This document shows, piece by piece, positions 1-64,000 of a stretch of 64,000 nucleotides of DNA (the stretch's first letter is position 1; each line of letters opens with the position of its first letter). The position numbers and the translations under genes are program-made. Under the pieces are notes generated by a model, which worked only from the letters and a program-made list of their open reading frames with translations, did not search any database and had not been told where the DNA came from. The DNA is from Comamonas denitrificans (GTDB taxonomy: Bacteria > Pseudomonadota > Gammaproteobacteria > Burkholderiales > Burkholderiaceae_C): contig NZ_JAFNME010000003.1 of the NCBI RefSeq assembly GCF_017368815.1, forward strand, positions 1-64,000, written 5' to 3'.

Positions 1-168
1 TTGTACAACCACCAACTGCCCCAGTCAGCATTGCACAGCAAAACACCTATGCAGGCCATGAAACAGTGGCATCAAACTCACCCTGAGTTGTTCAATAAGC
101 GACCATATGATCGTCCGGGATGCAACACCTATTCGGCAGTGAACATACACAGGGCGATTTTCTTTTAG
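1..168 (+). pseudogene. C-terminal remnant of an IS transposase running into the CRISPR array
   Basis: Frame 1 is open from the window edge and reads NHQLPQSALHSKTPMQAMKQ, then a WH..HPELFNKRPYDRPGCNT tail. This is typical of the C-terminus of rve-type integrases of the IS481/IS3 group (family placement from memory). Such proteins normally stop right after the PGC(D/N)T tail. Here the frame continues through the last CRISPR repeat and ends at TAG 166-168 inside spacer 43. The natural stop and the IS end are therefore missing, so the transposon end and the array were joined by a deletion or one-ended event. The N-terminal part lies outside the window. Confidence 0.7.
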
Positions 169-2728
169 CTGCTGCTTTTCTGAGCTGCCTATTCGGCAGT
201 GAACAGCGGGGGGCGACGGCTCCCCATTTTTTTAGGGTTTCTGAGCTGCCTATTCGGCAGTGAACCTTGAATGACAGTAGGAACACCGCCGGAAAGTTTT
301 CTGAGCTGCCTATTCGGCAGTGAACAGAGGGCACAGCAAGTGCTTACGGCAAAAGCTTTTCTGAGCTGCCTATTCGGCAGTGAACTTTGAGCGCCGCGCC
401 ACCGACACGGGCGAGCTTTTCTGAGCTGCCTATTCGGCAGTGAACCCCTGCCGGTGTTCGATCAGCAAAGCTGGGACTTTCTGAGCTGCCTATTCGGCAG
501 TGAACGCTGCCCGGCAGGCACGGGCTGTTTTTTTTCATTTCTGAGCTGCCTATTCGGCAGTGAACACGATGCCAGCACCACTGGCAGAGATCATCAATTT
601 CTGAGCTGCCTATTCGGCAGTGAACGTCAAACGCCCCGTGCCCCTGCATCTACAGCTTTTCTGAGCTGCCTATTCGGCAGTGAACTGGGACAAAAGCATT
701 TACAAGACCGTCAAATATTTTCTGAGCTGCCTATTCGGCAGTGAACCTTGAATGACAGTAGGAACGCCACCAGAAAGTTTTCTGAGCTGCCTATTCGGCA
801 GTGAACTTTATAAAACAACGGTTTGCGCCGTTGTTTTTTTTCTGAGCTGCCTATTCGGCAGTGAACAAGTCGGAAGGAGGCTGGACGAGCCGCGCAGGTT
901 TCTGAGCTGCCTATTCGGCAGTGAACATCATCAGCCAAAAACAGAAAATAAACCTGATTTTCTGAGCTGCCTATTCGGCAGTGAACTACGGGTTTACCCT
1001 CGGTCTTTGGGCTTTCGGTTTCTGAGCTGCCTATTCGGCAGTGAACCCCAGGCGTTCACCGTCGGCACTGCCGCATCTTTTCTGAGCTGCCTATTCGGCA
1101 GTGAACCCTGGCCCCGAAGGGTATGAGCACCCCGCAGATTTCTGAGCTGCCTATTCGGCAGTGAACAGCTGCTCAAAGCGCGTAGGGTGGCCGCCGGGTT
1201 TCTGAGCTGCCTATTCGGCAGTGAACTCACCCAAACGGGCTGACCATCTTCAGGGTCTTTTCTGAGCTGCCTATTCGGCAGTGAACGAGTTTGTTTTCTT
1301 CCAGGTACTGAAAGGCAATTTCTGAGCTGCCTATTCGGCAGTGAACTTCAGCCTTGTTTATTCTTTAACTCCTGATTTTTTCTGAGCTGCCTATTCGGCA
1401 GTGAACTCATGGTCGGCAAAAGTGCGCCAGCTTTTGGCTTTCTGAGCTGCCTATTCGGCAGTGAACGTATCCGGTTTTTTGCTGACCAAAAAGCTGCGTT
1501 TCTGAGCTGCCTATTCGGCAGTGAACACCTGCACGCAGCCTACCTGGAGGCGCGTAAATTTCTGAGCTGCCTATTCGGCAGTGAACTCCGCGCTGCCATG
1601 GGTGATATGCAGTCTTTGTTTCTGAGCTGCCTATTCGGCAGTGAACTCGCGCTAGATCAACTCGCCAACACCTTGATCTTTCTGAGCTGCCTATTCGGCA
1701 GTGAACTCGGACCGATAGCGCTTTCCTTTACGCGCCTCCTTTCTGAGCTGCCTATTCGGCAGTGAACCCCGCCTGCGATCCCGCTGCAGCGCAGCTGCTT
1801 TTCTGAGCTGCCTATTCGGCAGTGAACATTTCAGAGGGAAGGCTGTTATAACTGGTTTGGTTTCTGAGCTGCCTATTCGGCAGTGAACACACCACGCCCA
1901 TGTCCACCGAATACCACCACTTTCTGAGCTGCCTATTCGGCAGTGAACCTTGCGATGCAATCGCACTAATCAGAGGCTGTTTTCTGAGCTGCCTATTCGG
2001 CAGTGAACGAAAGGCTGGGGCCTGCGGCGCTGCTATATATTTTCTGAGCTGCCTATTCGGCAGTGAACGATTTCTTCGATCATTCGATTGCAATCCTAAA
2101 TTTCTGAGCTGCCTATTCGGCAGTGAACAAGGTGCGCATCCCCGTCGGCGCTTTCGTGGCTTTCTGAGCTGCCTATTCGGCAGTGAACGGCGGCATTTAG
2201 GGCTTTAGCCCTGTTGGCATTTTCTGAGCTGCCTATTCGGCAGTGAACAACCCCCGTGGAATTTTTCAATTCCTGGGGTATTTCTGAGCTGCCTATTCGG
2301 CAGTGAACAATCTGACGATTTACAAACCCTCCCCCCTCCATTTCTGAGCTGCCTATTCGGCAGTGAACCATCGCGCAGGTCAATGCCATGTTTGAAGCTG
2401 TTTCTGAGCTGCCTATTCGGCAGTGAACGCAATGTGTCCCACGCTCTTGGCGATGTACTTTTTCTGAGCTGCCTATTCGGCAGTGAACGCCGCCCACCGC
2501 GTGCCGCCCGAGCTGATTGCTTTCTGAGCTGCCTATTCGGCAGTGAACCGCAACGAGATTCAGCCCCTGCAAACGCACCTTTTCTGAGCTGCCTATTCGG
2601 CAGTGAACCTTTGCTTTCTAATCTCGATAGCGCAATCTCTTTTCTGAGCTGCCTATTCGGCAGTGAACTGTAAACAAAGCGGGGAACCCGCGCCCACCAT
2701 TTTCTGAGCTGCCTATTCGGCAGTGAAC
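117..2728 (-). CRISPR. Type I-F CRISPR array, 44 repeats and 43 spacers
   Basis: The 28-bp repeat reads, on the minus strand, GTTCACTGCCGAATAGGCAG followed by CTCAGAAA. This is the I-F consensus: stem CTGCC/GGCAG, pentaloop GAATA, 8-nt handle CTCAGAAA. The period is 60 bp. Spacers are 32 nt except four of 33 nt (205-237, 686-718, 1707-1739, 1828-1860). Repeat orientation and the adjacent AT-rich leader put transcription on the minus strand, so spacer 1 is 2669-2700 and spacer 43 is 145-176. All repeats from 177 rightward look identical. The leader-distal repeat (117-144) keeps only its last 17 plus-strand bases (128-144); the rest is transposase sequence. Spacers 33 and 41 are near-duplicates. 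Confidence 0.98.
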
Positions 2729-2858
2729 AGCAAGTATAGCTTTGCAATCTGTTGATTTTTAAAGAACAAATGCGGCAGAAGATGGTTTGCCCTAATTTTT
2801 TAGGGCAAACCGTAACCTTTTGATTTTTAAAGATTTAATTTTTAACGTAAAAAAAGGG
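2729..2858 (-). promoter_or_regulatory. CRISPR leader with palindrome and flanking direct repeats
   Basis: AT-rich 130 bp between the first repeat and csy4. It holds a perfect 12-bp inverted repeat, GGTTTGCCCTAA/TTAGGGCAAACC (2784-2795 and 2800-2811, TTTT loop). A 14-bp direct repeat TTGATTTTTAAAGA lies on either side of it (2752-2765, 2820-2833). On the minus strand TATACT (2738-2733) is a possible -10 box very close to repeat 1, but no good -35 is seen. The palindrome lacks a T-run on the minus strand, so it is not an obvious terminator for the cas operon. It could be a protein or Cas1-Cas2 docking element. Confidence 0.75.
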
Positions 2859-3434
2859 TCAAAACCAGGGGATGCTGGCGTGGGGGCCTAGGCCGTAGGT
2901 GTTGAAGTGCCCCACCACGGCGGTGGCCAGCTGGGGGCCGTGGGCGATGAACAGGCAAAACGGTTGGCCGGTGCTGCTGCTGCGCAGGTGGGCGTAGGGC
3001 AGGTCGGGGCGGCGTTCCACGCTGTCGGGGATGGCTGCCTGGGCCTGCGCAGCGGTTTCGCCCTTGCGCTGCATACGACGGCGGCGCAGGCGTTCGGCAT
3101 TGGTTTTGAACTGGCGGCGCAGCACCAGGCGGTGCGGCGCGTTGGGCGGTGCGGCGGCCAGCAGCGTGAGCACCACATGGTCGCGCATGCCGCGCAGCCA
3201 GTCTTGTGCCATCAGTGCCTCCAAGGCGTGCTGGGGGCCGTGCAGCCGCAGCACGCTGCCCAAGGTGCGTTTAGACAGGGGCGCATTCACATGCTGCGGA
3301 AAGCTGGTGCCAATGTCGCCCGCGCCGTGCTGCACCAGCGCCCGGTGCAGCTTGGCCAGCAGCGCGCCCAGCAGGTGGGCGTGGCTGAACTCGGGGTCGG
3401 GCAGCAGGGTGATGTCGATGTAGTGCGTGGTCAT
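2859..3434 (-). CDS. csy4: Cas6f/Csy4, type I-F crRNA endonuclease
   Basis: 191 aa. It cuts pre-crRNA 3' of the repeat stem-loop and stays bound to the hairpin in the Csy complex. The N-terminus (HYIDITLLPDPEF) and C-terminus (LPYAHLRSSSTGQPF, GL..HASIPWF) match Pseudomonas Csy4. H30 sits where the catalytic His29 is expected, in KLHRALV, and the Ser of the LRSxSTGQ block is kept. An arginine-rich helix (RLRRRRMQRKGE) fits the major-groove-binding helix. The start at 3434 was chosen over an upstream GTG-type extension because MTTHYID aligns with the family start and a GAGG motif lies upstream. It begins 13 bp after csy3 and is the last gene before the leader. Confidence 0.96.
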   Translation of the reverse strand: MTTHYIDITLLPDPEFSHAHLLGALLAKLHRALVQHGAGDIGTSFPQHVNAPLSKRTLGSVLRLHGPQHALEALMAQDWLRGMRDHVVLTLLAAAPPNAPHRLVLRRQFKTNAERLRRRRMQRKGETAAQAQAAIPDSVERRPDLPYAHLRSSSTGQPFCLFIAHGPQLATAVVGHFNTYGLGPHASIPWF

Positions 3435-3447
3435 AGTGCCTCGCGCG

Positions 3448-4473
3448 TTAGCTGGCATCGCCAAACACACCGCCACGGATGAGCACGGCCATCACAAAGT
3501 GCTGCTGCTCCACGGGCGGCACCTGGTCTTTCAGCAGCCAGTGGTCCAACAGGGTGTAGAAGTCCTGCTTTTGCTTTGGCTGGCGGTAGGCCTTGCCTTG
3601 GGTGGTGACGGAGCCGTAGGGCTCCACGGCGATGGGGCCGAGCTCCTCGGCACCTTCGTACCAGGTGTCGATGGTGCGAATGGCGTTGCCGATTTTTTGC
3701 GAGTGGATGGCTGCCACGCCGTCCACGCTGTACAGCGTTTTGCTTTTGCCTGCGCTGGCTTTGTCCAGAATCAGCTCTTGCGATGGGAAGACTTCTTGCC
3801 CCGCACCTTGGCGCACTAAGGCCGTCACCCGCAGCAGCACATGCTGCGTTCCCGCCAGCCCATCCGCAATGGTTTGGCCGAGTTCTGTCAAGCCTTCTGC
3901 TTCATGATTGATAGCTGCTAGCGCTCGTGTATTCAGGGCTAGAGCGTTAAAAGACCATGTTTTTTTGGCCTGTCCGTTTTGCATGTGCTCCACGGTGACT
4001 TCTACCTGTTCGGCACCCATGCGGTTGCGCCACAGAAAGCGGCCATTGGCCAGGTTGGCGGCGTAGCGCTGCGCTAGCTCGCCAAAGCCATGCTGCTGCA
4101 CATAGCCCTGCACAGTGGCCAGCAGCTTGGCCCGGTAGGCCGCACTGTTGCAGGCCGAGGGCGTGCCCGCACCGCCCAGCACGCGCAGGGTGAATTGCAC
4201 CTTGAGCGTGTCGGCCTCGGCGGGCAGGGCGGCCACGTCCACCGTTTGCAGGTTGGGGTTTTCGATGGCGGCATCCAGCTTGGCCGGGTCTTGGTCTTTG
4301 GCTTTGAGGCGGTTGCTGATGGTGCCGCGCACAGATTTCTCACGGACAACCACGGGCTGCCATGCGTGCGAGTTGGCGCGGTCGTCCCAGCGGCCTGCGT
4401 GGAATACGGCGTCGGAGGGGTCCAGCTTGCGTTCAAAAGCCAGGACGGATGCGGTAGTGAGTTTGTCGGTCAT
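3448..4473 (-). CDS. csy3: Cas7f/Csy3, backbone subunit of the Csy complex
   Basis: 341 aa, the family's usual length (about 342). Six copies normally form the helical backbone that holds the crRNA spacer. The N-terminus ([20 protein letters not shown]) and the [10 protein letters not shown] block are characteristic of Csy3. A copy of the dispersed AATAGCTG-type repeat (3910-3946) lies inside the gene in frame, encoding part of the [16 protein letters not shown] stretch, so this segment is probably an insertion tolerated in a surface loop. Fifty bp separate it from csy2; GGAAAG upstream may serve as ribosome-binding site. Confidence 0.96.
3910..3946 (+). repeat. Dispersed AATAGCTG box-hairpin repeat, copy A (inside csy3)
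   Basis: Box GATAGCTGCTAGCGCTCG at 3910-3927. An inverted repeat CGCTC (3922-3926)/GAGCG (3942-3946) forms the hairpin part. The element lies in frame within csy3. Confidence 0.7.
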
Positions 4474-4523
4474 GGTGTCAGTCTTTCCAAAAGGTGCTGG
4501 GAGAGGTCGATGGGCGTGGGGGT

Positions 4524-5600
4524 TCAGGTGTAGGCATAGGCTTCATCGTCGTCCCATGCGTCTTGCGTGTCCGTGTGGGCAGCGGTGGCGTCGTCCGCTG
4601 GCGGCGGTTGGTAGCCATTGCGGCAGCGGTACAGGCCCAGGGCGTCGTCGGTTTCGGCATGCCACAGCAGCTGGCCCAGGTGCGTCAGGCGGTGCGGGCT
4701 GATCCACTCGCCCAGCGCATAGACCGATTCCACAAAGCGCAGCGGCACGTTGGCATCGCGCGCGTTGCGCACCGTACCGGCTGCGTGTGCTTGGGGCGTG
4801 AGTGCGGCATAGCCCACGGGGATGGGCACGATCCAGCCGCTGCCTTTGCGGCGCTGTGGGTCGGCCCACTGCACCTGCCCGTCGGGCACAGGCGCTGCGC
4901 CTTCAGGCAGCACCGGCGCGTAATTGAAGCGCGCCGCGTGCAGCCAGGCGTCCAGCAGCGTGGCGGTGGGTTGAGTTGTGAGCAGGTCTTGCAGGCGCTC
5001 GGCCAGCAGGTCATCACGCCCCACCAAGGCAAAGCCCGGCAGCCACTGCCGCCGCCATTGGCGGAATGCCTTCTCTGCTGCCACGGGGTCTTCGGGCACG
5101 ATGGCTATCCAGGGGCGCACGCGTTTGCCGGGCACAGGGCGTGATGGCAGCACACTGCCGCCCGCCACGCGCATACCCTCCAGGATGTGACCGGCCTGCG
5201 CTGCCCAGTCGTCCAGCTGCGCCTGGTTGCCTTGCACCAGCGCCGCCGGGGTGCCGGGCGTGCGCTTTTCTGACACGGCCAGCACCAGCGTGAGCTGCAG
5301 GTGCATGCGGCCTTCTTCCACGATGGCAGCGGTGCTGCCGTCTTTGCCGACTGGGTTGCGCGTCAGGTTGAAGTTGCGCACATAGCCTTGCGTGACCTGC
5401 TCTTGGTGGTGGTGGCACACCACGCCCACGCCGTGCAGCTGCAGCGGCACACCGGCTTGGGCCAGCTTGCGCTCTAGCGCCCACATCACGCCGGTAAAGG
5501 CCGTGATGGAGGGGAAGCTGTGCGTCAGCGGGCTGGCAATGGCATTGGCGTTTTGAATGCGCAGGTGGGGGAGGACGAGGATGGCTTGGGCTTGCGTCAT
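4524..5600 (-). CDS. csy2: Cas5f/Csy2, crRNA 5'-handle-binding subunit
   Basis: 358 aa. The start at 5600 overlaps the csy1 stop as ATGA, and the protein opens [20 protein letters not shown]. The [21 protein letters not shown] block is the Csy2 signature. With Csy1 it forms the tail that holds the 8-nt handle and reads the PAM. The longer open frame upstream of 5600 is only a shadow over csy1. It is about 30 residues longer than Pseudomonas Csy2, mostly because of an acidic C-terminal tail ([16 protein letters not shown]). Confidence 0.95.
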
Positions 5601-6964
5601 GGTGTGGCCTCCGTGGCGGTGTCGTTCAGCCGCTGGCGCAGTGCGCGCAGTTGCTGTTGAAAGCCGTCCTCGTCGGTCAGCAGCTCTTTTTGCCAGGCGT
5701 GCGCTTCGGCATCGCCCAGCGGCAGCTTGCCGCGCAGTTGCGCGTTGAGCCAGTTGGCAAAGCGCTGGCCTACGGCGGCAGGCCAGTCCATCTGCAGCCA
5801 CTCGCGGGCAAATTCGGCTTCGTCAGGCTGTTCGGCACGCAGCGGGTCCAGCCACAGTTGTTCGCTGCGGTGCAGATCGGCAAAGCGCTCATCATCCCGG
5901 CTCCAGCCCGGTGGCAGGAGCTGTTGCAACTCAGCTGCCAGCGACACCAACTCGTCCACCAGTGTGTCGAGCAAGGCCTCGCGCCGTTCACGGGTGGCCA
6001 GATTGGCGTCGGGGTTGGACTCCAAAAACACCCGCAGTGTCCGCACGGTGCGGCGCACCTCAGGCCGGGCGATAAACAATCGGTCGAACACGGAAGCCGC
6101 GTGCACCGGCAACCGTACCGCGCTGGTCCGCCACTTTGGCGGTAGCGACGACAGCAGGTAGTTCACCCCCCGCCGTTCGCTGTTGAGCTGGCTGATGTTC
6201 TGCGGTTTGGTACCGCCCATGTTCTGCACCGCCAAGCCGGGGTAGTCGTGGAACACGCCGTCATGCATCCTGCGCTCGCGCCGCGCCTGGCGGGCAGCCT
6301 TGTTAGCTTCGCCAAAGCGGTCTTCCTGCACCTGGGCGTGCACCGCATGGGCCAGCGAGGTGGCGTACAGCGGGGCCAGCAGGGTGTAGTGGGCATCGTC
6401 GCAGGCATCGCTGCCCGTGAGCCAGTACAGCTGCTTGGCCAGGGTGTGGCTGCTGGGGCCTTCAGCGCGGGGTTGGGTGAGCGACACCAAGGCATCGCGC
6501 AGCGCCTGGGCTTGTTGCGGGTCGGGGTGCAGGGCGGCCAGGGCATCGGCATCGTGTACCAGCAGGGCGGTGAGCAGGCTGCGCCCGTGTACTTCGAGCT
6601 TGAGCAGCTTGTACACATCCAGCGCTGCCGCATTGCCCACCACATCGCCCACAAAGCGCTCGCCCAGTGCGTGGCTGCCCAGCTCGGCCAGCGCGGGCAG
6701 GGTGCTGGGTTCTACGTATAGGCTGGTGCCGCGTGCATCGGGGTGGATGGGTTTGAGGGCGTGGGTGACGGCCTGGATTTGCTGCACGCGCCGTGCCGCA
6801 TCTTCTAGCCAGGCGGAGGGCTGATGCTGCGCCAGCATCTCCTGGCGTTTGTCGTTTTCTTCGCCTTTCAGCTTGTCAAGTTTGGCGTGCAATCTCTCTT
6901 GTAAGAAGGCTGCAATCGCCTCGCGATAGCTGGCGTGATCCGCTGGTGGTGCTTCATTTTTCAC
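5597..6964 (-). CDS. csy1: Cas8f/Csy1, large subunit and PAM recognition
   Basis: 455 aa, starting at GTG 6964-6962 with GAGGG a few bases upstream. The N-terminal helical region (SYREAIAAFLQERLHAKLDKL) is followed by blocks typical of Csy1: SLYVEPSTLPALAELGSHAL, VQNMGGTKPQNISQLNSERRG and LLSSLPPKW. In the family this subunit binds the crRNA handle with Csy2 and recognises the CC PAM. It starts a separate translational block (csy1-csy2 overlap by 4 bp) after a 112-bp gap from cas2-3. That gap holds a mini-CRISPR-like element and a candidate csy1 promoter, so csy1-csy4 may be expressed separately from cas1/cas2-3. Confidence 0.95.
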   Translation of the reverse strand: MKNEAPPADHASYREAIAAFLQERLHAKLDKLKGEENDKRQEMLAQHQPSAWLEDAARRVQQIQAVTHALKPIHPDARGTSLYVEPSTLPALAELGSHALGERFVGDVVGNAAALDVYKLLKLEVHGRSLLTALLVHDADALAALHPDPQQAQALRDALVSLTQPRAEGPSSHTLAKQLYWLTGSDACDDAHYTLLAPLYATSLAHAVHAQVQEDRFGEANKAARQARRERRMHDGVFHDYPGLAVQNMGGTKPQNISQLNSERRGVNYLLSSLPPKWRTSAVRLPVHAASVFDRLFIARPEVRRTVRTLRVFLESNPDANLATRERREALLDTLVDELVSLAAELQQLLPPGWSRDDERFADLHRSEQLWLDPLRAEQPDEAEFAREWLQMDWPAAVGQRFANWLNAQLRGKLPLGDAEAHAWQKELLTDEDGFQQQLRALRQRLNDTATEATP

Positions 6965-6997
6965 TCGACCCTCACTCCTGGTAGCTAAAATGAATAG

Positions 6998-7016
6998 CCA
7001 TCATATGTGAATATCT
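6998..7016. promoter_or_regulatory. CC-flanked pseudo-spacer target over the csy1 promoter
   Basis: The plus strand reads CC (6998-6999) followed by ATCATATGTGAATATCT (7000-7016). The 17 bases match the pseudo-spacer at 7038-7054 at 15 positions; the differences are at guide positions 6 and 12, and position 18 (7017) also differs. CC is the I-F PAM and is on the correct side. On the minus strand the seed part (7005-7000) reads TATGAT, a 5/6 match to a -10 box. That would place a start site near 6993 and a leader of about 30 nt before the csy1 GTG. The -35 region is weak, as expected for a controlled promoter. Confidence 0.7.
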
Positions 7017-7083
7017 GCAGAAAACGCAGCTTAGAAAATCATCTGTGAGTATCTTTTGATCTGCCGCACAGGCAGCTCAGGCT
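7010..7083 (+). ncRNA. Degenerate mini-CRISPR: CreA/creR-like cas-regulating guide RNA
   Basis: Two degenerate copies of this locus's own repeat lie on the plus strand, opposite to the cas genes. Pseudo-repeat 1 (7010-7037) matches 20/28 positions, with stem CTGC/GCAG and an intact-looking handle CTTAGAAA (7030-7037). Pseudo-repeat 2 (7056-7083) has CTGCCGCACAGGCAGCTCAG at 7061-7080, 18/20 identical to the repeat core. It keeps the CTGCC/GGCAG stem and the G and A at the ends of the pentaloop, so Csy4 should still bind it. Between them is an 18-nt pseudo-spacer (7038-7055). This is the layout of CreA RNA antitoxins and creR RNAs known from other type I systems. A candidate -10 (TAAAAT, 6986-6991) precedes it. 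Its 3' end overlaps the cas2-3 stop codon. Confidence 0.8.
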
Positions 7084-10000
7084 TTCTTGCTAAAGCCCAA
7101 ACGCTCATCCCACCACCAGCCCGCCTGCGATTCAGGCAGGCTGGCGGTGGCATAGCGCTTTGCACATTGCTCCAGCGACAAGCCCTGCGCATCTGCCAGT
7201 GCAGCCAGTTCCTCCATCAAGCCCACCTGCGGCCAGGGCGATACGCTGGGTGATGCCAGCTGCGCTGCGGGCACGGGGTGGCACAGGCTTTGGTGGATGG
7301 GCACATAAACCTTTTCGTAGCGGCGCTCCCCGTCTTGCACGCGGTGCAGTAACAGCATTTCTTCCTCTTCGTCTGGCAGCAGGGCCACGTCGTCGCGTTT
7401 TTGGTCGTCCTGGCGGAACCGCTGGAACTGCGGCAGCAGGCCGGTCAGCCACAAGGATCGGGGCGTGTCGGGCTGGGGCTCGTGCCACTGCAGGCAGGCC
7501 GCATGGGTGGGCGTTGCGGTGCCTGGGGGCTTGGGCAGCAGGCTGTCGTGCATGCGGGCGTGTTCCAGGTCTGTCCAGCGGCGGTGGGGCAGCAGCTTGT
7601 TGTCGGCTGGCAGGGCAACGCGTGGCTGTGCGTCTACCGCCCAGGCTGCGTTTATGCCGATCTCTCGCGCCAAAAGGTCGTGCAAATAGTGCGACTTGAG
7701 CTGAAAGGGTGCGTGTGCGGTTTCAAATCCCGGCTTTTCGTACGCAGGCTGACCGGGTGTTTTGAAATGCCGCAGGTTGCTGTCCAGCACCACCATGTTC
7801 ACCCCGCCCACGGCCCCGCTCCGGTGCCGCCGCACGCGCCCGGCCAGCTGGATGAGCGAGCGCATGGACGAGGGCTCGACCACCGCCCAGTCGTAGTCGT
7901 GGTCGCGCCCCACTTCCGTGACGGGGCTGCCCAGCACGATGAACAGGTGGTGCGGCTCGGGGTGGGTGTCGATGAGGGCACGCAGGGCGGGGCGCTGTAG
8001 TGCGGGGTCGTGGTCGTTTTGGGCACCCCGGCGGTTGAGCAAGGTGTCCAGCTGCTGCTCGATGGCCGAGCGCAGCAGCAGCGGGAACTGCGAGTGGTAC
8101 ACGCACAGGTGAACGCGCACGTCGGGGGCGGGAGCGCCCAGTGCATACATGGCCAGTGCCACGTCGTACAGCGGCGCGATGTTGGCCATGCGAATGAGGC
8201 CTAGGCTCACGCACTTGCCACTGGTGGCGTCTAGGCTGTGGTTGTGGGGCCGTTGGTGCAGCTCCCATGCTTGCGCCAGCACCAGGCGGGCAAAGTCCTT
8301 GCGGCGCTCGGCTTCGTCCAAGCTGCTCCAGGTATCGGGCAAAGGCGCAATCTGCGCCAAGCGCCGCACCTCGGCCTGCTGCAGCTTGGCAACGCGCTTG
8401 CGCACGTACTGGCTGTGCGCCTCGCGGAAGGCGGGCCCGTCCGCGCAGTCTTGCGGGGTCTGGTGGAACTCGTCGATCCACAGGCAGCAGGGGTTCACTG
8501 GCTCGCTGGGCTGCTCGCTGCGGTGCTGCTGGTACACGGCACGCCCGGCGCGGTAGGCCAAAAATAGTCCTTCCACCAGCGCAGGGGCCAGCGTGGCCGA
8601 GGACAACAGCACGCGGCTGCCCAGCAGGCCTGCCCAATGCACCAGCCGGGTGAGGGCGGGCAGGTCGGCCATGTCAAAGTCGTCGGGCTCGTCCAGCACC
8701 AGATCGCTGGTCAGCAGGCGCAGCATGGGCGCGATCTGGCGGCCACCGCGCAGGCTTTCGGTGGCGGGGGTGAGGTGGTCCACGGTGCAGACCAACAGGG
8801 GCGCGGCAATGAGCGCGCGGGCTTTGGCGTCGTCGGTCAGGCGCTGCAGCAGCGGGTGCTGGTCGTTGCCCTCAAACAGCACGGTGCCTGCTTCGTCCAG
8901 CAGCGCTTGGCTGGAGGCCGAGCCGGTGGCCTGGGCCTGCTGCTCCCAGTAGTCAAACAGCGCCCGGCTGGCCGCACCGCCGACCTGGATGGCCAGTTGC
9001 TCGTCGTTCAGTTGCAGGTCGTGCTGGAACACGCGCCCGGTTTGCAGCGTGAGCGTGCGCAGCCCCATGGCAAAGGCGCAGCGCAGGCCGGTCGCTGGGT
9101 TGGCAAGCGCGTTCATCACCCGGGCGTTGCCCAGCGTCTTGCCGCAGCCGGTAGAGGCCATATTGACGATGAACGCGCCTTGCTGCGCCGCACGGGCGCG
9201 CACGCTGGTGGCCAGCTCGGCGGCCTTGTCTTGCCAGGCAAAGCGCGGGTCGGCGCTGCGTTTTTTGAGGGGCTTGTGGTGCTTGAGTGCGGGCAGGTTG
9301 TGCGTGAGGCTGGGTAGGGAGCGTGCTACCAGCGTGGCGTGGGCCTGCACACCCAGCAGGTGTTCATCTAAGGTTTGGTTAAAAATTGGGCTTTTACCCT
9401 TATGCAGCAAGCGCAAGCAGCTATCTTTTTGGTAGTCATTGCGGCGCGTATTGGCATAGAGTGGGTAGGCCGCGTTGCGGTACGGGGTGCGCTGGGTTTC
9501 ATCGGTGAGGCTGGAATAGTGGTGATCGGCCAGCATCAGGCACAGGCGGGCGAGGTGCATGGCAAAGGGGTCGTGCAGCACCATGCCTTGCCCGGGGGCT
9601 TGCGACAGTGCCAGCAGCTTGCGTGCGTAGCGGGCGGCCTGCTGGCGCCAGGCAGGTTGGGTGACGGGCAGCCCGTGCGGGAAGTGCCAGTGGGCTTGCA
9701 CCGTGGAGGGTTCTGCGCGCTCGCGTGGTTCGTTCCAGTCGGCGCTGATGCGCAGCAGTATGTCGTCCAAGACGTTTGAATTTAGGAAGCGGGGGCGCGC
9801 CCCAAAGCGGTGGTGAATGCGCCTTTCGTCTTCCATGTCATGTGGATCTACATCGTGTGACTTCTCTACTGGCATACAGGGCAGGCGGTGGTGGGTGAAC
9901 ACCAGCCAAGCCACGGCCTGGGCCAGGGGTGGCAGGTGGGCGAAGGGCAAGCGCTGCTGGGCCTGGGGCTCGTCCAGCCCATCGCGCAGCAGCCGCCCGC

Positions 10001-10583
10001 TGGCATGGTCTAGCCACAGCGACTCAAAGGCTTGCGCATCGGTGCTCGGTGCTGCGCAGTCTGCCAGCCGCTGCAGCCAGCCTGCGTCGTCGTCCTGCCC
10101 CACAAACGCCTGGAACAGTCGCACCGATACCCATTCATGGCGGTAGTGGTTGCGCTCGCGCAGTCCTGGGTTCTTGAGCTTGTCTTGGAATGCCTGCGTG
10201 GCTTTGCCCAAGTCGTGCAACAGGGCTGCCAAGGCGGCCAGGGCTGTGATGTGCGGCAGGTGGTGCCAGGCGTTTTCATCACCCGTGCGCAGCACGTTGC
10301 TGGTGGTGGTGTTGGTGGGCACAGCACCCTGGTCGTTGAACTGGCTGGCATCGCCCACCACCCACAGCAGTTCGCTGTGGTCGCGCCCGCGAATCCAGTG
10401 GCAGGCCACGGCGGTGTTTTTGCGCGCCGTCTGGCGCAGCAGCTTGCGCAGGGTGTCCAGCCCCGCCTGGGTGATGGGGGTTTGCCACGTGCGCTCGCCA
10501 CGGCGTTCGGCAAACTGATCAAGGATGCGCCGGGTTTCGGTCAAGGCGCGCTTGGAGCATTGGGAGACAAGCAGTACGTTCAT
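7077..10583 (-). CDS. cas3: Cas2-Cas3 fusion, helicase-nuclease of type I-F
   Basis: 1168 aa. The N-terminal Cas2-like domain (residues 1 to about 95, MNVLLVSQCSKRALTETRRI) joins Cas1 for spacer capture. It is followed by an HD nuclease (LLHDLGK, H123-D124) and an SF2 helicase: Walker A STGCGKT near 476, DEPDD near 630, SSATL near 662, and motif VI QLAGRVRR near 916. It degrades DNA once recruited by the Csy complex. It overlaps cas1 by 4 bp (ATGA at 10583). A dispersed repeat copy lies in frame near residue 390 (9388-9425). All key motifs are intact, so it should be active. Confidence 0.97.
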   Translation of the reverse strand: MNVLLVSQCSKRALTETRRILDQFAERRGERTWQTPITQAGLDTLRKLLRQTARKNTAVACHWIRGRDHSELLWVVGDASQFNDQGAVPTNTTTSNVLRTGDENAWHHLPHITALAALAALLHDLGKATQAFQDKLKNPGLRERNHYRHEWVSVRLFQAFVGQDDDAGWLQRLADCAAPSTDAQAFESLWLDHASGRLLRDGLDEPQAQQRLPFAHLPPLAQAVAWLVFTHHRLPCMPVEKSHDVDPHDMEDERRIHHRFGARPRFLNSNVLDDILLRISADWNEPRERAEPSTVQAHWHFPHGLPVTQPAWRQQAARYARKLLALSQAPGQGMVLHDPFAMHLARLCLMLADHHYSSLTDETQRTPYRNAAYPLYANTRRNDYQKDSCLRLLHKGKSPIFNQTLDEHLLGVQAHATLVARSLPSLTHNLPALKHHKPLKKRSADPRFAWQDKAAELATSVRARAAQQGAFIVNMASTGCGKTLGNARVMNALANPATGLRCAFAMGLRTLTLQTGRVFQHDLQLNDEQLAIQVGGAASRALFDYWEQQAQATGSASSQALLDEAGTVLFEGNDQHPLLQRLTDDAKARALIAAPLLVCTVDHLTPATESLRGGRQIAPMLRLLTSDLVLDEPDDFDMADLPALTRLVHWAGLLGSRVLLSSATLAPALVEGLFLAYRAGRAVYQQHRSEQPSEPVNPCCLWIDEFHQTPQDCADGPAFREAHSQYVRKRVAKLQQAEVRRLAQIAPLPDTWSSLDEAERRKDFARLVLAQAWELHQRPHNHSLDATSGKCVSLGLIRMANIAPLYDVALAMYALGAPAPDVRVHLCVYHSQFPLLLRSAIEQQLDTLLNRRGAQNDHDPALQRPALRALIDTHPEPHHLFIVLGSPVTEVGRDHDYDWAVVEPSSMRSLIQLAGRVRRHRSGAVGGVNMVVLDSNLRHFKTPGQPAYEKPGFETAHAPFQLKSHYLHDLLAREIGINAAWAVDAQPRVALPADNKLLPHRRWTDLEHARMHDSLLPKPPGTATPTHAACLQWHEPQPDTPRSLWLTGLLPQFQRFRQDDQKRDDVALLPDEEEEMLLLHRVQDGERRYEKVYVPIHQSLCHPVPAAQLASPSVSPWPQVGLMEELAALADAQGLSLEQCAKRYATASLPESQAGWWWDERLGFSKKA
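9388..9425 (-). repeat. Dispersed AATAGCTG box-hairpin repeat, copy B (inside cas2-3)
   Basis: The minus strand reads GATAGCTGCTTGCGCTTG (9425-9408), then a GGG/CCC mini-hairpin (9399-9388). It is in frame in cas2-3 and encodes part of CLRLLHKGKSPIFNQ. Confidence 0.7.
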
Positions 10584-11587
10584 GCCGCAGCCCCCTGCCC
10601 AGGCACCGGTACACCTGCCAGGCGCGCGGTGGAGGTGGCAATCTGTTGCAGGGTCTCGATCATGAAATCGAGCGATGCGCTGCGCGTGAGTGCCTCAATG
10701 CACTGGCGGCGAAACTGCTGTTCTTCATCGCCGCGCATGGCCGACAGAAAGGCCTGCGGCAGGATCACGGCATCTTTGACCAGATCAGCCGCATCAAACA
10801 CCAGGCCGCCCCGCCGCGTCTTGCCATGCAGCACGGCCAGTCCGTGGGGCAGTCCCAGTACCCAGGTGGCGGTGGCACCCAGGCCATAGGCTAGGTAGTT
10901 GCCGTGGTCCAAGAAGCGGTTGGCTGCATCGGTGCCCGTGCCGCGTTTGGCGCGGGTGAAGTCCCTGTAACCCACCGCCTCCACAGCAAGTTTGAACAAG
11001 GCTTTGGTCAGTTGGGCTTCATCGGTGAGCAGTGTGGTGACGTCGGGCGCATGGGCGATGCGTTGTGTGAATTGCGCCACCAGGGCTTGCAGGCGCACGG
11101 TATCGGCGGCAAAGCCGGCATCGCGCAGCGCTCGGGTATCCCACGCTGCTTGCAGGCGCTGTAGCCGTGCTGTTTGCAGCTGCTGGGCAGCGTGCAGGCG
11201 CAGTGCATCGTCAAACCAGAACTTCACCCAGGCTTGCAGGTACTCGGTGGGCCGGTATTCGCTCTGCGGCGTGAGCCAGGCCACCTCAACATCCACCTCA
11301 TTGGCACTGAAGAGCGGCGTACCACCGCCACCGCAAAATCCCACCAGCACACCTGCCTTGGCCAGCTCGCGCATGGCAGCCTGGGTGATGGAGGTGCCGG
11401 TGCCCAGCAAAATGCTCGTGGTGTTGGCAATGGGGATGTTCCAGTACAGGCTTTTTTTGCCCGCATCGGTCACGTACTCCACCCGCCCACCGTTGACCAG
11501 TACGCGGCAGTGTTCCAGGTAGTAAATCTGGGCCCGCTTCGAATGGAGGATCGTTTTGAGATCGGTGCTGCGAATTTCCTCTGTCAT
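10580..11587 (-). CDS. cas1: Cas1f integrase
   Basis: 335 aa. It catalyses spacer integration as a complex with the Cas2 domain of Cas2-3. Type I-F features include LKTILHSKRAQIYYLEHCRV at the N-terminus, the LLGTGTSITQAAMREL block, and the C-terminal region with catalytic-type residues (LPHGLAVLHGK, VFDAADLVKD). ATG 11587 has GGAGG nine bases upstream. It starts only 16 bp after the yfcH-like gene, leaving no room for its own promoter between them. It either shares the upstream transcript or uses a promoter inside yfcH. Confidence 0.96.
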   Translation of the reverse strand: MTEEIRSTDLKTILHSKRAQIYYLEHCRVLVNGGRVEYVTDAGKKSLYWNIPIANTTSILLGTGTSITQAAMRELAKAGVLVGFCGGGGTPLFSANEVDVEVAWLTPQSEYRPTEYLQAWVKFWFDDALRLHAAQQLQTARLQRLQAAWDTRALRDAGFAADTVRLQALVAQFTQRIAHAPDVTTLLTDEAQLTKALFKLAVEAVGYRDFTRAKRGTGTDAANRFLDHGNYLAYGLGATATWVLGLPHGLAVLHGKTRRGGLVFDAADLVKDAVILPQAFLSAMRGDEEQQFRRQCIEALTRSASLDFMIETLQQIATSTARLAGVPVPGQGAAA

Positions 11588-11603
11588 CTTCCGGCCTCCA
11601 TCC

Positions 11604-12500
11604 TCAACGCAGCAGCGCCGTCAGCGCGGGCTCCAGGTGCGGGTAGCGCCAGTCAAAGCCGCTGGCTTGCGTGCGCTGGGGCTGCAGGTGCTGGCCGCCC
11701 AGCAGCAGCACCGACATGTCGCCTAACACCAGGCGCAGCGCCCAGGCCGGGGCGGGCAGCAGGGTGGGGCGGCGCAGCACTTTGCCCAGGGTGCGGGTGA
11801 AGTCGCTGTTGCGCACCACCTCGGGCGCGCAGGCGTTGAAGGCGCCCTGGGCGTCGTCGCGCTGCAGCAGGTGGTCGAACAGGGCCACCAGATCGTCCAG
11901 ATGAATCCACGGCATCCACTGCTGGCCGCTGCCCAGGCGCCCGCCCAGGCCCAGTTTGAACGGGGGCAGCAGCCGCGCCAGCATGCCGCCCTGCGCTGCC
12001 AGCACGGGGGCAATGCGCAGGCAGGCCACGCGCACGCCGTGGGCGCTGGCACGTTCGGCCTCTTGCTCCCAGGCCATGCACAGCGTGCTGCCAAAGTCTG
12101 TACCGCCGGGGGGGCTGGCTTCGGTGAGCGGCGTATCGCCCTGGTCGCCATACCAGCCGATGGCCGAGGCCGACAGCAGCACGCGCGGTGCGGTGGGCTG
12201 CTGACCTATCCAGTCCACCAACTGGCGCGTCAGCTCCACACGGCTGCGCCAGAGCAGGTCGCGGCGCGCTGCCGTCCAGGGCCGGTCGGCAATGGGCGCG
12301 CCGGCCAGGTTCACCACGGCGTCAAAGGGCGGGGCAGCGCTGAGTTCTTCCAGCCGTTGCACGCTGTGTGCGCCGCTGCACAGGCGCTGGACTTTGCGCG
12401 GGTCGCGGCTCCAGACCCACAGCTCGTGGCCTTGGCGTTGCCAGTGTTGGCACAGGGCCTGGCCAATCAGGCCGGTGCCGCCGGTAAGCAGGATGCGCAT
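11604..12500 (-). CDS. YfcH/TIGR01777-family NAD(P)-dependent epimerase-like protein
   Basis: 298 aa extended-SDR protein. The Rossmann motif is GGTGLIGQAL at the N-terminus. VVNLAGAPIADRPW, SASAIGWYGDQG and a C-terminal DUF1731-like region (LPAPAWALRLVLGDM) identify the TIGR01777 family. Its substrate is not known. It sits 61 bp behind the SDR gene and 16 bp ahead of cas1, all on the minus strand. YfcH-like genes are often found beside photolyase genes, which fits this context. It is the last gene before the CRISPR-Cas operon. Confidence 0.85.
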   Translation of the reverse strand: MRILLTGGTGLIGQALCQHWQRQGHELWVWSRDPRKVQRLCSGAHSVQRLEELSAAPPFDAVVNLAGAPIADRPWTAARRDLLWRSRVELTRQLVDWIGQQPTAPRVLLSASAIGWYGDQGDTPLTEASPPGGTDFGSTLCMAWEQEAERASAHGVRVACLRIAPVLAAQGGMLARLLPPFKLGLGGRLGSGQQWMPWIHLDDLVALFDHLLQRDDAQGAFNACAPEVVRNSDFTRTLGKVLRRPTLLPAPAWALRLVLGDMSVLLLGGQHLQPQRTQASGFDWRYPHLEPALTALLR

Positions 12501-12561
12501 GGGGTTCTCCTTGGTGCAGTGGGGAAAAGGTGGGGAAAAGTGGGGAAGGGGTCAAAAATGA

Positions 12562-13260
12562 TTACCAGGGAAGACGCTGGCCATCGTAGGCCCAGAAGCC
12601 GCCGCTGTCTGCGGGCTGCAGTGTGTCCAGCACGGCGAGCAGGTCGCGCGCGGCATTCGCGGCGGGGCGGCCGATCTGCGCCCCGCGAAACGGTGCCGAC
12701 AGCGCCGAATCTACCGTGCCGGGGTGCAGGGCCGCCAGCACGGCCTGGGGATGGGTGCGTGCCACTTCGATGGCTGCGGTTTTGAGCAGCATGTTCAGCG
12801 CCGCCTTGGAGGCGCGGTAGCTGTACCAGCCGCCCAGGCGGTTGTCGCCGATGCTGCCCACCTTGGCCGACAGCACCGCCAGCAAGCTGCGCTCCCCTTT
12901 GGCCAGCTGCGGCGCGAAATGCGCCAGCACCAGCGCCGGGCCGATGGTGTTGGTGGCAAAGCTGGCGGCCAGGTGGGCGGCGTTGAGCTCGGTCAGGCGT
13001 TTTTCCGGGCCGCCGGTGGGGCCGGTGAGCATGCCGGTGGCCACCACGATCAGGTGCCAGGGGCCTTGCGGGCGCAGCGCTTCGGCGGCAGCGGCAATGC
13101 TGTCGGGCTTATCAAAATCAATAGCAGGCGTGCTCTGGCGGCTCAGGGTGAGCACTTGGGCGCAGCGTGGGTCGGCCTGCAGCTGTGCGGCGATGGCACC
13201 GCCGATGGCGCCGGAGGCACCCAGGATGAGGGCTTGGTAACCAGAGGGGAGGGATTGCAT
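12562..13260 (-). CDS. Short-chain dehydrogenase (C-factor-like SDR)
   Basis: 232 aa. The Rossmann motif is LGASGAIGGAIA near residue 14, and the catalytic-type YxxxK is YSYRASKAALN. VGSIGDNRLGGWYSYRAS resembles the CsgA/C-factor subgroup. An oxidoreductase role on an unknown carbonyl or alcohol substrate is inferred from family only. It follows the Fe-S photolyase gene by 27 bp with no terminator, so it is probably part of the light-response operon. A fragment resembling the dispersed box (CAATAGCAGGCGTGCTC near 13120) was noted but not counted as a copy. Confidence 0.8.
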   Translation of the reverse strand: MQSLPSGYQALILGASGAIGGAIAAQLQADPRCAQVLTLSRQSTPAIDFDKPDSIAAAAEALRPQGPWHLIVVATGMLTGPTGGPEKRLTELNAAHLAASFATNTIGPALVLAHFAPQLAKGERSLLAVLSAKVGSIGDNRLGGWYSYRASKAALNMLLKTAAIEVARTHPQAVLAALHPGTVDSALSAPFRGAQIGRPAANAARDLLAVLDTLQPADSGGFWAYDGQRLPW

Positions 13261-13287
13261 GGCAGGCCTTGTTCAGTGTGGGGGTGG

Positions 13288-14835
13288 TTACAGGGTGCCC
13301 AGCTGCTGGCGCACCTGCTGGGCGTGCGCTTGCAGGGCGGTTTGCTGCTCGGGTGGCATTTTTTGCCACTGGCGGTACACCAGCGCCAGCCGGTGGTTGG
13401 CCCCCAGCGTTTCGGCATGGCGCGCAAAAAAGTCCCAGTACAGGGCGTTGAAGGGGCAGGCGCGCGGGCCGGTCTTGAGCTTGGGGTGGTAGGCGCAGCC
13501 CTGGCAGTAGTCGCCCATGCGCTGCAGGTAGGCCGCGCTGCTGACATAGGGCTTGGTGGCGATGGTGCCGCCATCGGCGCGCTGGCTCATGCCCAGGGTG
13601 TTGGGCAGCTCCACCCATTCAAAGGCGTCGATGTAGATGCCCAAATACCAACGGTGCAGTTCGGCGGGGTCCAGCCCGGCCAGCAGGGCAAAGTTGCCAA
13701 TCACCATCAGCCGCTGGATGTGGTGCGCGTGGGCGGTCTGCAGCGACTGGCGGATGGACAGTTGCAGGCAGCGCATGCGCGTGTCCCCATTCCAGAACCA
13801 GTGCGGCAGCGGCAGGTGGTGGCCCAGGGCGTTGCGCTGCTCGTAGCCCGGCATGTGCGCCCAGTAGATGCCGCGCACGTATTCGCGCCAGCCCAGAATC
13901 TGGCGCACAAAGCCTTCTACGGCGGCCAGCGGGGCATGCCCGGCGTGGTAGGCAGCCTCAGCGCGCTGCAGCACTTCCAGCGGGTGCAGCATCTTGACGT
14001 TCAGTGAAAATGAGAGCAGCGAATGAAACAGGCGCGGCGCCTGGCTGGCCATAGCATCTTCATAGTCGCCAAAGTGCGGCAGCGCGTGGGCGATGAAGGC
14101 ATCCAGGCACTCCAGCGCCTCGGCGCGGTTCAGTGGCCAGCGCACCGCGTCGGCCTGCGGCTCACCCATGCTTTGCACGCCGCAGCGCTGCAGCATCTCC
14201 CACAGCGCACGGTGGTCGTGCGTGGGGCGCCAGTCGGTAGGTGCGGGCGGGGTGCCGGGCCAGGGCTTGCGGTTGTCATGGTCAAAATTCCACTGGCCGC
14301 CGATGGGCTGATCGTGCTCGTCCAGCAGCAGCCGGTAGCGGCGGCGCATGGGGCGGTAGAAATGCTCCATCAGCCACTGGCGGCGGCCGTGCATCTGGGT
14401 GGCCAGATCGTCACGCGCCGTCAGAAAGTGTTCGCTGTCCACCACGCTGCAGTGCAGGCCACTGGTGCTGGCCCAGGCTTGCAGCTGGGTATCGAGCCGC
14501 CATTCGTCAGGCTGTTGCCATTGCACCGATTGGGCACCGTAGTGGGCGGCCAGTGCGCTCAGGTTGTCGGGGATGGACTGGCGGTTGCTGGCATCATCCA
14601 GCGCCACATAGCGCACGCGGTGGCCCGCAGTGCGCAGCTGGCGCGCCAAATCGCGCATGGCGGCAAAAATGGCCAGGATTTTCTGTGCGTGGTGCAGCAC
14701 GTAGTCGGTTTCCTGGCGCACCTCCATCAGCACATACACCACCTGCGCATCCACCTGCTGGAACCAGCTGTGCTGGGGGTTGAGCTGGTCGCCCAGCAGC
14801 AGGCGCAGGGTGTGGGCCGGGGCGGGGCTGCTCAT
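13288..14835 (-). CDS. Fe-S bacterial cryptochrome/photolyase (PhrB-like, 6-4 type)
   Basis: 515 aa. It starts at 14835, overlapping the cryptochrome stop (ATGA). N-terminal LRLLLGDQLNPQHSWF is the signature of the photolyase-related COG3046 family. The C-terminal Cys cluster DYCQGCAYHPKLKTGPRACP (C444, C447, C460), with another Cys near 356, provides the four ligands for a [4Fe-4S] cluster as in Agrobacterium PhrB. FAD and lumazine-type chromophores are known for the family. The likely role is light-driven repair of (6-4) photoproducts, or signalling. It forms an overlapping trio with the DASH cryptochrome and the DUF2256 protein under apparent LitR control. Confidence 0.88.
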   Translation of the reverse strand: MSSPAPAHTLRLLLGDQLNPQHSWFQQVDAQVVYVLMEVRQETDYVLHHAQKILAIFAAMRDLARQLRTAGHRVRYVALDDASNRQSIPDNLSALAAHYGAQSVQWQQPDEWRLDTQLQAWASTSGLHCSVVDSEHFLTARDDLATQMHGRRQWLMEHFYRPMRRRYRLLLDEHDQPIGGQWNFDHDNRKPWPGTPPAPTDWRPTHDHRALWEMLQRCGVQSMGEPQADAVRWPLNRAEALECLDAFIAHALPHFGDYEDAMASQAPRLFHSLLSFSLNVKMLHPLEVLQRAEAAYHAGHAPLAAVEGFVRQILGWREYVRGIYWAHMPGYEQRNALGHHLPLPHWFWNGDTRMRCLQLSIRQSLQTAHAHHIQRLMVIGNFALLAGLDPAELHRWYLGIYIDAFEWVELPNTLGMSQRADGGTIATKPYVSSAAYLQRMGDYCQGCAYHPKLKTGPRACPFNALYWDFFARHAETLGANHRLALVYRQWQKMPPEQQTALQAHAQQVRQQLGTL

Positions 14836-16139
14836 GCCGTGCCCCACAGGCGTTGGTAGGTGCCGCCCGGGTCGTAGGTGGCGGCTTGTTTGATGGGGTC
14901 AAAGCGGCGCCCCCCGCGCGGGTCGGTGCCCCGGCCAGCGATGTAGAGCCAGTTGCCCTGGTTGCTGTACACGTCGTAGTCCAGTAGCTGCGCCTCAAAC
15001 CACGCCGCGCCAGCGCGCCAGTCGCAGGCCAGGTCGTGGATCAAATAGCTGGCTGCCACCTGGCGCAGGCGGTTGCTCAGGTAGCCGGTGGCGGCCAGTT
15101 CGCGCATGGCGGCATCTACCAGGGGCTGACCGGTCTGGCCAGCGCGCCAGGTGGCAAAGCGCTGGTCATTGTGGGACGTGGCCTGCGCCGGGCCCAGGCC
15201 ACGCGCCCGGTACAGCGCGGGGCCGTGCTGCAGGTGCAAAAAGCGGAAATAGTCGCGCCACAGCAGTTCAAACCACAGCCAGTAGCTGCCATCGCTGGCA
15301 CCGTGCTCGGCCTCAAACTGCCGCAGCTGGGCCATGGCCTGGCGCGGCGACAGCGCCCCCGTGGCCAGCCAGGGCGACCATTTGCTGGAGTAGTCCAGCC
15401 CCAGCAGATCGTTGCGCGTGCGCTTGTAGCTGTGGGGCAGGCCGCGCGCCAAATACTGCTGCAGGTGGGCCAGCGCCGCTGCTTCACCGCCGTGCAGCTC
15501 GCCTTGCAGATAGGGGAAGGCGCTGCGTGCATAGGCAGCGGTTGGACTTCCTGCCAACGCTGCCAGGGTCTGTGTGGGATCGCCCAGCCAGTCGTTGGGC
15601 ACATTAGGTGGCGCTGGGGGCAGCGTGGCAGGCGCTGGCAGCGGCGCGGCGGGTTGTAGCCCTGCCTGTTCAATCTGCTGGCGAAACGGCGTGAACACCG
15701 CAGGCAGACGCTGCACCGGCCAGGGCAGGTGCTGCGGGTGCAGCAGGCTGCTGTGCCACACGGTATGCACCTGCAGGCCCGCGGCGCGCAAGGCGGCAAC
15801 TTCGGCCTGCTCTTCGGGCGCGGCAATGTCTTCACAGACGATGGTGCTGGCACCCACGGCGCGCGCCAGGGCAGGCAGGGCCGTAGCGGCAGGTTGATTT
15901 AAAATTAATAGCTGGCTGCGCTTATCCAATAAGCCTTTTAGTAGGTTTTGAATGGTATTGACCATCCAGGCGCGCCGGTGTGGGCCGATGCGGGCAAAGC
16001 CCCAGGCGGTGGTGGCCTGCATATCGGGCAGGCAGACCACGGGCAGCAGGTGCTGCGCACCCAGCTGGCAGGCGGCGTGCAGTGCGCTCTGGTCGTGCAG
16101 GCGCAGGTCGTTGCGAAACCAGAACAGCACCGTGCTCAT
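14832..16139 (-). CDS. Cryptochrome DASH-type photolyase
   Basis: 435 aa from MSTVLFWFRNDLRLHDQ. The FAD-binding C-terminal half has ELLWRDYFRF, LVDAAMRELAATGYLSNRLR, NWLYIAGRGTDPRGGRRFD and a YDPGGTY tail. These are closest to the DASH subfamily, whose members repair CPDs mainly in single-stranded DNA and bind folate and FAD. The start at 16139 overlaps the DUF2256 stop as ATGA. A dispersed repeat lies within the coding region at 15907-15933 (peptide LLDKRSQLLILNQP). Classic class I CPD photolyase is the alternative, but the VDAAMRELAATGYLSNR and GGRRFD blocks favour DASH. Confidence 0.85.
   Translation of the reverse strand: MSTVLFWFRNDLRLHDQSALHAACQLGAQHLLPVVCLPDMQATTAWGFARIGPHRRAWMVNTIQNLLKGLLDKRSQLLILNQPAATALPALARAVGASTIVCEDIAAPEEQAEVAALRAAGLQVHTVWHSSLLHPQHLPWPVQRLPAVFTPFRQQIEQAGLQPAAPLPAPATLPPAPPNVPNDWLGDPTQTLAALAGSPTAAYARSAFPYLQGELHGGEAAALAHLQQYLARGLPHSYKRTRNDLLGLDYSSKWSPWLATGALSPRQAMAQLRQFEAEHGASDGSYWLWFELLWRDYFRFLHLQHGPALYRARGLGPAQATSHNDQRFATWRAGQTGQPLVDAAMRELAATGYLSNRLRQVAASYLIHDLACDWRAGAAWFEAQLLDYDVYSNQGNWLYIAGRGTDPRGGRRFDPIKQAATYDPGGTYQRLWGTA
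15907..15933 (+). repeat. Dispersed AATAGCTG box-hairpin repeat, copy C (inside cry)
   Basis: Box AATAGCTGGCTGCGCTTA (15907-15924), followed by the small inverted repeat CTTAT/ATAAG (15921-15925, 15929-15933). It lies within the cryptochrome gene. Confidence 0.6.
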
Positions 16140-16306
16140 GGCTGGGCTCCGGCACTGCCAGCCGTGGGGGTGGCACTGCGCTGGCGGCGGCAGCGCTCGG
16201 AGCAGTACTTCACCTCGTCCCACACATTTGCCCATTTTTTGCGCCAGGTGAAGGGGCGGCCGCAGCACTGGCAGGGCTTTTCGGGTAGGTAGGGTTTGCG
16301 GTGCAT
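16136..16306 (-). CDS. DUF2256 zinc-ribbon-like protein
   Basis: 56 aa. The core HRKPYLPEKPCQCCGRPFTW, followed by a KYCSERCRR segment, carries two CxxC-like pairs (C-x2-C, C-x3-C) suited to zinc binding. DUF2256 genes very often neighbour cryptochrome/photolyase genes; the function is unknown. The start at 16306 gives the usual family length; the longer open frame upstream is not supported. It overlaps the cryptochrome gene by 4 bp, implying translational coupling. Confidence 0.85.
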   Translation of the reverse strand: MHRKPYLPEKPCQCCGRPFTWRKKWANVWDEVKYCSERCRRQRSATPTAGSAGAQP

Positions 16307-16335
16307 GAGGAGCGTCCTGTGTCCTGGGGCGTGGT

Positions 16336-17397
16336 TTATGCCGTGTGCGTTGTCAGCGTGGCGTGTACGCGCTGGGCCAGATCGCGGCCACTGAGCCAGG
16401 CACCTTCTACGGTGCCGTTGTGCAGCCAATCGCCGCACAGGCCCAGGCCTGCCTCAGGTTGCCACCAGCTGTTCACATTCAGCGGCGGTGCGGTGTCGGC
16501 ATACAGCCAGCGGTGGGCGGTGGCCTGCACGCTGGCTGGATTGGGGCCGCCCAGCTGGGCAAACGCCTGCAGCAGGGCGGCGGTGACGGCGGCGGCATCG
16601 TCGTGTACGTGCGCCTCGCTCCAGGCGTGGCTGGCGTGCAGCAGCCAGGTTTCGGGGCCGCTGCGCCCGGGCTTGCTGCTGTCGCGCGCGATCCAGCGCA
16701 GGGGGCTGTGCTCGACAAAGCAGCCATCCACGGGCAGGGGCACCGGCTGGGGGCAGCGCACCATGACCGACCAGCAGGCACGCATGGGGGCGCTGCGTGC
16801 CAGGGTGGCGGCCTCGTGGGCTACTGCGTCCAGCAGGGGCGCGGCTTGGGGTGCGGGCACGGCAAGCAGCACAGCTTGGTAGCGCTGCGCTTCGGGGCCG
16901 TGCTCGGGGCTGTGCAGCTGCCAGCCAGCGCCTGCCGGGGCTTGCAGCGCTTGCACGGTGGTTTGCCACTGCAAGCGCACGGGCTGGGGCAGCTGCTCCA
17001 TGTGGCGCACCAGGTGCGCGGCGGGCGAGGTCATGCGTGGGGTGCCGACAAAGCGCTGCAACGCGCTGTCGTGCAGCACAAAGTGTTGGCCATCGTGCGT
17101 GCCGATGCGGCCTTGCCACAGCGCGGCTGCGCCGGTGTGCTCCCACTCGGCCACCTGGGCGCGAAAGTGCGTATCCCGCGCGGTGAAGTACTGGGCGCCG
17201 TGGTCGCACTGCCACTCGGTGCTGGCATCGCTGCTGCGGCGCGTGCTCATGCGCCCCGAAGGGCCACGGCTTTTGTCGAACACGTGCACGTGGTGGCCCG
17301 CCTGGGCCAGAAACTGCGCACACGTCAGCCCGGCCAGGCCCGCACCCACGATGGCAATCGGCAGGCCCGCTGGGGGGAGGGAAGGGGTTGTGGCCAT
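16336..17397 (-). CDS. Renalase-like NAD(P)/FAD-dependent oxidoreductase
   Basis: 353 aa. The N-terminal dinucleotide-binding motif IVGAGLAGLTCAQFL is followed by VFDKSRGPSGRMSTRR, the pattern of the COG3380 renalase-like flavoproteins, and DHGAQYFTARD. C-terminal GLGLCGDWLHNGTVEGAWLS is the second FAD-contact block. The reaction is unknown in this branch. It begins 14 bp after litR and precedes DUF2256 by 29 bp. Such proteins recur in LitR/photolyase clusters, pointing to a photo-oxidative stress role. The start MATTPSLPP at 17397 was chosen over a long unsupported extension. Confidence 0.82.
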   Translation of the reverse strand: MATTPSLPPAGLPIAIVGAGLAGLTCAQFLAQAGHHVHVFDKSRGPSGRMSTRRSSDASTEWQCDHGAQYFTARDTHFRAQVAEWEHTGAAALWQGRIGTHDGQHFVLHDSALQRFVGTPRMTSPAAHLVRHMEQLPQPVRLQWQTTVQALQAPAGAGWQLHSPEHGPEAQRYQAVLLAVPAPQAAPLLDAVAHEAATLARSAPMRACWSVMVRCPQPVPLPVDGCFVEHSPLRWIARDSSKPGRSGPETWLLHASHAWSEAHVHDDAAAVTAALLQAFAQLGGPNPASVQATAHRWLYADTAPPLNVNSWWQPEAGLGLCGDWLHNGTVEGAWLSGRDLAQRVHATLTTHTA

Positions 17398-17411
17398 GGT
17401 GGTCTCCTGGG

Positions 17412-18386
17412 TCAAAGGGAAGAATGGGTGCTGCGCCACTGCAGAACCAGGGGCTTGAGCGCCGACAGTGGCAGCGTGGCGGTGATGCCTTCCAGCGGCT
17501 TGTGGTACAGCGCAGGGCAGGAGCCGCCCACCCACAGCGCGATCCGGGAGGGCAGCTGCGCGCGCAGCTCGCGCAGGTTGGCCAGCACCACGGTGCCGTT
17601 TTGCGCGGCGGAAAAACTCAGCAGCACCACATCCACCCGGTGCGCTTGGGCGGCCTGCACCACGTCCAGCAAAGGCGTTTGGGTGCCCAGGGACACACAG
17701 GTGCAGCCCTCCAGCACCAGCATCGCCTCCACCATCAGTAGGCCCAGGCCATGCAGCTCTTGCGGCAAGGTGGTGAGCAGCACTTTGGGCCCCAAGGCCG
17801 GGGGCGAACCATGCAGCGGAGCGAGCGAGGCAATCGCCTGGCGCAGCACGCCGGTGATGACCTCGGTGTACAGGTGCTCTTCAAAAATTTCAAACCGCCC
17901 CTGCATCCACGCCTCGCCCACGGCCACCGTCAGCGGGGCCACCAACTCGGTGATGAACGGCCCCAGGCCCATGCGCATTTGTGCATGGTGCAGGGCATGG
18001 CGCAGTCCTTGGGGGTCGTGGGCGGCAATCGTGTCCAACAGGGCCGACAGCTCGGCGGGATGGGAGGGCAGGGTGGTGCTGTTTGTCTTGGACAAAATTG
18101 CGCTGCTGGCCTGGCTGTGTTGGGACAAAAGCTGGGTCAGTGCTGCCGCATCCAGCCCAACCACTTTGTTGGGGCGCAGGCCAGCATCGAGCAGACGGCG
18201 CACCAGCTGCAGCCGCTGCACCTGCTCTGCAGGGTAGAGGCGGTTGCCACTGGCATCGCGCAAGGGTTGCGGAAAACCATAGCGCTTTTCCCATACACGT
18301 AGGGTGTCTTTGGCCAATCCTGTCTCGCGTTCGACAGCGGCAATGGGCAGGCCAGTTTCGCTAGAGGGGATAGGGGGGGCGTTCAT
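17412..18386 (-). CDS. litR: LitR/CarH-type MerR regulator with B12-binding domain
   Basis: 324 aa. The N-terminal MerR helix-turn-helix (IAAVERETGLAKDTLRVWEKRYGFP, residues about 12-80) is followed by a helical cap with W-x9-EEH (AWMQGRFEIFEEHLYTEVI). A Rossmann B12-binding domain follows (LLTTLPQELHGLGLLMVEAM, LVLEGCTCVSLG, residues about 190-320). In the CarH/LitR family, adenosylcobalamin makes the tetrameric repressor release DNA on illumination. It faces the COG2907 gene across a 176-bp divergent promoter carrying TTGTC-N3-GACAA-like motifs. One more motif lies inside its own gene. It is probably the master switch of both flanking operons. Confidence 0.88.
   Translation of the reverse strand: MNAPPIPSSETGLPIAAVERETGLAKDTLRVWEKRYGFPQPLRDASGNRLYPAEQVQRLQLVRRLLDAGLRPNKVVGLDAAALTQLLSQHSQASSAILSKTNSTTLPSHPAELSALLDTIAAHDPQGLRHALHHAQMRMGLGPFITELVAPLTVAVGEAWMQGRFEIFEEHLYTEVITGVLRQAIASLAPLHGSPPALGPKVLLTTLPQELHGLGLLMVEAMLVLEGCTCVSLGTQTPLLDVVQAAQAHRVDVVLLSFSAAQNGTVVLANLRELRAQLPSRIALWVGGSCPALYHKPLEGITATLPLSALKPLVLQWRSTHSSL
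18083..18095. promoter_or_regulatory. TTGTC-N3-GACAA palindrome inside litR
   Basis: TTGTCTTGGACAA at 18083-18095 has the same dyad as the candidate operators in the litR promoter (TTGTCTAGGACAA). It lies about 300 bp inside the coding region. It could be an auxiliary operator for looping, or a chance codon arrangement. Confidence 0.4.
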
Positions 18387-18562
18387 GCGGCAGCCTCCAG
18401 GCAAAGCGGATAGAAAAGGGGTGAAACCTGAGCAGGCATGGTCATGGACAAAATCGTGATTTTTAAAATTGTCTAGGACAAAATTATGTTTGTCTAGTAC
18501 AGTAGCGATCTTATCAGCCCCACACACAGCGCCTGCTGGGCGTTGGCAGATTGCGAGTCGCT
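18387..18562. promoter_or_regulatory. Divergent litR / COG2907 promoter region with LitR-like boxes
   Basis: The 176-bp gap holds a perfect dyad TTGTCTAGGACAA (18469-18481) and an 11/13 copy TTGTCTAGTACAG (18490-18502). GGACAAAAT half-sites occur at 18446 and 18476. This density in a divergent MerR-type promoter suggests the LitR operator and sites of autoregulation. That LitR binds here is inference from position and symmetry. Confidence 0.6.
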
Positions 18563-19867
18563 ATGAAAATTGCTGTCATTGGTTCGGGAATTTCGGGTTT
18601 GGCCGCTGCGCACCGTTTGCGCCAGCATGCGCGCGTCAGCGTGTTTGAAGCCGGCAACTACTTTGGTGGCCATACGCACACGGTGGATGTGACGCTGCCC
18701 AATGCGCAGGGGTACCCAGTCACCCATGGTGTGGACACCGGCTTTCTGGTGTTCAACGAGCGCACGTATCCCGGCCTGATCGCTTTACTCGATGAGCTGC
18801 AGGTGCCCAGCGCCCATTCGGATATGTCGTTTTCTGTGCAGGTGCCCGGCGCAGGGGCGCTGGGGGCACAGGCGCTGGAGTGGAGTGGCGCGAACCTGGC
18901 CACGGTGTTTGCCCAGCGCCGCAACCTGCTGCGCCCGCGCTTTTGGGGCATGTTGCGCGAGCTGCTGCGCTTTAACCAGCTGTGTACCGCCCTGGCCGAG
19001 TCGGGCGAAGAGGCGGCGCTGGCCCAGCCCTTGGGCGATTTTTTGGCGCAGCACGGCTTTGGCAGCGCGTTTCGCGATTGGTATTTCTTGCCCATGCTGG
19101 GCTGCATCTGGAGCTGCCCGACCGACCAAATGCTGCGCTTTCCAGTGGCTACCATGATCCGTTTTTGCCATAACCACGGCCTCATCCAGGTGAGCAACCG
19201 GCCGCAATGGTTCACCGTGGCCGGTGGTGCGCGCCAGTATGTCGATAAATTGCTGCGCGGCTTGGATGCGCGTTTGGGCGTGCCGGTGCAGCGCATCGTG
19301 CGCGACGCCGCTGGCGTGCAGGTGCATACCCCTGGCCACAGCGAGCGCTTTGACGCTGTGGTGCTGGCCGTGCACAGCGATCAGGCGCTGCGTCTGCTGG
19401 CCCAACCGACGGCGCAGGAAAGCCAGGTGCTGGGCGCCATCCGCTACCAGCCCAACCGCGCCGTGCTGCATACCGATGACAGCGTGATGCCGCGCCGGCG
19501 CAGCGCCTGGGCGGCCTGGAACTACGAGCGTGCCGCCAGCAGCCAGCAGGAATCGGCGCGTGTGTGCCTGCACTACTGGCTCAACCGCCTGCAGCCCTTG
19601 CCGTTTGCGCAGCCGGTGCTGGTGTCGCTCAACCCGGTACGCCCGATTGCGCGAGACAAAGTGCTGGCCGAATTCGACTACGACCACCCCGTGTTCGACC
19701 TGCCTGCGATTGCTGCACAAGACCAAGTGCCTTTGCTGCAAGGCACACAGCGCACGTGGTACTGCGGTGCTTGGACGGGCTATGGTTTTCATGAAGATGG
19801 CTTGCAGTCGGGCTACCGCGCGGCCGATTTGTTGCTAGAGCAGCTGCAGCGCCAGGAGGCCGCATGA
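18563..19867 (+). CDS. COG2907 FAD-dependent oxidoreductase (photo-stress lipid cluster)
   Basis: 434 aa. N-terminal MKIAVIGSGISGLAAAHRL binds FAD. FEAGNYFGGHTHTVDV and GVDTGFLVFNERTYPGL are typical of COG2907 amine-oxidase-like flavoproteins, and C-terminal TWYCGAWTGYGFHEDGL is conserved. Homologues stand beside DUF1365 and cfa-like genes in ChrR/sigma-E and LitR regulons of other proteobacteria. There they have been tied to modified (for example furan) fatty acids; role here by context only. Stop and the next start overlap by 4 bp. Confidence 0.85.
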   Translation: MKIAVIGSGISGLAAAHRLRQHARVSVFEAGNYFGGHTHTVDVTLPNAQGYPVTHGVDTGFLVFNERTYPGLIALLDELQVPSAHSDMSFSVQVPGAGALGAQALEWSGANLATVFAQRRNLLRPRFWGMLRELLRFNQLCTALAESGEEAALAQPLGDFLAQHGFGSAFRDWYFLPMLGCIWSCPTDQMLRFPVATMIRFCHNHGLIQVSNRPQWFTVAGGARQYVDKLLRGLDARLGVPVQRIVRDAAGVQVHTPGHSERFDAVVLAVHSDQALRLLAQPTAQESQVLGAIRYQPNRAVLHTDDSVMPRRRSAWAAWNYERAASSQQESARVCLHYWLNRLQPLPFAQPVLVSLNPVRPIARDKVLAEFDYDHPVFDLPAIAAQDQVPLLQGTQRTWYCGAWTGYGFHEDGLQSGYRAADLLLEQLQRQEAA

Positions 19868-20691
19868 CCGCACCTGCCCCTGCGCTGGCCGCCCACCGGC
19901 CCCACATTGGCTTTGGCCATGTGTGGCACACCCGGCTGCGCCCACGCCGCCACCGTTTTATCGTGCCCACATTTTTTCTGCTGCTGCCCATGCGCACGCT
20001 GCGCGCACACCCCGAAGCGGCCGGCGTGCTGGCGCTGAACCGGCCCGGTGCGCTGGCCTTTCGCGATGCCGACCACGGCGATGGCCGCAGCCCCCAAGCG
20101 GGCGGCGCGCTGGCCTGGCTGGAAGAGCTGCTGCACAGCGAGGGCATTGACGGCGTGGATGGGGAAGTCTGGCTGCATTGCTACCCGCGCGTGCTGGGCT
20201 ATAGCTTCAAGCCGGTGAGCTTTTGGTACTGCCACCGCGCCGATGGCAGCCTGCGCGCCATCGTGGCCGAGGTGAACAACACCTTTGGCGAGCGCCATGC
20301 CTACCTGCTTGATGCCCCGCAGTACGGCCAAGAGCTGCGCGCGCGCAAGGTGTTCCATGTGTCGCCGTTTTGCCCGGTGGAGGGCGGCTACCGCTTTGAG
20401 TTCAAGCGCAGCGGTGCCCAGGGCCTGCACTCCACACGCGTGCGCATTGATTTTGACGATGCCCAAGGCCCGCTGGTGCTCACCGGCGTGGCCGGGCGCT
20501 TGCAGCCGCTGGACGCTGCCAGCCGCCGCCGCGCACTGTGGCATTACCCGTTGCTCACGCTGGGCGTGATCGCTCGCATCCACTGGCACGCGCTGCTGCT
20601 GTGGGCCAAGCGTGCGCCGTTTCACCGCAAGCCTGCGCCGCCCACCCAGCCCGTAACCCGCTCTTCCACGCCTTCCACGCCGAGCCTTTGA
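19864..20691 (+). CDS. DUF1365 (COG3496) protein
   Basis: 275 aa. HIGFGHVWHTRLRPRRHRFI at the N-terminus, LHCYPRVLGYSFKPVSFWYC and a VAEVNNTFGERHAYLL block identify the DUF1365 family. Its members almost always sit between a COG2907 flavoprotein and a Cfa-like methyltransferase. The biochemical activity is not established; participation in fatty-acyl modification is inferred from this conserved trio. It overlaps the upstream gene by 4 bp and lies 2 bp before the cfa-like gene. Confidence 0.85.
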   Translation: MTAPAPALAAHRPHIGFGHVWHTRLRPRRHRFIVPTFFLLLPMRTLRAHPEAAGVLALNRPGALAFRDADHGDGRSPQAGGALAWLEELLHSEGIDGVDGEVWLHCYPRVLGYSFKPVSFWYCHRADGSLRAIVAEVNNTFGERHAYLLDAPQYGQELRARKVFHVSPFCPVEGGYRFEFKRSGAQGLHSTRVRIDFDDAQGPLVLTGVAGRLQPLDAASRRRALWHYPLLTLGVIARIHWHALLLWAKRAPFHRKPAPPTQPVTRSSTPSTPSL

Positions 20692-20693
20692 CC

Positions 20694-21950
20694 ATGAACA
20701 CCACTACCGCCTCACCGTCCGCGCTTTCGCTGCCTGCCAACATGCCCGCTGCGGCACGCCAGGGCCTGCGCCTGTTGCAACGCCTGCAGCACGGCACGCT
20801 GCACCTGGAGCTGCCCGATGGCAATGTGTTGCAGCTGGGCAGTGGTCAGCACCCGCACGCCAGCATGTGTTTGCACAACTGGCAGGTGTTTGCTGCCGTG
20901 CTGCGCTCGGGCGACATTGGCCTGGCCGAAGGCTATATCGCCCAAGACTGGAGCACACCCCACCTGGCCGACCTGCTGCGCCTGCTGATGGCCAACCGCG
21001 ACGCGCTCGAATCGCTCGTCTATGGCGGCTGGTGGGGGCGGCTGGCCTACCGCCTGCGCCACCTGCTCAACCGCAACACCCGCGCGGGCAGCCGCCGCAA
21101 CATTCACGCCCACTATGACCTGGGCAACGATTTCTACCGGCTCTGGCTTGATCCGAGCATGAATTACTCCAGCGCCTGGTTCCAGGGCGACTTGCAAGGT
21201 GATCTGACCCAGGCCCAGCACGCCAAAGTGCGCCGCGCTTTGCACAGCGCCGGTGTGCAGCCTGGCCAGCGCGTGCTGGAAATTGGCTGTGGCTGGGGTG
21301 CGTTGGCCGAAATGGCAGCCGGTGAGTTTCAGGCCCAGGTGACGGGCGTGACGCTGTCCACCGAACAACTGGCCTGGGGCCAGCAGCGCATGCAGGCGGC
21401 CGGTGTGGCTCCCCAGGTGGATTTGCGCTTGCAGGACTACCGCGACATTCAAGATGCCCCGTTCGATGCCATTTGCTCGATTGAGATGGTCGAAGCCGTG
21501 GGCCAAGCCTATTGGCCCAGCTACTTTGGCAGCGTGGCGCGTTTGCTGAAACCAGGCGGGCGCGCGTGCATCCAGAGCATCGTGATTGACGACGCGCTGT
21601 TCGAGCGCTACGTGCAGGGCAGTGACTTTATTCAGCAGTACATCTTTCCGGGCGGCTGCCTGCCCAGCCCGGCACGTTTTCGTGCGGCTGCCCAAGCGGC
21701 AGGCCTGCGCGTGGTGGAGGAGTTTGCCTTTGGCCGCGACTACGCCGAAACCCTGCGCCGCTGGCACCAGCGCTTTGCCCAGCAGCGCAGCAAGGTACAG
21801 GCCCAGGGCTTTGATGCGCGCTTTCAGCGCACCTGGGAGTTCTATTTGGCCTATTGCGAAGCAGGGTTTGATGCGCGCAGTATTGACGTGGTGCAGTACA
21901 CCTTGATCAAAGATGGAGAGCGCCCAGCATCCAGCGGCACATTGCTATAG
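20694..21950 (+). CDS. Cyclopropane-fatty-acid synthase family SAM methyltransferase
   Basis: 418 aa from MNTTTASPSALS. The SAM-binding block LEIGCGWGALAEMA, preceded by HAHYDLGNDFYRLWLDPSMN and MNYSSAWF, and ending with YCEAGFDARSIDVVQYTL, places it in the Cfa/CMAS family. Family enzymes transfer a methylene or methyl group to unsaturated acyl chains of membrane phospholipids. The neighbouring COG2907 and DUF1365 genes make a methylating role, as in furan fatty-acid pathways, as likely as simple cyclopropanation. The longer upstream reading frame overlaps DUF1365 and was rejected. Confidence 0.88.
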   Translation: MNTTTASPSALSLPANMPAAARQGLRLLQRLQHGTLHLELPDGNVLQLGSGQHPHASMCLHNWQVFAAVLRSGDIGLAEGYIAQDWSTPHLADLLRLLMANRDALESLVYGGWWGRLAYRLRHLLNRNTRAGSRRNIHAHYDLGNDFYRLWLDPSMNYSSAWFQGDLQGDLTQAQHAKVRRALHSAGVQPGQRVLEIGCGWGALAEMAAGEFQAQVTGVTLSTEQLAWGQQRMQAAGVAPQVDLRLQDYRDIQDAPFDAICSIEMVEAVGQAYWPSYFGSVARLLKPGGRACIQSIVIDDALFERYVQGSDFIQQYIFPGGCLPSPARFRAAAQAAGLRVVEEFAFGRDYAETLRRWHQRFAQQRSKVQAQGFDARFQRTWEFYLAYCEAGFDARSIDVVQYTLIKDGERPASSGTLL

Positions 21951-22004
21951 ATTTGAGTACTTTTCAGCCTGCTTTCGCCCAGCTTTTCTCCCTAGGAGTT
22001 CTCC

Positions 22005-23666
22005 ATGTTTTTTTCTCGTATGACCGTCGCAGCCCGCCTGTATGCCGGGTTTGGTTTGATTTTGGCGCTGCTGATCGTGGTCACGGGGGTGGCTGTGGTC
22101 AAAGTCAACCGCATTGACCAAGCCCTGCGCGACAACAACAACATCCACGTGCAGGTGCAGCGCTACGCCATCAACTTCCGTGGTTCGGCGCATGACCGCT
22201 CGATTGCCGTGCGCGATGTGGTGCTCAGCCCCACGCCTGCCGAGCGCGACAAAGAAATCGCCACCATCGCGGCGCTGGCCGATTTTTACGCCCAGTCGGC
22301 CACGCCGCTGGAAAAACTGGTCAACCGTGTGGGTGCGCCGCCGGAGTTGGCACCGCTGTATGCCGGTATTCGCAGTGCCGAAGCCCAGGCCGTGGCCAGC
22401 ACCCAGGCCATCATTGCCCAGGTGCAGGCCGGTGACGCGCAAGCTGCTCAGACGCTGTGGCAGCAGGCCAAGCCGCAGTACGTGCAGTGGCTGGCAGCCA
22501 TCAACAAGCTCATCGACTTCAAAGAAGCGCGCATTCAAGGGGCCAACCATAGCGCTATGCAAGAAGCGGATAGCTTTTTGAGTGTGATGTTTACCGCCTT
22601 GGCGCTGGCGCTGGTGCTGAGCGCTGCCGTGGCCTGGAGCGTGGCGCGCAGCATTGTGCGCCAGTTGGGCGCCGAGCCCGTGGCGCTGGCCGAAGTGGCC
22701 AGCCAAGTGGCCCAGGGCGATTTGCAACCGGTGGCCGGTACCGCCCAGGCCGAGCCGGGCAGCGTGCTGGCCTCGCTGGGGGCCATGCAAGCCAGTTTGG
22801 CGAGCGTGGTGGGCCAGGTGCGCCAGGCATCGAACGCCGTCACCGTAGGCTCGGAAGAAATTGCCGGGGGCAACGTCGGTTTGCTGCAACGCACCGAAGA
22901 GCAGGCGGCCAATTTGCAAAACGCGTCCTCGTCGATGGAGCAAATGACCGCCTCGGTCAAGCACAACGCCGATTCGGCCCGCCAAGCCACCCAGGTGGCA
23001 ACCCTGGCCAGCGAAGCCGCGCACAAAGGCGGTGCCGTGGTGGCCCAGGTGGTCAGCACCATGGGGGAAATTACGGCCAGCAGCCACAAGATGGCCGACA
23101 TCATTGGCGTGATCGACTCGATTGCTTTCCAAACCAACATCCTGGCGCTCAACGCGGCCGTGGAAGCGGCACGCGCCGGTGAGCAAGGCCGTGGCTTTGC
23201 CGTGGTGGCCGGTGAAGTGCGTGCCCTGGCTGGGCGCAGTGCCGATGCGGCCCGGGAAATCAAGGGCCTGATTGACGGCAGCGTGGCCAAGGTAGAGCAG
23301 GGCGCACGCCTGGTGGAGGATGCCGGTGCCACCATGACCGACATCGTGCAGCAGGCCCAGCGCGTGGCCAGCTTGATTGCTGAAATCAGCACTGCCACGG
23401 CCGAGCAGACCGACGGCATTGCCCAGGTGGGCGAAGCGGTGGCGCACCTGGACCGCTCTACCCAGCAAAACGCGGCCTTGGTGGAGCAAAGTGCCGCCGC
23501 CGCGCAGACACTCAAGCAGCAGGCGGCGCAGCTGGCCCAAGTCGTGAGCGTGTTCCGCCTGGGCTTTGACGCCACAGCCAGCAGCAGTGCCCACAGCAGC
23601 CCACGGCGCAGCCATGCCCTGCCAGACCGTGCTGCAAGTGCTGCACCACGCTTGCCTGGGGTGTGA
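22005..23666 (+). CDS. Methyl-accepting chemotaxis protein
   Basis: 553 aa. It has an N-terminal membrane anchor (about 10-30), a periplasmic four-helix-bundle-type sensor (about 35-190), a second membrane segment ([19 protein letters not shown], about 195-215) and a HAMP-like linker. The signalling hairpin tip is [20 protein letters not shown]. It senses an unknown ligand and controls CheA. No chemotaxis genes are nearby. It stands between cfa and the chalcone-isomerase-like gene, which otherwise belong together, so it looks interposed. A dispersed repeat follows it at 23684-23701. Confidence 0.93.
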
Positions 23667-23683
23667 GTTGATGATCTTAAAAT

Positions 23684-23701
23684 AATAGCTGCTTGCGCTT
23701 G
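23684..23701 (+). repeat. Dispersed AATAGCTG box repeat, copy D
   Basis: Exact core AATAGCTGCTTGCGCTTG between the chemoreceptor stop and the next start. No clear hairpin follows it. Confidence 0.7.
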
Positions 23702-23707
23702 CTGTAT

Positions 23708-24022
23708 ATGCCGTTCAGCCCATTTTTATGCTTAAAACCTTGGCTGCGTGCCGTCGCCGCCAGCGTGCCACCGACCCAGGCACAGCGTTGGCAGCAGCGC
23801 CTGACGGAGGTGATTCCCGATGTGCAGCCGGGCGACCGGCTCACGGGCCTGTACCAGCCGGGCCAGGGGATGCGCTTGTGGCATGGCAACCAGGAGCTGG
23901 CCGCGATTGACGACGCTGAACTGGCCCGCCTGTTTTTTGGCATTTGGCTCTCGCCACAGACCTCTGAGCCAGCCCTGCGCAGTGCCTTGCTGGCACGCAG
24001 CCTCGGAGCCACAGCACCATGA
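23708..24022 (+). CDS. Short chalcone-isomerase-like protein, probably N-terminally truncated
   Basis: 104 aa from ATG 23708. The segment PGDRLTGLYQPGQGMRLWHG, then IDDAELARLFFGIWLSPQTS, matches the C-terminal half of chalcone isomerase-like (Chalcone_3) proteins. These are usually about 170-190 aa with a signal peptide. The N-terminal half and signal peptide are absent. Just upstream are a dispersed repeat and the chemoreceptor gene, so the 5' end was probably lost in a rearrangement. A conserved chalcone-isomerase-like gene is expected at this place in LitR lipid clusters. It overlaps the MFS gene by 4 bp. It may be a pseudogene. Confidence 0.6.
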   Translation: MPFSPFLCLKPWLRAVAASVPPTQAQRWQQRLTEVIPDVQPGDRLTGLYQPGQGMRLWHGNQELAAIDDAELARLFFGIWLSPQTSEPALRSALLARSLGATAP

Positions 24023-25338
24023 CCCCCTTGGCCACCCCCGCACACACCGGGCCGCTGCCACGCTGGTGGTCGGGCCCGGCCTATGGCTTGCTGGGGTTGC
24101 CGTTGGCCTTTGTGGCCTTGCCGCTGTACGTGGTGCTGCCGCACCACTACGCCAGCACCTTGGGCTTGCCGCTGGCCAGCGTGGGGGCCTTGTTGATGCT
24201 GGTGCGCCTGCTTGACGCTGCGGCAGAACCCCTGCTGGGCCGCTGGAGCGACCACCTGTACCAGGGGCCGCTGCGTGGGGTGCTGTGGGTGGCGGGTGGC
24301 TCAGCCTTGGTGCAGTTGCTGGGCTTGGCCGGGCTGTTCTTTCCTGCGGTGCAGGGGCCGCAGGCGCTGGCCGCCTGGATGGTGGCGGGCCTGCTGCTGA
24401 CCTGTTTGGCGCACAGCCAGTTGGTCATTGCCCACCAGGCCTGGGGCGTGCGCTTGGGTGGCGATGCCGTGCAGCGCGGCCATGTGGTGGCTTGGCGCGA
24501 AGGGCCGGGGCTGATCGGCGTGGTCACGGCCAGTGCGCTGTCGGTGGCCTGGGGGGCTGAGCCCATGCTGTGGGTGTTTGCCCTGGCGTTGTGGATGGGG
24601 TGGCTGGCACTGTGGTGGGCACCGCGCCCGGTGGCTGCGCTAGCGCAGGGTGTGCCAGCCCGCTTGCCCTGGTCGGCCATTTGGCAGCCGCTGCGCCAAA
24701 TGGCGTTTCGCCGTTTGCTGGCGGTGTTTGTCTGCAACGGCATTGCCAGCGCTATTCCGGCCGCGTTGATGTTGTTTTTTGCCCAGGACCGTCTGCAGGC
24801 CACGCAAGAGCAGATTGCGCTGTTTTTGGTGCTGTACTTTGTCACTGGGGCGCTGTCTATGCCGGGCTGGCTGCGCGCGGTGCGCCGCTGGGGGCTGGAG
24901 CGTGCCTGGCTGGGCGGCATGGTGCTGGCCATCGCCTGCTTTGGCTGGACGGCGTTTTTAGACAGTGGGCAGATTGCCGCTTTTGCGCTGATTTGCGCGC
25001 TCTCGGGCATCGCCCTGGGGGCCGATTTGGCTTTGCCGGGGGCTTTGCTGGCCCGGCTGGTGGAGCGCCAAGGTGCCCAGGGCCGCAGCGAAGGTGCTTA
25101 CCTGGGCTGGTGGAATTTGGCCACCAAACTGAACTTGGCCCTGGCTGCTGGGGCTGCGCTGCCGCTGTTGCAGTGGGGGGGCTACAGCCCCGGCACCCTT
25201 GATGCCCAGGGGCTGCAGCGCCTGGCCTGGGCCTACGCGCTGCTGCCCTGCGCCCTCAAGCTGCTGGCCGCAGCGTTGCTCTACCGCTTGCTGATTCACC
25301 CTTTTCCGCTGTTGCCTGACCCAGGAGTTTCCCCATGA
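24019..25338 (+). CDS. MFS transporter (GPH/MFS_2-like)
   Basis: 439 aa with about twelve hydrophobic segments. GLPLAFVALPLYVVLPHHYA, then RLLDAAAEPLLGRWSD and EGAYLGWWNLATKLNLALA, resemble the sugar:cation symporter-like MFS_2 group. Homologues occur in the ChrR- and LitR-type photo-stress clusters. The substrate is unknown; a lipid-related cargo would fit the neighbours. It overlaps both neighbours by 4 bp, so it belongs to the same transcript. Confidence 0.85.
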   Translation: MTPLATPAHTGPLPRWWSGPAYGLLGLPLAFVALPLYVVLPHHYASTLGLPLASVGALLMLVRLLDAAAEPLLGRWSDHLYQGPLRGVLWVAGGSALVQLLGLAGLFFPAVQGPQALAAWMVAGLLLTCLAHSQLVIAHQAWGVRLGGDAVQRGHVVAWREGPGLIGVVTASALSVAWGAEPMLWVFALALWMGWLALWWAPRPVAALAQGVPARLPWSAIWQPLRQMAFRRLLAVFVCNGIASAIPAALMLFFAQDRLQATQEQIALFLVLYFVTGALSMPGWLRAVRRWGLERAWLGGMVLAIACFGWTAFLDSGQIAAFALICALSGIALGADLALPGALLARLVERQGAQGRSEGAYLGWWNLATKLNLALAAGAALPLLQWGGYSPGTLDAQGLQRLAWAYALLPCALKLLAAALLYRLLIHPFPLLPDPGVSP

Positions 25339-25871
25339 ACACCCGCCGCCATGCCTTGCTGACCTTGCTTGCGGGCACTGCCGTACTCACCGGCTGTGCC
25401 AACCCCCAAGTGACCGACTACGCCCAGGAGCGCCCGCTGCTGGAGCTGGACCGCTATTTCAATGGCCGCATCCTGGCGCATGGGGTGTTTCAAAAGCGCA
25501 ATGGTGCAGTGGCCCGCCGCTTTACCGTGGTGATGGATTGCCATTGGGAGGGCAACCAAGGCGTGCTCGACGAGGCGTTTACCTATTCCGACGGTACTAC
25601 CGAGCGGCGCATCTGGCGCCTGACCAAACATGCCGACGGGCGCTACACCGGGCGGGCCGACGATGTGGTGGGCGAGGCCCAGGGCCAGACCTCGGGCAAT
25701 GCCTTTCGCTGGAACTACACCTTGCGCCTGCCGGTGGACGGCAAGGAGTACGAAGTGCAGTTCGATGATTGGATGTTCTTGGTCGATGACCGGGTGCTGC
25801 TCAACCGCGCCACCATGAGCAAGTTTGGCGTCACGCTGGGCGAGGTGCTGCTCTCGTTCACCAAGCAATAA
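25335..25871 (+). CDS. DUF3833 lipoprotein
   Basis: 178 aa with a lipoprotein signal (MNTRRHALLTLLAGTAVLTG, then C21 in an LTGC lipobox). The mature part contains LELDRYFNGRILAHGVFQKR and WNYTLRLPVDGKEYEVQFDD, typical of DUF3833. It is probably an outer-membrane-tethered beta-rich, lipocalin-like protein; function unknown. Such genes are regular members of the COG2907/DUF1365/cfa cluster. It overlaps MFS by 4 bp and precedes the SDR gene by 11 bp. Confidence 0.85.
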   Translation: MNTRRHALLTLLAGTAVLTGCANPQVTDYAQERPLLELDRYFNGRILAHGVFQKRNGAVARRFTVVMDCHWEGNQGVLDEAFTYSDGTTERRIWRLTKHADGRYTGRADDVVGEAQGQTSGNAFRWNYTLRLPVDGKEYEVQFDDWMFLVDDRVLLNRATMSKFGVTLGEVLLSFTKQ

Positions 25872-25882
25872 GGAGTGGTGCC

Positions 25883-26665
25883 ATGCCTCTGAACCCTGCT
25901 ATCCCCAACTGGCGCGCCAAGCGTGTGTGGCTGGTGGGTGCCTCCAGCGGCATTGGCCGCGCCGTGGCCGCGCAATTGCATGCCCAGGGTGCCCAGGTGA
26001 TTGTCTCGGCACGCCAGCAGGCGCTGCTGGATACGTTTGTGCAGCAGCACCCCGGCAGCCAGGCGCTGGTGCTGGATGTGACCGATGCCCAGGCGGTACA
26101 GCACGCAGCCGATCACCTGCAGGCCCAGGCGCCGCTCGATTTGGTGTGCTACTGCGCGGGCCACTACAGCCCCATGCGCGCCGACGCGCTGGCCCTGCCC
26201 GAGCTGCTGCGCCACCAGCAAGTGAACCTAACTGGTGCGCTGCACCTGTTGGCCGCTGTGGTACCGGGCCTGCGGGCCTCGGCCCAGGCCGGGCGCACGC
26301 CGCATTTGAGTCTGGTGGCCAGTGTGGCGGGCTGGCGCGGCCTGCCGCAGAGCCTGGCCTATGGCCCGACCAAGGCCGCGCTCATCAACCTGGCAGAAAC
26401 CTTGTTTTTGGACTTGCGCCCGCAGGGGGTGGGGGTGAGTGTGGTGAACCCTGGCTTTGTCGATACCCCGCTGACGCGCCAAAACAATTTCGCCATGCCC
26501 GCCTTGCTCACCCCGGAGCAGGCGGCCCAGGCCATGCTGCGCGGCTGGGAGCGCGGCGACTTTGAGCTGCACTTTCCGCGCCGCTTCACCCTGTGGCTCA
26601 AGCTGCTGCGCGTGCTGCCGTACCGCTGGTACTTTCCTTTGGTACACCGCATGACGGGGCTGTAA
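25883..26665 (+). CDS. Short-chain dehydrogenase
   Basis: 260 aa. Rossmann motif GASSGIGRAVAAQL near residue 18. The usual YxxxK is seen as YGPTKAALINLAE. C-terminal VNPGFVDTPLT and a hydrophobic tail (LRVLPYRWYFPLVHRMTGL) suggest membrane association. It probably reduces or oxidises a lipid-type substrate within the photo-stress cluster. The next start is 3 bp beyond the stop. Confidence 0.85.
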   Translation: MPLNPAIPNWRAKRVWLVGASSGIGRAVAAQLHAQGAQVIVSARQQALLDTFVQQHPGSQALVLDVTDAQAVQHAADHLQAQAPLDLVCYCAGHYSPMRADALALPELLRHQQVNLTGALHLLAAVVPGLRASAQAGRTPHLSLVASVAGWRGLPQSLAYGPTKAALINLAETLFLDLRPQGVGVSVVNPGFVDTPLTRQNNFAMPALLTPEQAAQAMLRGWERGDFELHFPRRFTLWLKLLRVLPYRWYFPLVHRMTGL

Positions 26666-26668
26666 CGC

Positions 26669-27139
26669 ATGACGCACTTGCCCGATGCCCAAGCCGCTGC
26701 CGCCCGGCTGGCCCAGCTCTACGAGCAGCTCACCCCCGCCCGGCTGGCGCAGCTGGATGACTACTATGCCCCCGAGGCGCGCTTCAAAGACCCGTTCAAC
26801 GACGTGCAGGGCGTGCCCGCCATCCGCGCCATCTTTACCCACATGTTTGAAAGCCTGGAGCAGCCGCGCTTTGTCGTCACCCAGCACGTGGCGCAGGGGC
26901 AGCAGGCCTTTTTGCAGTGGGAGTTTCACTTTCGCATGAAGCGCTGGCGCGCGCAGGTGTCGCAGTGCATTCACGGCGGCACACTGGTACATTTCGATGC
27001 CCAAGGCCGTGTGACGCTGCACCGCGACTACTGGGACACCGCCGAAGAACTCTACGAAAAGCTGCCCGTGCTCGGGCGCTTGATGCGCTGGCTGCGCCAG
27101 GCCGGCTCCACCCCTTTACCTCCCTCACCACCATGCTGA
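26669..27139 (+). CDS. NTF2-like (SnoaL-type) protein
   Basis: 156 aa. DDYYAPEARFKDPFNDVQG, then IRAIFTHMFESLEQPRFVVT and GRVTLHRDYWDTAEELYEKL, fit the NTF2-like cone fold, as in SnoaL or ketosteroid-isomerase relatives. Members of this family accompany COG2907/cfa clusters; activity unknown. It overlaps the GST start by 7 bp. Confidence 0.8.
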   Translation: MTHLPDAQAAAARLAQLYEQLTPARLAQLDDYYAPEARFKDPFNDVQGVPAIRAIFTHMFESLEQPRFVVTQHVAQGQQAFLQWEFHFRMKRWRAQVSQCIHGGTLVHFDAQGRVTLHRDYWDTAEELYEKLPVLGRLMRWLRQAGSTPLPPSPPC

Positions 27140-27822
27140 CCTTGCACCACCTTGAGACTTCGCGCTCGCATCGTATTTTGTGGCTCTTGGAAGAGCTGGG
27201 CGTGCCTTACGCACTGCGCCGCTACCAGCGCGACCTGGCCACACGGCTGGCCCCGCCCGAGCTAAAACACCTCCATCCGCTGGGCAAATCGCCCGTCATC
27301 ACCGATGGGGAGCTGGTAGTGGCCGAGTCGGGTGCCATTTTGGAATACCTGGCCGAGTGCTACGGTGCGCAGGCCCCGGCGGAGCTGGCCCAGCTGGAGC
27401 CCGCACGCGGCACGCCCGCGCATCGCCAGTGCCGTTTCTGGATGCACTATGCCGAAGGCTCGTTGATGAACTGGCTGGTGATGCAGCTGGTGTTTGACTC
27501 CATCCCACGCCAGCCCATGCCCTTCTTCGTGCGCCCCATCGCCCGCACCCTGTGCGCCACGGTGCAGCGCAAGCTCATCGCCCCCAACGTGCAGACCGCC
27601 CTGGCCTTCATGGAGGCGCACCTGGCCCAGCACCGCTGGTTTGCGGGCGAGCACCTGAGCCTGGCCGACTTTCAAATGAGCTTTGCTGTCGAGGCCGCCC
27701 TGGCGCGTGGCAATACAGCCAGCGCCTGGCCCCATTTGCAGGCCTACCTGCAGCGCATACAGGCCCGCCCGGCGTACCAGCGGGCGCTGGAAAAAGGCGG
27801 GCCGGTGCTGATGGCACTGTGA
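27133..27822 (+). CDS. Glutathione S-transferase
   Basis: 229 aa from ATG 27133. The N-terminal thioredoxin-like domain has SRSHRILWLLEELGVPYALR, KSPVITDGE and the glutathione-contact ESGAIL. The helical C-terminal domain has HRWFAGEHLSLADFQMSFAVE. It probably conjugates or reduces oxidised products with glutathione, in keeping with oxidative-stress neighbours. It appears to be the last gene of the rightward cluster. Confidence 0.88.
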   Translation: MLTLHHLETSRSHRILWLLEELGVPYALRRYQRDLATRLAPPELKHLHPLGKSPVITDGELVVAESGAILEYLAECYGAQAPAELAQLEPARGTPAHRQCRFWMHYAEGSLMNWLVMQLVFDSIPRQPMPFFVRPIARTLCATVQRKLIAPNVQTALAFMEAHLAQHRWFAGEHLSLADFQMSFAVEAALARGNTASAWPHLQAYLQRIQARPAYQRALEKGGPVLMAL

Positions 27823-27890
27823 TGTTTTTCTTTGGTTGCAGGTCGGTGCTGGCACCCAGGTAGCCGCAGGGACTCAAGTAAAATGCGCCA

Positions 27891-28658
27891 ATGGCCACCA
27901 CATCCCGCACCTCCTCCATTCCCCCTTGCAAAGCCTGCCAGGATCGGCCACCGCTGACAATTGATTTCAGCATGGCGTTTCAGCCCATCATTGATGTGCG
28001 CAGCCGCGAGGTGTTTGCCTATGAGGCGCTGGTGCGGGGGCTGGATGGCAGTGGCGCGGCCCACATCCTGGGCCAGGTGAACGAGGACAACCGTTACCAG
28101 TTCGACCAGGCTTGCCGCGTCAAAGCCGTGCGCCTGGCGGCCCAGCTGGGCATGGACTGCCACGTCAGCATCAACTTTTTGCCCAATGCGGTGTACGAAC
28201 CCGCCGCCTGCATTCGCACCACCCTCGAGGCGGCGCAGCAGTACCAATTTCCGACCGACCACCTGATTTTTGAAATCACCGAAAACGAGCGTGTGGTGGA
28301 CAAAGACCACCTTAAGCGCATCTTGCAAGAGTACCGGCGCCGCGGCTTTAAAACCGCCATCGACGACTTTGGTGCGGGTTACGCGGGCCTGAACCTGCTG
28401 GCAGAATTTCAACCCGACATCATCAAGCTCGACATGGAGCTGGTGCGCCACATTGACAGCAACCCGGTGCGCCACGCCATCGTGCAGGGCATTTTGGGCG
28501 TGTGCAAGGCGCTGTCGATCGAGGTGATTGCCGAAGGCGTGGAAACGCTGGCCGAATACCGCACGCTGCGTGCGTTGGGTATTCACTACTTTCAGGGCTA
28601 TTTGTTTGCCAAGCCCGCGTTTGAGCAACTGCCCGCCATCCACTGGCCTGAAGACTGA
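27891..28658 (+). CDS. EAL-domain c-di-GMP phosphodiesterase
   Basis: 255 aa, essentially a stand-alone EAL domain with a short N-terminal Cys-containing lead (PPCKACQDRPP). The catalytic set is present: YEALVRG, SINFLPN, FEITENE, AIDDFGAGYAGL, IIKLDMELV, IAEGVET and HYFQGY. It should hydrolyse c-di-GMP. It converges with the PAS-GGDEF gene, whose stop is 23 bp away on the other strand, so the two could form an antagonistic pair. Confidence 0.9.
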   Translation: MATTSRTSSIPPCKACQDRPPLTIDFSMAFQPIIDVRSREVFAYEALVRGLDGSGAAHILGQVNEDNRYQFDQACRVKAVRLAAQLGMDCHVSINFLPNAVYEPAACIRTTLEAAQQYQFPTDHLIFEITENERVVDKDHLKRILQEYRRRGFKTAIDDFGAGYAGLNLLAEFQPDIIKLDMELVRHIDSNPVRHAIVQGILGVCKALSIEVIAEGVETLAEYRTLRALGIHYFQGYLFAKPAFEQLPAIHWPED

Positions 28659-28681
28659 AGCCGCACGCGCTGGCGGTCGCG

Positions 28682-30094
28682 CTACGGCGCGACGGCCACT
28701 TGGTTGCGGCCGCTGGTTTTGGCGCGGTACAGCGCCTGGTCGGTGCGCCGCAGCAGCGTGGAGCTGTATTCGCCCGGCTGCCATGCGCCCACGCCCAAAG
28801 ATAGCGTGATGCTGCCCACCACGGCATCCTGTTCCTGCGCCATGGCGGCACGGATGCGCTCGGCCAGTTCTTGGGCGGCCTCTAATCTGCAACCGGGCAG
28901 CACAATCAAAAACTCTTCGCCCCCCCAGCGGATCAGCGCATCGCCGCTGCGCACCTTGCGGCTGAGCAGCGTGGCGCAGCGCTGCAGCACCCGGTCGCCC
29001 TCTTCGTGGCCAAAGCGGTCGTTGATGGACTTGAAATTGTCAATGTCGGCCAGGATCAGCGCGTAGCCCTGGCCCTCCAGTTGCGCCGCCCGCTGGCAGC
29101 GCTCTAGCTGCTGCTCGCCAGCGCGGCGGTTGAGCAGGCCGGTCAGTGCATCGTGGTGGGCCTGCTCGCGCAGCTCTTGGGTGCGCGCTATCAGCTCAGT
29201 CACGTCTTTGGTCACGCTGACATAGTGCTGGGTAGTACCCGCCTCGTCCCTGAGCGGGGTAATGGTCTGCGCCGCGTGGTAGATGCTGCCGTCTTTGCGC
29301 CGATTGGCAAAAGTGGTCTGGCAGCTGTCGCCGCGTGCCAAGGCATCGCGCAGTTGGCTGTAGAAAGCGGGGGGGTGTTCGCCCGATTGCAAAAATTTGG
29401 GCGTACGTCCCAGTACCTCGTCGCTGCGGTAGCCCGTCAGGTCTTCAAAGGCTTGATTAACAAACAAAATCTGCGCTTGTGCGTTGGCAATTACCACCGC
29501 ATCCTGCGTGGCGTTCAGTGCCCGCGCCAGCAAGGCCTGGCGCTGCTCGGCACGCACCCGCTTGGTGATGTCTTGCTGCACCGAGACGTAGGCCTGCACC
29601 TGGCCCTGGGCATCGCGCACGGGGGAAATGTTCCACTCCACCAGGTAGCTGCTGCCATCCTTGCGGTAGTTCACCGTAGAGCCCTGAAAAAACGTCCCGC
29701 TGCGCAGGCATTCGCGCAGGCGCTGCAGCACTTGAGGGTCGGTTTTGGGGCCTTGCAGCAGGCGTGGCGAGCGCCCCAGCAGCTCTTGCTCGGTGTACCC
29801 CGTCATGCGGCAAAACGCCGGGTTGCAGTAAGTGATGCACGGCCCTTCACCATCCAGCGCGGCATTGGTGATGACCACGGCATTGAAAGCCTGCGCCACG
29901 GCCGTGTGCAGCAACTGCGCCAGGTCGGGGCAAGCGGGGGTGGAAGGGGCTGGCAAAGAGGTCACAAGGGTGGGTGCTTCACAAGACGGGGCGATCGCGT
30001 GGGGCTGCAAGCATACCAAGCTTGGCCCGATTCGCCTTGCTGGCCCGGTTTTCCTAGGCGCGGCACTGCCTTGGTGTGCATGCGCCTCCGCCAT
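28682..30094 (-). CDS. PAS-PAS-GGDEF diguanylate cyclase with Cys-less LOV-like sensors
   Basis: 470 aa. After a low-complexity lead, two LOV-like PAS domains (about 60-180 and 185-305) have ITYCNPAFCRMTGYTEQELL and FVNQAFEDLTGYRSDEVLGR. The flavin-adduct Cys of LOV (GxNCRFLQ) is replaced: GRSPRLLQ and GRTPKFLQ. The GGDEF domain (about 310-470) has WGGEEF, with an RSGD product-inhibition site five residues before it, so cyclase activity with feedback is expected. The start is uncertain: ATG 30094 is used, and GTG 29965 is an alternative. It is divergent from yejB by 11 bp. Confidence 0.88.
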   Translation of the reverse strand: MAEAHAHQGSAAPRKTGPARRIGPSLVCLQPHAIAPSCEAPTLVTSLPAPSTPACPDLAQLLHTAVAQAFNAVVITNAALDGEGPCITYCNPAFCRMTGYTEQELLGRSPRLLQGPKTDPQVLQRLRECLRSGTFFQGSTVNYRKDGSSYLVEWNISPVRDAQGQVQAYVSVQQDITKRVRAEQRQALLARALNATQDAVVIANAQAQILFVNQAFEDLTGYRSDEVLGRTPKFLQSGEHPPAFYSQLRDALARGDSCQTTFANRRKDGSIYHAAQTITPLRDEAGTTQHYVSVTKDVTELIARTQELREQAHHDALTGLLNRRAGEQQLERCQRAAQLEGQGYALILADIDNFKSINDRFGHEEGDRVLQRCATLLSRKVRSGDALIRWGGEEFLIVLPGCRLEAAQELAERIRAAMAQEQDAVVGSITLSLGVGAWQPGEYSSTLLRRTDQALYRAKTSGRNQVAVAP

Positions 30095-30105
30095 AATCCC
30101 CCACC

Positions 30106-31137
30106 ATGCTGGCCTACATACTCAAACGCATTTTGCTGATGCTGCCCACGTTGCTGGGGGTGCTGCTGCTGACCTTTGTGGTGATTCAATTCGTCCCCGG
30201 CGGCCCGGTTGAGCAGTACCTGGCCGAGGCCAAGGCCGGCGCGGGCGGTGGTGGTGGGGAAGGTGGGGGGCTGGCCTACCGTGGGGCCCAGGGCGTGGAT
30301 GCCCAGCGCTTGGCCGAAATCAAAGCGCTGTACGGCTTTGACAAACCAGCGCACGAGCGTTTTGTGCAGATGCTGGGGCAGTTTGCCCGCTTTGACTTGG
30401 GGCGCAGCTTTTTTCAGAACAAAGATGTCTGGCAGCTCATCCAAGAAAAGCTACCCGTCTCGGCCAGCCTGGGGTTGTGGACCTTTTTTATCAGCTACCT
30501 GGTGGCGGTGCCCCTGGGCATTGCCAAGGCCGTGCGGGCTGGTTCGCGCTTTGATCTGCTCACCACGCTGGTGATTTTGGTGGGCTATGCCATTCCGGGG
30601 TTTGTTTTGGGGCTGGCGCTGCTGGTGGTGTTTGGCGGGCAGTTGCAGTGGTTCCCGCTGCGCGGGCTTACCTCCAGCCATTGGGCCGATTTATCGCTCA
30701 TGGGCAAGGTGGTGGATTACCTGTGGCACATCACCTTGCCCGTGCTGGCCATGGTGGCGGGCAGCTTTGCCGTCACTGCCATGCTGACCAAAAACGCTTT
30801 TTTGGAAGAAATCCGCAAGCAGTACGTGCTCACCGCCCGGGCCAAGGGCTTGAGCGAGCGCCAAGTGCTCTACCGCCACGTGTTTCGCAATGCGCTGCTG
30901 CCCATCGTCACCGGCTTTCCGGCGGCCTTTATCGGCGCTTTTTTTACCGGATCATTGTTGATTGAAACGCTGTTTTCTCTCGATGGCCTGGGCCTGCTCA
31001 GCTATGAAAGTGTTATCCGCCGCGACTACCCGGTGGTGCTGGGCACGCTGTACCTGTTCACCTTAATCGGGCTGGTGACCAAGCTGATTTCTGACCTGTG
31101 TTACGTCTGGGTGGATCCTCGTGTCAAATTCGACTGA
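30106..31137 (+). CDS. yejB: YejB-like peptide ABC transporter permease
   Basis: 343 aa inner-membrane permease of the oligopeptide/microcin-C type. N-terminal ILKRILLMLPTLLGVLLLTF, VIQFVPGGPVEQYL and the EAA loop FLEEIRKQYVLTARAKGLSE are characteristic. A Gly-rich periplasmic insert (AGAGGGGGEGGG) matches the YejB branch. It overlaps yejE by 17 bp. No periplasmic binding protein (yejA) lies upstream, where the diverging diguanylate cyclase gene sits instead. Confidence 0.9.
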   Translation: MLAYILKRILLMLPTLLGVLLLTFVVIQFVPGGPVEQYLAEAKAGAGGGGGEGGGLAYRGAQGVDAQRLAEIKALYGFDKPAHERFVQMLGQFARFDLGRSFFQNKDVWQLIQEKLPVSASLGLWTFFISYLVAVPLGIAKAVRAGSRFDLLTTLVILVGYAIPGFVLGLALLVVFGGQLQWFPLRGLTSSHWADLSLMGKVVDYLWHITLPVLAMVAGSFAVTAMLTKNAFLEEIRKQYVLTARAKGLSERQVLYRHVFRNALLPIVTGFPAAFIGAFFTGSLLIETLFSLDGLGLLSYESVIRRDYPVVLGTLYLFTLIGLVTKLISDLCYVWVDPRVKFD

Positions 31138-32197
31138 AACGCTTACCCCACAAGCGCTAGCAGCTACTGAAATAGGAGTTTCTCCTGCCCGCCGTGCCTG
31201 GCGGCGCTTTGCTGACAATCGGCTGGGGCGCTGGAGTTTGTGGCTCTTTCTGGCCCTGGTGCTGCTCAGTCTGGGCGCGGAACTGATCAGCAATGACCGT
31301 CCGCTGCTGGTGCGCTACCAAGGCCAGCTCTATACCCCGCTGTGGCAGGACTACCCAGAAACCACCTTTGGCGGTGATTTTGAAACGCCGACCGATTACC
31401 TCGACCCGTTTATCCAGCAGCAACTGCAGCAAAACGGCAATTGGGCGCTGTTTGCCCCCAACCGCTACGGCGCGGACACCATCAACTACTTTGCCACCCA
31501 GCCCAACCCCGCGCCGCCGTCCCGCGCCAATTGGCTGGGCACCGACGAGCGCGGGCGCGACATGCTGGCGCAGCTGCTCTACGGCTTTCGCGTCAGTGCC
31601 TGGTTTGCCCTGGCGCTGACGGCCGTTGGTGTGGTGCTGGGGGTGTTGGCCGGGGCCGTGCAGGGTTTTTTTGGTGGCAAGACCGACTTGGCCTTCCAGC
31701 GCTTGATTGAAATCTGGGGCTCCATGCCCGAGCTGTATTTGCTCATTATTTTTAGCGCCGTGCTCGCGCCCAGCATTGGATTGCTGCTGGTGCTGCTGTC
31801 GCTGTTTGGCTGGATGGGCTTGTCGGACTACGTGCGCGCCGAGTTTTTGCGCAACCGTCAGCTCGATTACGTCAAAGCCGCACGCGCGCTGGGTGTGTCC
31901 AACGGCGCCATCATCTGGCGCCACATCCTGCCCAACAGCCTCACACCCGTGGTCACGTTTTTACCGTTTCGCATGAGCGCCGCCATTTTGGCGCTGACCT
32001 CGCTGGACTTCCTCGGCCTGGGCGTGCCCCCCGGCACCCCCAGCCTGGGCGAGCTGCTGGCCCAGGGCAAGAACAACGTCGATGCCTGGTGGATTTCGCT
32101 CTCCACCTTTGGCGTGCTGGTGCTCACACTGCTGCTGCTGACCTTCATGGGCGATGCCCTGCGCGATGCGCTTGATCCCAGAAAGGCGCAGGCATGA
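31121..32197 (+). CDS. yejE: YejE-like peptide ABC transporter permease
   Basis: 358 aa from GTG 31121, inside the end of yejB. YejE hallmarks: RRFADNRLGRWSLWLFLALV, the periplasmic stretch with TFGGDFETPTDYLDPF, LGTDERGRDMLAQLLYGFR and the EAA loop LDYVKAARALGVSNGAIIWR. A dispersed repeat (31140-31168) lies at the N-terminus and encodes LTPQALAATEI, an unstructured cytoplasmic lead that tolerates insertion. It overlaps yejF by 4 bp. Confidence 0.9.
   Translation: MSNSTETLTPQALAATEIGVSPARRAWRRFADNRLGRWSLWLFLALVLLSLGAELISNDRPLLVRYQGQLYTPLWQDYPETTFGGDFETPTDYLDPFIQQQLQQNGNWALFAPNRYGADTINYFATQPNPAPPSRANWLGTDERGRDMLAQLLYGFRVSAWFALALTAVGVVLGVLAGAVQGFFGGKTDLAFQRLIEIWGSMPELYLLIIFSAVLAPSIGLLLVLLSLFGWMGLSDYVRAEFLRNRQLDYVKAARALGVSNGAIIWRHILPNSLTPVVTFLPFRMSAAILALTSLDFLGLGVPPGTPSLGELLAQGKNNVDAWWISLSTFGVLVLTLLLLTFMGDALRDALDPRKAQA
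31140..31168 (-). repeat. Dispersed AATAGCTG box-hairpin repeat, copy E (inside yejE)
   Basis: The minus strand reads AGTAGCTGCTAGCGCTTG (31168-31151). The inverted repeat CGCTT/AAGCG (31140-31144, 31152-31156) follows. Confidence 0.65.
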
Positions 32198-33810
32198 GCG
32201 TAGCCTCCACTCCCTTGATGCCGTTGCTGCAGGTGCAAGACCTGCACGTTGCGTTTGGTGGCAAGCCCGTGGTGCAAGGCGTGAGTTTTGCTCTGCACGC
32301 GGGCGAGAAACTGGCCCTGGTGGGCGAGTCTGGCTCGGGCAAGTCGGTCACGGCGCTCAGCCTGCTGCGCTTGCTCGATGGGGCTCAAATTGGCGGTTCA
32401 GCCTTGCTGGATGGGCGTAATCTGCTCACCTTATCGGAGCATGCATTGCGCAGTGTGCGTGGCAGCGATGTGGCCATGATCTTTCAAGAGCCGATGACCG
32501 CGCTCAACCCCTTGATGCGCATTGGCCAGCAGATTGCCGAGGTGCTGCAACTCAAGCAAGGGCTGGCGGTGAAAGCCGCCTGGGCGCAGGCCATTGAGCT
32601 GCTGGCGGCCACCGGCATCGCGCAGCCGGCGCAGCGCGCGCAGGCCTGGCCGCACCAGCTCTCGGGTGGGCAACGCCAGCGCGCCATGCTGGCCATGGCG
32701 CTGGCCAGCCGCCCCAAGCTGCTGCTGGCCGATGAGCCGACCACGGCGCTGGATGTGGCGCTGCGCACGCAGATGCTGGAGCTGCTCAGCGATTTGCAGC
32801 GCCAAACCGGCATGGCGGTGCTGCTCATTACGCACGACTTGCACCTGGTGCGCCGCTTTGCCGACCGCGTGGCGGTGATGCAGCACGGCCACATCGTTGA
32901 GCAGGCCCACACCGCGCATTTGTTTGCCAACCCGCAGCACCCCTACACGCGCCAGTTGCTCGACAGCACGCCGCAGCGCCATGTGCATCCGGTGCCAGAC
33001 GATGCGCCCGTGCACATTGCCGCCGAGCAGCTGCGCGTGGCCTATCCCACCCCTTTGCCGGGGCTGCGCGGCTGGTTCAAAAAGGGCGAGTTTGTGGCCG
33101 TGCAGGGTGCCAATTTCCAGCTGTGCCAAGGGCAAACGCTGGCCGTGGTGGGTGAATCGGGCTCGGGCAAATCCACGCTGGCCCAGGCGGTGCTGGGCCT
33201 GCTGCCCAGCCAAGGGACGCTGGCCGTGGATGGCCAAGCGTGGCAGCAACCGGCGACGCGCAACACCCCCGCCAACCAAGCGTTGCGCCGCTGTGTGCAG
33301 GTGGTATTCCAAGACCCGTTCTCGGCGCTGTCGCCACGCCTGACGGTGGAAGAGATTGTGGGCGAGGGCCTGCGCGTGCATGCGCCGCAGCTCGATGCCA
33401 GCGCACGGCGCCACCGGGTGGTGCAGGCGCTGGCCGAGGTGGGGCTGCACAGCCACCAATTCCCCGGCCTGCTGCAGCGCTACCCGCATGCGTTTTCAGG
33501 CGGCCAGCGCCAGCGCCTGGCGATTGCGCGGGCCTTGATCTTGCAGCCGCAGGTGTTGGTGCTCGATGAGCCGACCAGCGCCCTGGATGCCCGCATTCAA
33601 AAACAGGTGCTGGCGCTGCTGCAGCAATTGCAGCATGAGCGGGGGCTGGCGTATTTGCTCATCACCCACGACATGGAAGTGGTGCGCGCCATGGCGCACC
33701 AGGTGCTGGTGATGAAAGATGGCGCGGTGGTCGAGTCCGGCAGCGTCGATGCCGTGCTCGATGCGCCCCAGCACCCGTACACCCAGGCCTTGGTGCAAGC
33801 CATGTTGTAA
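32194..33810 (+). CDS. yejF: YejF-like dual ATPase of a peptide ABC transporter
   Basis: 538 aa with two full ATPase cassettes. The first has GESGSGKSVTALSLL, signature LSGGQRQRAMLAMAL and LLADEPTTALD. The second has GESGSGKSTLAQAVL, signature FSGGQRQRLAIARAL and VLDEPTSALD. Both drive the YejB/YejE channel for peptide import. It is the last gene of yejBEF and is followed by a dispersed repeat with its hairpin. Confidence 0.92.
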   Translation: MSVASTPLMPLLQVQDLHVAFGGKPVVQGVSFALHAGEKLALVGESGSGKSVTALSLLRLLDGAQIGGSALLDGRNLLTLSEHALRSVRGSDVAMIFQEPMTALNPLMRIGQQIAEVLQLKQGLAVKAAWAQAIELLAATGIAQPAQRAQAWPHQLSGGQRQRAMLAMALASRPKLLLADEPTTALDVALRTQMLELLSDLQRQTGMAVLLITHDLHLVRRFADRVAVMQHGHIVEQAHTAHLFANPQHPYTRQLLDSTPQRHVHPVPDDAPVHIAAEQLRVAYPTPLPGLRGWFKKGEFVAVQGANFQLCQGQTLAVVGESGSGKSTLAQAVLGLLPSQGTLAVDGQAWQQPATRNTPANQALRRCVQVVFQDPFSALSPRLTVEEIVGEGLRVHAPQLDASARRHRVVQALAEVGLHSHQFPGLLQRYPHAFSGGQRQRLAIARALILQPQVLVLDEPTSALDARIQKQVLALLQQLQHERGLAYLLITHDMEVVRAMAHQVLVMKDGAVVESGSVDAVLDAPQHPYTQALVQAML

Positions 33811-33817
33811 ATTTTTT

Positions 33818-33874
33818 AATAGCTGTTTGCGCTTGATTTAAATAGATTAAGTAAGCTTTTATCCTGTTAATCTA
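33818..33874 (+). repeat. Dispersed AATAGCTG box-hairpin repeat, copy F
   Basis: Box AATAGCTGTTTGCGCTTG (33818-33835), then the inverted repeat TAGATTAA/TTAATCTA (33843-33850, 33867-33874). The rest of the gap to 34088 shows no gene; it ends in a GGAG ribosome-binding site for the small protein. Confidence 0.7.
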
Positions 33875-34088
33875 ATAAATACAAGCGGTGCATGCTCACT
33901 TAATTGATTTATTGCCGCACTGCACAGCGCCGCAATGCATGCTGAACGCGGCACAAAGCGCGGGCATAGCGCAGCGTCTGGTGGACAAAGGTGGGGAATT
34001 TTCGGCGGCTTGGCTGTCAATGGCGCTTGAGTATGAAAGAATGCAGGGTTTTTTCAACTCACCCCCTCTTTCCTTTGGAGAAATTGTC

Positions 34089-34250
34089 ATGGGCAATAAG
34101 ATCGTTACTGAAGCTGATCGCAAGCGCACCCCCCGTCCCGTTCCCCCCAATGGCTACGCTGTGCCCACCGGTGGCCGTGGCCAGCGCGTGAGCCTGGAGC
34201 GTGGTGTGCACACCCGCTTCAAGAAGAATCCGGGCAAACGCCACGGCTAA
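34089..34250 (+). CDS. Small basic protein of unknown function
   Basis: 53 aa from ATG 34089, preceded by TTTGGAG at a good distance. The sequence is rich in Lys/Arg/Pro/Gly (DRKRTPRPVPPNGYAVPTGG, then HTRFKKNPGKRHG). It is probably disordered and nucleic-acid binding, but I do not recognise a named family. A strong terminator follows at 34292, so it is likely a single-gene transcript. The longer frame that starts at 33888 has no ribosome-binding site and crosses the AT-rich leader. Confidence 0.65.
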   Translation: MGNKIVTEADRKRTPRPVPPNGYAVPTGGRGQRVSLERGVHTRFKKNPGKRHG

Positions 34251-34291
34251 GCATCGGCAGCGCCAGCTGCTGCCAGCAGTTCGCTGCGAGC

Positions 34292-34323
34292 AAGCCCCGT
34301 GCGCAAGTTCGGGGCTTTTTATT
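34292..34323 (+). terminator. Rho-independent terminator after the small basic protein gene
   Basis: AAGCCCC (34292-34298) pairs with GGGGCTT (34311-34317), followed by a T-run reaching 34322. Confidence 0.85.
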
Positions 34324-34338
34324 TATGAGGATGAGGGT

Positions 34339-34716
34339 GTGCAGGCAACCGCAGAAACAACAACTTGGTATGTCGTGTGTTTGTGTGCGCAGTGGTGCAG
34401 CACGTGCCGGGCCTATGCGCCAGATTTTTTAGCCCAAGCGGGGCTGGAGCAGGTCGGCCCGGCAGAGCGCTACCTGTGGGTGGATGTTGAGGCGCACGAC
34501 GATTTGCTGGGCGACTGGGATATTGAAACCTTCCCCACGCTGCTCATTGCCCAGGGGGATCAGCCCGTTTTTATGGGTGTGTTGCCACCGCAGATCGCCG
34601 TGCTTGCGCGGCTGGTGCAGTCCTACAAAAACGAGGGTGCCGCCCCTGTCGGGGTGAATGCAGCGGTGGCCGCCCTGTGGCAGCAGTTGCGGCCCCGTTT
34701 GGCGGACGCAAAATAG
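34339..34716 (+). CDS. Thioredoxin-like protein
   Basis: 125 aa from GTG 34339, which lies just beyond the terminator and has GAGGA upstream; starts further left would cross the terminator. The active-site motif is CAQWCSTCRAYAPDF (WCSTC instead of WCGPC). Then come YLWVDVEAHDDLLGDWDIET and FPTLLIAQGDQPVFMG, with the cis-Pro of the fold. There is no signal peptide, so it is cytoplasmic; the partner is unknown. Confidence 0.75.
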   Translation: MQATAETTTWYVVCLCAQWCSTCRAYAPDFLAQAGLEQVGPAERYLWVDVEAHDDLLGDWDIETFPTLLIAQGDQPVFMGVLPPQIAVLARLVQSYKNEGAAPVGVNAAVAALWQQLRPRLADAK

Positions 34717-34750
34717 CACGGCGTTGCAGGCGAATTAGCCCAGTGTGGCG

Positions 34751-34779
34751 TTGCAGATCAATGGTTTGCAAGCTATAAT
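34751..34779 (+). promoter_or_regulatory. Sigma-70 promoter of the rimP-nusA-infB operon
   Basis: -35 TTGCAG (34751-34756), 17-bp spacer, -10 TATAAT (34774-34779). Transcription should start near 34786, only a few bases before the leader terminator. Confidence 0.85.
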
Positions 34780-34789
34780 CTTCGCTTCA

Positions 34790-34831
34790 CGACCAAACGG
34801 GCGGGTTTTCACCGCCCGTTTTTTTTGGTCG
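34790..34831 (+). terminator. Terminator hairpin in the rimP-nusA leader (likely attenuator)
   Basis: ACGGGCGG (34797-34804) pairs with CCGCCCGT (34812-34819), followed by a run of T. The flanks CGACCAAA and TTTGGTCG can extend the stem. It lies in the 5' leader between the promoter and rimP, so most transcripts would stop here unless antiterminated. A rimP-leader attenuator and NusA autoregulation are known for this operon in other bacteria. Confidence 0.75.
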
Positions 34832-34872
34832 TTTGTTTTTCACCGAGAAAAATTGAGAAAGATTTCAACGCA

Positions 34873-35451
34873 GTGGCATTGCAGCAAATTGTTGAACAAA
34901 CGGTAACCGGACTGGGCTACGACCTGGTGGAGATTGAACGCACCGCCGGCGGATTGCTTCGTATCACGATTGATTTGCCTTGGACTGCGCCCACCGAAGG
35001 GGAAGCGGATTTACCAGAGGCGTTCATCACGGTCGAAGACTGTGAAAAAGTCACACGCCAGCTGCAATTTGCCCTGGAAGTTGATGGGGTCGATTACCAG
35101 CGCCTGGAGGTCTCTTCCCCCGGAATTGACCGCTTGCTGCGCAATACCGTCGATTTTGAGCGCTTTGCTGGGCAGCTGGTGGATATCACCCTCAAGGCCC
35201 CGATTGGTGCTGCGGCCCAAGGCCAGGTGCATGCCAACCGCAAAAAATTTCGCGGCACCTTGGAACGGGTGGATGCCGAGCATTGGCAAATCGTCTGGAG
35301 TGATGAGCCGCCGGTCAAGCCCGGCCAGCGCGTGAGCAAAAAACGCGAGCCTGCACCACTGCAGGCACTGGGTTTTGTGTTTGATGAATTGCAAGAGGCG
35401 CGTTTGGCGCCCGTCGTCAGTTTTAAAGGGCGTGCAGCCAAGGGCCATTAA
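34873..35451 (+). CDS. rimP: Ribosome maturation factor RimP
   Basis: 192 aa from GTG 34873, with GAGAAAG upstream. LQQIVEQTVTGLGYDLVEIE, TVEDCEKVTRQL, LEVSSPGIDRLL and the C-terminal LQALGFVFDELQEARLAPVV region are RimP hallmarks. It assists 30S subunit maturation. It is the first gene of the operon with nusA and infB and is located behind the leader terminator. Confidence 0.93.
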   Translation: MALQQIVEQTVTGLGYDLVEIERTAGGLLRITIDLPWTAPTEGEADLPEAFITVEDCEKVTRQLQFALEVDGVDYQRLEVSSPGIDRLLRNTVDFERFAGQLVDITLKAPIGAAAQGQVHANRKKFRGTLERVDAEHWQIVWSDEPPVKPGQRVSKKREPAPLQALGFVFDELQEARLAPVVSFKGRAAKGH

Positions 35452-35544
35452 GCCAACGGCCAGCGCGTTGAGCCAGAAAAGTAAAAGTGCACACAGGCAA
35501 ACACTGTGCACGCTATAGATGCAAGAACGAAGGAGTGTGGTCGC

Positions 35545-37044
35545 ATGAATCGCGAACTATTGATGTTGGTAGAAGCCATTTCGCGTGAAAAAAATGTCGA
35601 GCGCGACGTGGTGTTGGGCGCTGTTGAGCAAGCCTTGGCCCAGGCAAGCAAAAAACTGTTTGGTGGCGATGTGGATATTCGCGTGGCGATTGACCGCGAT
35701 TCGGGCCACTACGACACGTTCCGCCGCTGGCTGGTCGTCCCCAATGATGCCGGGCTGCAAAACCCCGATGCCGAAGAATTGCTCATGGATGCCGAAGAGC
35801 GCCAGCCGGGCGTGCAAGTGGGCGACTACATTGAAGAGCAGGTCGAATCCGTGCCCATTGGGCGCATTGGCGCGATGACCGCCAAGCAAGTGATTTTGCA
35901 AAAGATCCGCGATGCCGAGCGCGAAATGCTGCTGGATGAGTACATGGCCCGGGGGGAAAAGATTTTTTCCGGCACCGTCAAGCGCATGGACAAGGGCGAC
36001 ATCATCGTCGAAGTGGGGCGCATCGAAGGGCGCTTGCGGCGCAGCGAAATGATCCCCAAAGAAAATCTGCGCAGTGGTGACCGCGTTCGCGCCATGATCA
36101 TGGAAGTGGATTTGACCCTGCGTGGTGCGCCCATCGTGCTGTCGCGGGCTGCGCCGGAATTCATGATTGAGCTGTTTCGCAACGAAGTGCCCGAGATCGA
36201 GCAAGGCCTGCTCGAGATCAAGAGCTGCGCCCGCGATCCTGGCAGCCGTGCCAAGATTGCCGTCGTCAGCCACGACAAGCGCGTCGATCCCATCGGCACC
36301 TGCGTCGGTGTGCGCGGTTCGCGCGTGAATGCGGTGACCACCGAGTTGGCTGGTGAGCGCGTCGATATCGTGCTGTGGAGTGAAGACCCAGCCCAGTTTG
36401 TGATTGGTGCGCTGGCCCCGGCCAATGTCCAATCCATCGTGGTGGACGAAGAAAAACATGCCATGGATGTGGTGGTGGATGAGGAAAACCTGGCCATCGC
36501 CATTGGCCGTGGCGGGCAGAACGTGCGCTTGGCCTCGGACCTGACGGGTTGGAAAATCAACATCATGGACGCAGCCGAATCGGCGCAAAAGCAGGCCGAG
36601 GAAACCGATTCGGCCCGCAAGCTGTTTATGGAAAAACTCGATGTCGATGCTGAGCTGGCCGACATCCTGGTCGAAGAAGGCTTTAACAGCTTGGAAGAAG
36701 TGGCCTACGTGCCGCTGGCCGAGATGCTGGAAATCGAAGCCTTCGACGAGGAGACCGTCACCGAGCTGCGCACCCGCGCGAAAGATGCCCTGCTGACCCA
36801 AGAAATTGCCCAGCAGGAAAGCGTGGGGCAGGTTGCCGAAGACCTGCGCACCCTGGAAGGTGTCACACCAGAAATCTTGGCCAAATTGGCCGAGGGTGGC
36901 GTGCGCACGCGGGACGACTTGGCCGACTTGGCCATTGATGAATTAACCGACCTGACCGGCCAAAGTGCTGAAGAGGCCACCGCACTGATCATGCAGGCGC
37001 GTGCCCACTGGTTCAACCAAGAGCAGAACCAGGATCAGGAATAA
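35545..37044 (+). CDS. nusA: Transcription termination/antitermination factor NusA
   Basis: 499 aa. The N-terminal RNAP-binding domain ([20 protein letters not shown]) is followed by an S1 domain ([20 protein letters not shown]), two KH domains ([38 protein letters not shown]) and C-terminal acidic repeats ([20 protein letters not shown] and [20 protein letters not shown]). This is full proteobacterial length. It modulates pausing and may act on the leader terminator of its own operon. Confidence 0.97.
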
Positions 37045-37063
37045 AGGGAGGAAAGAACAAGAT

Positions 37064-39907
37064 ATGTCATTGAATACCGTGGCTGAGTTTGCCAAAGAAC
37101 TCCATAAATCCCCCCAAGACCTGCTCGAGCAATTGCACGCAGCAGGCGTGGCCAAAAAATCGGCGAGTGATGCGTTGAGCGATAGCGATAAACAGCAGTT
37201 GCTGGCCCACTTGAAAAACACCAGCGGCGTGGGTGACGGAGAGCGTAAAAAAATTACGCTGACCAAGCGCTCCACCAGCGAAATCAAGCAGGCCGATGCC
37301 ACAGGCAAGGCCCGCACCATTCAGGTGGAGGTGCGCAAGAAGCGCACGTTTATCCAGCGCGAAGACCCTGCCGAGGTAGCGGCCCGTGCGGCCCAGGCCG
37401 TCCAGGCTGAGCAAGAGAACCAAGAGCTGGTGCGCCGCGAGGAGCAGGCCCGCCAAGAAGTGGCGGTGATTGCCAAAGAAGAAGCGCAACTGGTGCAAGA
37501 GCGCCAGGAACGCCAAGAGCGTGAGCGCAAAGAGCGCGAGGCCGAAGAGCGTGCCCGCGCCTATGCCCAGGCCGAAACGGCCAAGCTGCGCCAAGCCAAA
37601 GAAGCCAAAAAAGAAGCCGCGGCCGAGGCTGCTGCAGCCGCGGCCGAACGCATCAAAGCGCAGGAAGAAGCTCGCCTGAAAGCCGAGCAAGAAGCCCAGG
37701 CACGTGCCAAGGAAGAGGCCGATCGCGCCAAAGACCTGGTGGATCGGCGCCGCAAGGCACTGGCCGAGGCCGAAGCCATTCGCGCCATGATGGCCGCGCC
37801 GAAAAAGGTGCTGGTTGCCAAGAAGCCAGAAAAAGTCGAAAAGCCCGAAGAGGCGAAAAAAGCCGTGGCCAGTACGGCCGCTGGAGCCAAGAAAGCGGCC
37901 CCCGGTGCCAAACCTGCGGAGGCTGGCGCTGGTGTGCGCAAAGATGCCAAAGAGGTGAAATCGGCCAAGCTGTCTTCCAGCTGGGCGGGTGACGACAGCG
38001 CCAAGAAAAAAGAAATCAAAACCCGTGGCGACACCAACAGCGGCAACCGGGGTGGCAACTGGCGTGCGGGCGGCAACAAAGGCAGCCGTGGTGGCCGCCG
38101 TGGCGGCAACGACCGCCATGAGCAGCAGCAAGTGGTGCAGCAAGAGTTCCGCGCCCTGGAGATTTCGGTGCCCGAGACCATCACGGTGGCCGAGCTGGCG
38201 CACAAGATGGCCGTGAAAGCGTCTGAGCTGATCAAGGTGCTGATGAAGATGGGCCAGATGGTCACCATCAACCAGCCGTTGGACCAAGACACCGCGATGA
38301 TCGTGGTCGAAGAAATGGGCCACACCGCCAAGATTGCGGCGTTGGACGATCCGGAAGCCTTCAGCGAGGAAGATGCCGCCCAGTACACCGGCGAGCTGCT
38401 CCCGCGTGCCCCGGTGGTGACCGTCATGGGCCACGTGGACCACGGCAAAACCTCGCTGCTGGACTACATCCGCCGCACCAAAGTAGCCACGGGCGAAGCC
38501 GGTGGTATTACCCAGCACATCGGTGCCTACCACGTGCAAACGCCACGCGGCATCGTCACCTTCCTGGACACCCCGGGCCACGAGGCGTTTACCGCCATGC
38601 GTGCCCGTGGTGCCAAATCGACCGACATCGTGATCTTGGTGTGTGCCTCGGACGACGGCGTGATGCCGCAAACCCGCGAGGCCATCAAGCACGCCAAGGC
38701 CGCCGGGGTGCCCATTGTGGTGGCCTTGACCAAGGCCGACAAACCCGATGCCAACCCTGAAAAGGTCAAGCAAGAGCTGGTGGCCGAGCAGGTGGTGCCG
38801 GAAGAATACGGTGGTGATTCGCCCTTTGTGGCCGTCTCCAGCAAAACCGGTATGGGCATTGATGAGCTGCTGGAGCACGTGCTGCTGCAAGCCGAGGTGA
38901 TGGAGCTGAAAGCCCCGGCCGATGCCGCCGCCAAGGGCCTGGTGATCGAGGCCCAGCTGGACAAGGGCCGCGGCCCGGTGGCCACCGTGCTGGTGCAGTC
39001 GGGCACCTTGAAGGTGGGCGACATTGTGCTGGCCGGCCAAACCTATGGCCGCGTGCGCGCCATGCTGGACGAAGACGGCAAGACCGCCAAAGACGCGGGC
39101 CCGTCTATCCCCGTCGAAATTCAGGGCCTGTCGGATGTGCCGCAAGCCGGTGACGACTTCATGGTCATGCTTGACGAGCGCCGTGCCCGTGAGGTGGCCA
39201 CCTACCGCGCTGGCAAGTTCCGCAACACCAAGCTGGCCAAGCAGCAAGCGGCCAAGCTGGAGAACATGTTCTCCGACATGACCGCTGGCGACGTGCAGAC
39301 CCTGTCGCTGATCATCAAGGCCGATATGCAAGGCTCGCAAGAGGCGCTGGCCGCTTCGCTGCTCAAGCTCTCGACCGACGAGATCAAGGTGCAGGTGGTG
39401 TACTCCGGCGTGGGCGGCATCAGCGAATCGGACGTGAACCTGGCGCTGGCCTCCAAGGCCATCATCATCGGCTTTAACGTACGGGCCGACGTGCAAGCGC
39501 GCAAGACGGCCGAAGGCAACGATGTCGATATCCGCTACTACAACATCATCTACGACGCGGTCGAAGAGGTGAAAGCGGCCATGTCCGGCATGCTGGCGCC
39601 CGAGCAGCGCGAAGAAATCATCGGCCTGGCCGAGATTCGCACCGTGTTCGTTGCCACCAAGATTGGCACCGTGGCCGGTTCCTACATCCTGCAGGGCCAC
39701 GTTACGCGCCATGCGCATTTCCGCTTGCTGCGCGACAACGTGGTCATCTACACCGGCGAGATCGAATCGCTGCGCCGCATGAAGGACGATGTCAAAGAGG
39801 TCAAGGAAGGCTTTGAGTGCGGTATCAAACTCAAGAACTACAACGACATTCGCGAAGGCGACCAGTTGGAAGTGTTTGAGATCCGCGAGATTGCCCGTAC
39901 TCTGTAA
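37064..39907 (+). CDS. infB: Translation initiation factor IF-2
   Basis: 947 aa. It has an N-terminal domain ([20 protein letters not shown]), a long charged Ala/Glu/Lys/Arg coiled-coil (about 100-260) and a Gly/Arg-rich linker (about 325-355). The G domain has [12 protein letters not shown] near 455, [15 protein letters not shown] near 502 and TKADKPDAN near 560. Domains II-IV follow. It delivers fMet-tRNA to the 30S subunit. The start MSLNTVAEF at 37064 is preceded by AGGGAGGAAAG. A dispersed repeat with a long hairpin separates it from rbfA. Confidence 0.97.
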
Positions 39908-39909
39908 TT

Positions 39910-39970
39910 AATAGCTATTGCCGCTTGGTGTAAAAGGATTTTTAGGTATAAATCCTTAAAAATCCTTTTT
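39910..39970 (+). repeat. Dispersed AATAGCTG box-hairpin repeat, copy G (infB-rbfA gap)
   Basis: Box AATAGCTATTGCCGCTTG (39910-39927). AAAAGGATTTTTAGG (39932-39946) pairs with CCTTAAAAATCCTTTT (39954-39969) with one bulge. The hairpin ends in T-rich sequence and could act as a partial terminator between infB and rbfA. Confidence 0.7.
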
Positions 39971-39997
39971 AAATCAGCGCGAATAACTCTTCTTTTA

Positions 39998-40375
39998 ATG
40001 GCAAAAAAACCAAAACCCGCTGCGCCGCAGCGCAGCTTCAAAATCGCCGACCAGATCCAGCGGGATCTGGCCGAGTTGATTGCCCGCGAGTTGAAAGACC
40101 CGCGCGTGGGCATGGTGACCCTGCAATCGGTGCAGGTCACGCCCGACTACGCCCACGCCAAGGTGTATTTCAGCCTGCTGGTGGGCGACCCCGATACCAC
40201 GCAAGAGGCGCTGAACCAAGGTGCCGGCTTTTTGCGCAATGCCTTGTTCAAGCGTTTGCACATCCACACCGTGCCGACTTTGCACTTTATCTACGACCGC
40301 ACCCAGGAGCGCGCTGCCGACATGAACGCCTTGATCGCCAAGGCAGTCGCTTCGCGTGGCCCCGAACAGGACTGA
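39998..40375 (+). CDS. rbfA: Ribosome-binding factor A
   Basis: 125 aa. [40 protein letters not shown], the [20 protein letters not shown] block and a C-terminal [17 protein letters not shown] are RbfA signatures. It is a cold-adaptive 30S maturation factor with a single KH-like domain. It ends 4 bp before truB, in the standard order after infB. Confidence 0.95.
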
Positions 40376-40379
40376 CACG

Positions 40380-41348
40380 ATGACTGCCCCTCGCACCCGG
40401 GTGCAGCGGCGCCCCGTGCATGGGGTGGTGCTGCTCGATAAACCCCTGGGCCTGTCCAGCAACGATGCCTTGCAAAAGGTCAAATGGCTGCTGCGCGCCG
40501 AAAAAGCGGGCCACACCGGCACGCTCGACCCGCTGGCCACGGGCGTGTTGCCGCTGTGCTTTGGCGCGGCGACCAAGTTCAGCGCCCTGCAGCTCGATGC
40601 CCCCAAAACCTACCGCGCCATCGCCCGCCTGGGCCAAACCACCACCACGGCCGATGCCGAAGGGGCGGTGTTGCAAGAGCGCGCGGTCGATGCCGCCCAA
40701 CTCACCGCCGACAACCTGGCCACTGTGGCGGCCCGATTCACCGGGGCGATTCGCCAAATACCGCCGATGTACAGTGCCTTGAAAAAAGACGGCAAAGCCC
40801 TGTACGAATATGCCCGTGCTGGAGAAACGATAGAGCGTCCCGCACGGGATATCTTTATTTATGGATTGAAAATAGCCAAAACGCAAGATGAATCTGCGCA
40901 ACCAGCTATTGAAATAGAAGTAACCTGCAGCAAAGGCACCTACATCCGCACCCTGGCCGAGGATATTGGCCAGGCCCTGGGCTGTGGTGCCCACTTGCGC
41001 AGCCTGCGCCGCACCGAGACGGGCGGCCTGGGCCTGGCGCAGTGCGTCACCCTGGCGCAGCTGGAGGCCTTAGAGGGCGATGCGCGGCTGGCCCATGTGC
41101 TGCCCGCCGATCACCTGCTGCAAGGGCACACCCCCATCACCCTGGGGGCCGAGGATGCCGCCCGCTTCCTGACCGGGCTGCGCCGCCGCGGCCCCTGGGC
41201 CGATGCGGATGCGGTGGCCGTGTACGCAGACCAGCCCCGCGCCTTATTGGGTGTGGGGCACATTCATGCCGGAGAGCTGATACCCGATCGGTTACTCAGC
41301 CCCCTGGAAATTCAACAAATTCTGGAAGGGATGTCGCGCCCCTCATAA
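40380..41348 (+). CDS. truB: tRNA pseudouridine-55 synthase TruB
   Basis: 322 aa from ATG 40380. VHGVVLLDKPLGLSSNDALQ, AGHTGTLDPLATGVLPLCFG (catalytic Asp in GTLDPLA), YRAIARLGQTTTTADAEG and a CSKGTYIRTLAEDIGQALGC block identify TruB. It forms psi-55 in the T-loop of tRNAs. A dispersed repeat lies within the gene at 40882-40910, encoding parts of KTQDESAQPAIEIE. Confidence 0.95.
   Translation: MTAPRTRVQRRPVHGVVLLDKPLGLSSNDALQKVKWLLRAEKAGHTGTLDPLATGVLPLCFGAATKFSALQLDAPKTYRAIARLGQTTTTADAEGAVLQERAVDAAQLTADNLATVAARFTGAIRQIPPMYSALKKDGKALYEYARAGETIERPARDIFIYGLKIAKTQDESAQPAIEIEVTCSKGTYIRTLAEDIGQALGCGAHLRSLRRTETGGLGLAQCVTLAQLEALEGDARLAHVLPADHLLQGHTPITLGAEDAARFLTGLRRRGPWADADAVAVYADQPRALLGVGHIHAGELIPDRLLSPLEIQQILEGMSRPS
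40882..40910 (-). repeat. Dispersed AATAGCTG box-hairpin repeat, copy H (inside truB)
   Basis: The minus strand reads AATAGCTGGTTGCGCAGA (40910-40893). A short bulged inverted repeat CGCAAGAT/ATCTGCG overlaps the box end. It lies in frame in truB. Confidence 0.55.
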
Positions 41349-41377
41349 ACGCGGCCTTTGGAACTTTGAGCAACACT

Positions 41378-43201
41378 ATGAGCATACAAATTCGCAATAT
41401 CGCCATCATTGCCCACGTGGACCACGGCAAGACCACCATGGTGGACCAGCTGCTGCGCTCCTCGGGCACCTTTGCCGCCCACGAAAAAGTGGTGGACACG
41501 GTGATGGACAACCACGCCATCGAGCGCGAGCGTGGCATCACCATCTTGGCCAAAAACTGTGCCGTGCGCTGGAAAGACACCCACATCAACATCCTTGACA
41601 CTCCCGGCCACGCGGACTTTGGCGGTGAGGTCGAACGCGCGCTGTCGATGGTCGATGGCGTGGTGCTGCTCATCGACTCGCAAGAAGGCCCCATGCCGCA
41701 AACGCGCTTTGTGACCAAAAAGGCGCTGGCCCTGGGGCTCAAACCCATCGTGGTGGTGAACAAGGTGGACAAGCCCGGAGCCAATCCTGACAAAGTGATC
41801 AACGCCGCCTTTGACCTGTTTGACAAACTGGGTGCGACCGACGAGCAGCTGGATTTTCCCGTGGTGTATGCCTCGGGCATCAACGGCTGGTCGAGCAAAA
41901 CCGAAGGTGTGCCCGGCGAGCAATGGGGCCCCGATATGTCGGCCCTGTTCGACACCATCTTGGAGCATGTGCCCGCCGTCAAAGGCGATGCCACTGCGCC
42001 GGTGCAAATGCAGGTTTCCGCGCTGGATTACTCCACCTTTGTGGGCCGTATCGGCGTAGGCCGCATCAACCAGGGCACCTTGAAGGCCGGGCAAGACGTG
42101 CTGGTCATGGCCGGCCCCGATGGCAAAAGCTACAAAGGCCGCATCAACCAGATCCACAAGTTTCAGGGTCTGGACCGTGTGCAAGTGACCGAGGCGGGCC
42201 CTTCGGAAATCGTGCTCATCAGCGGCATTGACAACGTGGGCATTGGTGAAACCATTACCGACCCGGCCAACCCCCAGCCGCTGCCGATGCTGAAAATCGA
42301 CGAGCCCACGCTGACCATGAACTTCTGCGTGAACACCTCGCCGCTGGCCGGCCGCGAAGGCAAGTTTGTCACCAGCCGCCAGATTTGGGACCGCTTGCAA
42401 AAAGAGCTGCGCTCCAACGTGGCGCTGCGCGTGAAAGAAACCGACGAGGACGGGATTTTTGAAGTCTCTGGCCGGGGTGAACTGCACCTGACCATCTTGC
42501 TGGAAGAAATGCGCCGCGAAGGCTATGAGCTGGCCGTCTCCAAGCCGCGCGTGGTGTTCAAAGACATTGACGGCGAGCGTTGCGAGCCCATCGAAATGGT
42601 TACCGCCGATATCGAAGAAAGCCACCAAGGCGGCGTGATGCAAGCCTTGGGCGAGCGCAAAGGCGAGCTGGTGAACATGGAATCCGATGGCCGGGGCCGC
42701 GTGCGCCTGGAGTACCGCATTCCTGCCCGGGGTCTGATTGGTTTTACCAATGAATTCTTGAATTTGACTCGTGGTACTGGCCTGATTAGCAACATTTTTG
42801 ATAGCTACGAGCCCTACAAAGGCGAAATTGGTGGCCGTAAAAATGGCGTGTTGATTTCCATGGACGATGGTGAAATCTTCACCTACGCTCTGGGCAAGCT
42901 GGACGATCGGGGCCGCATGTTTGTGAAAGCTGGCGATGCCGTGTACGAAGGCATGGTCATCGGCATCCACAGCCGTGACAACGATCTGGTGGTGAACGCC
43001 ACCCGCACCAAGCAGCTGACCAACTTCCGCGTTAGCGGCAAGGAAGATGCCATCAAAATCACCCCGCCGATTGAGCTGTCGCTGGAGTACGGCGTGGAAT
43101 TCATCGACGATGATGAGCTGCTGGAAATCACCCCCACCAGCCTGCGCGTGCGCAAGCGCTACCTGAAAGAGCACGAGCGCAAACGCGCCAGCCGCGATTA
43201 A
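41378..43201 (+). CDS. typA: Ribosome-associated GTPase TypA/BipA
   Basis: 607 aa from ATG 41378. IRNIAIIAHVDHGKTTMVDQ, RGITILAKNCAV, ILDTPGHADFGGEVERALSM and VVVNKVDKPGANPDKV are the GTPase motifs. The elongation-factor-like domain II, the EF-G-like domain and the TypA-specific C-terminal region (VVNATRTKQLTNFRVSGKED) are complete. It assists 50S assembly and stress adaptation. It starts 29 bp after truB and ends before a bidirectional terminator. Confidence 0.97.
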   Translation: MSIQIRNIAIIAHVDHGKTTMVDQLLRSSGTFAAHEKVVDTVMDNHAIERERGITILAKNCAVRWKDTHINILDTPGHADFGGEVERALSMVDGVVLLIDSQEGPMPQTRFVTKKALALGLKPIVVVNKVDKPGANPDKVINAAFDLFDKLGATDEQLDFPVVYASGINGWSSKTEGVPGEQWGPDMSALFDTILEHVPAVKGDATAPVQMQVSALDYSTFVGRIGVGRINQGTLKAGQDVLVMAGPDGKSYKGRINQIHKFQGLDRVQVTEAGPSEIVLISGIDNVGIGETITDPANPQPLPMLKIDEPTLTMNFCVNTSPLAGREGKFVTSRQIWDRLQKELRSNVALRVKETDEDGIFEVSGRGELHLTILLEEMRREGYELAVSKPRVVFKDIDGERCEPIEMVTADIEESHQGGVMQALGERKGELVNMESDGRGRVRLEYRIPARGLIGFTNEFLNLTRGTGLISNIFDSYEPYKGEIGGRKNGVLISMDDGEIFTYALGKLDDRGRMFVKAGDAVYEGMVIGIHSRDNDLVVNATRTKQLTNFRVSGKEDAIKITPPIELSLEYGVEFIDDDELLEITPTSLRVRKRYLKEHERKRASRD

Positions 43202-43232
43202 TCTGAGCGCCCGTCAGCGCTGACAGAAAAGC

Positions 43233-43273
43233 AAAAACCCCGCTAGCTTTTAATGGCTAGCGGGGGTTTTTTT
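43233..43273. terminator. Bidirectional terminator between typA and the convergent periplasmic gene
   Basis: AAAAACCCCGCTAGC (43233-43247) pairs with GCTAGCGGGGGTTTTT (from 43256). T-runs are present on both strands. Confidence 0.9.
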
Positions 43274-43285
43274 ATGGCTTGGACC

Positions 43286-43765
43286 TCAGTGCGGCAGCGC
43301 AACCGCTTTCCAGCCCGTGTGGCTGAAGTGCTGGCCGTAGGCATTGGCAGCCTTGGCCACCCGCACCACGCCAGCAGCGCGTTGATTGTCGCCATGCTTG
43401 CCTTGGGCGGCTTCGGCACCAGCCATCAGCTCGGCCACGACGATGTGCAACTGCGCGTCGGCATCGGCGGGCAGTTTGCAGTTTTCCACCATGTAGGCGA
43501 TCTGCTGGTCAATGGCCTGGCCAAAGGCATCGTAATTGGCTGCTGTGGCCTTGCCCTCGTGGGCGGCGGGCAGAATCTGCGTGACCGATTGATGGACGGC
43601 GGCCATGGCTTGGCGCAGCGGTGCGTCGGTGTCCCATTTTTTGCCAGCGTTCAGTTGCAACTGCTGGGGGGCGCTGCTGCCGTGGTCATGGGCGTTGTTG
43701 GCTGCCAGTGCGGCCAGTGGCGTGAAGAGGGCGGCAGACAGTAGCAGTGCGGTGAAGGATTTCAT
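43286..43765 (-). CDS. Small periplasmic protein (DnrO-like)
   Basis: 159 aa with a clear signal peptide (MKSFTALLLSAALFTPLAAL, ending ALA-AN). The mature part has LQLNAGKKWDTDAPLRQAMA, YMVENCKLPADADAQLHIVV and several His near the start (NAHDHGSSAP). It resembles proteins annotated DnrO, whose molecular role is unclear to me. The single Cys and His-rich start could bind metal. It shares the bidirectional terminator with typA. The next gene upstream is 121 bp away. Confidence 0.65.
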   Translation of the reverse strand: MKSFTALLLSAALFTPLAALAANNAHDHGSSAPQQLQLNAGKKWDTDAPLRQAMAAVHQSVTQILPAAHEGKATAANYDAFGQAIDQQIAYMVENCKLPADADAQLHIVVAELMAGAEAAQGKHGDNQRAAGVVRVAKAANAYGQHFSHTGWKAVALPH

Positions 43766-43886
43766 GAAAAAGCTCCGAAGAAAGTTCGTTGGTTGGACTG
43801 TGCAAGGCCGCCAGACGTGTAGCGTGGGGTGGCCTTGCTGGCTTTAAACGAAGGGCGGGGCGCAATGTTCCATGCCCTGTGCATTT

Positions 43887-44342
43887 TTATTTTCGATGCA
43901 GCAATTCTTCTTCGGTTGCTTCCTGGGCATAGCGGCCCAGCAGCAGTTGCAGCAGTTGGGTGCGTTGTTGGTCGTTCAGCACGGCGCGTTCGGCCAGCAG
44001 TTGGGCGATGACGAGTTGCTGCTGCTCGTCTTGCAGATGGGCAATGGCGGTCTGCTCGGTATCAATGGCAGCGCGGTCTGGCGTGGCCGCGAAGATGTGG
44101 CGCACCAGGGCTTCGCGGTGGTGGCGAATGCCTTCCCAGTTGGTCGATAGCGCCTCCAGAAAGGGCGTTTCCAGCGCGGCCCAACGCGTGCGCTGTTCGG
44201 GTGTGAGCGCCAGGTGTTCGGGCAGGTTCAGGCTGGGCGGCGGGGCCACTGGGGCGGGACGCAGTGCCAGTGCGGCGACAACTCCCAGGTTGAGCGCCAA
44301 CGAGGCAAACAGCAGGGCACGGAGCCAGGGGAAGGGTTTCAT
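43887..44342 (-). CDS. Periplasmic metal-resistance/sensor protein (CnrX/CpxP-like)
   Basis: 151 aa. It has one N-terminal membrane anchor (WLRALLFASLALNLGVVAAL) and a helical periplasmic domain rich in Gln/His/Glu. LTPEQRTRWAALETPFLEAL, IRHHREALVRHIFAATPDRA and the LLAERAVLNDQQRTQLLQLL block match the heavy-metal resistance family (PF13801). The start at 44342 has AAGGAA upstream. It is third in an operon after an ECF sigma factor and its zinc-finger anti-sigma, like the CnrYXH layout, so it may be the periplasmic sensor. The metal is unknown. Confidence 0.75.
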   Translation of the reverse strand: MKPFPWLRALLFASLALNLGVVAALALRPAPVAPPPSLNLPEHLALTPEQRTRWAALETPFLEALSTNWEGIRHHREALVRHIFAATPDRAAIDTEQTAIAHLQDEQQQLVIAQLLAERAVLNDQQRTQLLQLLLGRYAQEATEEELLHRK

Positions 44343-44353
44343 GGTCGATTCCT

Positions 44354-44827
44354 TCATGGTTGGTCTCTGGTGAGGCGGCAAATCTCGGCAGCAGCGCACA
44401 GGCCGCCGGGGGGGACGGGGTCGAAAACACGGGTCAGGGTGGGAGCGGGGCTGGTCACCACGCTGCCTGTGCCCAGGAGCAGGCCGCCCAGCCACACGCC
44501 CGAAACCAGGGCTGCGCTGGCGGCCAGGCCTGTTGGTAGCCAGTGGGACAGCCCGTCTGCCAGCCAATTTGGCAATCCGCCTCGCCAGCGCCACCCGGTG
44601 TGCTGGGGCTGGCGAGGTGCCAGCCGGTCTTGCCACTGCGCGGCCAAGTCACAGCCCAGGGTGGGCGTGGGCAGGCCCTGCAATTGCTGGCGCAGCGCCT
44701 GCAGGGCATCGAGCTGCGTGCGGCACATGGGGCAGGTGCCCAGGTGCTGCTGCAGGGCGGCCTCCTGCCGTGTGGGCAGGGCGTGGTCGATGAGGGCGGA
44801 AAGGTCTTCCGTACGCGGGCAGGTCAT
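44354..44827 (-). CDS. Anti-sigma factor with zinc-finger ZAS motif
   Basis: 157 aa. The N-terminal ZAS/zf-HC2 motif H-x3-C-x2-C (QHLGTCPMCRTQ) and N-terminal helix bind the sigma factor. A hydrophobic segment (GLAASAALVSGVWLGGLLLG) anchors it in the inner membrane. The short periplasmic tail has two Cys. It lies between the ECF sigma gene (15-bp gap) and the periplasmic sensor gene (11-bp gap). Confidence 0.85.
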   Translation of the reverse strand: MTCPRTEDLSALIDHALPTRQEAALQQHLGTCPMCRTQLDALQALRQQLQGLPTPTLGCDLAAQWQDRLAPRQPQHTGWRWRGGLPNWLADGLSHWLPTGLAASAALVSGVWLGGLLLGTGSVVTSPAPTLTRVFDPVPPGGLCAAAEICRLTRDQP

Positions 44828-44842
44828 GGCAGCTCCTTGCGT

Positions 44843-45397
44843 TCAGTGCGGCATGTGGTGTAGCAACCCGGCGCGGGCGCGGGCAATGCGGGATTTGACG
44901 GTGCCCAGGCTGATGCCCAGCACCTGGGCAATGTCGTCATACGACAGGTCTTCGATATCGCGCAGCAGCAGGATTTCGCGGTGCTCCAGGGATAGCTGTG
45001 CCAGTGCCGTCTCCAGCGCCGTGATGCGCTGGCGGGCCTGCAGTGCCGCATCGGGCGTGGGGGTGCTGGCTGGCAACTGGCTGGTCAGTAGCTCATCGAG
45101 TGGAACAAACTGCACATGCCGGGCCCGGCGCAGGCGATCCAGCGCTTGGTTGCGGGCAATGCGAAACAGCCAGGTGGACCAGCGTGCATCCGCTCGCCAA
45201 CGGGGCAGAGCCTGGTAGGCGTTTAAAAAGGTCTCTTGCGCCAGCTCACGTGCGTCTTCTTGCGAATGCGTCATGCGCAGCAGGAAGCGGTAGATGCGTT
45301 CTTGGTAGCGGGCCACCAGTTCAGCGAATGCCGCAGCCTCGCCACGCTGGGCACGGGTAATGCAGTCGGCTTCGTCGAAGGGGCTGAAGGGGGGCAT
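44843..45397 (-). CDS. ECF-type RNA polymerase sigma factor
   Basis: 184 aa. Region 2 has FAELVARYQERIYRFLLRMT and ELAQETFLNAYQALPRWR. Region 4 has LEHREILLLRDIEDLSYDDI and AQVLGISLGTVKSRIARARA. It belongs to the RpoE-like ECF group with a membrane anti-sigma. A GGAAC-N16-CGTT promoter sits immediately upstream, suggesting autoregulation. There is no ribosome-binding site before the ATG (AAAGCCCTCCATG), consistent with a very short leader. Confidence 0.92.
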   Translation of the reverse strand: MPPFSPFDEADCITRAQRGEAAAFAELVARYQERIYRFLLRMTHSQEDARELAQETFLNAYQALPRWRADARWSTWLFRIARNQALDRLRRARHVQFVPLDELLTSQLPASTPTPDAALQARQRITALETALAQLSLEHREILLLRDIEDLSYDDIAQVLGISLGTVKSRIARARAGLLHHMPH

Positions 45398-45407
45398 GGA
45401 GGGCTTT

Positions 45408-45432
45408 AACGCAGGGCCGAGGAAAAAGTTCC
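45408..45432 (-). promoter_or_regulatory. Candidate ECF autoregulatory promoter
   Basis: On the minus strand GGAAC (45432-45428), 16 bp, then CGTT (45411-45408), a common ECF-sigma pattern. Transcription would begin only about 4-6 nt before the sigma-factor ATG (45397), giving a nearly leaderless mRNA. The remainder of the 240-bp gap to exbD shows no gene. Confidence 0.55.
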
Positions 45433-45637
45433 ATCTGCGTGCAAACCTGCAGATAAACCTTGCTTCAATACCCCGATCCTGCCGTAAAAGATGAGCTAAA
45501 GCCGCTATGCAATTAAGGTAAATATTGGCAATGCTTGTTGGAATGTCTTTATATTCGTGCGAAACGTGCTATGTATTTTGATGGTCTTCCGATAAGTGGC
45601 CTCTACCCAGACCAGCACCCCGTTGGTTTATTCTGCG

Positions 45638-46048
45638 CTATGGGGCCGGATCGGTGACGAAGCCGATCTTGCGCACCCCGGCCTTTTGTGCAGCGGCCAT
45701 GGCCTGGGCCACGCGCTCGTAGCGCACGTCCTTGTCGCCCCGAATGTGCAGGTCGGGTTGATTTTCTTTGCCCCCTTCGGCATGCAGGCGCCGGGCCAGC
45801 TCGTCGTCAGAGACCGATTCTTTATTCCAGTGGTATTGCCCGTCGGCGCTGATGCTGAGGTTGATGGTTTCGGGCTTGATCAATTCCGGCTCATTGCTGG
45901 CGCGGGGCAGGTCGATATTGACCGAGTCTTTCATCACCGGCACGGTGATGATGAAGATGATGAGCAGTACCAACATCACATCCACCAGGGGGGTCATGTT
46001 GATTTCGTTCATCACCTCATCGCTGTCATCTTGGGTGCCAAAGGACAT
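45638..46048 (-). CDS. exbD: ExbD biopolymer transport protein
   Basis: 136 aa. A cytoplasmic N-terminus (DEVMNEINMTPLVDVMLVLL) precedes one membrane helix with the essential Asp (PLVDVMLVLLIIFI). The periplasmic domain ends KAGVRKIGFVTDP. With ExbB it uses the proton gradient to energise TonB. Start 3 bp after exbB; last gene of bfd-tonB-exbB-exbD. Confidence 0.95.
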   Translation of the reverse strand: MSFGTQDDSDEVMNEINMTPLVDVMLVLLIIFIITVPVMKDSVNIDLPRASNEPELIKPETINLSISADGQYHWNKESVSDDELARRLHAEGGKENQPDLHIRGDKDVRYERVAQAMAAAQKAGVRKIGFVTDPAP

Positions 46049-46051
46049 GGT

Positions 46052-46780
46052 TTACGCCCCTTTTTTCAGCGGCAGCACCTTGTTGCTGTCGCTGCCGTGT
46101 TTTTCAGAGCTGATGCGTGCCCCGGTCACAAAATAGGCGTGCAGGTCGTGGGCAAAGCTATTGAGGGCATTGATGATTTTTTTGTTGCCGCGCACCAAGG
46201 CGTTGTAGCCCAGCACGGCAGGAATGGCCACGGCCAGGCCAAAGGCGGTCATGATCAGCGCCTCACCCACGGGGCCGGCGACTTTGTCGATGGACGACTG
46301 GCCCGACATGCCAATGGCCACCAGCGCGTGGTAGATGCCCCACACCGTGCCAAACAGCCCGACAAACGGTGCTGTTGAGCCCACCGAGGCCAGGATCGAC
46401 AGGCCTGACTGCAGGCGCTGCGTGCAGCCATCGACGCAGTAGCGCAGTGAGCGGGTGATCCAGTCGCTGATGTCCAGTGTGTCGTGCAAGTGGTCGCAGG
46501 TCTTGCGGTGATGGGCGACGGCCTCACGCCCTTCCAGGGCCATGATGCGAAACGGGTTGTCGGCCTCCATTCCCAGTTTGTCCAGGGCAATGCCAAAGTC
46601 TTCGCTGTGCCAAAAGCCTTCGGCCTTGCTCGCGTATTTTTTCATTTTTACCAGGGCCAAGGCTTTGATGATGATGACCGCCCACGAGGCCACTGACATC
46701 AGCAGCAGCAAAATTGCGACGCTGCGGGAAACAAAGTCGCCCTGCGCCCAGACGTGGGCAATACCAAATTGCGATTCCAT
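46052..46780 (-). CDS. exbB: ExbB MotA/TolQ/ExbB proton-channel protein
   Basis: 242 aa with three membrane segments: SRSVAILLLLMSVASWAVII, then LASVGSTAPFVGLFGTVWGI and GEALIMTAFGLAVAIPAVLG. The conserved TAPFVGLFGTVWGI block forms the proton pathway with ExbD. It energises TonB-dependent iron or siderophore uptake. It starts 17 bp after tonB. Confidence 0.95.
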   Translation of the reverse strand: MESQFGIAHVWAQGDFVSRSVAILLLLMSVASWAVIIIKALALVKMKKYASKAEGFWHSEDFGIALDKLGMEADNPFRIMALEGREAVAHHRKTCDHLHDTLDISDWITRSLRYCVDGCTQRLQSGLSILASVGSTAPFVGLFGTVWGIYHALVAIGMSGQSSIDKVAGPVGEALIMTAFGLAVAIPAVLGYNALVRGNKKIINALNSFAHDLHAYFVTGARISSEKHGSDSNKVLPLKKGA

Positions 46781-46797
46781 GAAAACTCCAGGTGGTT

Positions 46798-47508
46798 TTA
46801 TTCGAGTACGAAATTAATAGGGACGATGTTCCACATCGCTTCAGCCACGCCATTGCGTGAGCCAGGGGTAAATTTCCAGCGCCGAACGGCATCAACGGCC
46901 GCCTTGTCCAGGCGGTCAAAGCCGCTTGATTGTTGGATTTGAATTTGCTCCGGCTGGCCTTGCGCATTGACAAAAACACGCAGCATGACTTTGCCTTGCT
47001 CGCCCATGCGTCGGCTGATGGAGGGGTAGCTTGGACGGGGGTTGTTCAAGTATGCCGCGCTGCTCGATGGCATGACGATGGCCGCAGGCGCAGCGGTGTC
47101 GGTGCTGGCCTGGGCCGCCGTTGGCGCAGGTGTTGGGGTGGCGGGGGCGGTTGGCTCTGGATCCAGCGTGCCGGTGGGCGCGGTGGCTGGGGCTGGATCG
47201 GGGCTGGCAACCGCCTTGGGCAGGGGTTGCGGTTTGGGCTTGGGCTTGGGCTGTGGCTTGGGCACAGGTTTGGGCTGCACCACTGGCTCTGGCGGGGCCA
47301 GGGGTATGGGTTCGGGCATGACGATGGGTTCAGGCTCGGGCGTAATAAAGGTGGCGATCACCTGCGCAGGAATAACCATTGGGGCCGGCGTGGCACCGGG
47401 CAGGCGCTGCAGTCCCCAAAGTGCGAGCGCATGCACGGCCAACACCATGGCCGTAACGGCCACTTTGTAGCGTACAGAGTGAACAGCAGAAGATTCGAAA
47501 GAACGCAT
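46798..47508 (-). CDS. tonB: TonB energy transducer
   Basis: 236 aa from ATG 47508. It has one N-terminal membrane anchor (KVAVTAMVLAVHALALWGLQ), a long periplasmic Pro/Lys/Glu spacer (PEPVVQPKPVPKPQPKPKPK region) and a C-terminal domain (YPSISRRMGEQGKVMLRVFV, then DAVRRWKFTPGSRNG). It links ExbBD to outer-membrane receptors; no receptor gene is in the window. It lies 47 bp behind bfd. Confidence 0.94.
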   Translation of the reverse strand: MRSFESSAVHSVRYKVAVTAMVLAVHALALWGLQRLPGATPAPMVIPAQVIATFITPEPEPIVMPEPIPLAPPEPVVQPKPVPKPQPKPKPKPQPLPKAVASPDPAPATAPTGTLDPEPTAPATPTPAPTAAQASTDTAAPAAIVMPSSSAAYLNNPRPSYPSISRRMGEQGKVMLRVFVNAQGQPEQIQIQQSSGFDRLDKAAVDAVRRWKFTPGSRNGVAEAMWNIVPINFVLE

Positions 47509-47555
47509 GAGGAGAGGGTGGCCTCTGGCTGGGGCAGCGCAGAAGAGGCTGTGGA

Positions 47556-47771
47556 TTACAGCATGGGCGCTGGAGTGTCGATGGCTTTGTGCAAGGCCGC
47601 AACCGGTGCTTGGCTGCGGCATTGCGCAACCAGATCACGGGCGGTACTTTCGCAGCAGCCGCACTGGGTGGCGACCCCTAGCTCAAATTGGATATCGTCA
47701 AAGCTGCTCCCGGCATGGGCATAGCGAGCAATTTCGCGGTCCGAAATACGGCGGCAAACACAGACAATCAT
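47556..47771 (-). CDS. bfd: Bacterioferritin-associated ferredoxin
   Basis: 71 aa. MIVCVCRRISDREI and TQCGCCESTARDLV give the four Cys (C-x-C and C-x2-C) of the BFD [2Fe-2S] fold. Bfd reduces bacterioferritin to release iron in iron starvation. It heads the tonB-exbBD gene run. An A/T-rich imperfect dyad upstream (AAATGTAAATCTTTCGCATT around 47805) could be a Fur site, but the match is poor. The C-terminal tail past the BFD domain (AALHKAIDTPAPML) is normal for the family. Confidence 0.9.
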   Translation of the reverse strand: MIVCVCRRISDREIARYAHAGSSFDDIQFELGVATQCGCCESTARDLVAQCRSQAPVAALHKAIDTPAPML

Positions 47772-47857
47772 CACGGCATCCTTTTTTGCAGATGGTGCGA
47801 TTGTAAATGTAAATCTTTCGCATTTGCACAATCCATTGTGTGCAATGGGGATTAAAA

Positions 47858-47880
47858 AAGCCGACCAAGGTCGGCGTTTT
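47858..47880. terminator. Terminator of the SWIB gene
   Basis: GCCGACC (47860-47866) pairs with GGTCGGC (47869-47875). The minus strand continues with TTTTTT, and a shorter T-run follows on the plus strand. Confidence 0.85.
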
Positions 47881-47895
47881 CTAGCAGCAAGGCAT

Positions 47896-48204
47896 TTATT
47901 TGGTGACGTGTTTGCCGATCAGGCCAGCCAGTTCAAACATGGTGACCTGGTCTTTGCCAAAAATCGGCTTGAGTTTGGCATCAGCGTTGATGTTGCGCTT
48001 GTTGGCAGCGTCTTGCAGGTTGTTGGCCTTGATGTAAACCCACAGTTTGCTGACGATTTCGGTGCGGGGCAGAGGGGCTTTTCCCACCACGGCAGCCAGT
48101 GCTGCATCGGGAGTCAGTGGCTTCATGAAGGCGGGATTGGGTGCGCGTTTTTTAGTGGGTTCAGCAGCCGTGGCGGTGGTGCTGGCTTTCTTTGCAGTTG
48201 CCAT
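47896..48204 (-). CDS. SWIB/MDM2-domain protein
   Basis: 102 aa. The Lys/Ala-rich N-terminus (MATAKKASTTATAAEPTKKR) resembles histone-H1-like tails. The SWIB domain follows: AFMKPLTPDAALAAVVGKAP, then LWVYIKANNLQDAANKRNIN and a PIFGKDQVTMFELAGLIGKH segment. Such proteins occur in Burkholderiales and Chlamydiae and may act on DNA topology. Start chosen at 48204, where the family usually begins. Divergent from rraA across 238 bp. Confidence 0.88.
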   Translation of the reverse strand: MATAKKASTTATAAEPTKKRAPNPAFMKPLTPDAALAAVVGKAPLPRTEIVSKLWVYIKANNLQDAANKRNINADAKLKPIFGKDQVTMFELAGLIGKHVTK

Positions 48205-48442
48205 GTGTATTCCTTCGGGGTCTTGTTGCATTGGCAGGCCCTGGTGCCAACCAAAGTGGTGCAGATGCTAATGGGAAAAACATGGGTTTCAAGCAAGGTG
48301 ACAGACTTTTTCATCTGAAGTGTTGTGTTGTTGTCAGCGAAGGCGCAGCAAATGTTGGCAGTGACCTTGTTTCGGGTGTTCAATGCGCCGGTTTGTGCTG
48401 CAGCGTGCAGCACTCTTTATTTCATTAGCCGGAGTTTTCACC

Positions 48443-48937
48443 ATGAAATTTGCTACTTGCGATTTGTGCGATGCCTTTAAAGACGACACCTCAGATGCTG
48501 TGCGCGTGCTGCCACCGGTGTTTCAACACTACGGTGCAGTAGGTCACTTTGCCGGCCCTGTGCGCACCGTGCAGTGCTTTGAGGACAACACCTTGGTCAA
48601 GCAAGCGCTTGATAGCCCAGGCGATGGTGCCGTGTTGGTGGTCGATGGCGGGGGCTCTTTGCGCAAGGCTTTGGTGGGCGGCAATTTGGCCGCTGCAGCT
48701 GCCCGCAATGGCTGGGCAGGGATTGTGGTGTGGGGCTGTGTGCGTGATGTCGCCGAGCTCAATGCCGAACAGCTGGGGATTCGGGCCCTGGGTTTGAACC
48801 CTATGCCCACCCAAAAGCGCAACCAGGGCCATGCCGACTTGGCGATTCAGATTGCTGGTGTCCGTGTGCGTCCAGGCGATTGGCTCTATGCCGATGCCGA
48901 TGGCATCGTGGTCAGTGCTGCAGCGATCCATTCCTAA
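48443..48937 (+). CDS. rraA: RraA-family regulator of RNase E activity
   Basis: 164 aa. KFATCDLCDAFKDDTSDAVR, then LVVDGGGSLRKALVGGNLAA and GIVVWGCVRDVAELNAEQLG are RraA hallmarks. The trimeric protein inhibits RNase E in enterobacteria; related proteins are aldolases, so the exact role is open. ATG 48443 has GGAG upstream. The 238-bp region between it and the SWIB gene shows a hairpin (GCTGCAGCGTGCAGC near 48399) and nothing else clear. Confidence 0.88.
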   Translation: MKFATCDLCDAFKDDTSDAVRVLPPVFQHYGAVGHFAGPVRTVQCFEDNTLVKQALDSPGDGAVLVVDGGGSLRKALVGGNLAAAAARNGWAGIVVWGCVRDVAELNAEQLGIRALGLNPMPTQKRNQGHADLAIQIAGVRVRPGDWLYADADGIVVSAAAIHS

Positions 48938-49079
48938 ATTTCACATTGCAAAAAATGAATTGCATTGGATGAAATAAAAAAATGTTGCTTTGCAGCAAAT
49001 GCGCACGAAAGCCTGCAGTTTTTAGAAAAAATTCAATGTTGAAATTTTTAACTACTTGTTTTTTAAAGAAATAAAAATT

Positions 49080-49124
49080 TGTCTTATATAAGACATAAGA
49101 GATTGATTAACTCTTCTATAAGAC
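49080..49124. promoter_or_regulatory. Two palindromic operators upstream of isocitrate lyase
   Basis: Perfect 16-bp dyad TGTCTTATATAAGACA (49080-49095), and a second site TCTTCTATAAGAC (49112-49124) that matches 12/13 of the first core. They lie 68-112 bp before aceA in an otherwise AT-rich 254-bp gap. The type of dyad suggests a dimeric GntR- or XRE-like regulator of acetate/glyoxylate metabolism; the factor is not identified. Confidence 0.65.
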
Positions 49125-49191
49125 TTACATTAGATGCCAAGGTGTTCAAGCAAGCACCACGGTTTTTCAACTTTGTAACTGGAGATCACAC

Positions 49192-50523
49192 ATGCCTCAA
49201 TCCCTGAATCAGCAACTGAGCCGTGAGCAACAAATTGCCGCCCTGGAAAAAGACTGGGCCCAAAATCCCCGTTGGAAAAGCGTCAAGCGCAATTACAGCG
49301 CTGCCGACGTAGTGCGTCTGCGCGGCAGCCTGCAGCCTGAGCACACCCTGGCCCAGCGTGGTGCGGAAAAACTCTGGGAAAAAATTAACGGTGGTGCGAA
49401 AAAAGGCTATGTGAACGCTTTTGGTGCCATTACCGCTGGCCAAGCCATGCAGCAAGCCAAAGCAGGTCTGGAGGCTGTGTACCTGTCGGGTTGGCAAGTC
49501 GCCGCTGACGGTAACACTTCCGAAACCATGTACCCCGACCAGTCGCTGTATGCCTACGACTCGGTGCCTACCATGGTGCGTCGCATCAACAATACCTTCA
49601 AACGCGCTGACGAGATTCAGTGGGGCCGTGGTGTCAATCCTGGTGATGAAGGTTTTGTCGATTACTTCCTGCCCATCGTGGCCGATGCAGAGGCTGGTTT
49701 CGGCGGCGTGTTGAACGCTTTCGAGCTGATGAAGAACATGATTGCTGCTGGCGCCGCTGGTGTGCACTTTGAAGACCAATTGGCCGCTGTGAAAAAATGT
49801 GGCCACATGGGCGGCAAAGTGCTGGTGCCGACCCAAGAAGCCGTTGAAAAACTGATGGCGGCCCGCTTCGCTGCTGACGTGATGGGTGTGTCCACCATCG
49901 TGCTAGCCCGCACGGATGCTGAAGCTGCCAACCTGCTGACCAGCGATTGCGATGCCAACGACCGTCCCTTCATCACCGGCGAGCGCACCCAAGAAGGTTT
50001 CTACCGCGTGAAAAATGGCTTGGAGCAAGCCATCAGCCGTGGTGTGGCTTACGCCCCCTACGCCGATCTGGTGTGGTGCGAAACGGGTGTGCCGGATATC
50101 GGCTTTGCCCGTGAATTTGCCCAAGCTGTACACGCTGCCTGCCCTGGCAAGCTGCTGTCGTACAACTGCTCGCCTTCGTTCAACTGGAAGAAAAACCTCA
50201 ACGACAGCCAAATCGCTTCGTTCCAAGAAGAGCTGTCGGCCCTGGGTTACAAGTTCCAGTTCATCACTTTGGCTGGTATCCATATCAACTGGTACAACAC
50301 CTTCCAGTTCGCCCACGCATACGCCCGTGGCGAAGGCATGAAGCACTATGTGAACATGGTGCAAGAGCCTGAATTTGCAGCCCGCGAACAAGGCTACACC
50401 TTCGTGTCGCACCAACAAGAAGTGGGTGCAGGCTATTTCGACGACGTGACCACCGTGATCCAAGGCGGCTCTTCCAGCGTGAAAGCCCTGACCGGTTCGA
50501 CCGAAGAAGAACAGTTCCACTAA
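49192..50523 (+). CDS. aceA: Isocitrate lyase
   Basis: 443 aa. It cleaves isocitrate to succinate and glyoxylate in the glyoxylate shunt. [40 protein letters not shown] and the catalytic [16 protein letters not shown] (Cys in the KKCGH loop) are intact, as is [12 protein letters not shown]. The length fits the short bacterial class. A strong terminator follows. Codon use is close to the flanking genes. Confidence 0.96.
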
Positions 50524-50567
50524 GCACTGTGGTAGCTAGGTCACAAACTTAGCACTCAGAAAAAGAA

Positions 50568-50595
50568 ACGGGCTTGCTTTGCAAGCCCGTTTGTC
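50568..50595 (+). terminator. Terminator of aceA
   Basis: ACGGGCTTGC (50568-50577) pairs perfectly with GCAAGCCCGT (50581-50590) with a TTT loop. TTGTCTTT follows. Confidence 0.85.
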
Positions 50596-50655
50596 TTTAA
50601 GTCGCTAAAATCATAGTTTTTCTAATTTACAAGGGCGAGAAAGGCATCATTGGTT

Positions 50656-50697
50656 ATGACACCGCGAACTACAACGTCAATCACTGCTGGCCGCTAG
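50656..50697 (+). CDS. Threonine-rich leader peptide of the thrS operon
   Basis: The short frame ATG..TAG encodes MTPRTTTSITAGR, 13 aa with five Thr, three of them consecutive (ACT ACA ACG, 50668-50676). GAAAGG about ten bases upstream can serve as ribosome-binding site. It is followed by complementary segments that form exclusive hairpins and by a terminator before thrS. This is the arrangement of amino-acid attenuators, with ribosome stalling on Thr codons reporting low charged tRNA-Thr. Confidence 0.8.
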   Translation: MTPRTTTSITAGR

Positions 50698-50770
50698 GGC
50701 CAGAGAGTTCGCGCATCCCAAAAGCTTCCCTCTTCTTTCTTTTAGGCGCGGACTGGTTCCGCGCTTTTTT
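50663..50770 (+). promoter_or_regulatory. Transcription attenuator of thrS (segments 1-4)
   Basis: Segment 1, CGCGAACT (50663-50670, inside the leader peptide), pairs with segment 2, AGTTCGCG (50706-50713), over 8 bp. Segment 2 (AGTTCGCGC) pairs alternatively with segment 3, GCGCGGACT (50746-50754), over 9 bp with one G-U. Segment 3 (GCGCGGA) pairs with segment 4 TCCGCGC (50758-50764), followed by T6, as terminator. A ribosome stalled on Thr codons 5-7 would cover segment 1 and free the 2:3 antiterminator. An extra hairpin CTGGCC/GGCCAG (50687-50703) covers the leader stop codon. Confidence 0.8.
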
Positions 50771-50812
50771 ATTGTTTGCGTGGCTTGAATTTTTAAAAGT
50801 TAAAACGAAGTT

Positions 50813-52732
50813 ATGTTGAAAATTACCCTTCCCGACGGATCCGTGCGCGAGTTTGATGGGCCGGTCACGATCATGCAGGTGGCCCAGTCAATCGGTGCCG
50901 GCTTAGCCAAAAACACCGTCGCTGGCCGTGTCAATGGACGCTTGCTAGATGCTTGCGACGTGATTGCGCAAGATGCCACGCTGCAAATCATCACCCCCAA
51001 GGACCAAGAAGGGGTGGACATCATCCGCCACTCCTGTGCCCACTTGATTGGCCATGCCGTCAAGCAGCTGTACCCCACCGCCAAGATGGTAATTGGCCCA
51101 GTGATTGAAGAAGGTTTTTACTACGATATTTCGTATGAGCGCCCCTTCACCCCTGAAGACGTGGCAGCCATTGAAGCGCGGATGAAAGAGCTGATTGCCC
51201 AAGACTACGATGTCGTTAAAAAAATGACACCGCGTGCCGAGGTGATTAAAGTTTTTGAGGAGCGCGGCGAAGCGTACAAACTGCGTTTGGTGGAAGATAT
51301 GCCCAATGAAACGCAAATGGGCTTGTACTACCACCAAGAATACGTGGACATGTGCCGGGGCCCACACGTGCCCAATACCCGCTTTTTGAAAGTCTTCAAG
51401 CTCACCAAGCTGGCCGGTGCCTATTGGCGCGGTGATGCCAAGAATGAGCAGCTGCAGCGCATTTATGGCACGGCTTGGGCCGATAAAAAAGATCTGCAAG
51501 CCTACATCACCCGCATTGAGGAAGCTGAAAAACGCGATCACCGCAAGCTGGGCCGAGAGCTGAACTTATTTCACATTGATGAACACTCGCCCGGTACCGT
51601 TTTTTGGCATGCCAAAGGCTGGCAAATTTGGCAAGAAGTAGAGCAGTACATGCGCCGTGTGTACCGTGATAACGGCTATTTAGAGGTAAAAGGTCCGCAG
51701 ATTCTGGATCGTACGCTCTGGGAAAAAACCGGCCACTGGGACAAATACCGTGACAACATGTTCACGACCGAGAGCGAAAAGCACGATTTCGCGCTCAAGC
51801 CGATGAACTGCCCAGGGCACATTCTGATCTTCAAGCAAGGCATTAAAAGCTACCGTGAATTGCCGTTGCGCATGGGTGAATTTGGCCAATGCCACCGCAA
51901 TGAACCGACGGGTGGGTTGCACGGCATCATGCGTGTTCGCGCATTCACGCAGGATGATGGGCACATCTTCTGTATGGAAGACCAAGTGCAGCAAGAAGTG
52001 CTCAATTTCACGCGTTTGCTGCAAAAGGTGTACCAAGATTTTGGCTTTACCGACATTATTTACAAGGTGGCCACTCGCCCTGAGGCGCGCATTGGCTCAG
52101 ACGAGAGCTGGGACAAAGCAGAGGCAGCGTTGTTTGATAGCCTGAAAGCCTCGGGCTGTGAATACCAAGTTGCTGTGGGTGATGGCGCTTTTTATGGCCC
52201 CAAAATTGAGTACACCTTGAAAGATGCTTTGGGTCGCCAGTGGCAGTGCGGCACGATTCAAGTCGATTTTTCTATGCCAGAGCGCTTGGATGCGGAGTAT
52301 GTCGGCGAAGACGGCAATCGCCATCGCCCCGTGATGCTGCACCGGGCCATTGTGGGTTCGATGGAGCGTTTTATCGGGATTTTGATTGAGCAGCATGCGG
52401 GTGCTTTGCCCGTATGGCTGGCACCGCAGCAAGTGGCGGTACTCAATATCACCGATGCGCAAAGTGATTACGTGCAGGAAATTGTCGCAAAAGTGCAAAA
52501 AGTACTGCCAGATCATGCACTCAAGATTGCCGCAGACCTTCGCAATGAAAAGATCACGTATAAAATACGCGAACATGCATTGCAAAAGCTTCCCTATATC
52601 TTGGTCGCAGGCGACAAAGAAAAAGCTGCTGGCACCGTTGCTGTGCGGGCGCGAGGGAATAAAGATCTTGGCGTGATGAGTGTGCAAGCCTTCATCGATT
52701 TGCTAGCCCAGGATATTGCCAATAAAGCTTAA
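50813..52732 (+). CDS. thrS: Threonyl-tRNA synthetase
   Basis: 639 aa. It has the N-terminal TGS and editing domains ([20 protein letters not shown]) and class II motifs ([38 protein letters not shown]). [20 protein letters not shown], then [18 protein letters not shown] and the C-terminal anticodon-binding domain complete it. Full length. It is the first structural gene of thrS-infC-rpmI-rplT-pheS-pheT-ihfA and lies behind the attenuator. Confidence 0.97.
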
Positions 52733-52740
52733 AAGTATTA

Positions 52741-52759
52741 ACGCGGGCTTGTCCCGCGT
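52741..52759 (+). other. Hairpin in the thrS-infC gap
   Basis: ACGCGGG (52741-52747) pairs with CCCGCGT (52753-52759), loop CTTGT. The following GCTTTG is not a proper T-run, so it is only a possible weak terminator, or an mRNA end/processing element ahead of infC. Confidence 0.5.
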
Positions 52760-52815
52760 GCTTTGTGTGTAGGAAGCTACCCTTTTCGTAGCGTTTAAAT
52801 TTTAGGGTGAGAGCC

Positions 52816-53412
52816 ATAGCTACAGAATTTCGTGATCGTCGCCAGCGTGAAGAGCGCAAGCACCGTTTGAACCGTGAAATCTCCGCACCAGAAATCCGCT
52901 TGATGGGGCCGGACAACGAAGCCTTGGGCATCGTGCCTTTGCAAGAGGCGCTGCGTGCGGCCGGTGAGTTGGATGTGGATTTGGTGGAAATTGCTGCCAC
53001 AGCCAGCCCCCCGGTATGTCGGTTGATGGACTACGGCAAGTTTAAATACCAAGAGCAGAAGAAGGCTGCCGAGGCCAAGGCCAAGCAAGCGGTTGTTGAG
53101 ATCAAGGAAGTGAAATTCCGTCCCGGCACGGATGATGGTGACTACAACATCAAACTGCGTAATATCCGACGCTTTTTGGGGGAGGGCGATAAGTGTAAAA
53201 TCACGCTTCGCTTTCGTGGTCGCGAGATTACGCACCAGCAGCTGGGCTTGGATTTGCTCAACCGCTTGCGCGACGATCTGGCCGACTCCATCCAAGTGGA
53301 GCAGTTTCCCAAGTTGGAAGGCCGCCAAATGGTGATGATGATTGCCCCAGCACGTAAAAAGCCAGGGGCAGGCAAACCTGCTGAAGCAGGCGCACCAGAA
53401 AAAGCAGAGTAA
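52816..53412 (+). CDS. infC: Translation initiation factor IF-3, ATA start codon
   Basis: 198 aa. [40 protein letters not shown] and [20 protein letters not shown] are IF-3 hallmarks. The start is taken as ATA 52816: AGGGTGAG (52804-52811) lies at the right distance, and translation gives (M)[15 protein letters not shown]. The in-frame GTG at 52807 overlaps that Shine-Dalgarno sequence and cannot use it. Non-AUG starts are typical for infC because IF-3 discriminates against them and so controls its own synthesis. A Lys/Ala/Pro-rich tail extends the C-terminus. Confidence 0.93.
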
Positions 53413-53427
53413 TTACCCCTTTGCAGG

Positions 53428-53470
53428 AGCTTGTCTGAAGCACTTTGTGCCCCAGACAAGCTTTTGTATT
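53428..53470 (+). terminator. Hairpin terminator/attenuator between infC and rpmI
   Basis: AGCTTGTCTG (53428-53437) pairs perfectly with CAGACAAGCT (53453-53462), followed by TTTGTATT. It lies in the 155-bp leader before rpmI, a region where ribosomal protein L20 regulates translation or transcription in other bacteria. Confidence 0.65.
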
Positions 53471-53567
53471 GCCCTGGATTTTTTCTGGGGTAAATAAGTG
53501 ACTCGAGGCCAACAAGTTTTGCTGTGGTGGCAAACGCCTTGCGAGCACAAGTAACAGGAGCATTTCA

Positions 53568-53771
53568 ATGCCCAAAATGAAAACCAAGAGCAGCGCGAAG
53601 AAACGTTTTCGCGTCCGTCCGGGTGGCACCGTCAAGCGCGGTCAAGCCTTCAAGCGTCACATCTTGACCAAGAAGACCACCAAGAACAAGCGTAACCTGC
53701 GTGGCATCGTCAATGTGCATGAGTCCGATGTGGCCTCTATTGCCAAGATGATGCCTATGGCTGGCCTGTAA
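53568..53771 (+). CDS. rpmI: 50S ribosomal protein L35
   Basis: 67 aa, [20 protein letters not shown] and the [12 protein letters not shown] block; standard length. ATG preceded by AACAGGAG. It is followed after 27 bp by rplT, as in nearly all bacteria. Confidence 0.97.
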
Positions 53772-53798
53772 TTTTTTAGACGAACAAGGAGTAAACAT

Positions 53799-54158
53799 AT
53801 GCCTCGCGTCAAACGTGGTGTAACGGCCCGTGCCCGTCACAAAAAAGTTCTGGCTCAAGCCAAAGGTTTCCGCGGCCGCCGCGGTAATGTCTTCCGCGTC
53901 GCCAAACAGGCGGTGATGAAGGCCGGTCAGTACGCTTACCGTGACCGCCGCAACAAGAAGCGCGTGTTCCGCCGTCTGTGGATCACCCGTATCAATGCGG
54001 CTGCACGCGAATTGGGTCTGACCTACAGCCAGTTCACCAATGGCCTGAAAAAGGCTGCCATCGACATCGACCGCAAAATGCTGGCCGACATCGCTGTGCA
54101 CGACAAGGCTGCGTTTGGCAGCATCGTGGAACAAGTAAAAGCCAAGCTGGCTGCTTGA
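53799..54158 (+). CDS. rplT: 50S ribosomal protein L20
   Basis: 119 aa, [20 protein letters not shown], then [20 protein letters not shown] and [20 protein letters not shown]. It has an extended basic N-terminus and binds 23S rRNA early in assembly. A dispersed repeat with a 10-bp hairpin separates it from pheS. Confidence 0.97.
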
Positions 54159-54181
54159 GTTCACGATCGGTAGTTATAAAT

Positions 54182-54238
54182 AATAGCTACTGACGCACTA
54201 TCAGCAAGGGCTAGGGCTTGAAAAGGCACTAGCCCTTG
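54182..54238 (+). repeat. Dispersed AATAGCTG box-hairpin repeat, copy I (rplT-pheS gap)
   Basis: Box AATAGCTACTGACGCACT (54182-54199). CAAGGGCTAG (54205-54214) pairs perfectly with CTAGCCCTTG (54229-54238), followed by TTGTATTTG. It could act as a partial terminator inside the operon. Confidence 0.7.
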
Positions 54239-54302
54239 TTGTATTTGAATATTGAAGTATTGAAAATGCGACAGCAAGGTCGCAAGCAAAGTCAAAGTCG
54301 CT

Positions 54303-55358
54303 ATGAACGAATTGGATTCCCTGGTTGCCAGCGCCCGCGAGTTGTTCGCGCAGGCGGCTACCCCTGTTGAGTTGGAAAACGCCAAAGCCCAGTTTTTGGG
54401 CAAAGCCGGCAAGATGACCGAGCTGATGAAGGGCATGGCGCAGCTGTCCGTAGAAGAGAAGAAAACCCGGGGCGCTGCCATCAACGTGACCAAGCAGGCC
54501 ATTGAAGCGGCCCTGACCGAGCGCCGCAATGCCCTGGCCGAGGCCCAGTTGCAGGTGCAATTGCAGGCCGAGCGCCTGGATGTCACCTTGCCGGGCCGCC
54601 AGCGTGGCCAGGGGGGCTTGCACCCGGTGTCGCTGACCTTGGAGCGTATTGAGGGGATTTTTGCCTCGATGGGCTTTGAAGTGGCCGAGGGTCCAGAGAT
54701 TGAGTCTGACTGGTTCAACTTCACCGCGCTCAATACCCCGGAAGACCACCCGGCGCGTTCGATGCACGACACGTTTTATGTCGAAGGCGGCACGCCGCAG
54801 GCCCCGAATTTGCTGCGCACGCACACCAGCCCGATGCAGGTGCGCCATGCTGTGCAGCACGTCAAGCGCTACCGCAACCAGCTCGATGCAGGGCAGGGCA
54901 TGCCCGAGATTCGTGTGATTGCCCCCGGTCGCACCTACCGTGTGGATTCGGATGCCACGCACTCGCCCATGTTTCACCAGTGCGAAGGCTTGTGGATTGG
55001 TGAGAACGTGAGTTTTAAAGACCTGAAGGTCGTATTTACCGACTTTTGCAAGACGTTTTTTGAAAGCGATGACCTGGTGCTGCGCTTTCGCCCGAGCTTT
55101 TTCCCGTTCACCGAGCCATCGGCCGAAGTGGACATCCAGTTCCAAAGCGGCCCCTTGGCGGGCAAGTGGCTGGAAGTGGCCGGCAGCGGCCAGGTGCACC
55201 CCAATGTGGTGCGCAACATGGGTTTAGACCCCGAGCGCTTTATCGGTTTTGCCTTTGGCATGGGGCCCGATCGCCTGACCATGCTGCGCTATGGCGTGAA
55301 TGATTTGCGCCTGTTCTTTGATGGCGATATCCGCTTCTTGTCCCAATTTAATAAGTAA
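54303..55358 (+). CDS. pheS: Phenylalanyl-tRNA synthetase alpha subunit
   Basis: 351 aa. It has an N-terminal coiled coil and class II motifs: [47 protein letters not shown] and [19 protein letters not shown]-terminal [20 protein letters not shown] (motif 3) is complete. It forms an alpha2-beta2 enzyme with PheT. A repeat element lies between it and pheT. Confidence 0.96.
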
Positions 55359-55388
55359 AAAGTGAGCTGTTTGCGCAGCTGTATGGAT

Positions 55389-55443
55389 ATTTCAGATTGT
55401 TTTTAGCCTGAAATGTTGATAAGTAAAGCGGGAACAGCTATCT
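55389..55443 (-). repeat. Dispersed AATAGCTG box-hairpin repeat, copy J (pheS-pheT gap)
   Basis: The minus strand reads GATAGCTGTTCCCGCTTT (55442-55425), then the inverted repeat ATTTCAG/CTGAAAT (55389-55395, 55408-55414). Confidence 0.65.
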
Positions 55444-55493
55444 TTTAATGATTGTGCGCTGAGGCTGCCTCGGCGCATGCGATGGAAAAAAAC

Positions 55494-57944
55494 ATGCAGT
55501 TTCCTGAATCTTGGTTGCGCCAATACTGCAACCCTCCGCTGAGCACCCAGGCCCTGGCCGATACCTTGACCATGGCTGGTCTGGAGGTGGAAGAGCTGGA
55601 CCCGGTGGCTCCACCCTTTACCGGCATTGTGGTTGGTGAGATCAAAGAAGCCGTGCAACACCCGGATGCTGACCGTCTGCGGGTGTGCCAGGTGGATGTG
55701 GGCGGCCCTGAGTTGCTGAGCATTGTCTGCGGTGCGCCCAATGCCCGCGTCGGCATTCGTGTGCCCTGCGCCACCGTGGGGGCCGAGTTGCCGCCCGGGC
55801 CGGACGGCAAGCCGTTCAAAATCAAGGTGGGCAAGCTGCGCGGCGTGCCCAGCTTTGGCATGCTGTGCTCGGCCAAAGAGCTGGGGGTGGATGAGGATGC
55901 CAGTGGCCTGCTGGAGCTGCCCCTGGATGCGCCGCTGGGCCAGAACTTGCGCGAGTACCTGAACCTGGACGACACGCTGTTCACCCTCAAACTCACGCCC
56001 AATCTGGCGCACTGCCTGAGCGTTTACGGCGTGGCCCGTGAGTTGTCGGCACTGACCGGAGCCCCCCTGGCGGCGCTTGAATTTCCGCACGCCAGTGTGG
56101 GGCACCAAGACAGTTTGCCGGTAGAAATTCAAGCGCCTGACCTGTGTGGCCGCTTTTCGGGCCGCATCGTGCGCGGTGTCAATACCCAAGTCAAAACGCC
56201 GCAGTGGATGGTTGATCGCCTGGCGCGTTGTGGCCAGCGCTCGGTGGCGCCGCTGGTGGATATTTCCAACTACGTGATGTTTGAGCTGGGCCAGCCGACG
56301 CATATTTTTGACCTCGACAAAATCCACGGCGGCCTGCAAGTGCGCTGGGGGCAGGCCGGTGAGCAGCTCAAGCTGTTGAACGGCAGCACCGTCACGGTGG
56401 ATGGGCAGGTGGGGGTGATTGCCGATGCCAATGGGCTGGAATCGCTGGCCGGCATTATGGGGGGCGATGCCACGGCGGTGTCGGATGGCACGCAGAACAT
56501 CTACATTGAAGCGGCTTTTTGGTGGCCCAAGGCCGTGGCCGGCCGCTCGCGCCGCTTTAATTTCTCGACCGATGCCGGGCACCGTTTTGAGCGCGGTGTC
56601 GATCCGGCCCACACGGTGCAGGTGATTGAGCGCATTACCGAGCTGGTGCTGCAAATTTGCGGCACCGCCGACACCACCTGTGGCCCGATTACCGATGTCC
56701 AGCCCAACGTGCCCGCGCCCAAGCAAGTGCAGCTGCGCGTGGCGCGTGCCGCCAAAGTGATTGGCATGCCAGTGACCCAACAGCAATGCCTGGATGCGTT
56801 GAACGGCCTGGGCTTGCCCGCAGTGGCCGTGGGCAGCGAGGCGGTGGCGGTGACGGCGCCGACCTTCCGCTTTGACATCAATCTGGAAGAGGATTTGATC
56901 GAAGAAGTGGCCCGCATGATCGGCTACGAGCAATTGCCCACCAGCAAACCGCTGGCACCGATTGCGCCCAAACTGCTGAGCGAAAACCGCCGCAGCCCGT
57001 TTACCGTGCGCCATTTGCTGGCCGGTTTGGGCTACCAGGAAACCATTAACTTCAGCTTTGTTGAAGAAAAGTGGGAGCAAACCCTGGCCGCCAATAAAGA
57101 CCCTATCCGGTTATTGAACCCGATTGCCAGCCATTTGAGCGTGATGCGCTCCTCTTTGTTGGGTTCTTTGCTGCAGGTGCTCAAGTTCAACCTCGATCGC
57201 AAAGCCGCGCGCGTGCGCGTGTTTGAATTGGGGCGCGTGTTTTTTAAAGATGCTGCGGTTGAAGAATCTGACACCACCGTCCAAGGCTTTGACCAGCCGA
57301 TGCGGGTGGCTGGGTTGGCCTACGGCAGCAATGCGCCGCTGCAATGGGGTGTGCAGGATGGCCGCGTCGATTTCTTTGATGTGAAGGGCGACGTGCAAGC
57401 GCTGCTGGCCCCGCTGCAAGCAAGCTTTGAACCCGCTGAACACCCCGCCATGCACCCTGGCCGTTGCGCCCGGGTGGTGCTGGCCGGGCAAGAAATTGGC
57501 CATGTCGGTGAGTTGCACCCGCAGTGGTGCCAGCAGTGGGATTTGCCGCAGGCCCCGGTGATGTTTGAACTGGCGCTGCAGGCTGTGCTGCAGCGCCCGG
57601 TGCCGCAATTTACGCCGGTGCCCAAGCACCAGGCGGTGGAGCGCGACATTGCGGTGGTGGTCAAAGAAAGCGTGACCCATGCCCAGCTGATGGCGGCCGT
57701 GCATGCGGCGGTGCCGGCGCAGACGCTGCGCTCGGCGGTGCTGTTTGATGTCTTCCGCCCGAAAAAGCTCAAACCGGGTGAAGTCGCCAGTGCCGGTGCG
57801 TTGGCACACGATGAGAAAAGTTTGGCCGTGCGTTTGACCTTGGGCCGCCAGGCCGAAGCCTTGACCGATGCCGATATTGATGCTGCCATGCAGGCGGTGA
57901 TTGCTGCCTTGGCCGAACAACTCGGTGCCAAGCTGCGAGGATGA
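55494..57944 (+). CDS. pheT: Phenylalanyl-tRNA synthetase beta subunit
   Basis: 816 aa from [17 protein letters not shown]. It has the EMAP-like tRNA-binding domain ([20 protein letters not shown]), B3/B4 editing domain, B5 and the catalytic-like core (RFEINL-type [20 protein letters not shown]). A C-terminal anticodon-binding FDX-ACB domain ([20 protein letters not shown]) closes it. Full length. The stop overlaps the ihfA start (ATGA). Confidence 0.96.
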
Positions 57945-58258
57945 AGATGATGGAAGAAAACTTTGAAGCCGGTGCCTTGACCAAGGCCGAATTGGTCGAT
58001 TTGCTGTTTGAGCAAATGGGAATGAATAAGCGCGAAGCCAAAATGGTGGTCGATGGCTTTTTTGACCTGATTTGTCAAAGCTTGGTGCGTGGTGAAGACG
58101 TCAAACTCTCGGGGCTGGGCAACTTCCAGGTGCGTGAAAAAGCCCCCCGTCCAGGGCGCAATCCCCGCACCGGGGAGTTGGTGCCGATTGCTGCCCGCCG
58201 GGTGGTGACCTTCCACGCCAGCGCAAAATGCAAGGAATTGATGCACGCCGCCACATAA
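57941..58258 (+). CDS. ihfA: Integration host factor alpha subunit
   Basis: 105 aa. [60 protein letters not shown] and a [17 protein letters not shown] tail are IHF-alpha hallmarks, with the Pro of the beta arm in [10 protein letters not shown]. It bends DNA by intercalation together with IhfB. The start overlaps pheT; MEENFE at 57950 is a possible alternative. IHF also helps spacer integration in some CRISPR systems, including type I-F. Confidence 0.95.
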
Positions 58259-58310
58259 ATTTAGCCAGTTTGTAAAACTGCGGGTTTTTCCCCTCTATAA
58301 TCCGCAGCTT

Positions 58311-58387
58311 CGGCGTGTAGCGCAGCCTGGTAGCGCACTTGCATGGGGTGCAAGGGGTCGCGAGTTCGAATCCCGCCACGCCGACCA
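58311..58387 (+). tRNA. tRNA-Pro (anticodon GGG)
   Basis: 77 nt. The acceptor stem CGGCGTG/CACGCCG is closed by ACCA, with CCA encoded. D-loop, anticodon stem CTTGC/GCAAG, loop ATGGGGT (anticodon GGG) and GTTCGAATC T-loop are all present. TATAAT upstream (58296-58301) is a likely -10. An identical gene lies on the minus strand at 58899-58975. Confidence 0.97.
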
Positions 58388-58393
58388 ATTTAA

Positions 58394-58430
58394 AAGCCCT
58401 TGGATTGCTTCAATCCAAGGGCTTTTTCTT
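58394..58430. terminator. Bidirectional terminator between tRNA-Pro and the SSB-like gene
   Basis: AAGCCCTTGGATTG pairs with CAATCCAAGGGCTT around a CTT loop, followed by TTTTCTT; A-runs precede it on the other strand. Confidence 0.85.
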
Positions 58431-58457
58431 GTTGGCTTTGATTGGCAGAAAAGTGCT

Positions 58458-58811
58458 TTAAGCAAATTCTGCGCTGTGTATTTGGGTTGGGACGGCCAGT
58501 ACCCGGTAGGCCACAACATCCAAGGCGGGGTAGCTGGCACCTTGCTTGTCTGTCCAGACTTTTGGTGTGAGGGGGCCGACGATGGACACCACATCGCCCT
58601 CTTGCAAATCCAGTAGCTGTTTGCAGGGGACGGGGTCAAAGGCGACAACATTCACAAACAGGCTGCTGGGGATTTCGGCGGCCGCGTTGGGGCGCAAGTT
58701 GCCGTCTCCGACGGTGGCACGCATCCGGGCCACCATGAAGGTTTTGCCAAAGCGGTCGGTGCGCTCGCTGGGGTCGGTGGTCAGGCGTCCGGTGATCAAG
58801 CCTTCAATCAT
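58458..58811 (-). CDS. Single-stranded-DNA-binding (OB-fold) protein
   Basis: 117 aa from MIEGLITGRLTTDPSERTDR. The SSB-like OB fold shows GKTFMVARMRATVGDGN, then LFVNVVAFDPVPCKQLLDLQ and GDVVSIVGPLTPKVWTDKQG. It is shorter than housekeeping SSB and lacks the acidic DDDIPF-type tail. It may be an accessory SSB or PriB-like protein. It is flanked by two identical, inverted tRNA-Pro genes and by hairpin terminators on both sides. Confidence 0.75.
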   Translation of the reverse strand: MIEGLITGRLTTDPSERTDRFGKTFMVARMRATVGDGNLRPNAAAEIPSSLFVNVVAFDPVPCKQLLDLQEGDVVSIVGPLTPKVWTDKQGASYPALDVVAYRVLAVPTQIHSAEFA

Positions 58812-58858
58812 GGAATAAAACTTTCGTGGCGAATCAAAAAAAATAGGTAAAAAAACAA

Positions 58859-58891
58859 AAAAGGCCAACATTTTAAAATGTTGGCCTTTTG
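58859..58891. terminator. Palindromic terminator after the minus-strand tRNA-Pro
   Basis: AAAAGGCCAACATTTTAAAA joined to TGTTGGCCTTTT is a perfect palindrome with T-runs on both strands. It would end the leftward tRNA transcript just before the SSB-like gene start. Confidence 0.8.
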
Positions 58892-58898
58892 GAATCAA

Positions 58899-58975
58899 TG
58901 GTCGGCGTGGCGGGATTCGAACTCGCGACCCCTTGCACCCCATGCAAGTGCGCTACCAGGCTGCGCTACACGCCG
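58899..58975 (-). tRNA. tRNA-Pro (anticodon GGG), second identical copy
   Basis: The reverse complement matches the 58311-58387 gene at all 77 positions, including CCA. Upstream on the minus strand, TTGTGA and TATAAT with an 18-bp spacer form a plausible promoter. Confidence 0.96.
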
Positions 58976-59145
58976 ACAAGATTCAAATTATATACCGGAT
59001 TTAAAGCGTTTCACAAGATGCGTCAAGCCAAAGCACACAAGTAGGTTGCGGGTTTGGAGTCTGCGCAGGGGTGGTGCTGGGCAATCAAGGGTTTCAGGGA
59101 ATTTTCTACAATCGCGCCTTTGCAACTTTTCTTTGTTTTTTTGTT

Positions 59146-59394
59146 ATGACGCAACCCACTGAGCGCCCCGCACTGCCCGATCACCTGTCGATAGACCCCC
59201 GCAGCCCGCACTTTGTGGCGGCGGTGTTTGAGCACGATGTTGGGATTCGTTTTAATGGCCAAGAGCGCCAAGATGTGGAGGAGTACTGCGTGAGCGAAGG
59301 CTGGGTGAAGGTGCCGGCCGGCAAAACCCTGGATCGCAAAGGGCGGCCTTTGCTGATGAAGCTCAAAGGCACGGTGGAGGCGTATTACCGTTGA
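59146..59394 (+). CDS. DUF3297 protein
   Basis: 82 aa from ATG 59146. LPDHLSIDPRSPHFVAAVFE, then VGIRFNGQERQDVEEYCVSE and GKTLDRKGRPLLMKLKGTVE match the small DUF3297 family, common in proteobacteria, function unknown. It shares a bidirectional terminator with the convergent FKBP gene. Confidence 0.85.
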   Translation: MTQPTERPALPDHLSIDPRSPHFVAAVFEHDVGIRFNGQERQDVEEYCVSEGWVKVPAGKTLDRKGRPLLMKLKGTVEAYYR

Positions 59395-59455
59395 TTCCAG
59401 GCCATGGCCCTGCAGTGGCAAGCTGCGGTGGCAGTGTTGCCAGATAAAGCCAGAT

Positions 59456-59490
59456 AAAAAAAGCGCTCCTTTCATAGGAGCGCTTTTTTA
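59456..59490. terminator. Bidirectional terminator between DUF3297 and FKBP genes
   Basis: AGCGCTCCT (59462-59470) pairs with AGGAGCGCT (59476-59484); T-runs on both strands. Confidence 0.9.
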
Positions 59491-59515
59491 TGGTCAGCCT
59501 GGCCGGGCTGGCGAT

Positions 59516-59869
59516 TTAAACCGCCAGCAGCTCTACGTCAAATTTGAGGGTGGCGTTGGGGGGAATGACACCACCGGCACCGTAAGCGCCGTAGCCCAGC
59601 TCAGGGGGGATGATCAAGGTGCGCTGGCCACCCACTTGCATGCCTTGCACGCCTTCGTCCCAGCCGCGAATGACCATGCCTGCGCCCAGGGCAAACACAA
59701 AGGGGTCGTTGCGGTCTTTGCTGGAATCAAATTTGGCACCTTGCTGCCCGTTTTGGTACAGCCAGCCGGTGTAATGCACGGTGACTTGTTTACCTGCCAC
59801 AGCAGTGGCACCCGTGCCGGTGACGGTGTCTTCGTATTGCAAGCCAGAGGCGGTTTGTTGCAGAGCCAT
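59516..59869 (-). CDS. FKBP-type peptidyl-prolyl isomerase
   Basis: 117 aa single FKBP domain without a signal peptide, so cytoplasmic. VTVHYTGWLYQNGQQGAKFD, FALGAGMVIRGWDEGVQGMQ and GGQRTLIIPPELGYGAYGAG hold the conserved active-site residues (Y, F, W, I). Monodomain FKBPs of this type are common in Burkholderiales. Confidence 0.93.
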   Translation of the reverse strand: MALQQTASGLQYEDTVTGTGATAVAGKQVTVHYTGWLYQNGQQGAKFDSSKDRNDPFVFALGAGMVIRGWDEGVQGMQVGGQRTLIIPPELGYGAYGAGGVIPPNATLKFDVELLAV

Positions 59870-59926
59870 AAATGCTTTCGTTTTCGTCGTTGTGTAGGGG
59901 GCTAAAAGGAAGTCGAAGCGCTGGGG

Positions 59927-60226
59927 TTAGTCTTTGTTTTTGACCCAACGATTGGCAAAAGCCTGCAAGTCGTTCAGGCGTTTGAGCAGGTCCTGGCCCT
60001 GCAAGGTGACGGTGTAGCCATCGCTGCCGTGCTCCATGAAGCCAGCTTCGCGCAGTTCTTTGATGCGGGTGTTCAAGGTGTTGGGGGTGATGCCGCCCAC
60101 GCTGTCTTGCAGCAGGCGGAAGGTTTGGGGGTAGCCATCGCGCAGGGCCCAGAGAATGCGCAGGGCATAGCGGCGCTCTAGCTGGTCAAACAGTTGATGA
60201 ATGGCGATATTGTCTTTCAAACTCAT
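59927..60226 (-). CDS. HxlR-type winged-helix regulator
   Basis: 99 aa from MSLKDNIAIHQLFDQLERRY. The helix-turn-helix region ALRILWALRDGYPQTFRLLQ, GITPNTLNTRIKELREAGFM and the wing SDGYTVTLQGQDLL resemble HxlR/PadR-like regulators. It lacks the usual N-terminal Cys of redox-sensing HxlR members. The target is unknown. It lies 57 bp upstream of the FKBP gene on the same strand. Confidence 0.78.
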   Translation of the reverse strand: MSLKDNIAIHQLFDQLERRYALRILWALRDGYPQTFRLLQDSVGGITPNTLNTRIKELREAGFMEHGSDGYTVTLQGQDLLKRLNDLQAFANRWVKNKD

Positions 60227-60381
60227 GGGTGCTTCTCCTAGTGCTGCGCCGTGGTGGCGCGTCATTACGCTACAAGTTTAGTAGCTCTGGAGTTGGGGCG
60301 GCAACAAAATGCGCGTCAAAAGGGTGCAATTGATTAAAAAATGTTGCTTCGCTGCTACGGTTCTTGGGGGAAAGAAAACGG

Positions 60382-60425
60382 TGCAAAAAAAATAGCACCC
60401 AGGCCAACTGGCAGCTTTGGGTGCT
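60382..60425 (-). terminator. Terminator downstream of the DUF5610 gene
   Basis: AGCACCCA (60394-60401) pairs with TGGGTGCT (60418-60425); the minus strand continues ATTTTTTTT. It lies beyond the MITE-like element as seen from the DUF5610 stop. Between the HxlR start and the MITE (60227-60469) only this and a second hairpin (GCAGCACA/TGTGCTGC, 60438-60459) were seen. Confidence 0.75.
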
Positions 60426-60469
60426 TGGGGTTGCAACGCAGCACAGCAGGGTGTGCTGCGGTGTCGCTT

Positions 60470-60631
60470 AGAACGTGTTCATGGTCTCGAATGAAGGTGT
60501 GGGGGATGCGGTTCGGGATGGGTTGCGAGGCGCAAACCACAGCAATAGCTTGGCTATTGCGAGGATTTGCAACGACGCAGACCGCCCGAAGCCGCGCCCG
60601 CACACCCATGAGGAGATCGTGAACACGTTCT
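60470..60631. mobile_element. MITE-like fold-back element
   Basis: 162 bp bounded by 19-bp inverted repeats: AGAACGTGTTCATGGTCTC (60470-60488) and the reverse complement of AGAACGTGTTCACGATCTC (60613-60631), 17/19 identical. Inner arms are also complementary (GTGTGGGGG...GCGGTTCGGG against CCCGAAGCCGC...CCCGCACAC). The centre GCAATAGC-TTG-GCTATTGC forms a perfect hairpin. No coding capacity. It lies 5 bp past the DUF5610 stop codon, between gene and terminator. Confidence 0.65.
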
Positions 60632-60636
60632 TAGGC

Positions 60637-61242
60637 TCAGATGGCCGCTTCGGGGGTGTCTTTGGGGGCCTCTTTTGGGGTGAGTGCGGCCAGTTTGGCG
60701 GCTAAAAATTCGTCATAGCCTTTTTGCACCAGTTCAAAGGTTTGGTTGATGCCTTGGGCAATCGGGCTGCCTTCGCCCAGCACGCCCAGCCCATTCAGGA
60801 TGTCGCTGGCCTCGTTGAAGCCTTGTTCAAAACCACCGCGAATCAGCTCGACAAAATTGCGGATGACGTCCTCGGGCGCATCGTTTTTGTGCTGGGCGGC
60901 ATAGGCTTCAAAAAACGCGGTGGACATGCTCACGATGCGGCTGGCGGTGCCCTCGGGGCTGTTGTCCTGGCCCATGGCTTGGCCAATCGCATCGGGGCCC
61001 AGCTCGGGAGCTAAATATTCGTTGATGCCGTCAATGGCGGTGCGGTACAGCAAGGCCATGCTGTTGTTGCCCGCTTGCAATGACACTTGCAGCGATGCTT
61101 GCAAAATTTGGGCGTTCAGCGTGTCGCGCTGGCCTTGGGGGCGGCTTTGGCTGGCCGCTTTGGCTTGGGTGAGCGCATCGTTGGCTGCGGGGGATGGGGT
61201 GGTGGGTTGGCTTGGGGCCAGGCTGGCGGTGGGTGCAACCAT
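60637..61242 (-). CDS. DUF5610-domain protein
   Basis: 201 aa. A Ser/Thr/Pro/Gln-rich start (LAPSQPTTPSPAAND) precedes a helical domain with ILQASLQVSLQAGNNSMALL, IDGINEYLAPELGPDAIGQA, MSTAFFEAYAAQHKNDAPED and a GGFEQGFNEASDILNGLGVL block. These patterns fit DUF5610, function unknown, found in gamma- and betaproteobacteria. No membrane or signal segment. The MITE-like element abuts its stop codon. Confidence 0.7.
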   Translation of the reverse strand: MVAPTASLAPSQPTTPSPAANDALTQAKAASQSRPQGQRDTLNAQILQASLQVSLQAGNNSMALLYRTAIDGINEYLAPELGPDAIGQAMGQDNSPEGTASRIVSMSTAFFEAYAAQHKNDAPEDVIRNFVELIRGGFEQGFNEASDILNGLGVLGEGSPIAQGINQTFELVQKGYDEFLAAKLAALTPKEAPKDTPEAAI

Positions 61243-61340
61243 GGTGTTCTCCTGCGCTTGTGAGAGGGGGTGCCCCTTTTATCGGCAGGCGCAGGGAAAA
61301 CTAAAGCCTTATTTTTTAGCGGATGGTTGGCATCGGGGGG

Positions 61341-62207
61341 TTATTGGCCTTGCTCTGCCAGCAGCTCTTGCAGGGTTTGCACTTGCAGGCGCAGGCGCTG
61401 GTTTTCTTCTTCCAAGGTGGCGATGCGCGCTTGCAGGGCCTGGGTGTCGGCGGGTGCGTGGGGGGCCGCGTCGCCGTGCTCGGCTGGGTTGTGGGCTTGG
61501 CTGGCTTTTTCTTGGCGGGCAACTTTTTGGGCTTGGCGGATGCGCTTGGCGGCCTCTTTCAGGCCCTGGGCACCGTCTTGGGCGGCAGTTTGTTGCTCGG
61601 CCACGGGCAGCTTGGCCAGCACAGCGGCGGTGCTGAGCGAGAGTTCGCCATTTTTGATGGCAGCCACCAGCTCGGGGGCGGCTTTTTCTTGGATGGTTTC
61701 AATGTGCTTGACCTGGGCAGGAGACAGGCGGGCGGCCCGTGCCAGGGCTTCGCGGGTGTCCAGGGCCTGGTCCGGCACTTTCGGGACGCTGGCCAGTGCG
61801 GCCTGGCTGGCCTCGGTGGGGTCGTCGGCTGCGTCGTGCTGGGTGGCTTGCTGCACGGCGGTGGCGGCGGTGGCGCGGCGCTGGGCGATGATTTCGCGCT
61901 TGCGCAGGGCCAGCACGCCGCGCTGAAAGTCCGAGATGCTGCGCCGGCCCAGGTGCTGGTCAATCATCCACAGGTGCACGTCTTCCATGCTCGCAAACTG
62001 GGTGTTTTGCACGGTTTGAAAGGGCAGGCCATGTTTTTGGCAAATGCCGTAGCGGTTGTGCCCGTCCACCAAGATATTGCCCCACAGCACCAAGGCATCG
62101 CGGCAGCCTTCGGCCAGGATGCTGCGCTCCAGGGCATCGTGTTCGTCTGGGGTAAGGGGGTCGATATAGGCTTTGAGTTCGGGCAGGACGGTGATTTCAG
62201 CAGACAT
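61341..62207 (-). CDS. ParB/RepB-like N-terminal-domain protein
   Basis: 288 aa. The N-terminal ParB-type nuclease/CTPase-like fold shows LVLWGNILVDGHNRYGICQK, then MEDVHLWMIDQHLGRRSISD. A helical middle (ALARAARLSPAQVKHIETIQ and GELSLSTAAVLAKLPVAEQQ) resembles the ParB HTH region. A C-terminal coiled coil follows (QARIATLEEENQRLRLQVQT). No parA or replication gene is adjacent, so it is an orphan. It lies between DUF5610 and upp, with a upp terminator at its start. Confidence 0.75.
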   Translation of the reverse strand: MSAEITVLPELKAYIDPLTPDEHDALERSILAEGCRDALVLWGNILVDGHNRYGICQKHGLPFQTVQNTQFASMEDVHLWMIDQHLGRRSISDFQRGVLALRKREIIAQRRATAATAVQQATQHDAADDPTEASQAALASVPKVPDQALDTREALARAARLSPAQVKHIETIQEKAAPELVAAIKNGELSLSTAAVLAKLPVAEQQTAAQDGAQGLKEAAKRIRQAQKVARQEKASQAHNPAEHGDAAPHAPADTQALQARIATLEEENQRLRLQVQTLQELLAEQGQ

Positions 62208-62223
62208 GGCAGATAAAAATAAA

Positions 62224-62256
62224 GAAGCACTCTGCGCAATGGCACAGAGTGCTTTT
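62224..62256 (-). terminator. Terminator of upp
   Basis: AAGCACTCTG (62225-62234) pairs with CAGAGTGCTT (62245-62254). The minus-strand tail is TTCTTTATTTTT. It lies between upp and the ParB-like gene. Confidence 0.75.
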
Positions 62257-62279
62257 AGATGGTTAGATAGTATTTTTAA

Positions 62280-62304
62280 GCTTATTTAAGCGCAAGGCGC
62301 TATT
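62280..62304 (-). repeat. Dispersed AATAGCTG box-hairpin repeat, copy K
   Basis: The minus strand reads AATAGCGCCTTGCGCTTA (62304-62287), with GCTTA/TAAGC (62280-62284, 62287-62291) as inverted repeat. It lies in the upp 3' region. Confidence 0.55.
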
Positions 62305-62313
62305 TTAAATAGC

Positions 62314-62946
62314 TTACTTGGTGCCAAAAATGCGGTCGCCCGCATCGCCCAGGCCGGGCAGGATGTAGCCATGATCGTCCAGCTGGCGGTCGATGGCGGC
62401 GGTGTAGATGTCCACATCCGGGTGGGCGGCTTGCAAGGTGGCGATGCCCTCAGGGGCGGCCAGCAGGCACATGAATTTGATGCTTTTGGGCTGGCTACGG
62501 TTTTTCAGGTGGCTGACGGCGGCGGCGGCCGAGTTGCCCGTGGCCAGCATGGGATCGACGACGATGGCATCGCGCTCGCACATTTTGTCGGGCATTTTGT
62601 AGTAGTACTCGACCGGCTGCAGGGTCTGCGGGTCGCGAAACAGGCCAATGTGGCCGATGCGCGAGCCGGGCACCACGTTGAGCATGCCGTCCAAAAAGCC
62701 GTTGCCCGCCCGCAGGATGGACACCAGCACCAGCTTTTTGCCGTCGATGACTTTGCCGGTGGTGGTCTCCAGCGGGGTTTCGATCTCGATCTCTTGCAGC
62801 GGCATGTCGCGCGTGAGCTCGTAGGCCATCAGCGTGGACAGCTCGCCCAGCATGCGCCGAAAGCTGTTGGTGCTGGCTTCTTTGCGGCGCATCAGGGTCA
62901 GTTTGTGCTGGACGAGGGGGTGGTCAATCAGGTGAACAGTGCTCAT
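62314..62946 (-). CDS. upp: Uracil phosphoribosyltransferase
   Basis: 210 aa from [40 protein letters not shown], then [20 protein letters not shown] (PRPP-binding loop) and [20 protein letters not shown] are Upp hallmarks. It salvages uracil to UMP. The longer frame to 63087 overlaps the next gene and is not supported. Confidence 0.95.
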
Positions 62947-63061
62947 GGGGGCGCTGGAAAATGGGGGTGAAAAAAGAAAGCAACCAACCAGGGGCGCAAA
63001 AAAAACCGCCAGCGGGTGCGGCGGTTTTCGCGTGGAAGGTACAACCGTGTGGGGCTGAACT

Positions 63062-63925
63062 TTACTGGTATTTTTTCTCCAGCGCATCCCAGATGGGCTT
63101 GTTTACCAAACGCTGGCGCTCGGCAAACGAGGCGACCAGGTTGGGGTCTTCTTGGATGTGGCCTTCGTTTTTCAGCACGCCCAGGGCGCGTTGCATGCCG
63201 GCCACCGCGCCTTGCAGGGCGGCGTTGGCGTACAGCACGATGCCGTAGCCCATTTTGGCCAGCTCTTCGGTGCTGGTGATGGGCGTTTTGCCGCCGATGA
63301 CCATGTTCATCAGCTGGGGCGTTTTCAGGCGCTGGGGCAGGGCGGCGATGTGCTCGGCGCTGGTCACGGCTTCGACAAACAGCAGGTCGGCCCCCGCCTC
63401 GGCGTATTGCTGGGCACGTTCCACCGCTGCGTCAAAACCGTGGATGGCGGCGGCATCGGTGCGGGCCATGATGATGGTGCCCTCGTTGCGGCGTGCATCG
63501 CACGCGGCCTTGATCTTGCCGATCATTTCGCTGGCTTCAATCACTTCTTTGCCGTTGAAGTGGCCGCAGCGCTTGGGGCTGACCTGGTCTTCCAGCTGGA
63601 TGCAGTCGGCCCCGGCGCGCTCTAGGGTGCGGATGGCGTGGTAGGTGTTCAGCGCGTTGCCAAAGCCGGTGTCGGCATCGACGATCAGCGGCACCTCTAC
63701 CGCGTCGCGGATGCGGGCGGTGTGGTCGGCAATGTCGGTCAGGCCCATAAAGCCTTGGTCGGGCAGGCCAAACCACATATTGGTCACGCCAGCGCCGGTC
63801 ACATAAATGGCTTCAAAGCCCATGTCGGCCACCAGGCGGGCGGACATGGCGTTGAACGCGCCGGGCACGATCACGCCGCGGCGTTGGGCGATCAGGGAGC
63901 GCAGTTGTTGTTGGGTGGTGCTCAT
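63062..63925 (-). CDS. Isocitrate lyase/PEP mutase superfamily enzyme (PrpB-like)
   Basis: 287 aa. [40 protein letters not shown], the metal-site [14 protein letters not shown] with catalytic-type Cys, and [20 protein letters not shown] place it in this superfamily. Closest types are methylisocitrate lyase, oxaloacetate decarboxylase and carboxyphosphonoenolpyruvate mutase. No prpC or prpD is adjacent, so the substrate is uncertain. It is separated from upp by 115 bp. Confidence 0.85.
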
Positions 63926-63949
63926 AACAATCCTTTGCTGTGCAAGTGA

Positions 63950-63981
63950 AAAAAGCTGGCCCCAAATAGCGAGGGCCAGCC
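63950..63981 (-). terminator. Terminator of a minus-strand gene beyond the right edge
   Basis: GCTGGCCC and GGGCCAGC (about 63955-63980) form a stem. The minus strand continues with TTTTTT toward 63948, so it ends a leftward transcript from outside the window. Confidence 0.7.
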
Positions 63982-64000
63982 TTCATGGTTTCAATAGCTT

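Follow-up and report, generated by a model that had tools for sequence, protein, structure and literature searches.

The window, by which we mean the whole 64,000-nucleotide stretch of Comamonas denitrificans DNA that was analysed, contains a degenerate mini-CRISPR in the gap between cas2-3 and csy1 of a type I-F locus, and the guide of this element matches a PAM-flanked site just upstream of csy1. We consider it likely that the element specifies a CreR-like guide, with which the Csy complex represses csy1-4. Its transcription, the processing of its RNA, the formation of the complex and the repression are inferred, in the absence of any RNA or expression data; the parts of the element, the match between guide and target, the PAM, the register of the mismatches, the conservation and the covariation can be read from the nucleotide sequences compared here.

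The mini-CRISPR and its target in the cas2-3/csy1 gap

The genes of the locus lie on the minus strand in the order cas1, cas2-3, csy1, csy2, csy3 and csy4, followed by the main array. All six match their profiles above the family cut-offs. The matches are those of cas1 (10580..11587; NCBIfam TIGR03637), cas2-3 (7077..10583, with the stop codon at 7077-7079; TIGR02562), csy2 (4524..5591, start approximate; TIGR02565), csy3 (3448..4473; TIGR02566) and csy4 (Cas6f; 2859..3476; TIGR02563), whose product is expected to cut the hairpins. The first gene of the presumed repressed operon, csy1 (5597..6964), matches NCBIfam TIGR02564 with 389.6 bits, and the array (117..2728, minus strand) has 43 perfect repeats and one 19/28 copy at its low end. 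The gap between the csy1 start (6964) and the cas2-3 stop (7077) is 112 bases long and is fully assigned to the csy1 leader, the target, the two pseudo-repeats and the pseudo-spacer, so that no toxin gene is coupled to the guide.

The mini-CRISPR is oriented opposite to the cas operon and consists of two pseudo-repeats and a pseudo-spacer on the plus strand. Pseudo-repeat 1 (R1, 7010..7037) agrees with the array repeat GTTCACTGCCGAATAGGCAGCTCAGAAA at 20/28 positions; its hairpin, CTGC/GCAG, keeps four of the five stem pairs, the loop-closing pair being broken as A-C, and the 8-nt handle CTTAGAAA (7030-7037), which is kept in relatives, lies at its end. The pseudo-spacer, or guide, occupies the following 18 nt (7038..7055). 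Pseudo-repeat 2 (R2, 7056..7083) agrees with the array repeat at 19/28 positions and at 18/20 over positions 6-25, has an intact CTGCC/GGCAG stem (7061-7075), and overlaps the stop codon of cas2-3. The preliminary description had reported two diverged copies of the I-F repeat (20/28 and, in the core, 18/20), the 18-nt pseudo-spacer, the 8-nt handle in the first copy and the full stem in the second, and each of these was recovered at the positions given here, the repeat copies both by alignment and in comparison with shuffled sequences. No other plus-sense stretch in the entire 64 kb matches the array repeat as well as R1 and R2, the next best being 17/28; the pair score of R1 and R2 is 39, while the sole other pair reaching at least 32 beyond position 2900 scores 33, and none of 3000 dinucleotide shuffles of 6900-7140 (both strands) reached 39 (maximum 34). 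A match to the Rfam family CRISPR-DR4 at 7061-7080 on the plus strand (24.4 bits) stays under the gathering score of 35, and the region, as a single sequence, does not fold better than its shuffles (z 0.41). The features of a canonical array are absent, as the repeats are degenerate (20/28 and 19/28), the spacer is 18 nt instead of 32 nt long, and the strand is opposite to that of the array. From the cutting rule of Csy4 and the positions of the handle and the R2 stem we infer a mature guide RNA of 46 nt (7030..7075, plus strand), which has not been observed.

A phage or plasmid origin of the mini-CRISPR was rejected, since the plasmid search returned no match to it and the 50,697 phage records contain no match to the whole element, only one of 24 nt in one record (E 0.3).

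The CC-flanked target had been missed in the preliminary description. The first 17 nt of the guide match positions 7000..7016 of the plus strand at 15 positions, with mismatches at 6 and 12 only, and CC, the I-F PAM (PMC10097628, in excerpt), directly precedes the match at 6998..6999. Positions 6 and 12 correspond to the bases flipped out of type I R-loops, so that the guide agrees with the target wherever pairing is expected within its first 17 nt (15 positions); in the P. aeruginosa I-F effector, according to the available part of PMC7305327, every sixth base is turned out of the duplex and contributes little to binding. When the flanks were shuffled, none of 20,000 sequences reached 15/17 (maximum 14/17). 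A second genomic target was excluded in so far as a search of the 3.0 Mb assembly, allowing up to 2 mismatches to the guide, yielded no further site flanked by CC.

The target sits 35 nt upstream of csy1, and its first six bases, read on the minus strand as TATGAT (7000..7005), are the best -10-like hexamer within 90 nt upstream of this gene. We regard them as the -10-like box of a predicted csy1 promoter, which has not been mapped and has no consensus -35. As R1 begins only 10 nt after the target start, the promoter of the guide gene is expected to precede the target, and it may be repressed too. Both promoters are guesses, because a scan of 6900-7140 for sigma-70 consensus promoters found none on either strand; a terminator scan likewise found none.

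Occurrence and conservation in other type I-F loci

Csy1 was found in 28 of the 299 genomes of the family (that of the window included), and a profile scan supplied 80 named loci, the best 80 among at least 498 and therefore a selection biased towards close relatives; after the removal of 6 duplicates, the first set comprised 102 non-redundant I-F loci. An element was accepted if two pseudo-repeats started 42-65 nt apart with a pair score of at least 32, and one locus, L070, was dropped by hand before counting. By this measure, the mini-CRISPR is present on the strand opposite to csy1 in 53 of the 102 loci. On the csy1-sense strand L104, itself accepted on the opposite strand, reaches 35 and L073, not accepted, reaches 32; control stretches of equal length (csy1 and downstream sequence) reach at most 31. 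The figure of 53 may be an undercount, since L109 and L066 (31 each) are possible members just below the threshold. The presence of the element is patchy, and about half of the first-set loci are without it.

The two pseudo-repeats are conserved in different parts. Positions 21-28 of R1, i.e. the handle, match the repeat in 40-53 of the 53 loci and its first five bases in only 7-23, while the stem of R2 matches in 50-53 loci and its last seven bases in only 6-21. The kept parts are those required for processing by Csy4, namely the 5' handle from R1 and the 3' hairpin from R2; a division of labour between repeat parts has been discussed for I-B creA (PMC9458426, in excerpt). All five stem pairs of R1, with a flexible loop, can be formed in 46 of the 53 loci, against 226 of 5000 random places. 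For the analysis of covariation we used the 41 copies with a five-base loop and excluded the 12 with other loop lengths or shifted stems. Among the 205 cells of these 41 rows 97.6% are paired and 19 are changed on both sides; none of 500 shuffles matched the covariation score, the number of cells paired or the number of cells changed on both sides, and slid controls gave at most 44.4% paired. Two other measures fall within the shuffles (pairs with a change on both sides, 160/500; pair types, 171/500), the loop-closing pair fails in 4 of the 41 rows, and the percentage paired is raised by the selection of all candidates for likeness to the repeat. Conservation and covariation in related I-F gaps were the checks proposed in the preliminary description, and both came out in its favour: a pseudo-repeat pair with the R1 handle and the R2 stem recurs opposite csy1 in the 53 loci, and the R1 stems covary.

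The guides of the 53 loci were each matched to their own surroundings, on both strands, and the matches were ranked on their total alone. The best self-match is at least 12/17 in 51 loci, with CC in 49 of these 51; position 6 is mismatched 45 times, position 12 38 times and any other position 0-14 times. In L037 and L100 the best self-matches are only 11/17, without and with CC, respectively, and in L013 the best match (13/17) has CA, an equally good match on the other strand having CC. Guides compared with the gaps of other loci, related ones included, mostly give 10-11 matches. Positions 6 and 12 look free, as an unconstrained base is expected to mismatch in about three quarters of cases, and perhaps there is some avoidance of a match at position 6, for which no formal test was made.

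A second set consisted of 49 further loci (29 from a class draw and 20 from an order draw, two of the latter being pieces of one gene). The mini-CRISPR score is at least 32 in 18 of them, including L162, which duplicates L030. All 17 non-duplicate elements have CC, and their guides mismatch 14 times at each of positions 6 and 12 and 0-3 times at any other position. The target lies at most 65 nt from the estimated csy1 start in five loci, L150, L154, L159, L165 and L175. The distances to csy1 were calculated from start codons assigned by a script, and the csy1 frame of L159 contains stop codons.

Several observations may be added on individual elements. The pseudo-spacers of the 53 loci are 26 nt long in 18 cases, 18-21 nt in 16 and 30-32 nt in eight, a series that descends from 32 nt by about six at a time, as if the complex had lost one or two of its Csy3 subunits. 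In L097 and L174 the best CC-flanked target is on the other strand from the guide gene. In L037 the mini-CRISPR (6874-6961) lies about 1.1 kb upstream of csy1, behind a RuvB-like gene and with no adjacent cas2-3 match; we take its 32-nt spacer to resemble the antisense of a tRNA-Ile half, and ARAGORN found no tRNA in this locus.

Layouts, neighbouring genes and probable movement of the element

The distance from the target to csy1 is at most 46 nt in 12 of the 53 loci and 69-102 nt in four; it is greater in 34, of which 32 fall at 221-289 nt, and has no clear value in three. The far group resembles the Acinetobacter I-F creTA in place and spacing, a comparison that involved no toxin test. The near group consists of the window (L002), L012, L041, L077, L004, L033, L034, L060, L007, L040 and L046, together with the less similar L028. 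In the former 11 loci (L041 in, L028 out) the seed hexamer on the csy1 strand is TATGAT, TATCAT, TAGGAT, CATCAT or TATCGT, it is followed by GG (by GA in L041), and in each of the 11 no hexamer in the 90 nt before csy1 has a higher -10 score, with ties in four; the seed hexamer of L028 ranks fifth. We also compared guide and target differences between pairs of near loci, here with L028 in and L041 out and with the reservation that pairs of 11 loci are not independent. Differences at pairing positions occur in both guide and target 316 times, in the target only 10 times and in the guide only 56 times, against 9, 11 and 60 times, respectively, at positions 6 and 12. In these loci, guide and target change together at the positions where they pair.

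A third geometry was noted by eye in L017 and L020, where the end of the target adjoins the promoter-like sequence TTGACA-17-TAGCAT or TTGACG-17-TAGCAT facing csy1 and the -35 rather than the -10 would be crowded.

A DNA similarity search of 399 family genomes gave 11 hits, among which the full relatives are the window's own and one in G283 (87% over 101 bp); the remaining nine gave only weak matches (best E 1.3e-5 to 0.003), and the three of these with listed rows align to the end of R2 and resemble array repeats. The cassette has probably moved between loci, since those of the window and L012 are 87% identical over 101 bp and the corresponding Csy1 proteins only about 55%. The closest relative by Csy1, L003 (86%), has a 45-nt gap and no mini-CRISPR, and a quick tree built from 102 Csy1 rows shows near-layout loci intermingled with far-layout loci among close relatives (e.g. 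L036/L060 and L041/L045). The element can also travel with the csy operon alone, as in L077, where the guide gene precedes csy1-csy2-csy3 (the contig ends there) and 5.5 kb upstream contain neither cas1 nor cas2-3, and it can decay, as in L041, which belongs to the same subgroup by guide sequence and has lost CC and matches at 12/17.

In nine of the 11 near loci (again L041 in, L028 out) a type II toxin-antitoxin pair lies between R2 and the end of cas2-3, in the direction of the guide gene; the window and L077 have none. The pair is HigBA-like in eight (L012, L041, L004, L033, L034, L060, L040 and L046, the toxin of L046 being incomplete) and BrnTA-like in L007. Pfam confirmed HigB in L012 and BrnT in L007, with the partners just below cut-off, and the others were assigned by likeness. 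Five loci of the far layout (L072, L086, L101, L094 and L079) carry other toxin- or abortive-infection-like genes in the same place: Pfam identified a nucleotidyltransferase in L101 and HepT in L086, and those of L072 (a comparable nucleotidyltransferase), L094 (AbiE-like) and L079 (Fic-like) were assigned by eye only.

Proposed autorepression, its rivals and known systems

We propose that the plus strand of the gap is transcribed, that Csy4 would cut after both hairpins to release the 46-nt RNA, and that Csy1-4 would bind it as a short-guide complex capable of opening an R-loop over the -10 region of the putative csy1 promoter, which would block the transcription of csy1-4. Productive cleavage by Cas2-3 would not be expected, because the guide is short and stops pairing with the target at about base 17. 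Ordinary crRNAs or anti-CRISPR proteins would draw complexes away from the guide RNA, so that csy transcription would rise when free effector is scarce, a response that we take from the available excerpts of the CreR reviews (PMC12737573, PMC13131331). It is tempting to go further and to imagine the guide complex on two overlapping divergent promoters, where it would repress its own gene in addition to csy1-4. As relatives have HigBA or BrnTA directly behind the guide gene, the loss of Csy activity would then raise csy, the guide and perhaps the toxin pair together. The cassette would sense inhibition of the effector and be exchanged from one I-F locus to another, and the window would have a reduced form of it that lacks the toxin pair. 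This extension is speculative, and we think it rather unlikely to be correct as a whole.

The preliminary description had called the element a CreA/creR-like guide gene, an assignment that the target and the conservation in relatives now support. CreR fits better than CreA because the target is just upstream of csy1, with no room for a separate toxin gene. Nevertheless, the element could be what is left of a creTA pair after the loss of its toxin, namely a creA guide that once silenced a creT promoter and now lies before csy1 with little or no function. The Acinetobacter I-F creTA occupies the same cas3-csy1 gap (PMC10097628, in excerpt), 34 of the 53 accepted loci have the far, creTA-like spacing, and near layouts are mixed with far ones on the Csy1 tree, all of which speaks for such a history. 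A dead remnant would not be expected to retain all 15 pairing positions, as in the window, or to mirror the changes of its target, and 11 loci share the near layout with the seed placed over a -10-like box; we consider this origin improbable, without dismissing it. Much less credible is the suggestion that the two 17-mers are direct-repeat operators of a transcription factor and the CRISPR likeness coincidental. They are nearly identical, 38 nt apart and in a promoter region, TGTGA resembles half a CRP site, and a paper on CRP in type I-F regulation exists (PMC4499141), but this reading was rejected, since the matched sequence varies freely between loci and it is CC, the 6/12 register and the flanking pseudo-repeats that stay constant. 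The least plausible view, that of chance or of an inert leftover of a stray array insertion, can invoke the degeneracy of both repeats, the unremarkable fold and the absence of the element from about half of the loci, and is contradicted by the two shuffling experiments (0/3000 and 0/20,000) and by both sets of loci, each of which conserves the target with its PAM as well as the orientation and the register.

If autorepression of csy1-4 is confirmed, type I-F would be another subtype that senses its own effector level via a self-directed guide. Type I-F is widely used for work on anti-CRISPRs, and the effects of these proteins on cas expression would need rereading. Such guides are easy to find by a simple positional rule, according to which the target lies between R1 and csy1, is flanked by CC and is mismatched at 6 and 12, and the mismatches tolerated in evolution would constitute a natural record of the base pairs that a Csy R-loop needs in cells.

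Among the known systems, the phage-encoded RNA anti-CRISPRs (Racr) similarly mimic a repeat outside an array, according to what is available of PMC10651486; however, the element of the window is inside a cas operon, has two repeats and a guide, and has neither a whole-element match among the phage records nor any match in a plasmid. In CrePA, a CRISPR-like RNA turns the effector into a transcriptional repressor, but the repressed gene encodes a protein toxin (PMC12737573, in excerpt), of which there is none in the gap of the window. There is no ORF between the target and csy1 that could correspond to a toxin of the CrePA type.

The Acinetobacter I-F CreTA is closer, with two palindromic pseudo-repeats in the same cas3-csy1 gap and a CC-flanked partial target nearby; its creA has a 20-nt pseudo-spacer with mismatches at 6, 11 and 18, as far as the excerpt of PMC10097628 tells. 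There, the gap is about 400 bp long and contains the creT mini-ORF (33 bp for the ORF alone), whose promoter is the one repressed (PMC10097628, same excerpt). In contrast, the gap of the window has 112 bp and the target is followed after 35 nt by csy1 itself, a distance too short for a separate creT toxin gene driven by the targeted promoter, and none was found.

The primary CreR paper reportedly appeared in Cell Host and Microbe in 2023. No I-F CreR was present among the literature matches listed for CreR, CreTA and I-F autoregulation, which did not cover the original CreR paper, so that an I-F case may be described there. Autorepression by CreR is named for I-B, I-E and V-A in the available part of a review of April 2026 (PMC13131331), and for type I and V-A, with the subtypes not given, in that of PMC12737573. 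Guide-based autorepression of cas genes is therefore already known; the I-F case would be new, and its priority is not settled. CreR, in these excerpts, is a crRNA-like RNA partly complementary to the cognate cas promoter with no toxin attached, and the window has the corresponding features, a degenerate mini-CRISPR beside the cas genes and a PAM-flanked partial target upstream of the cas operon. It differs from the described cases in that its subtype is I-F, its guide gene overlaps the predicted csy1 promoter, and R2 extends over the stop codon of cas2-3.
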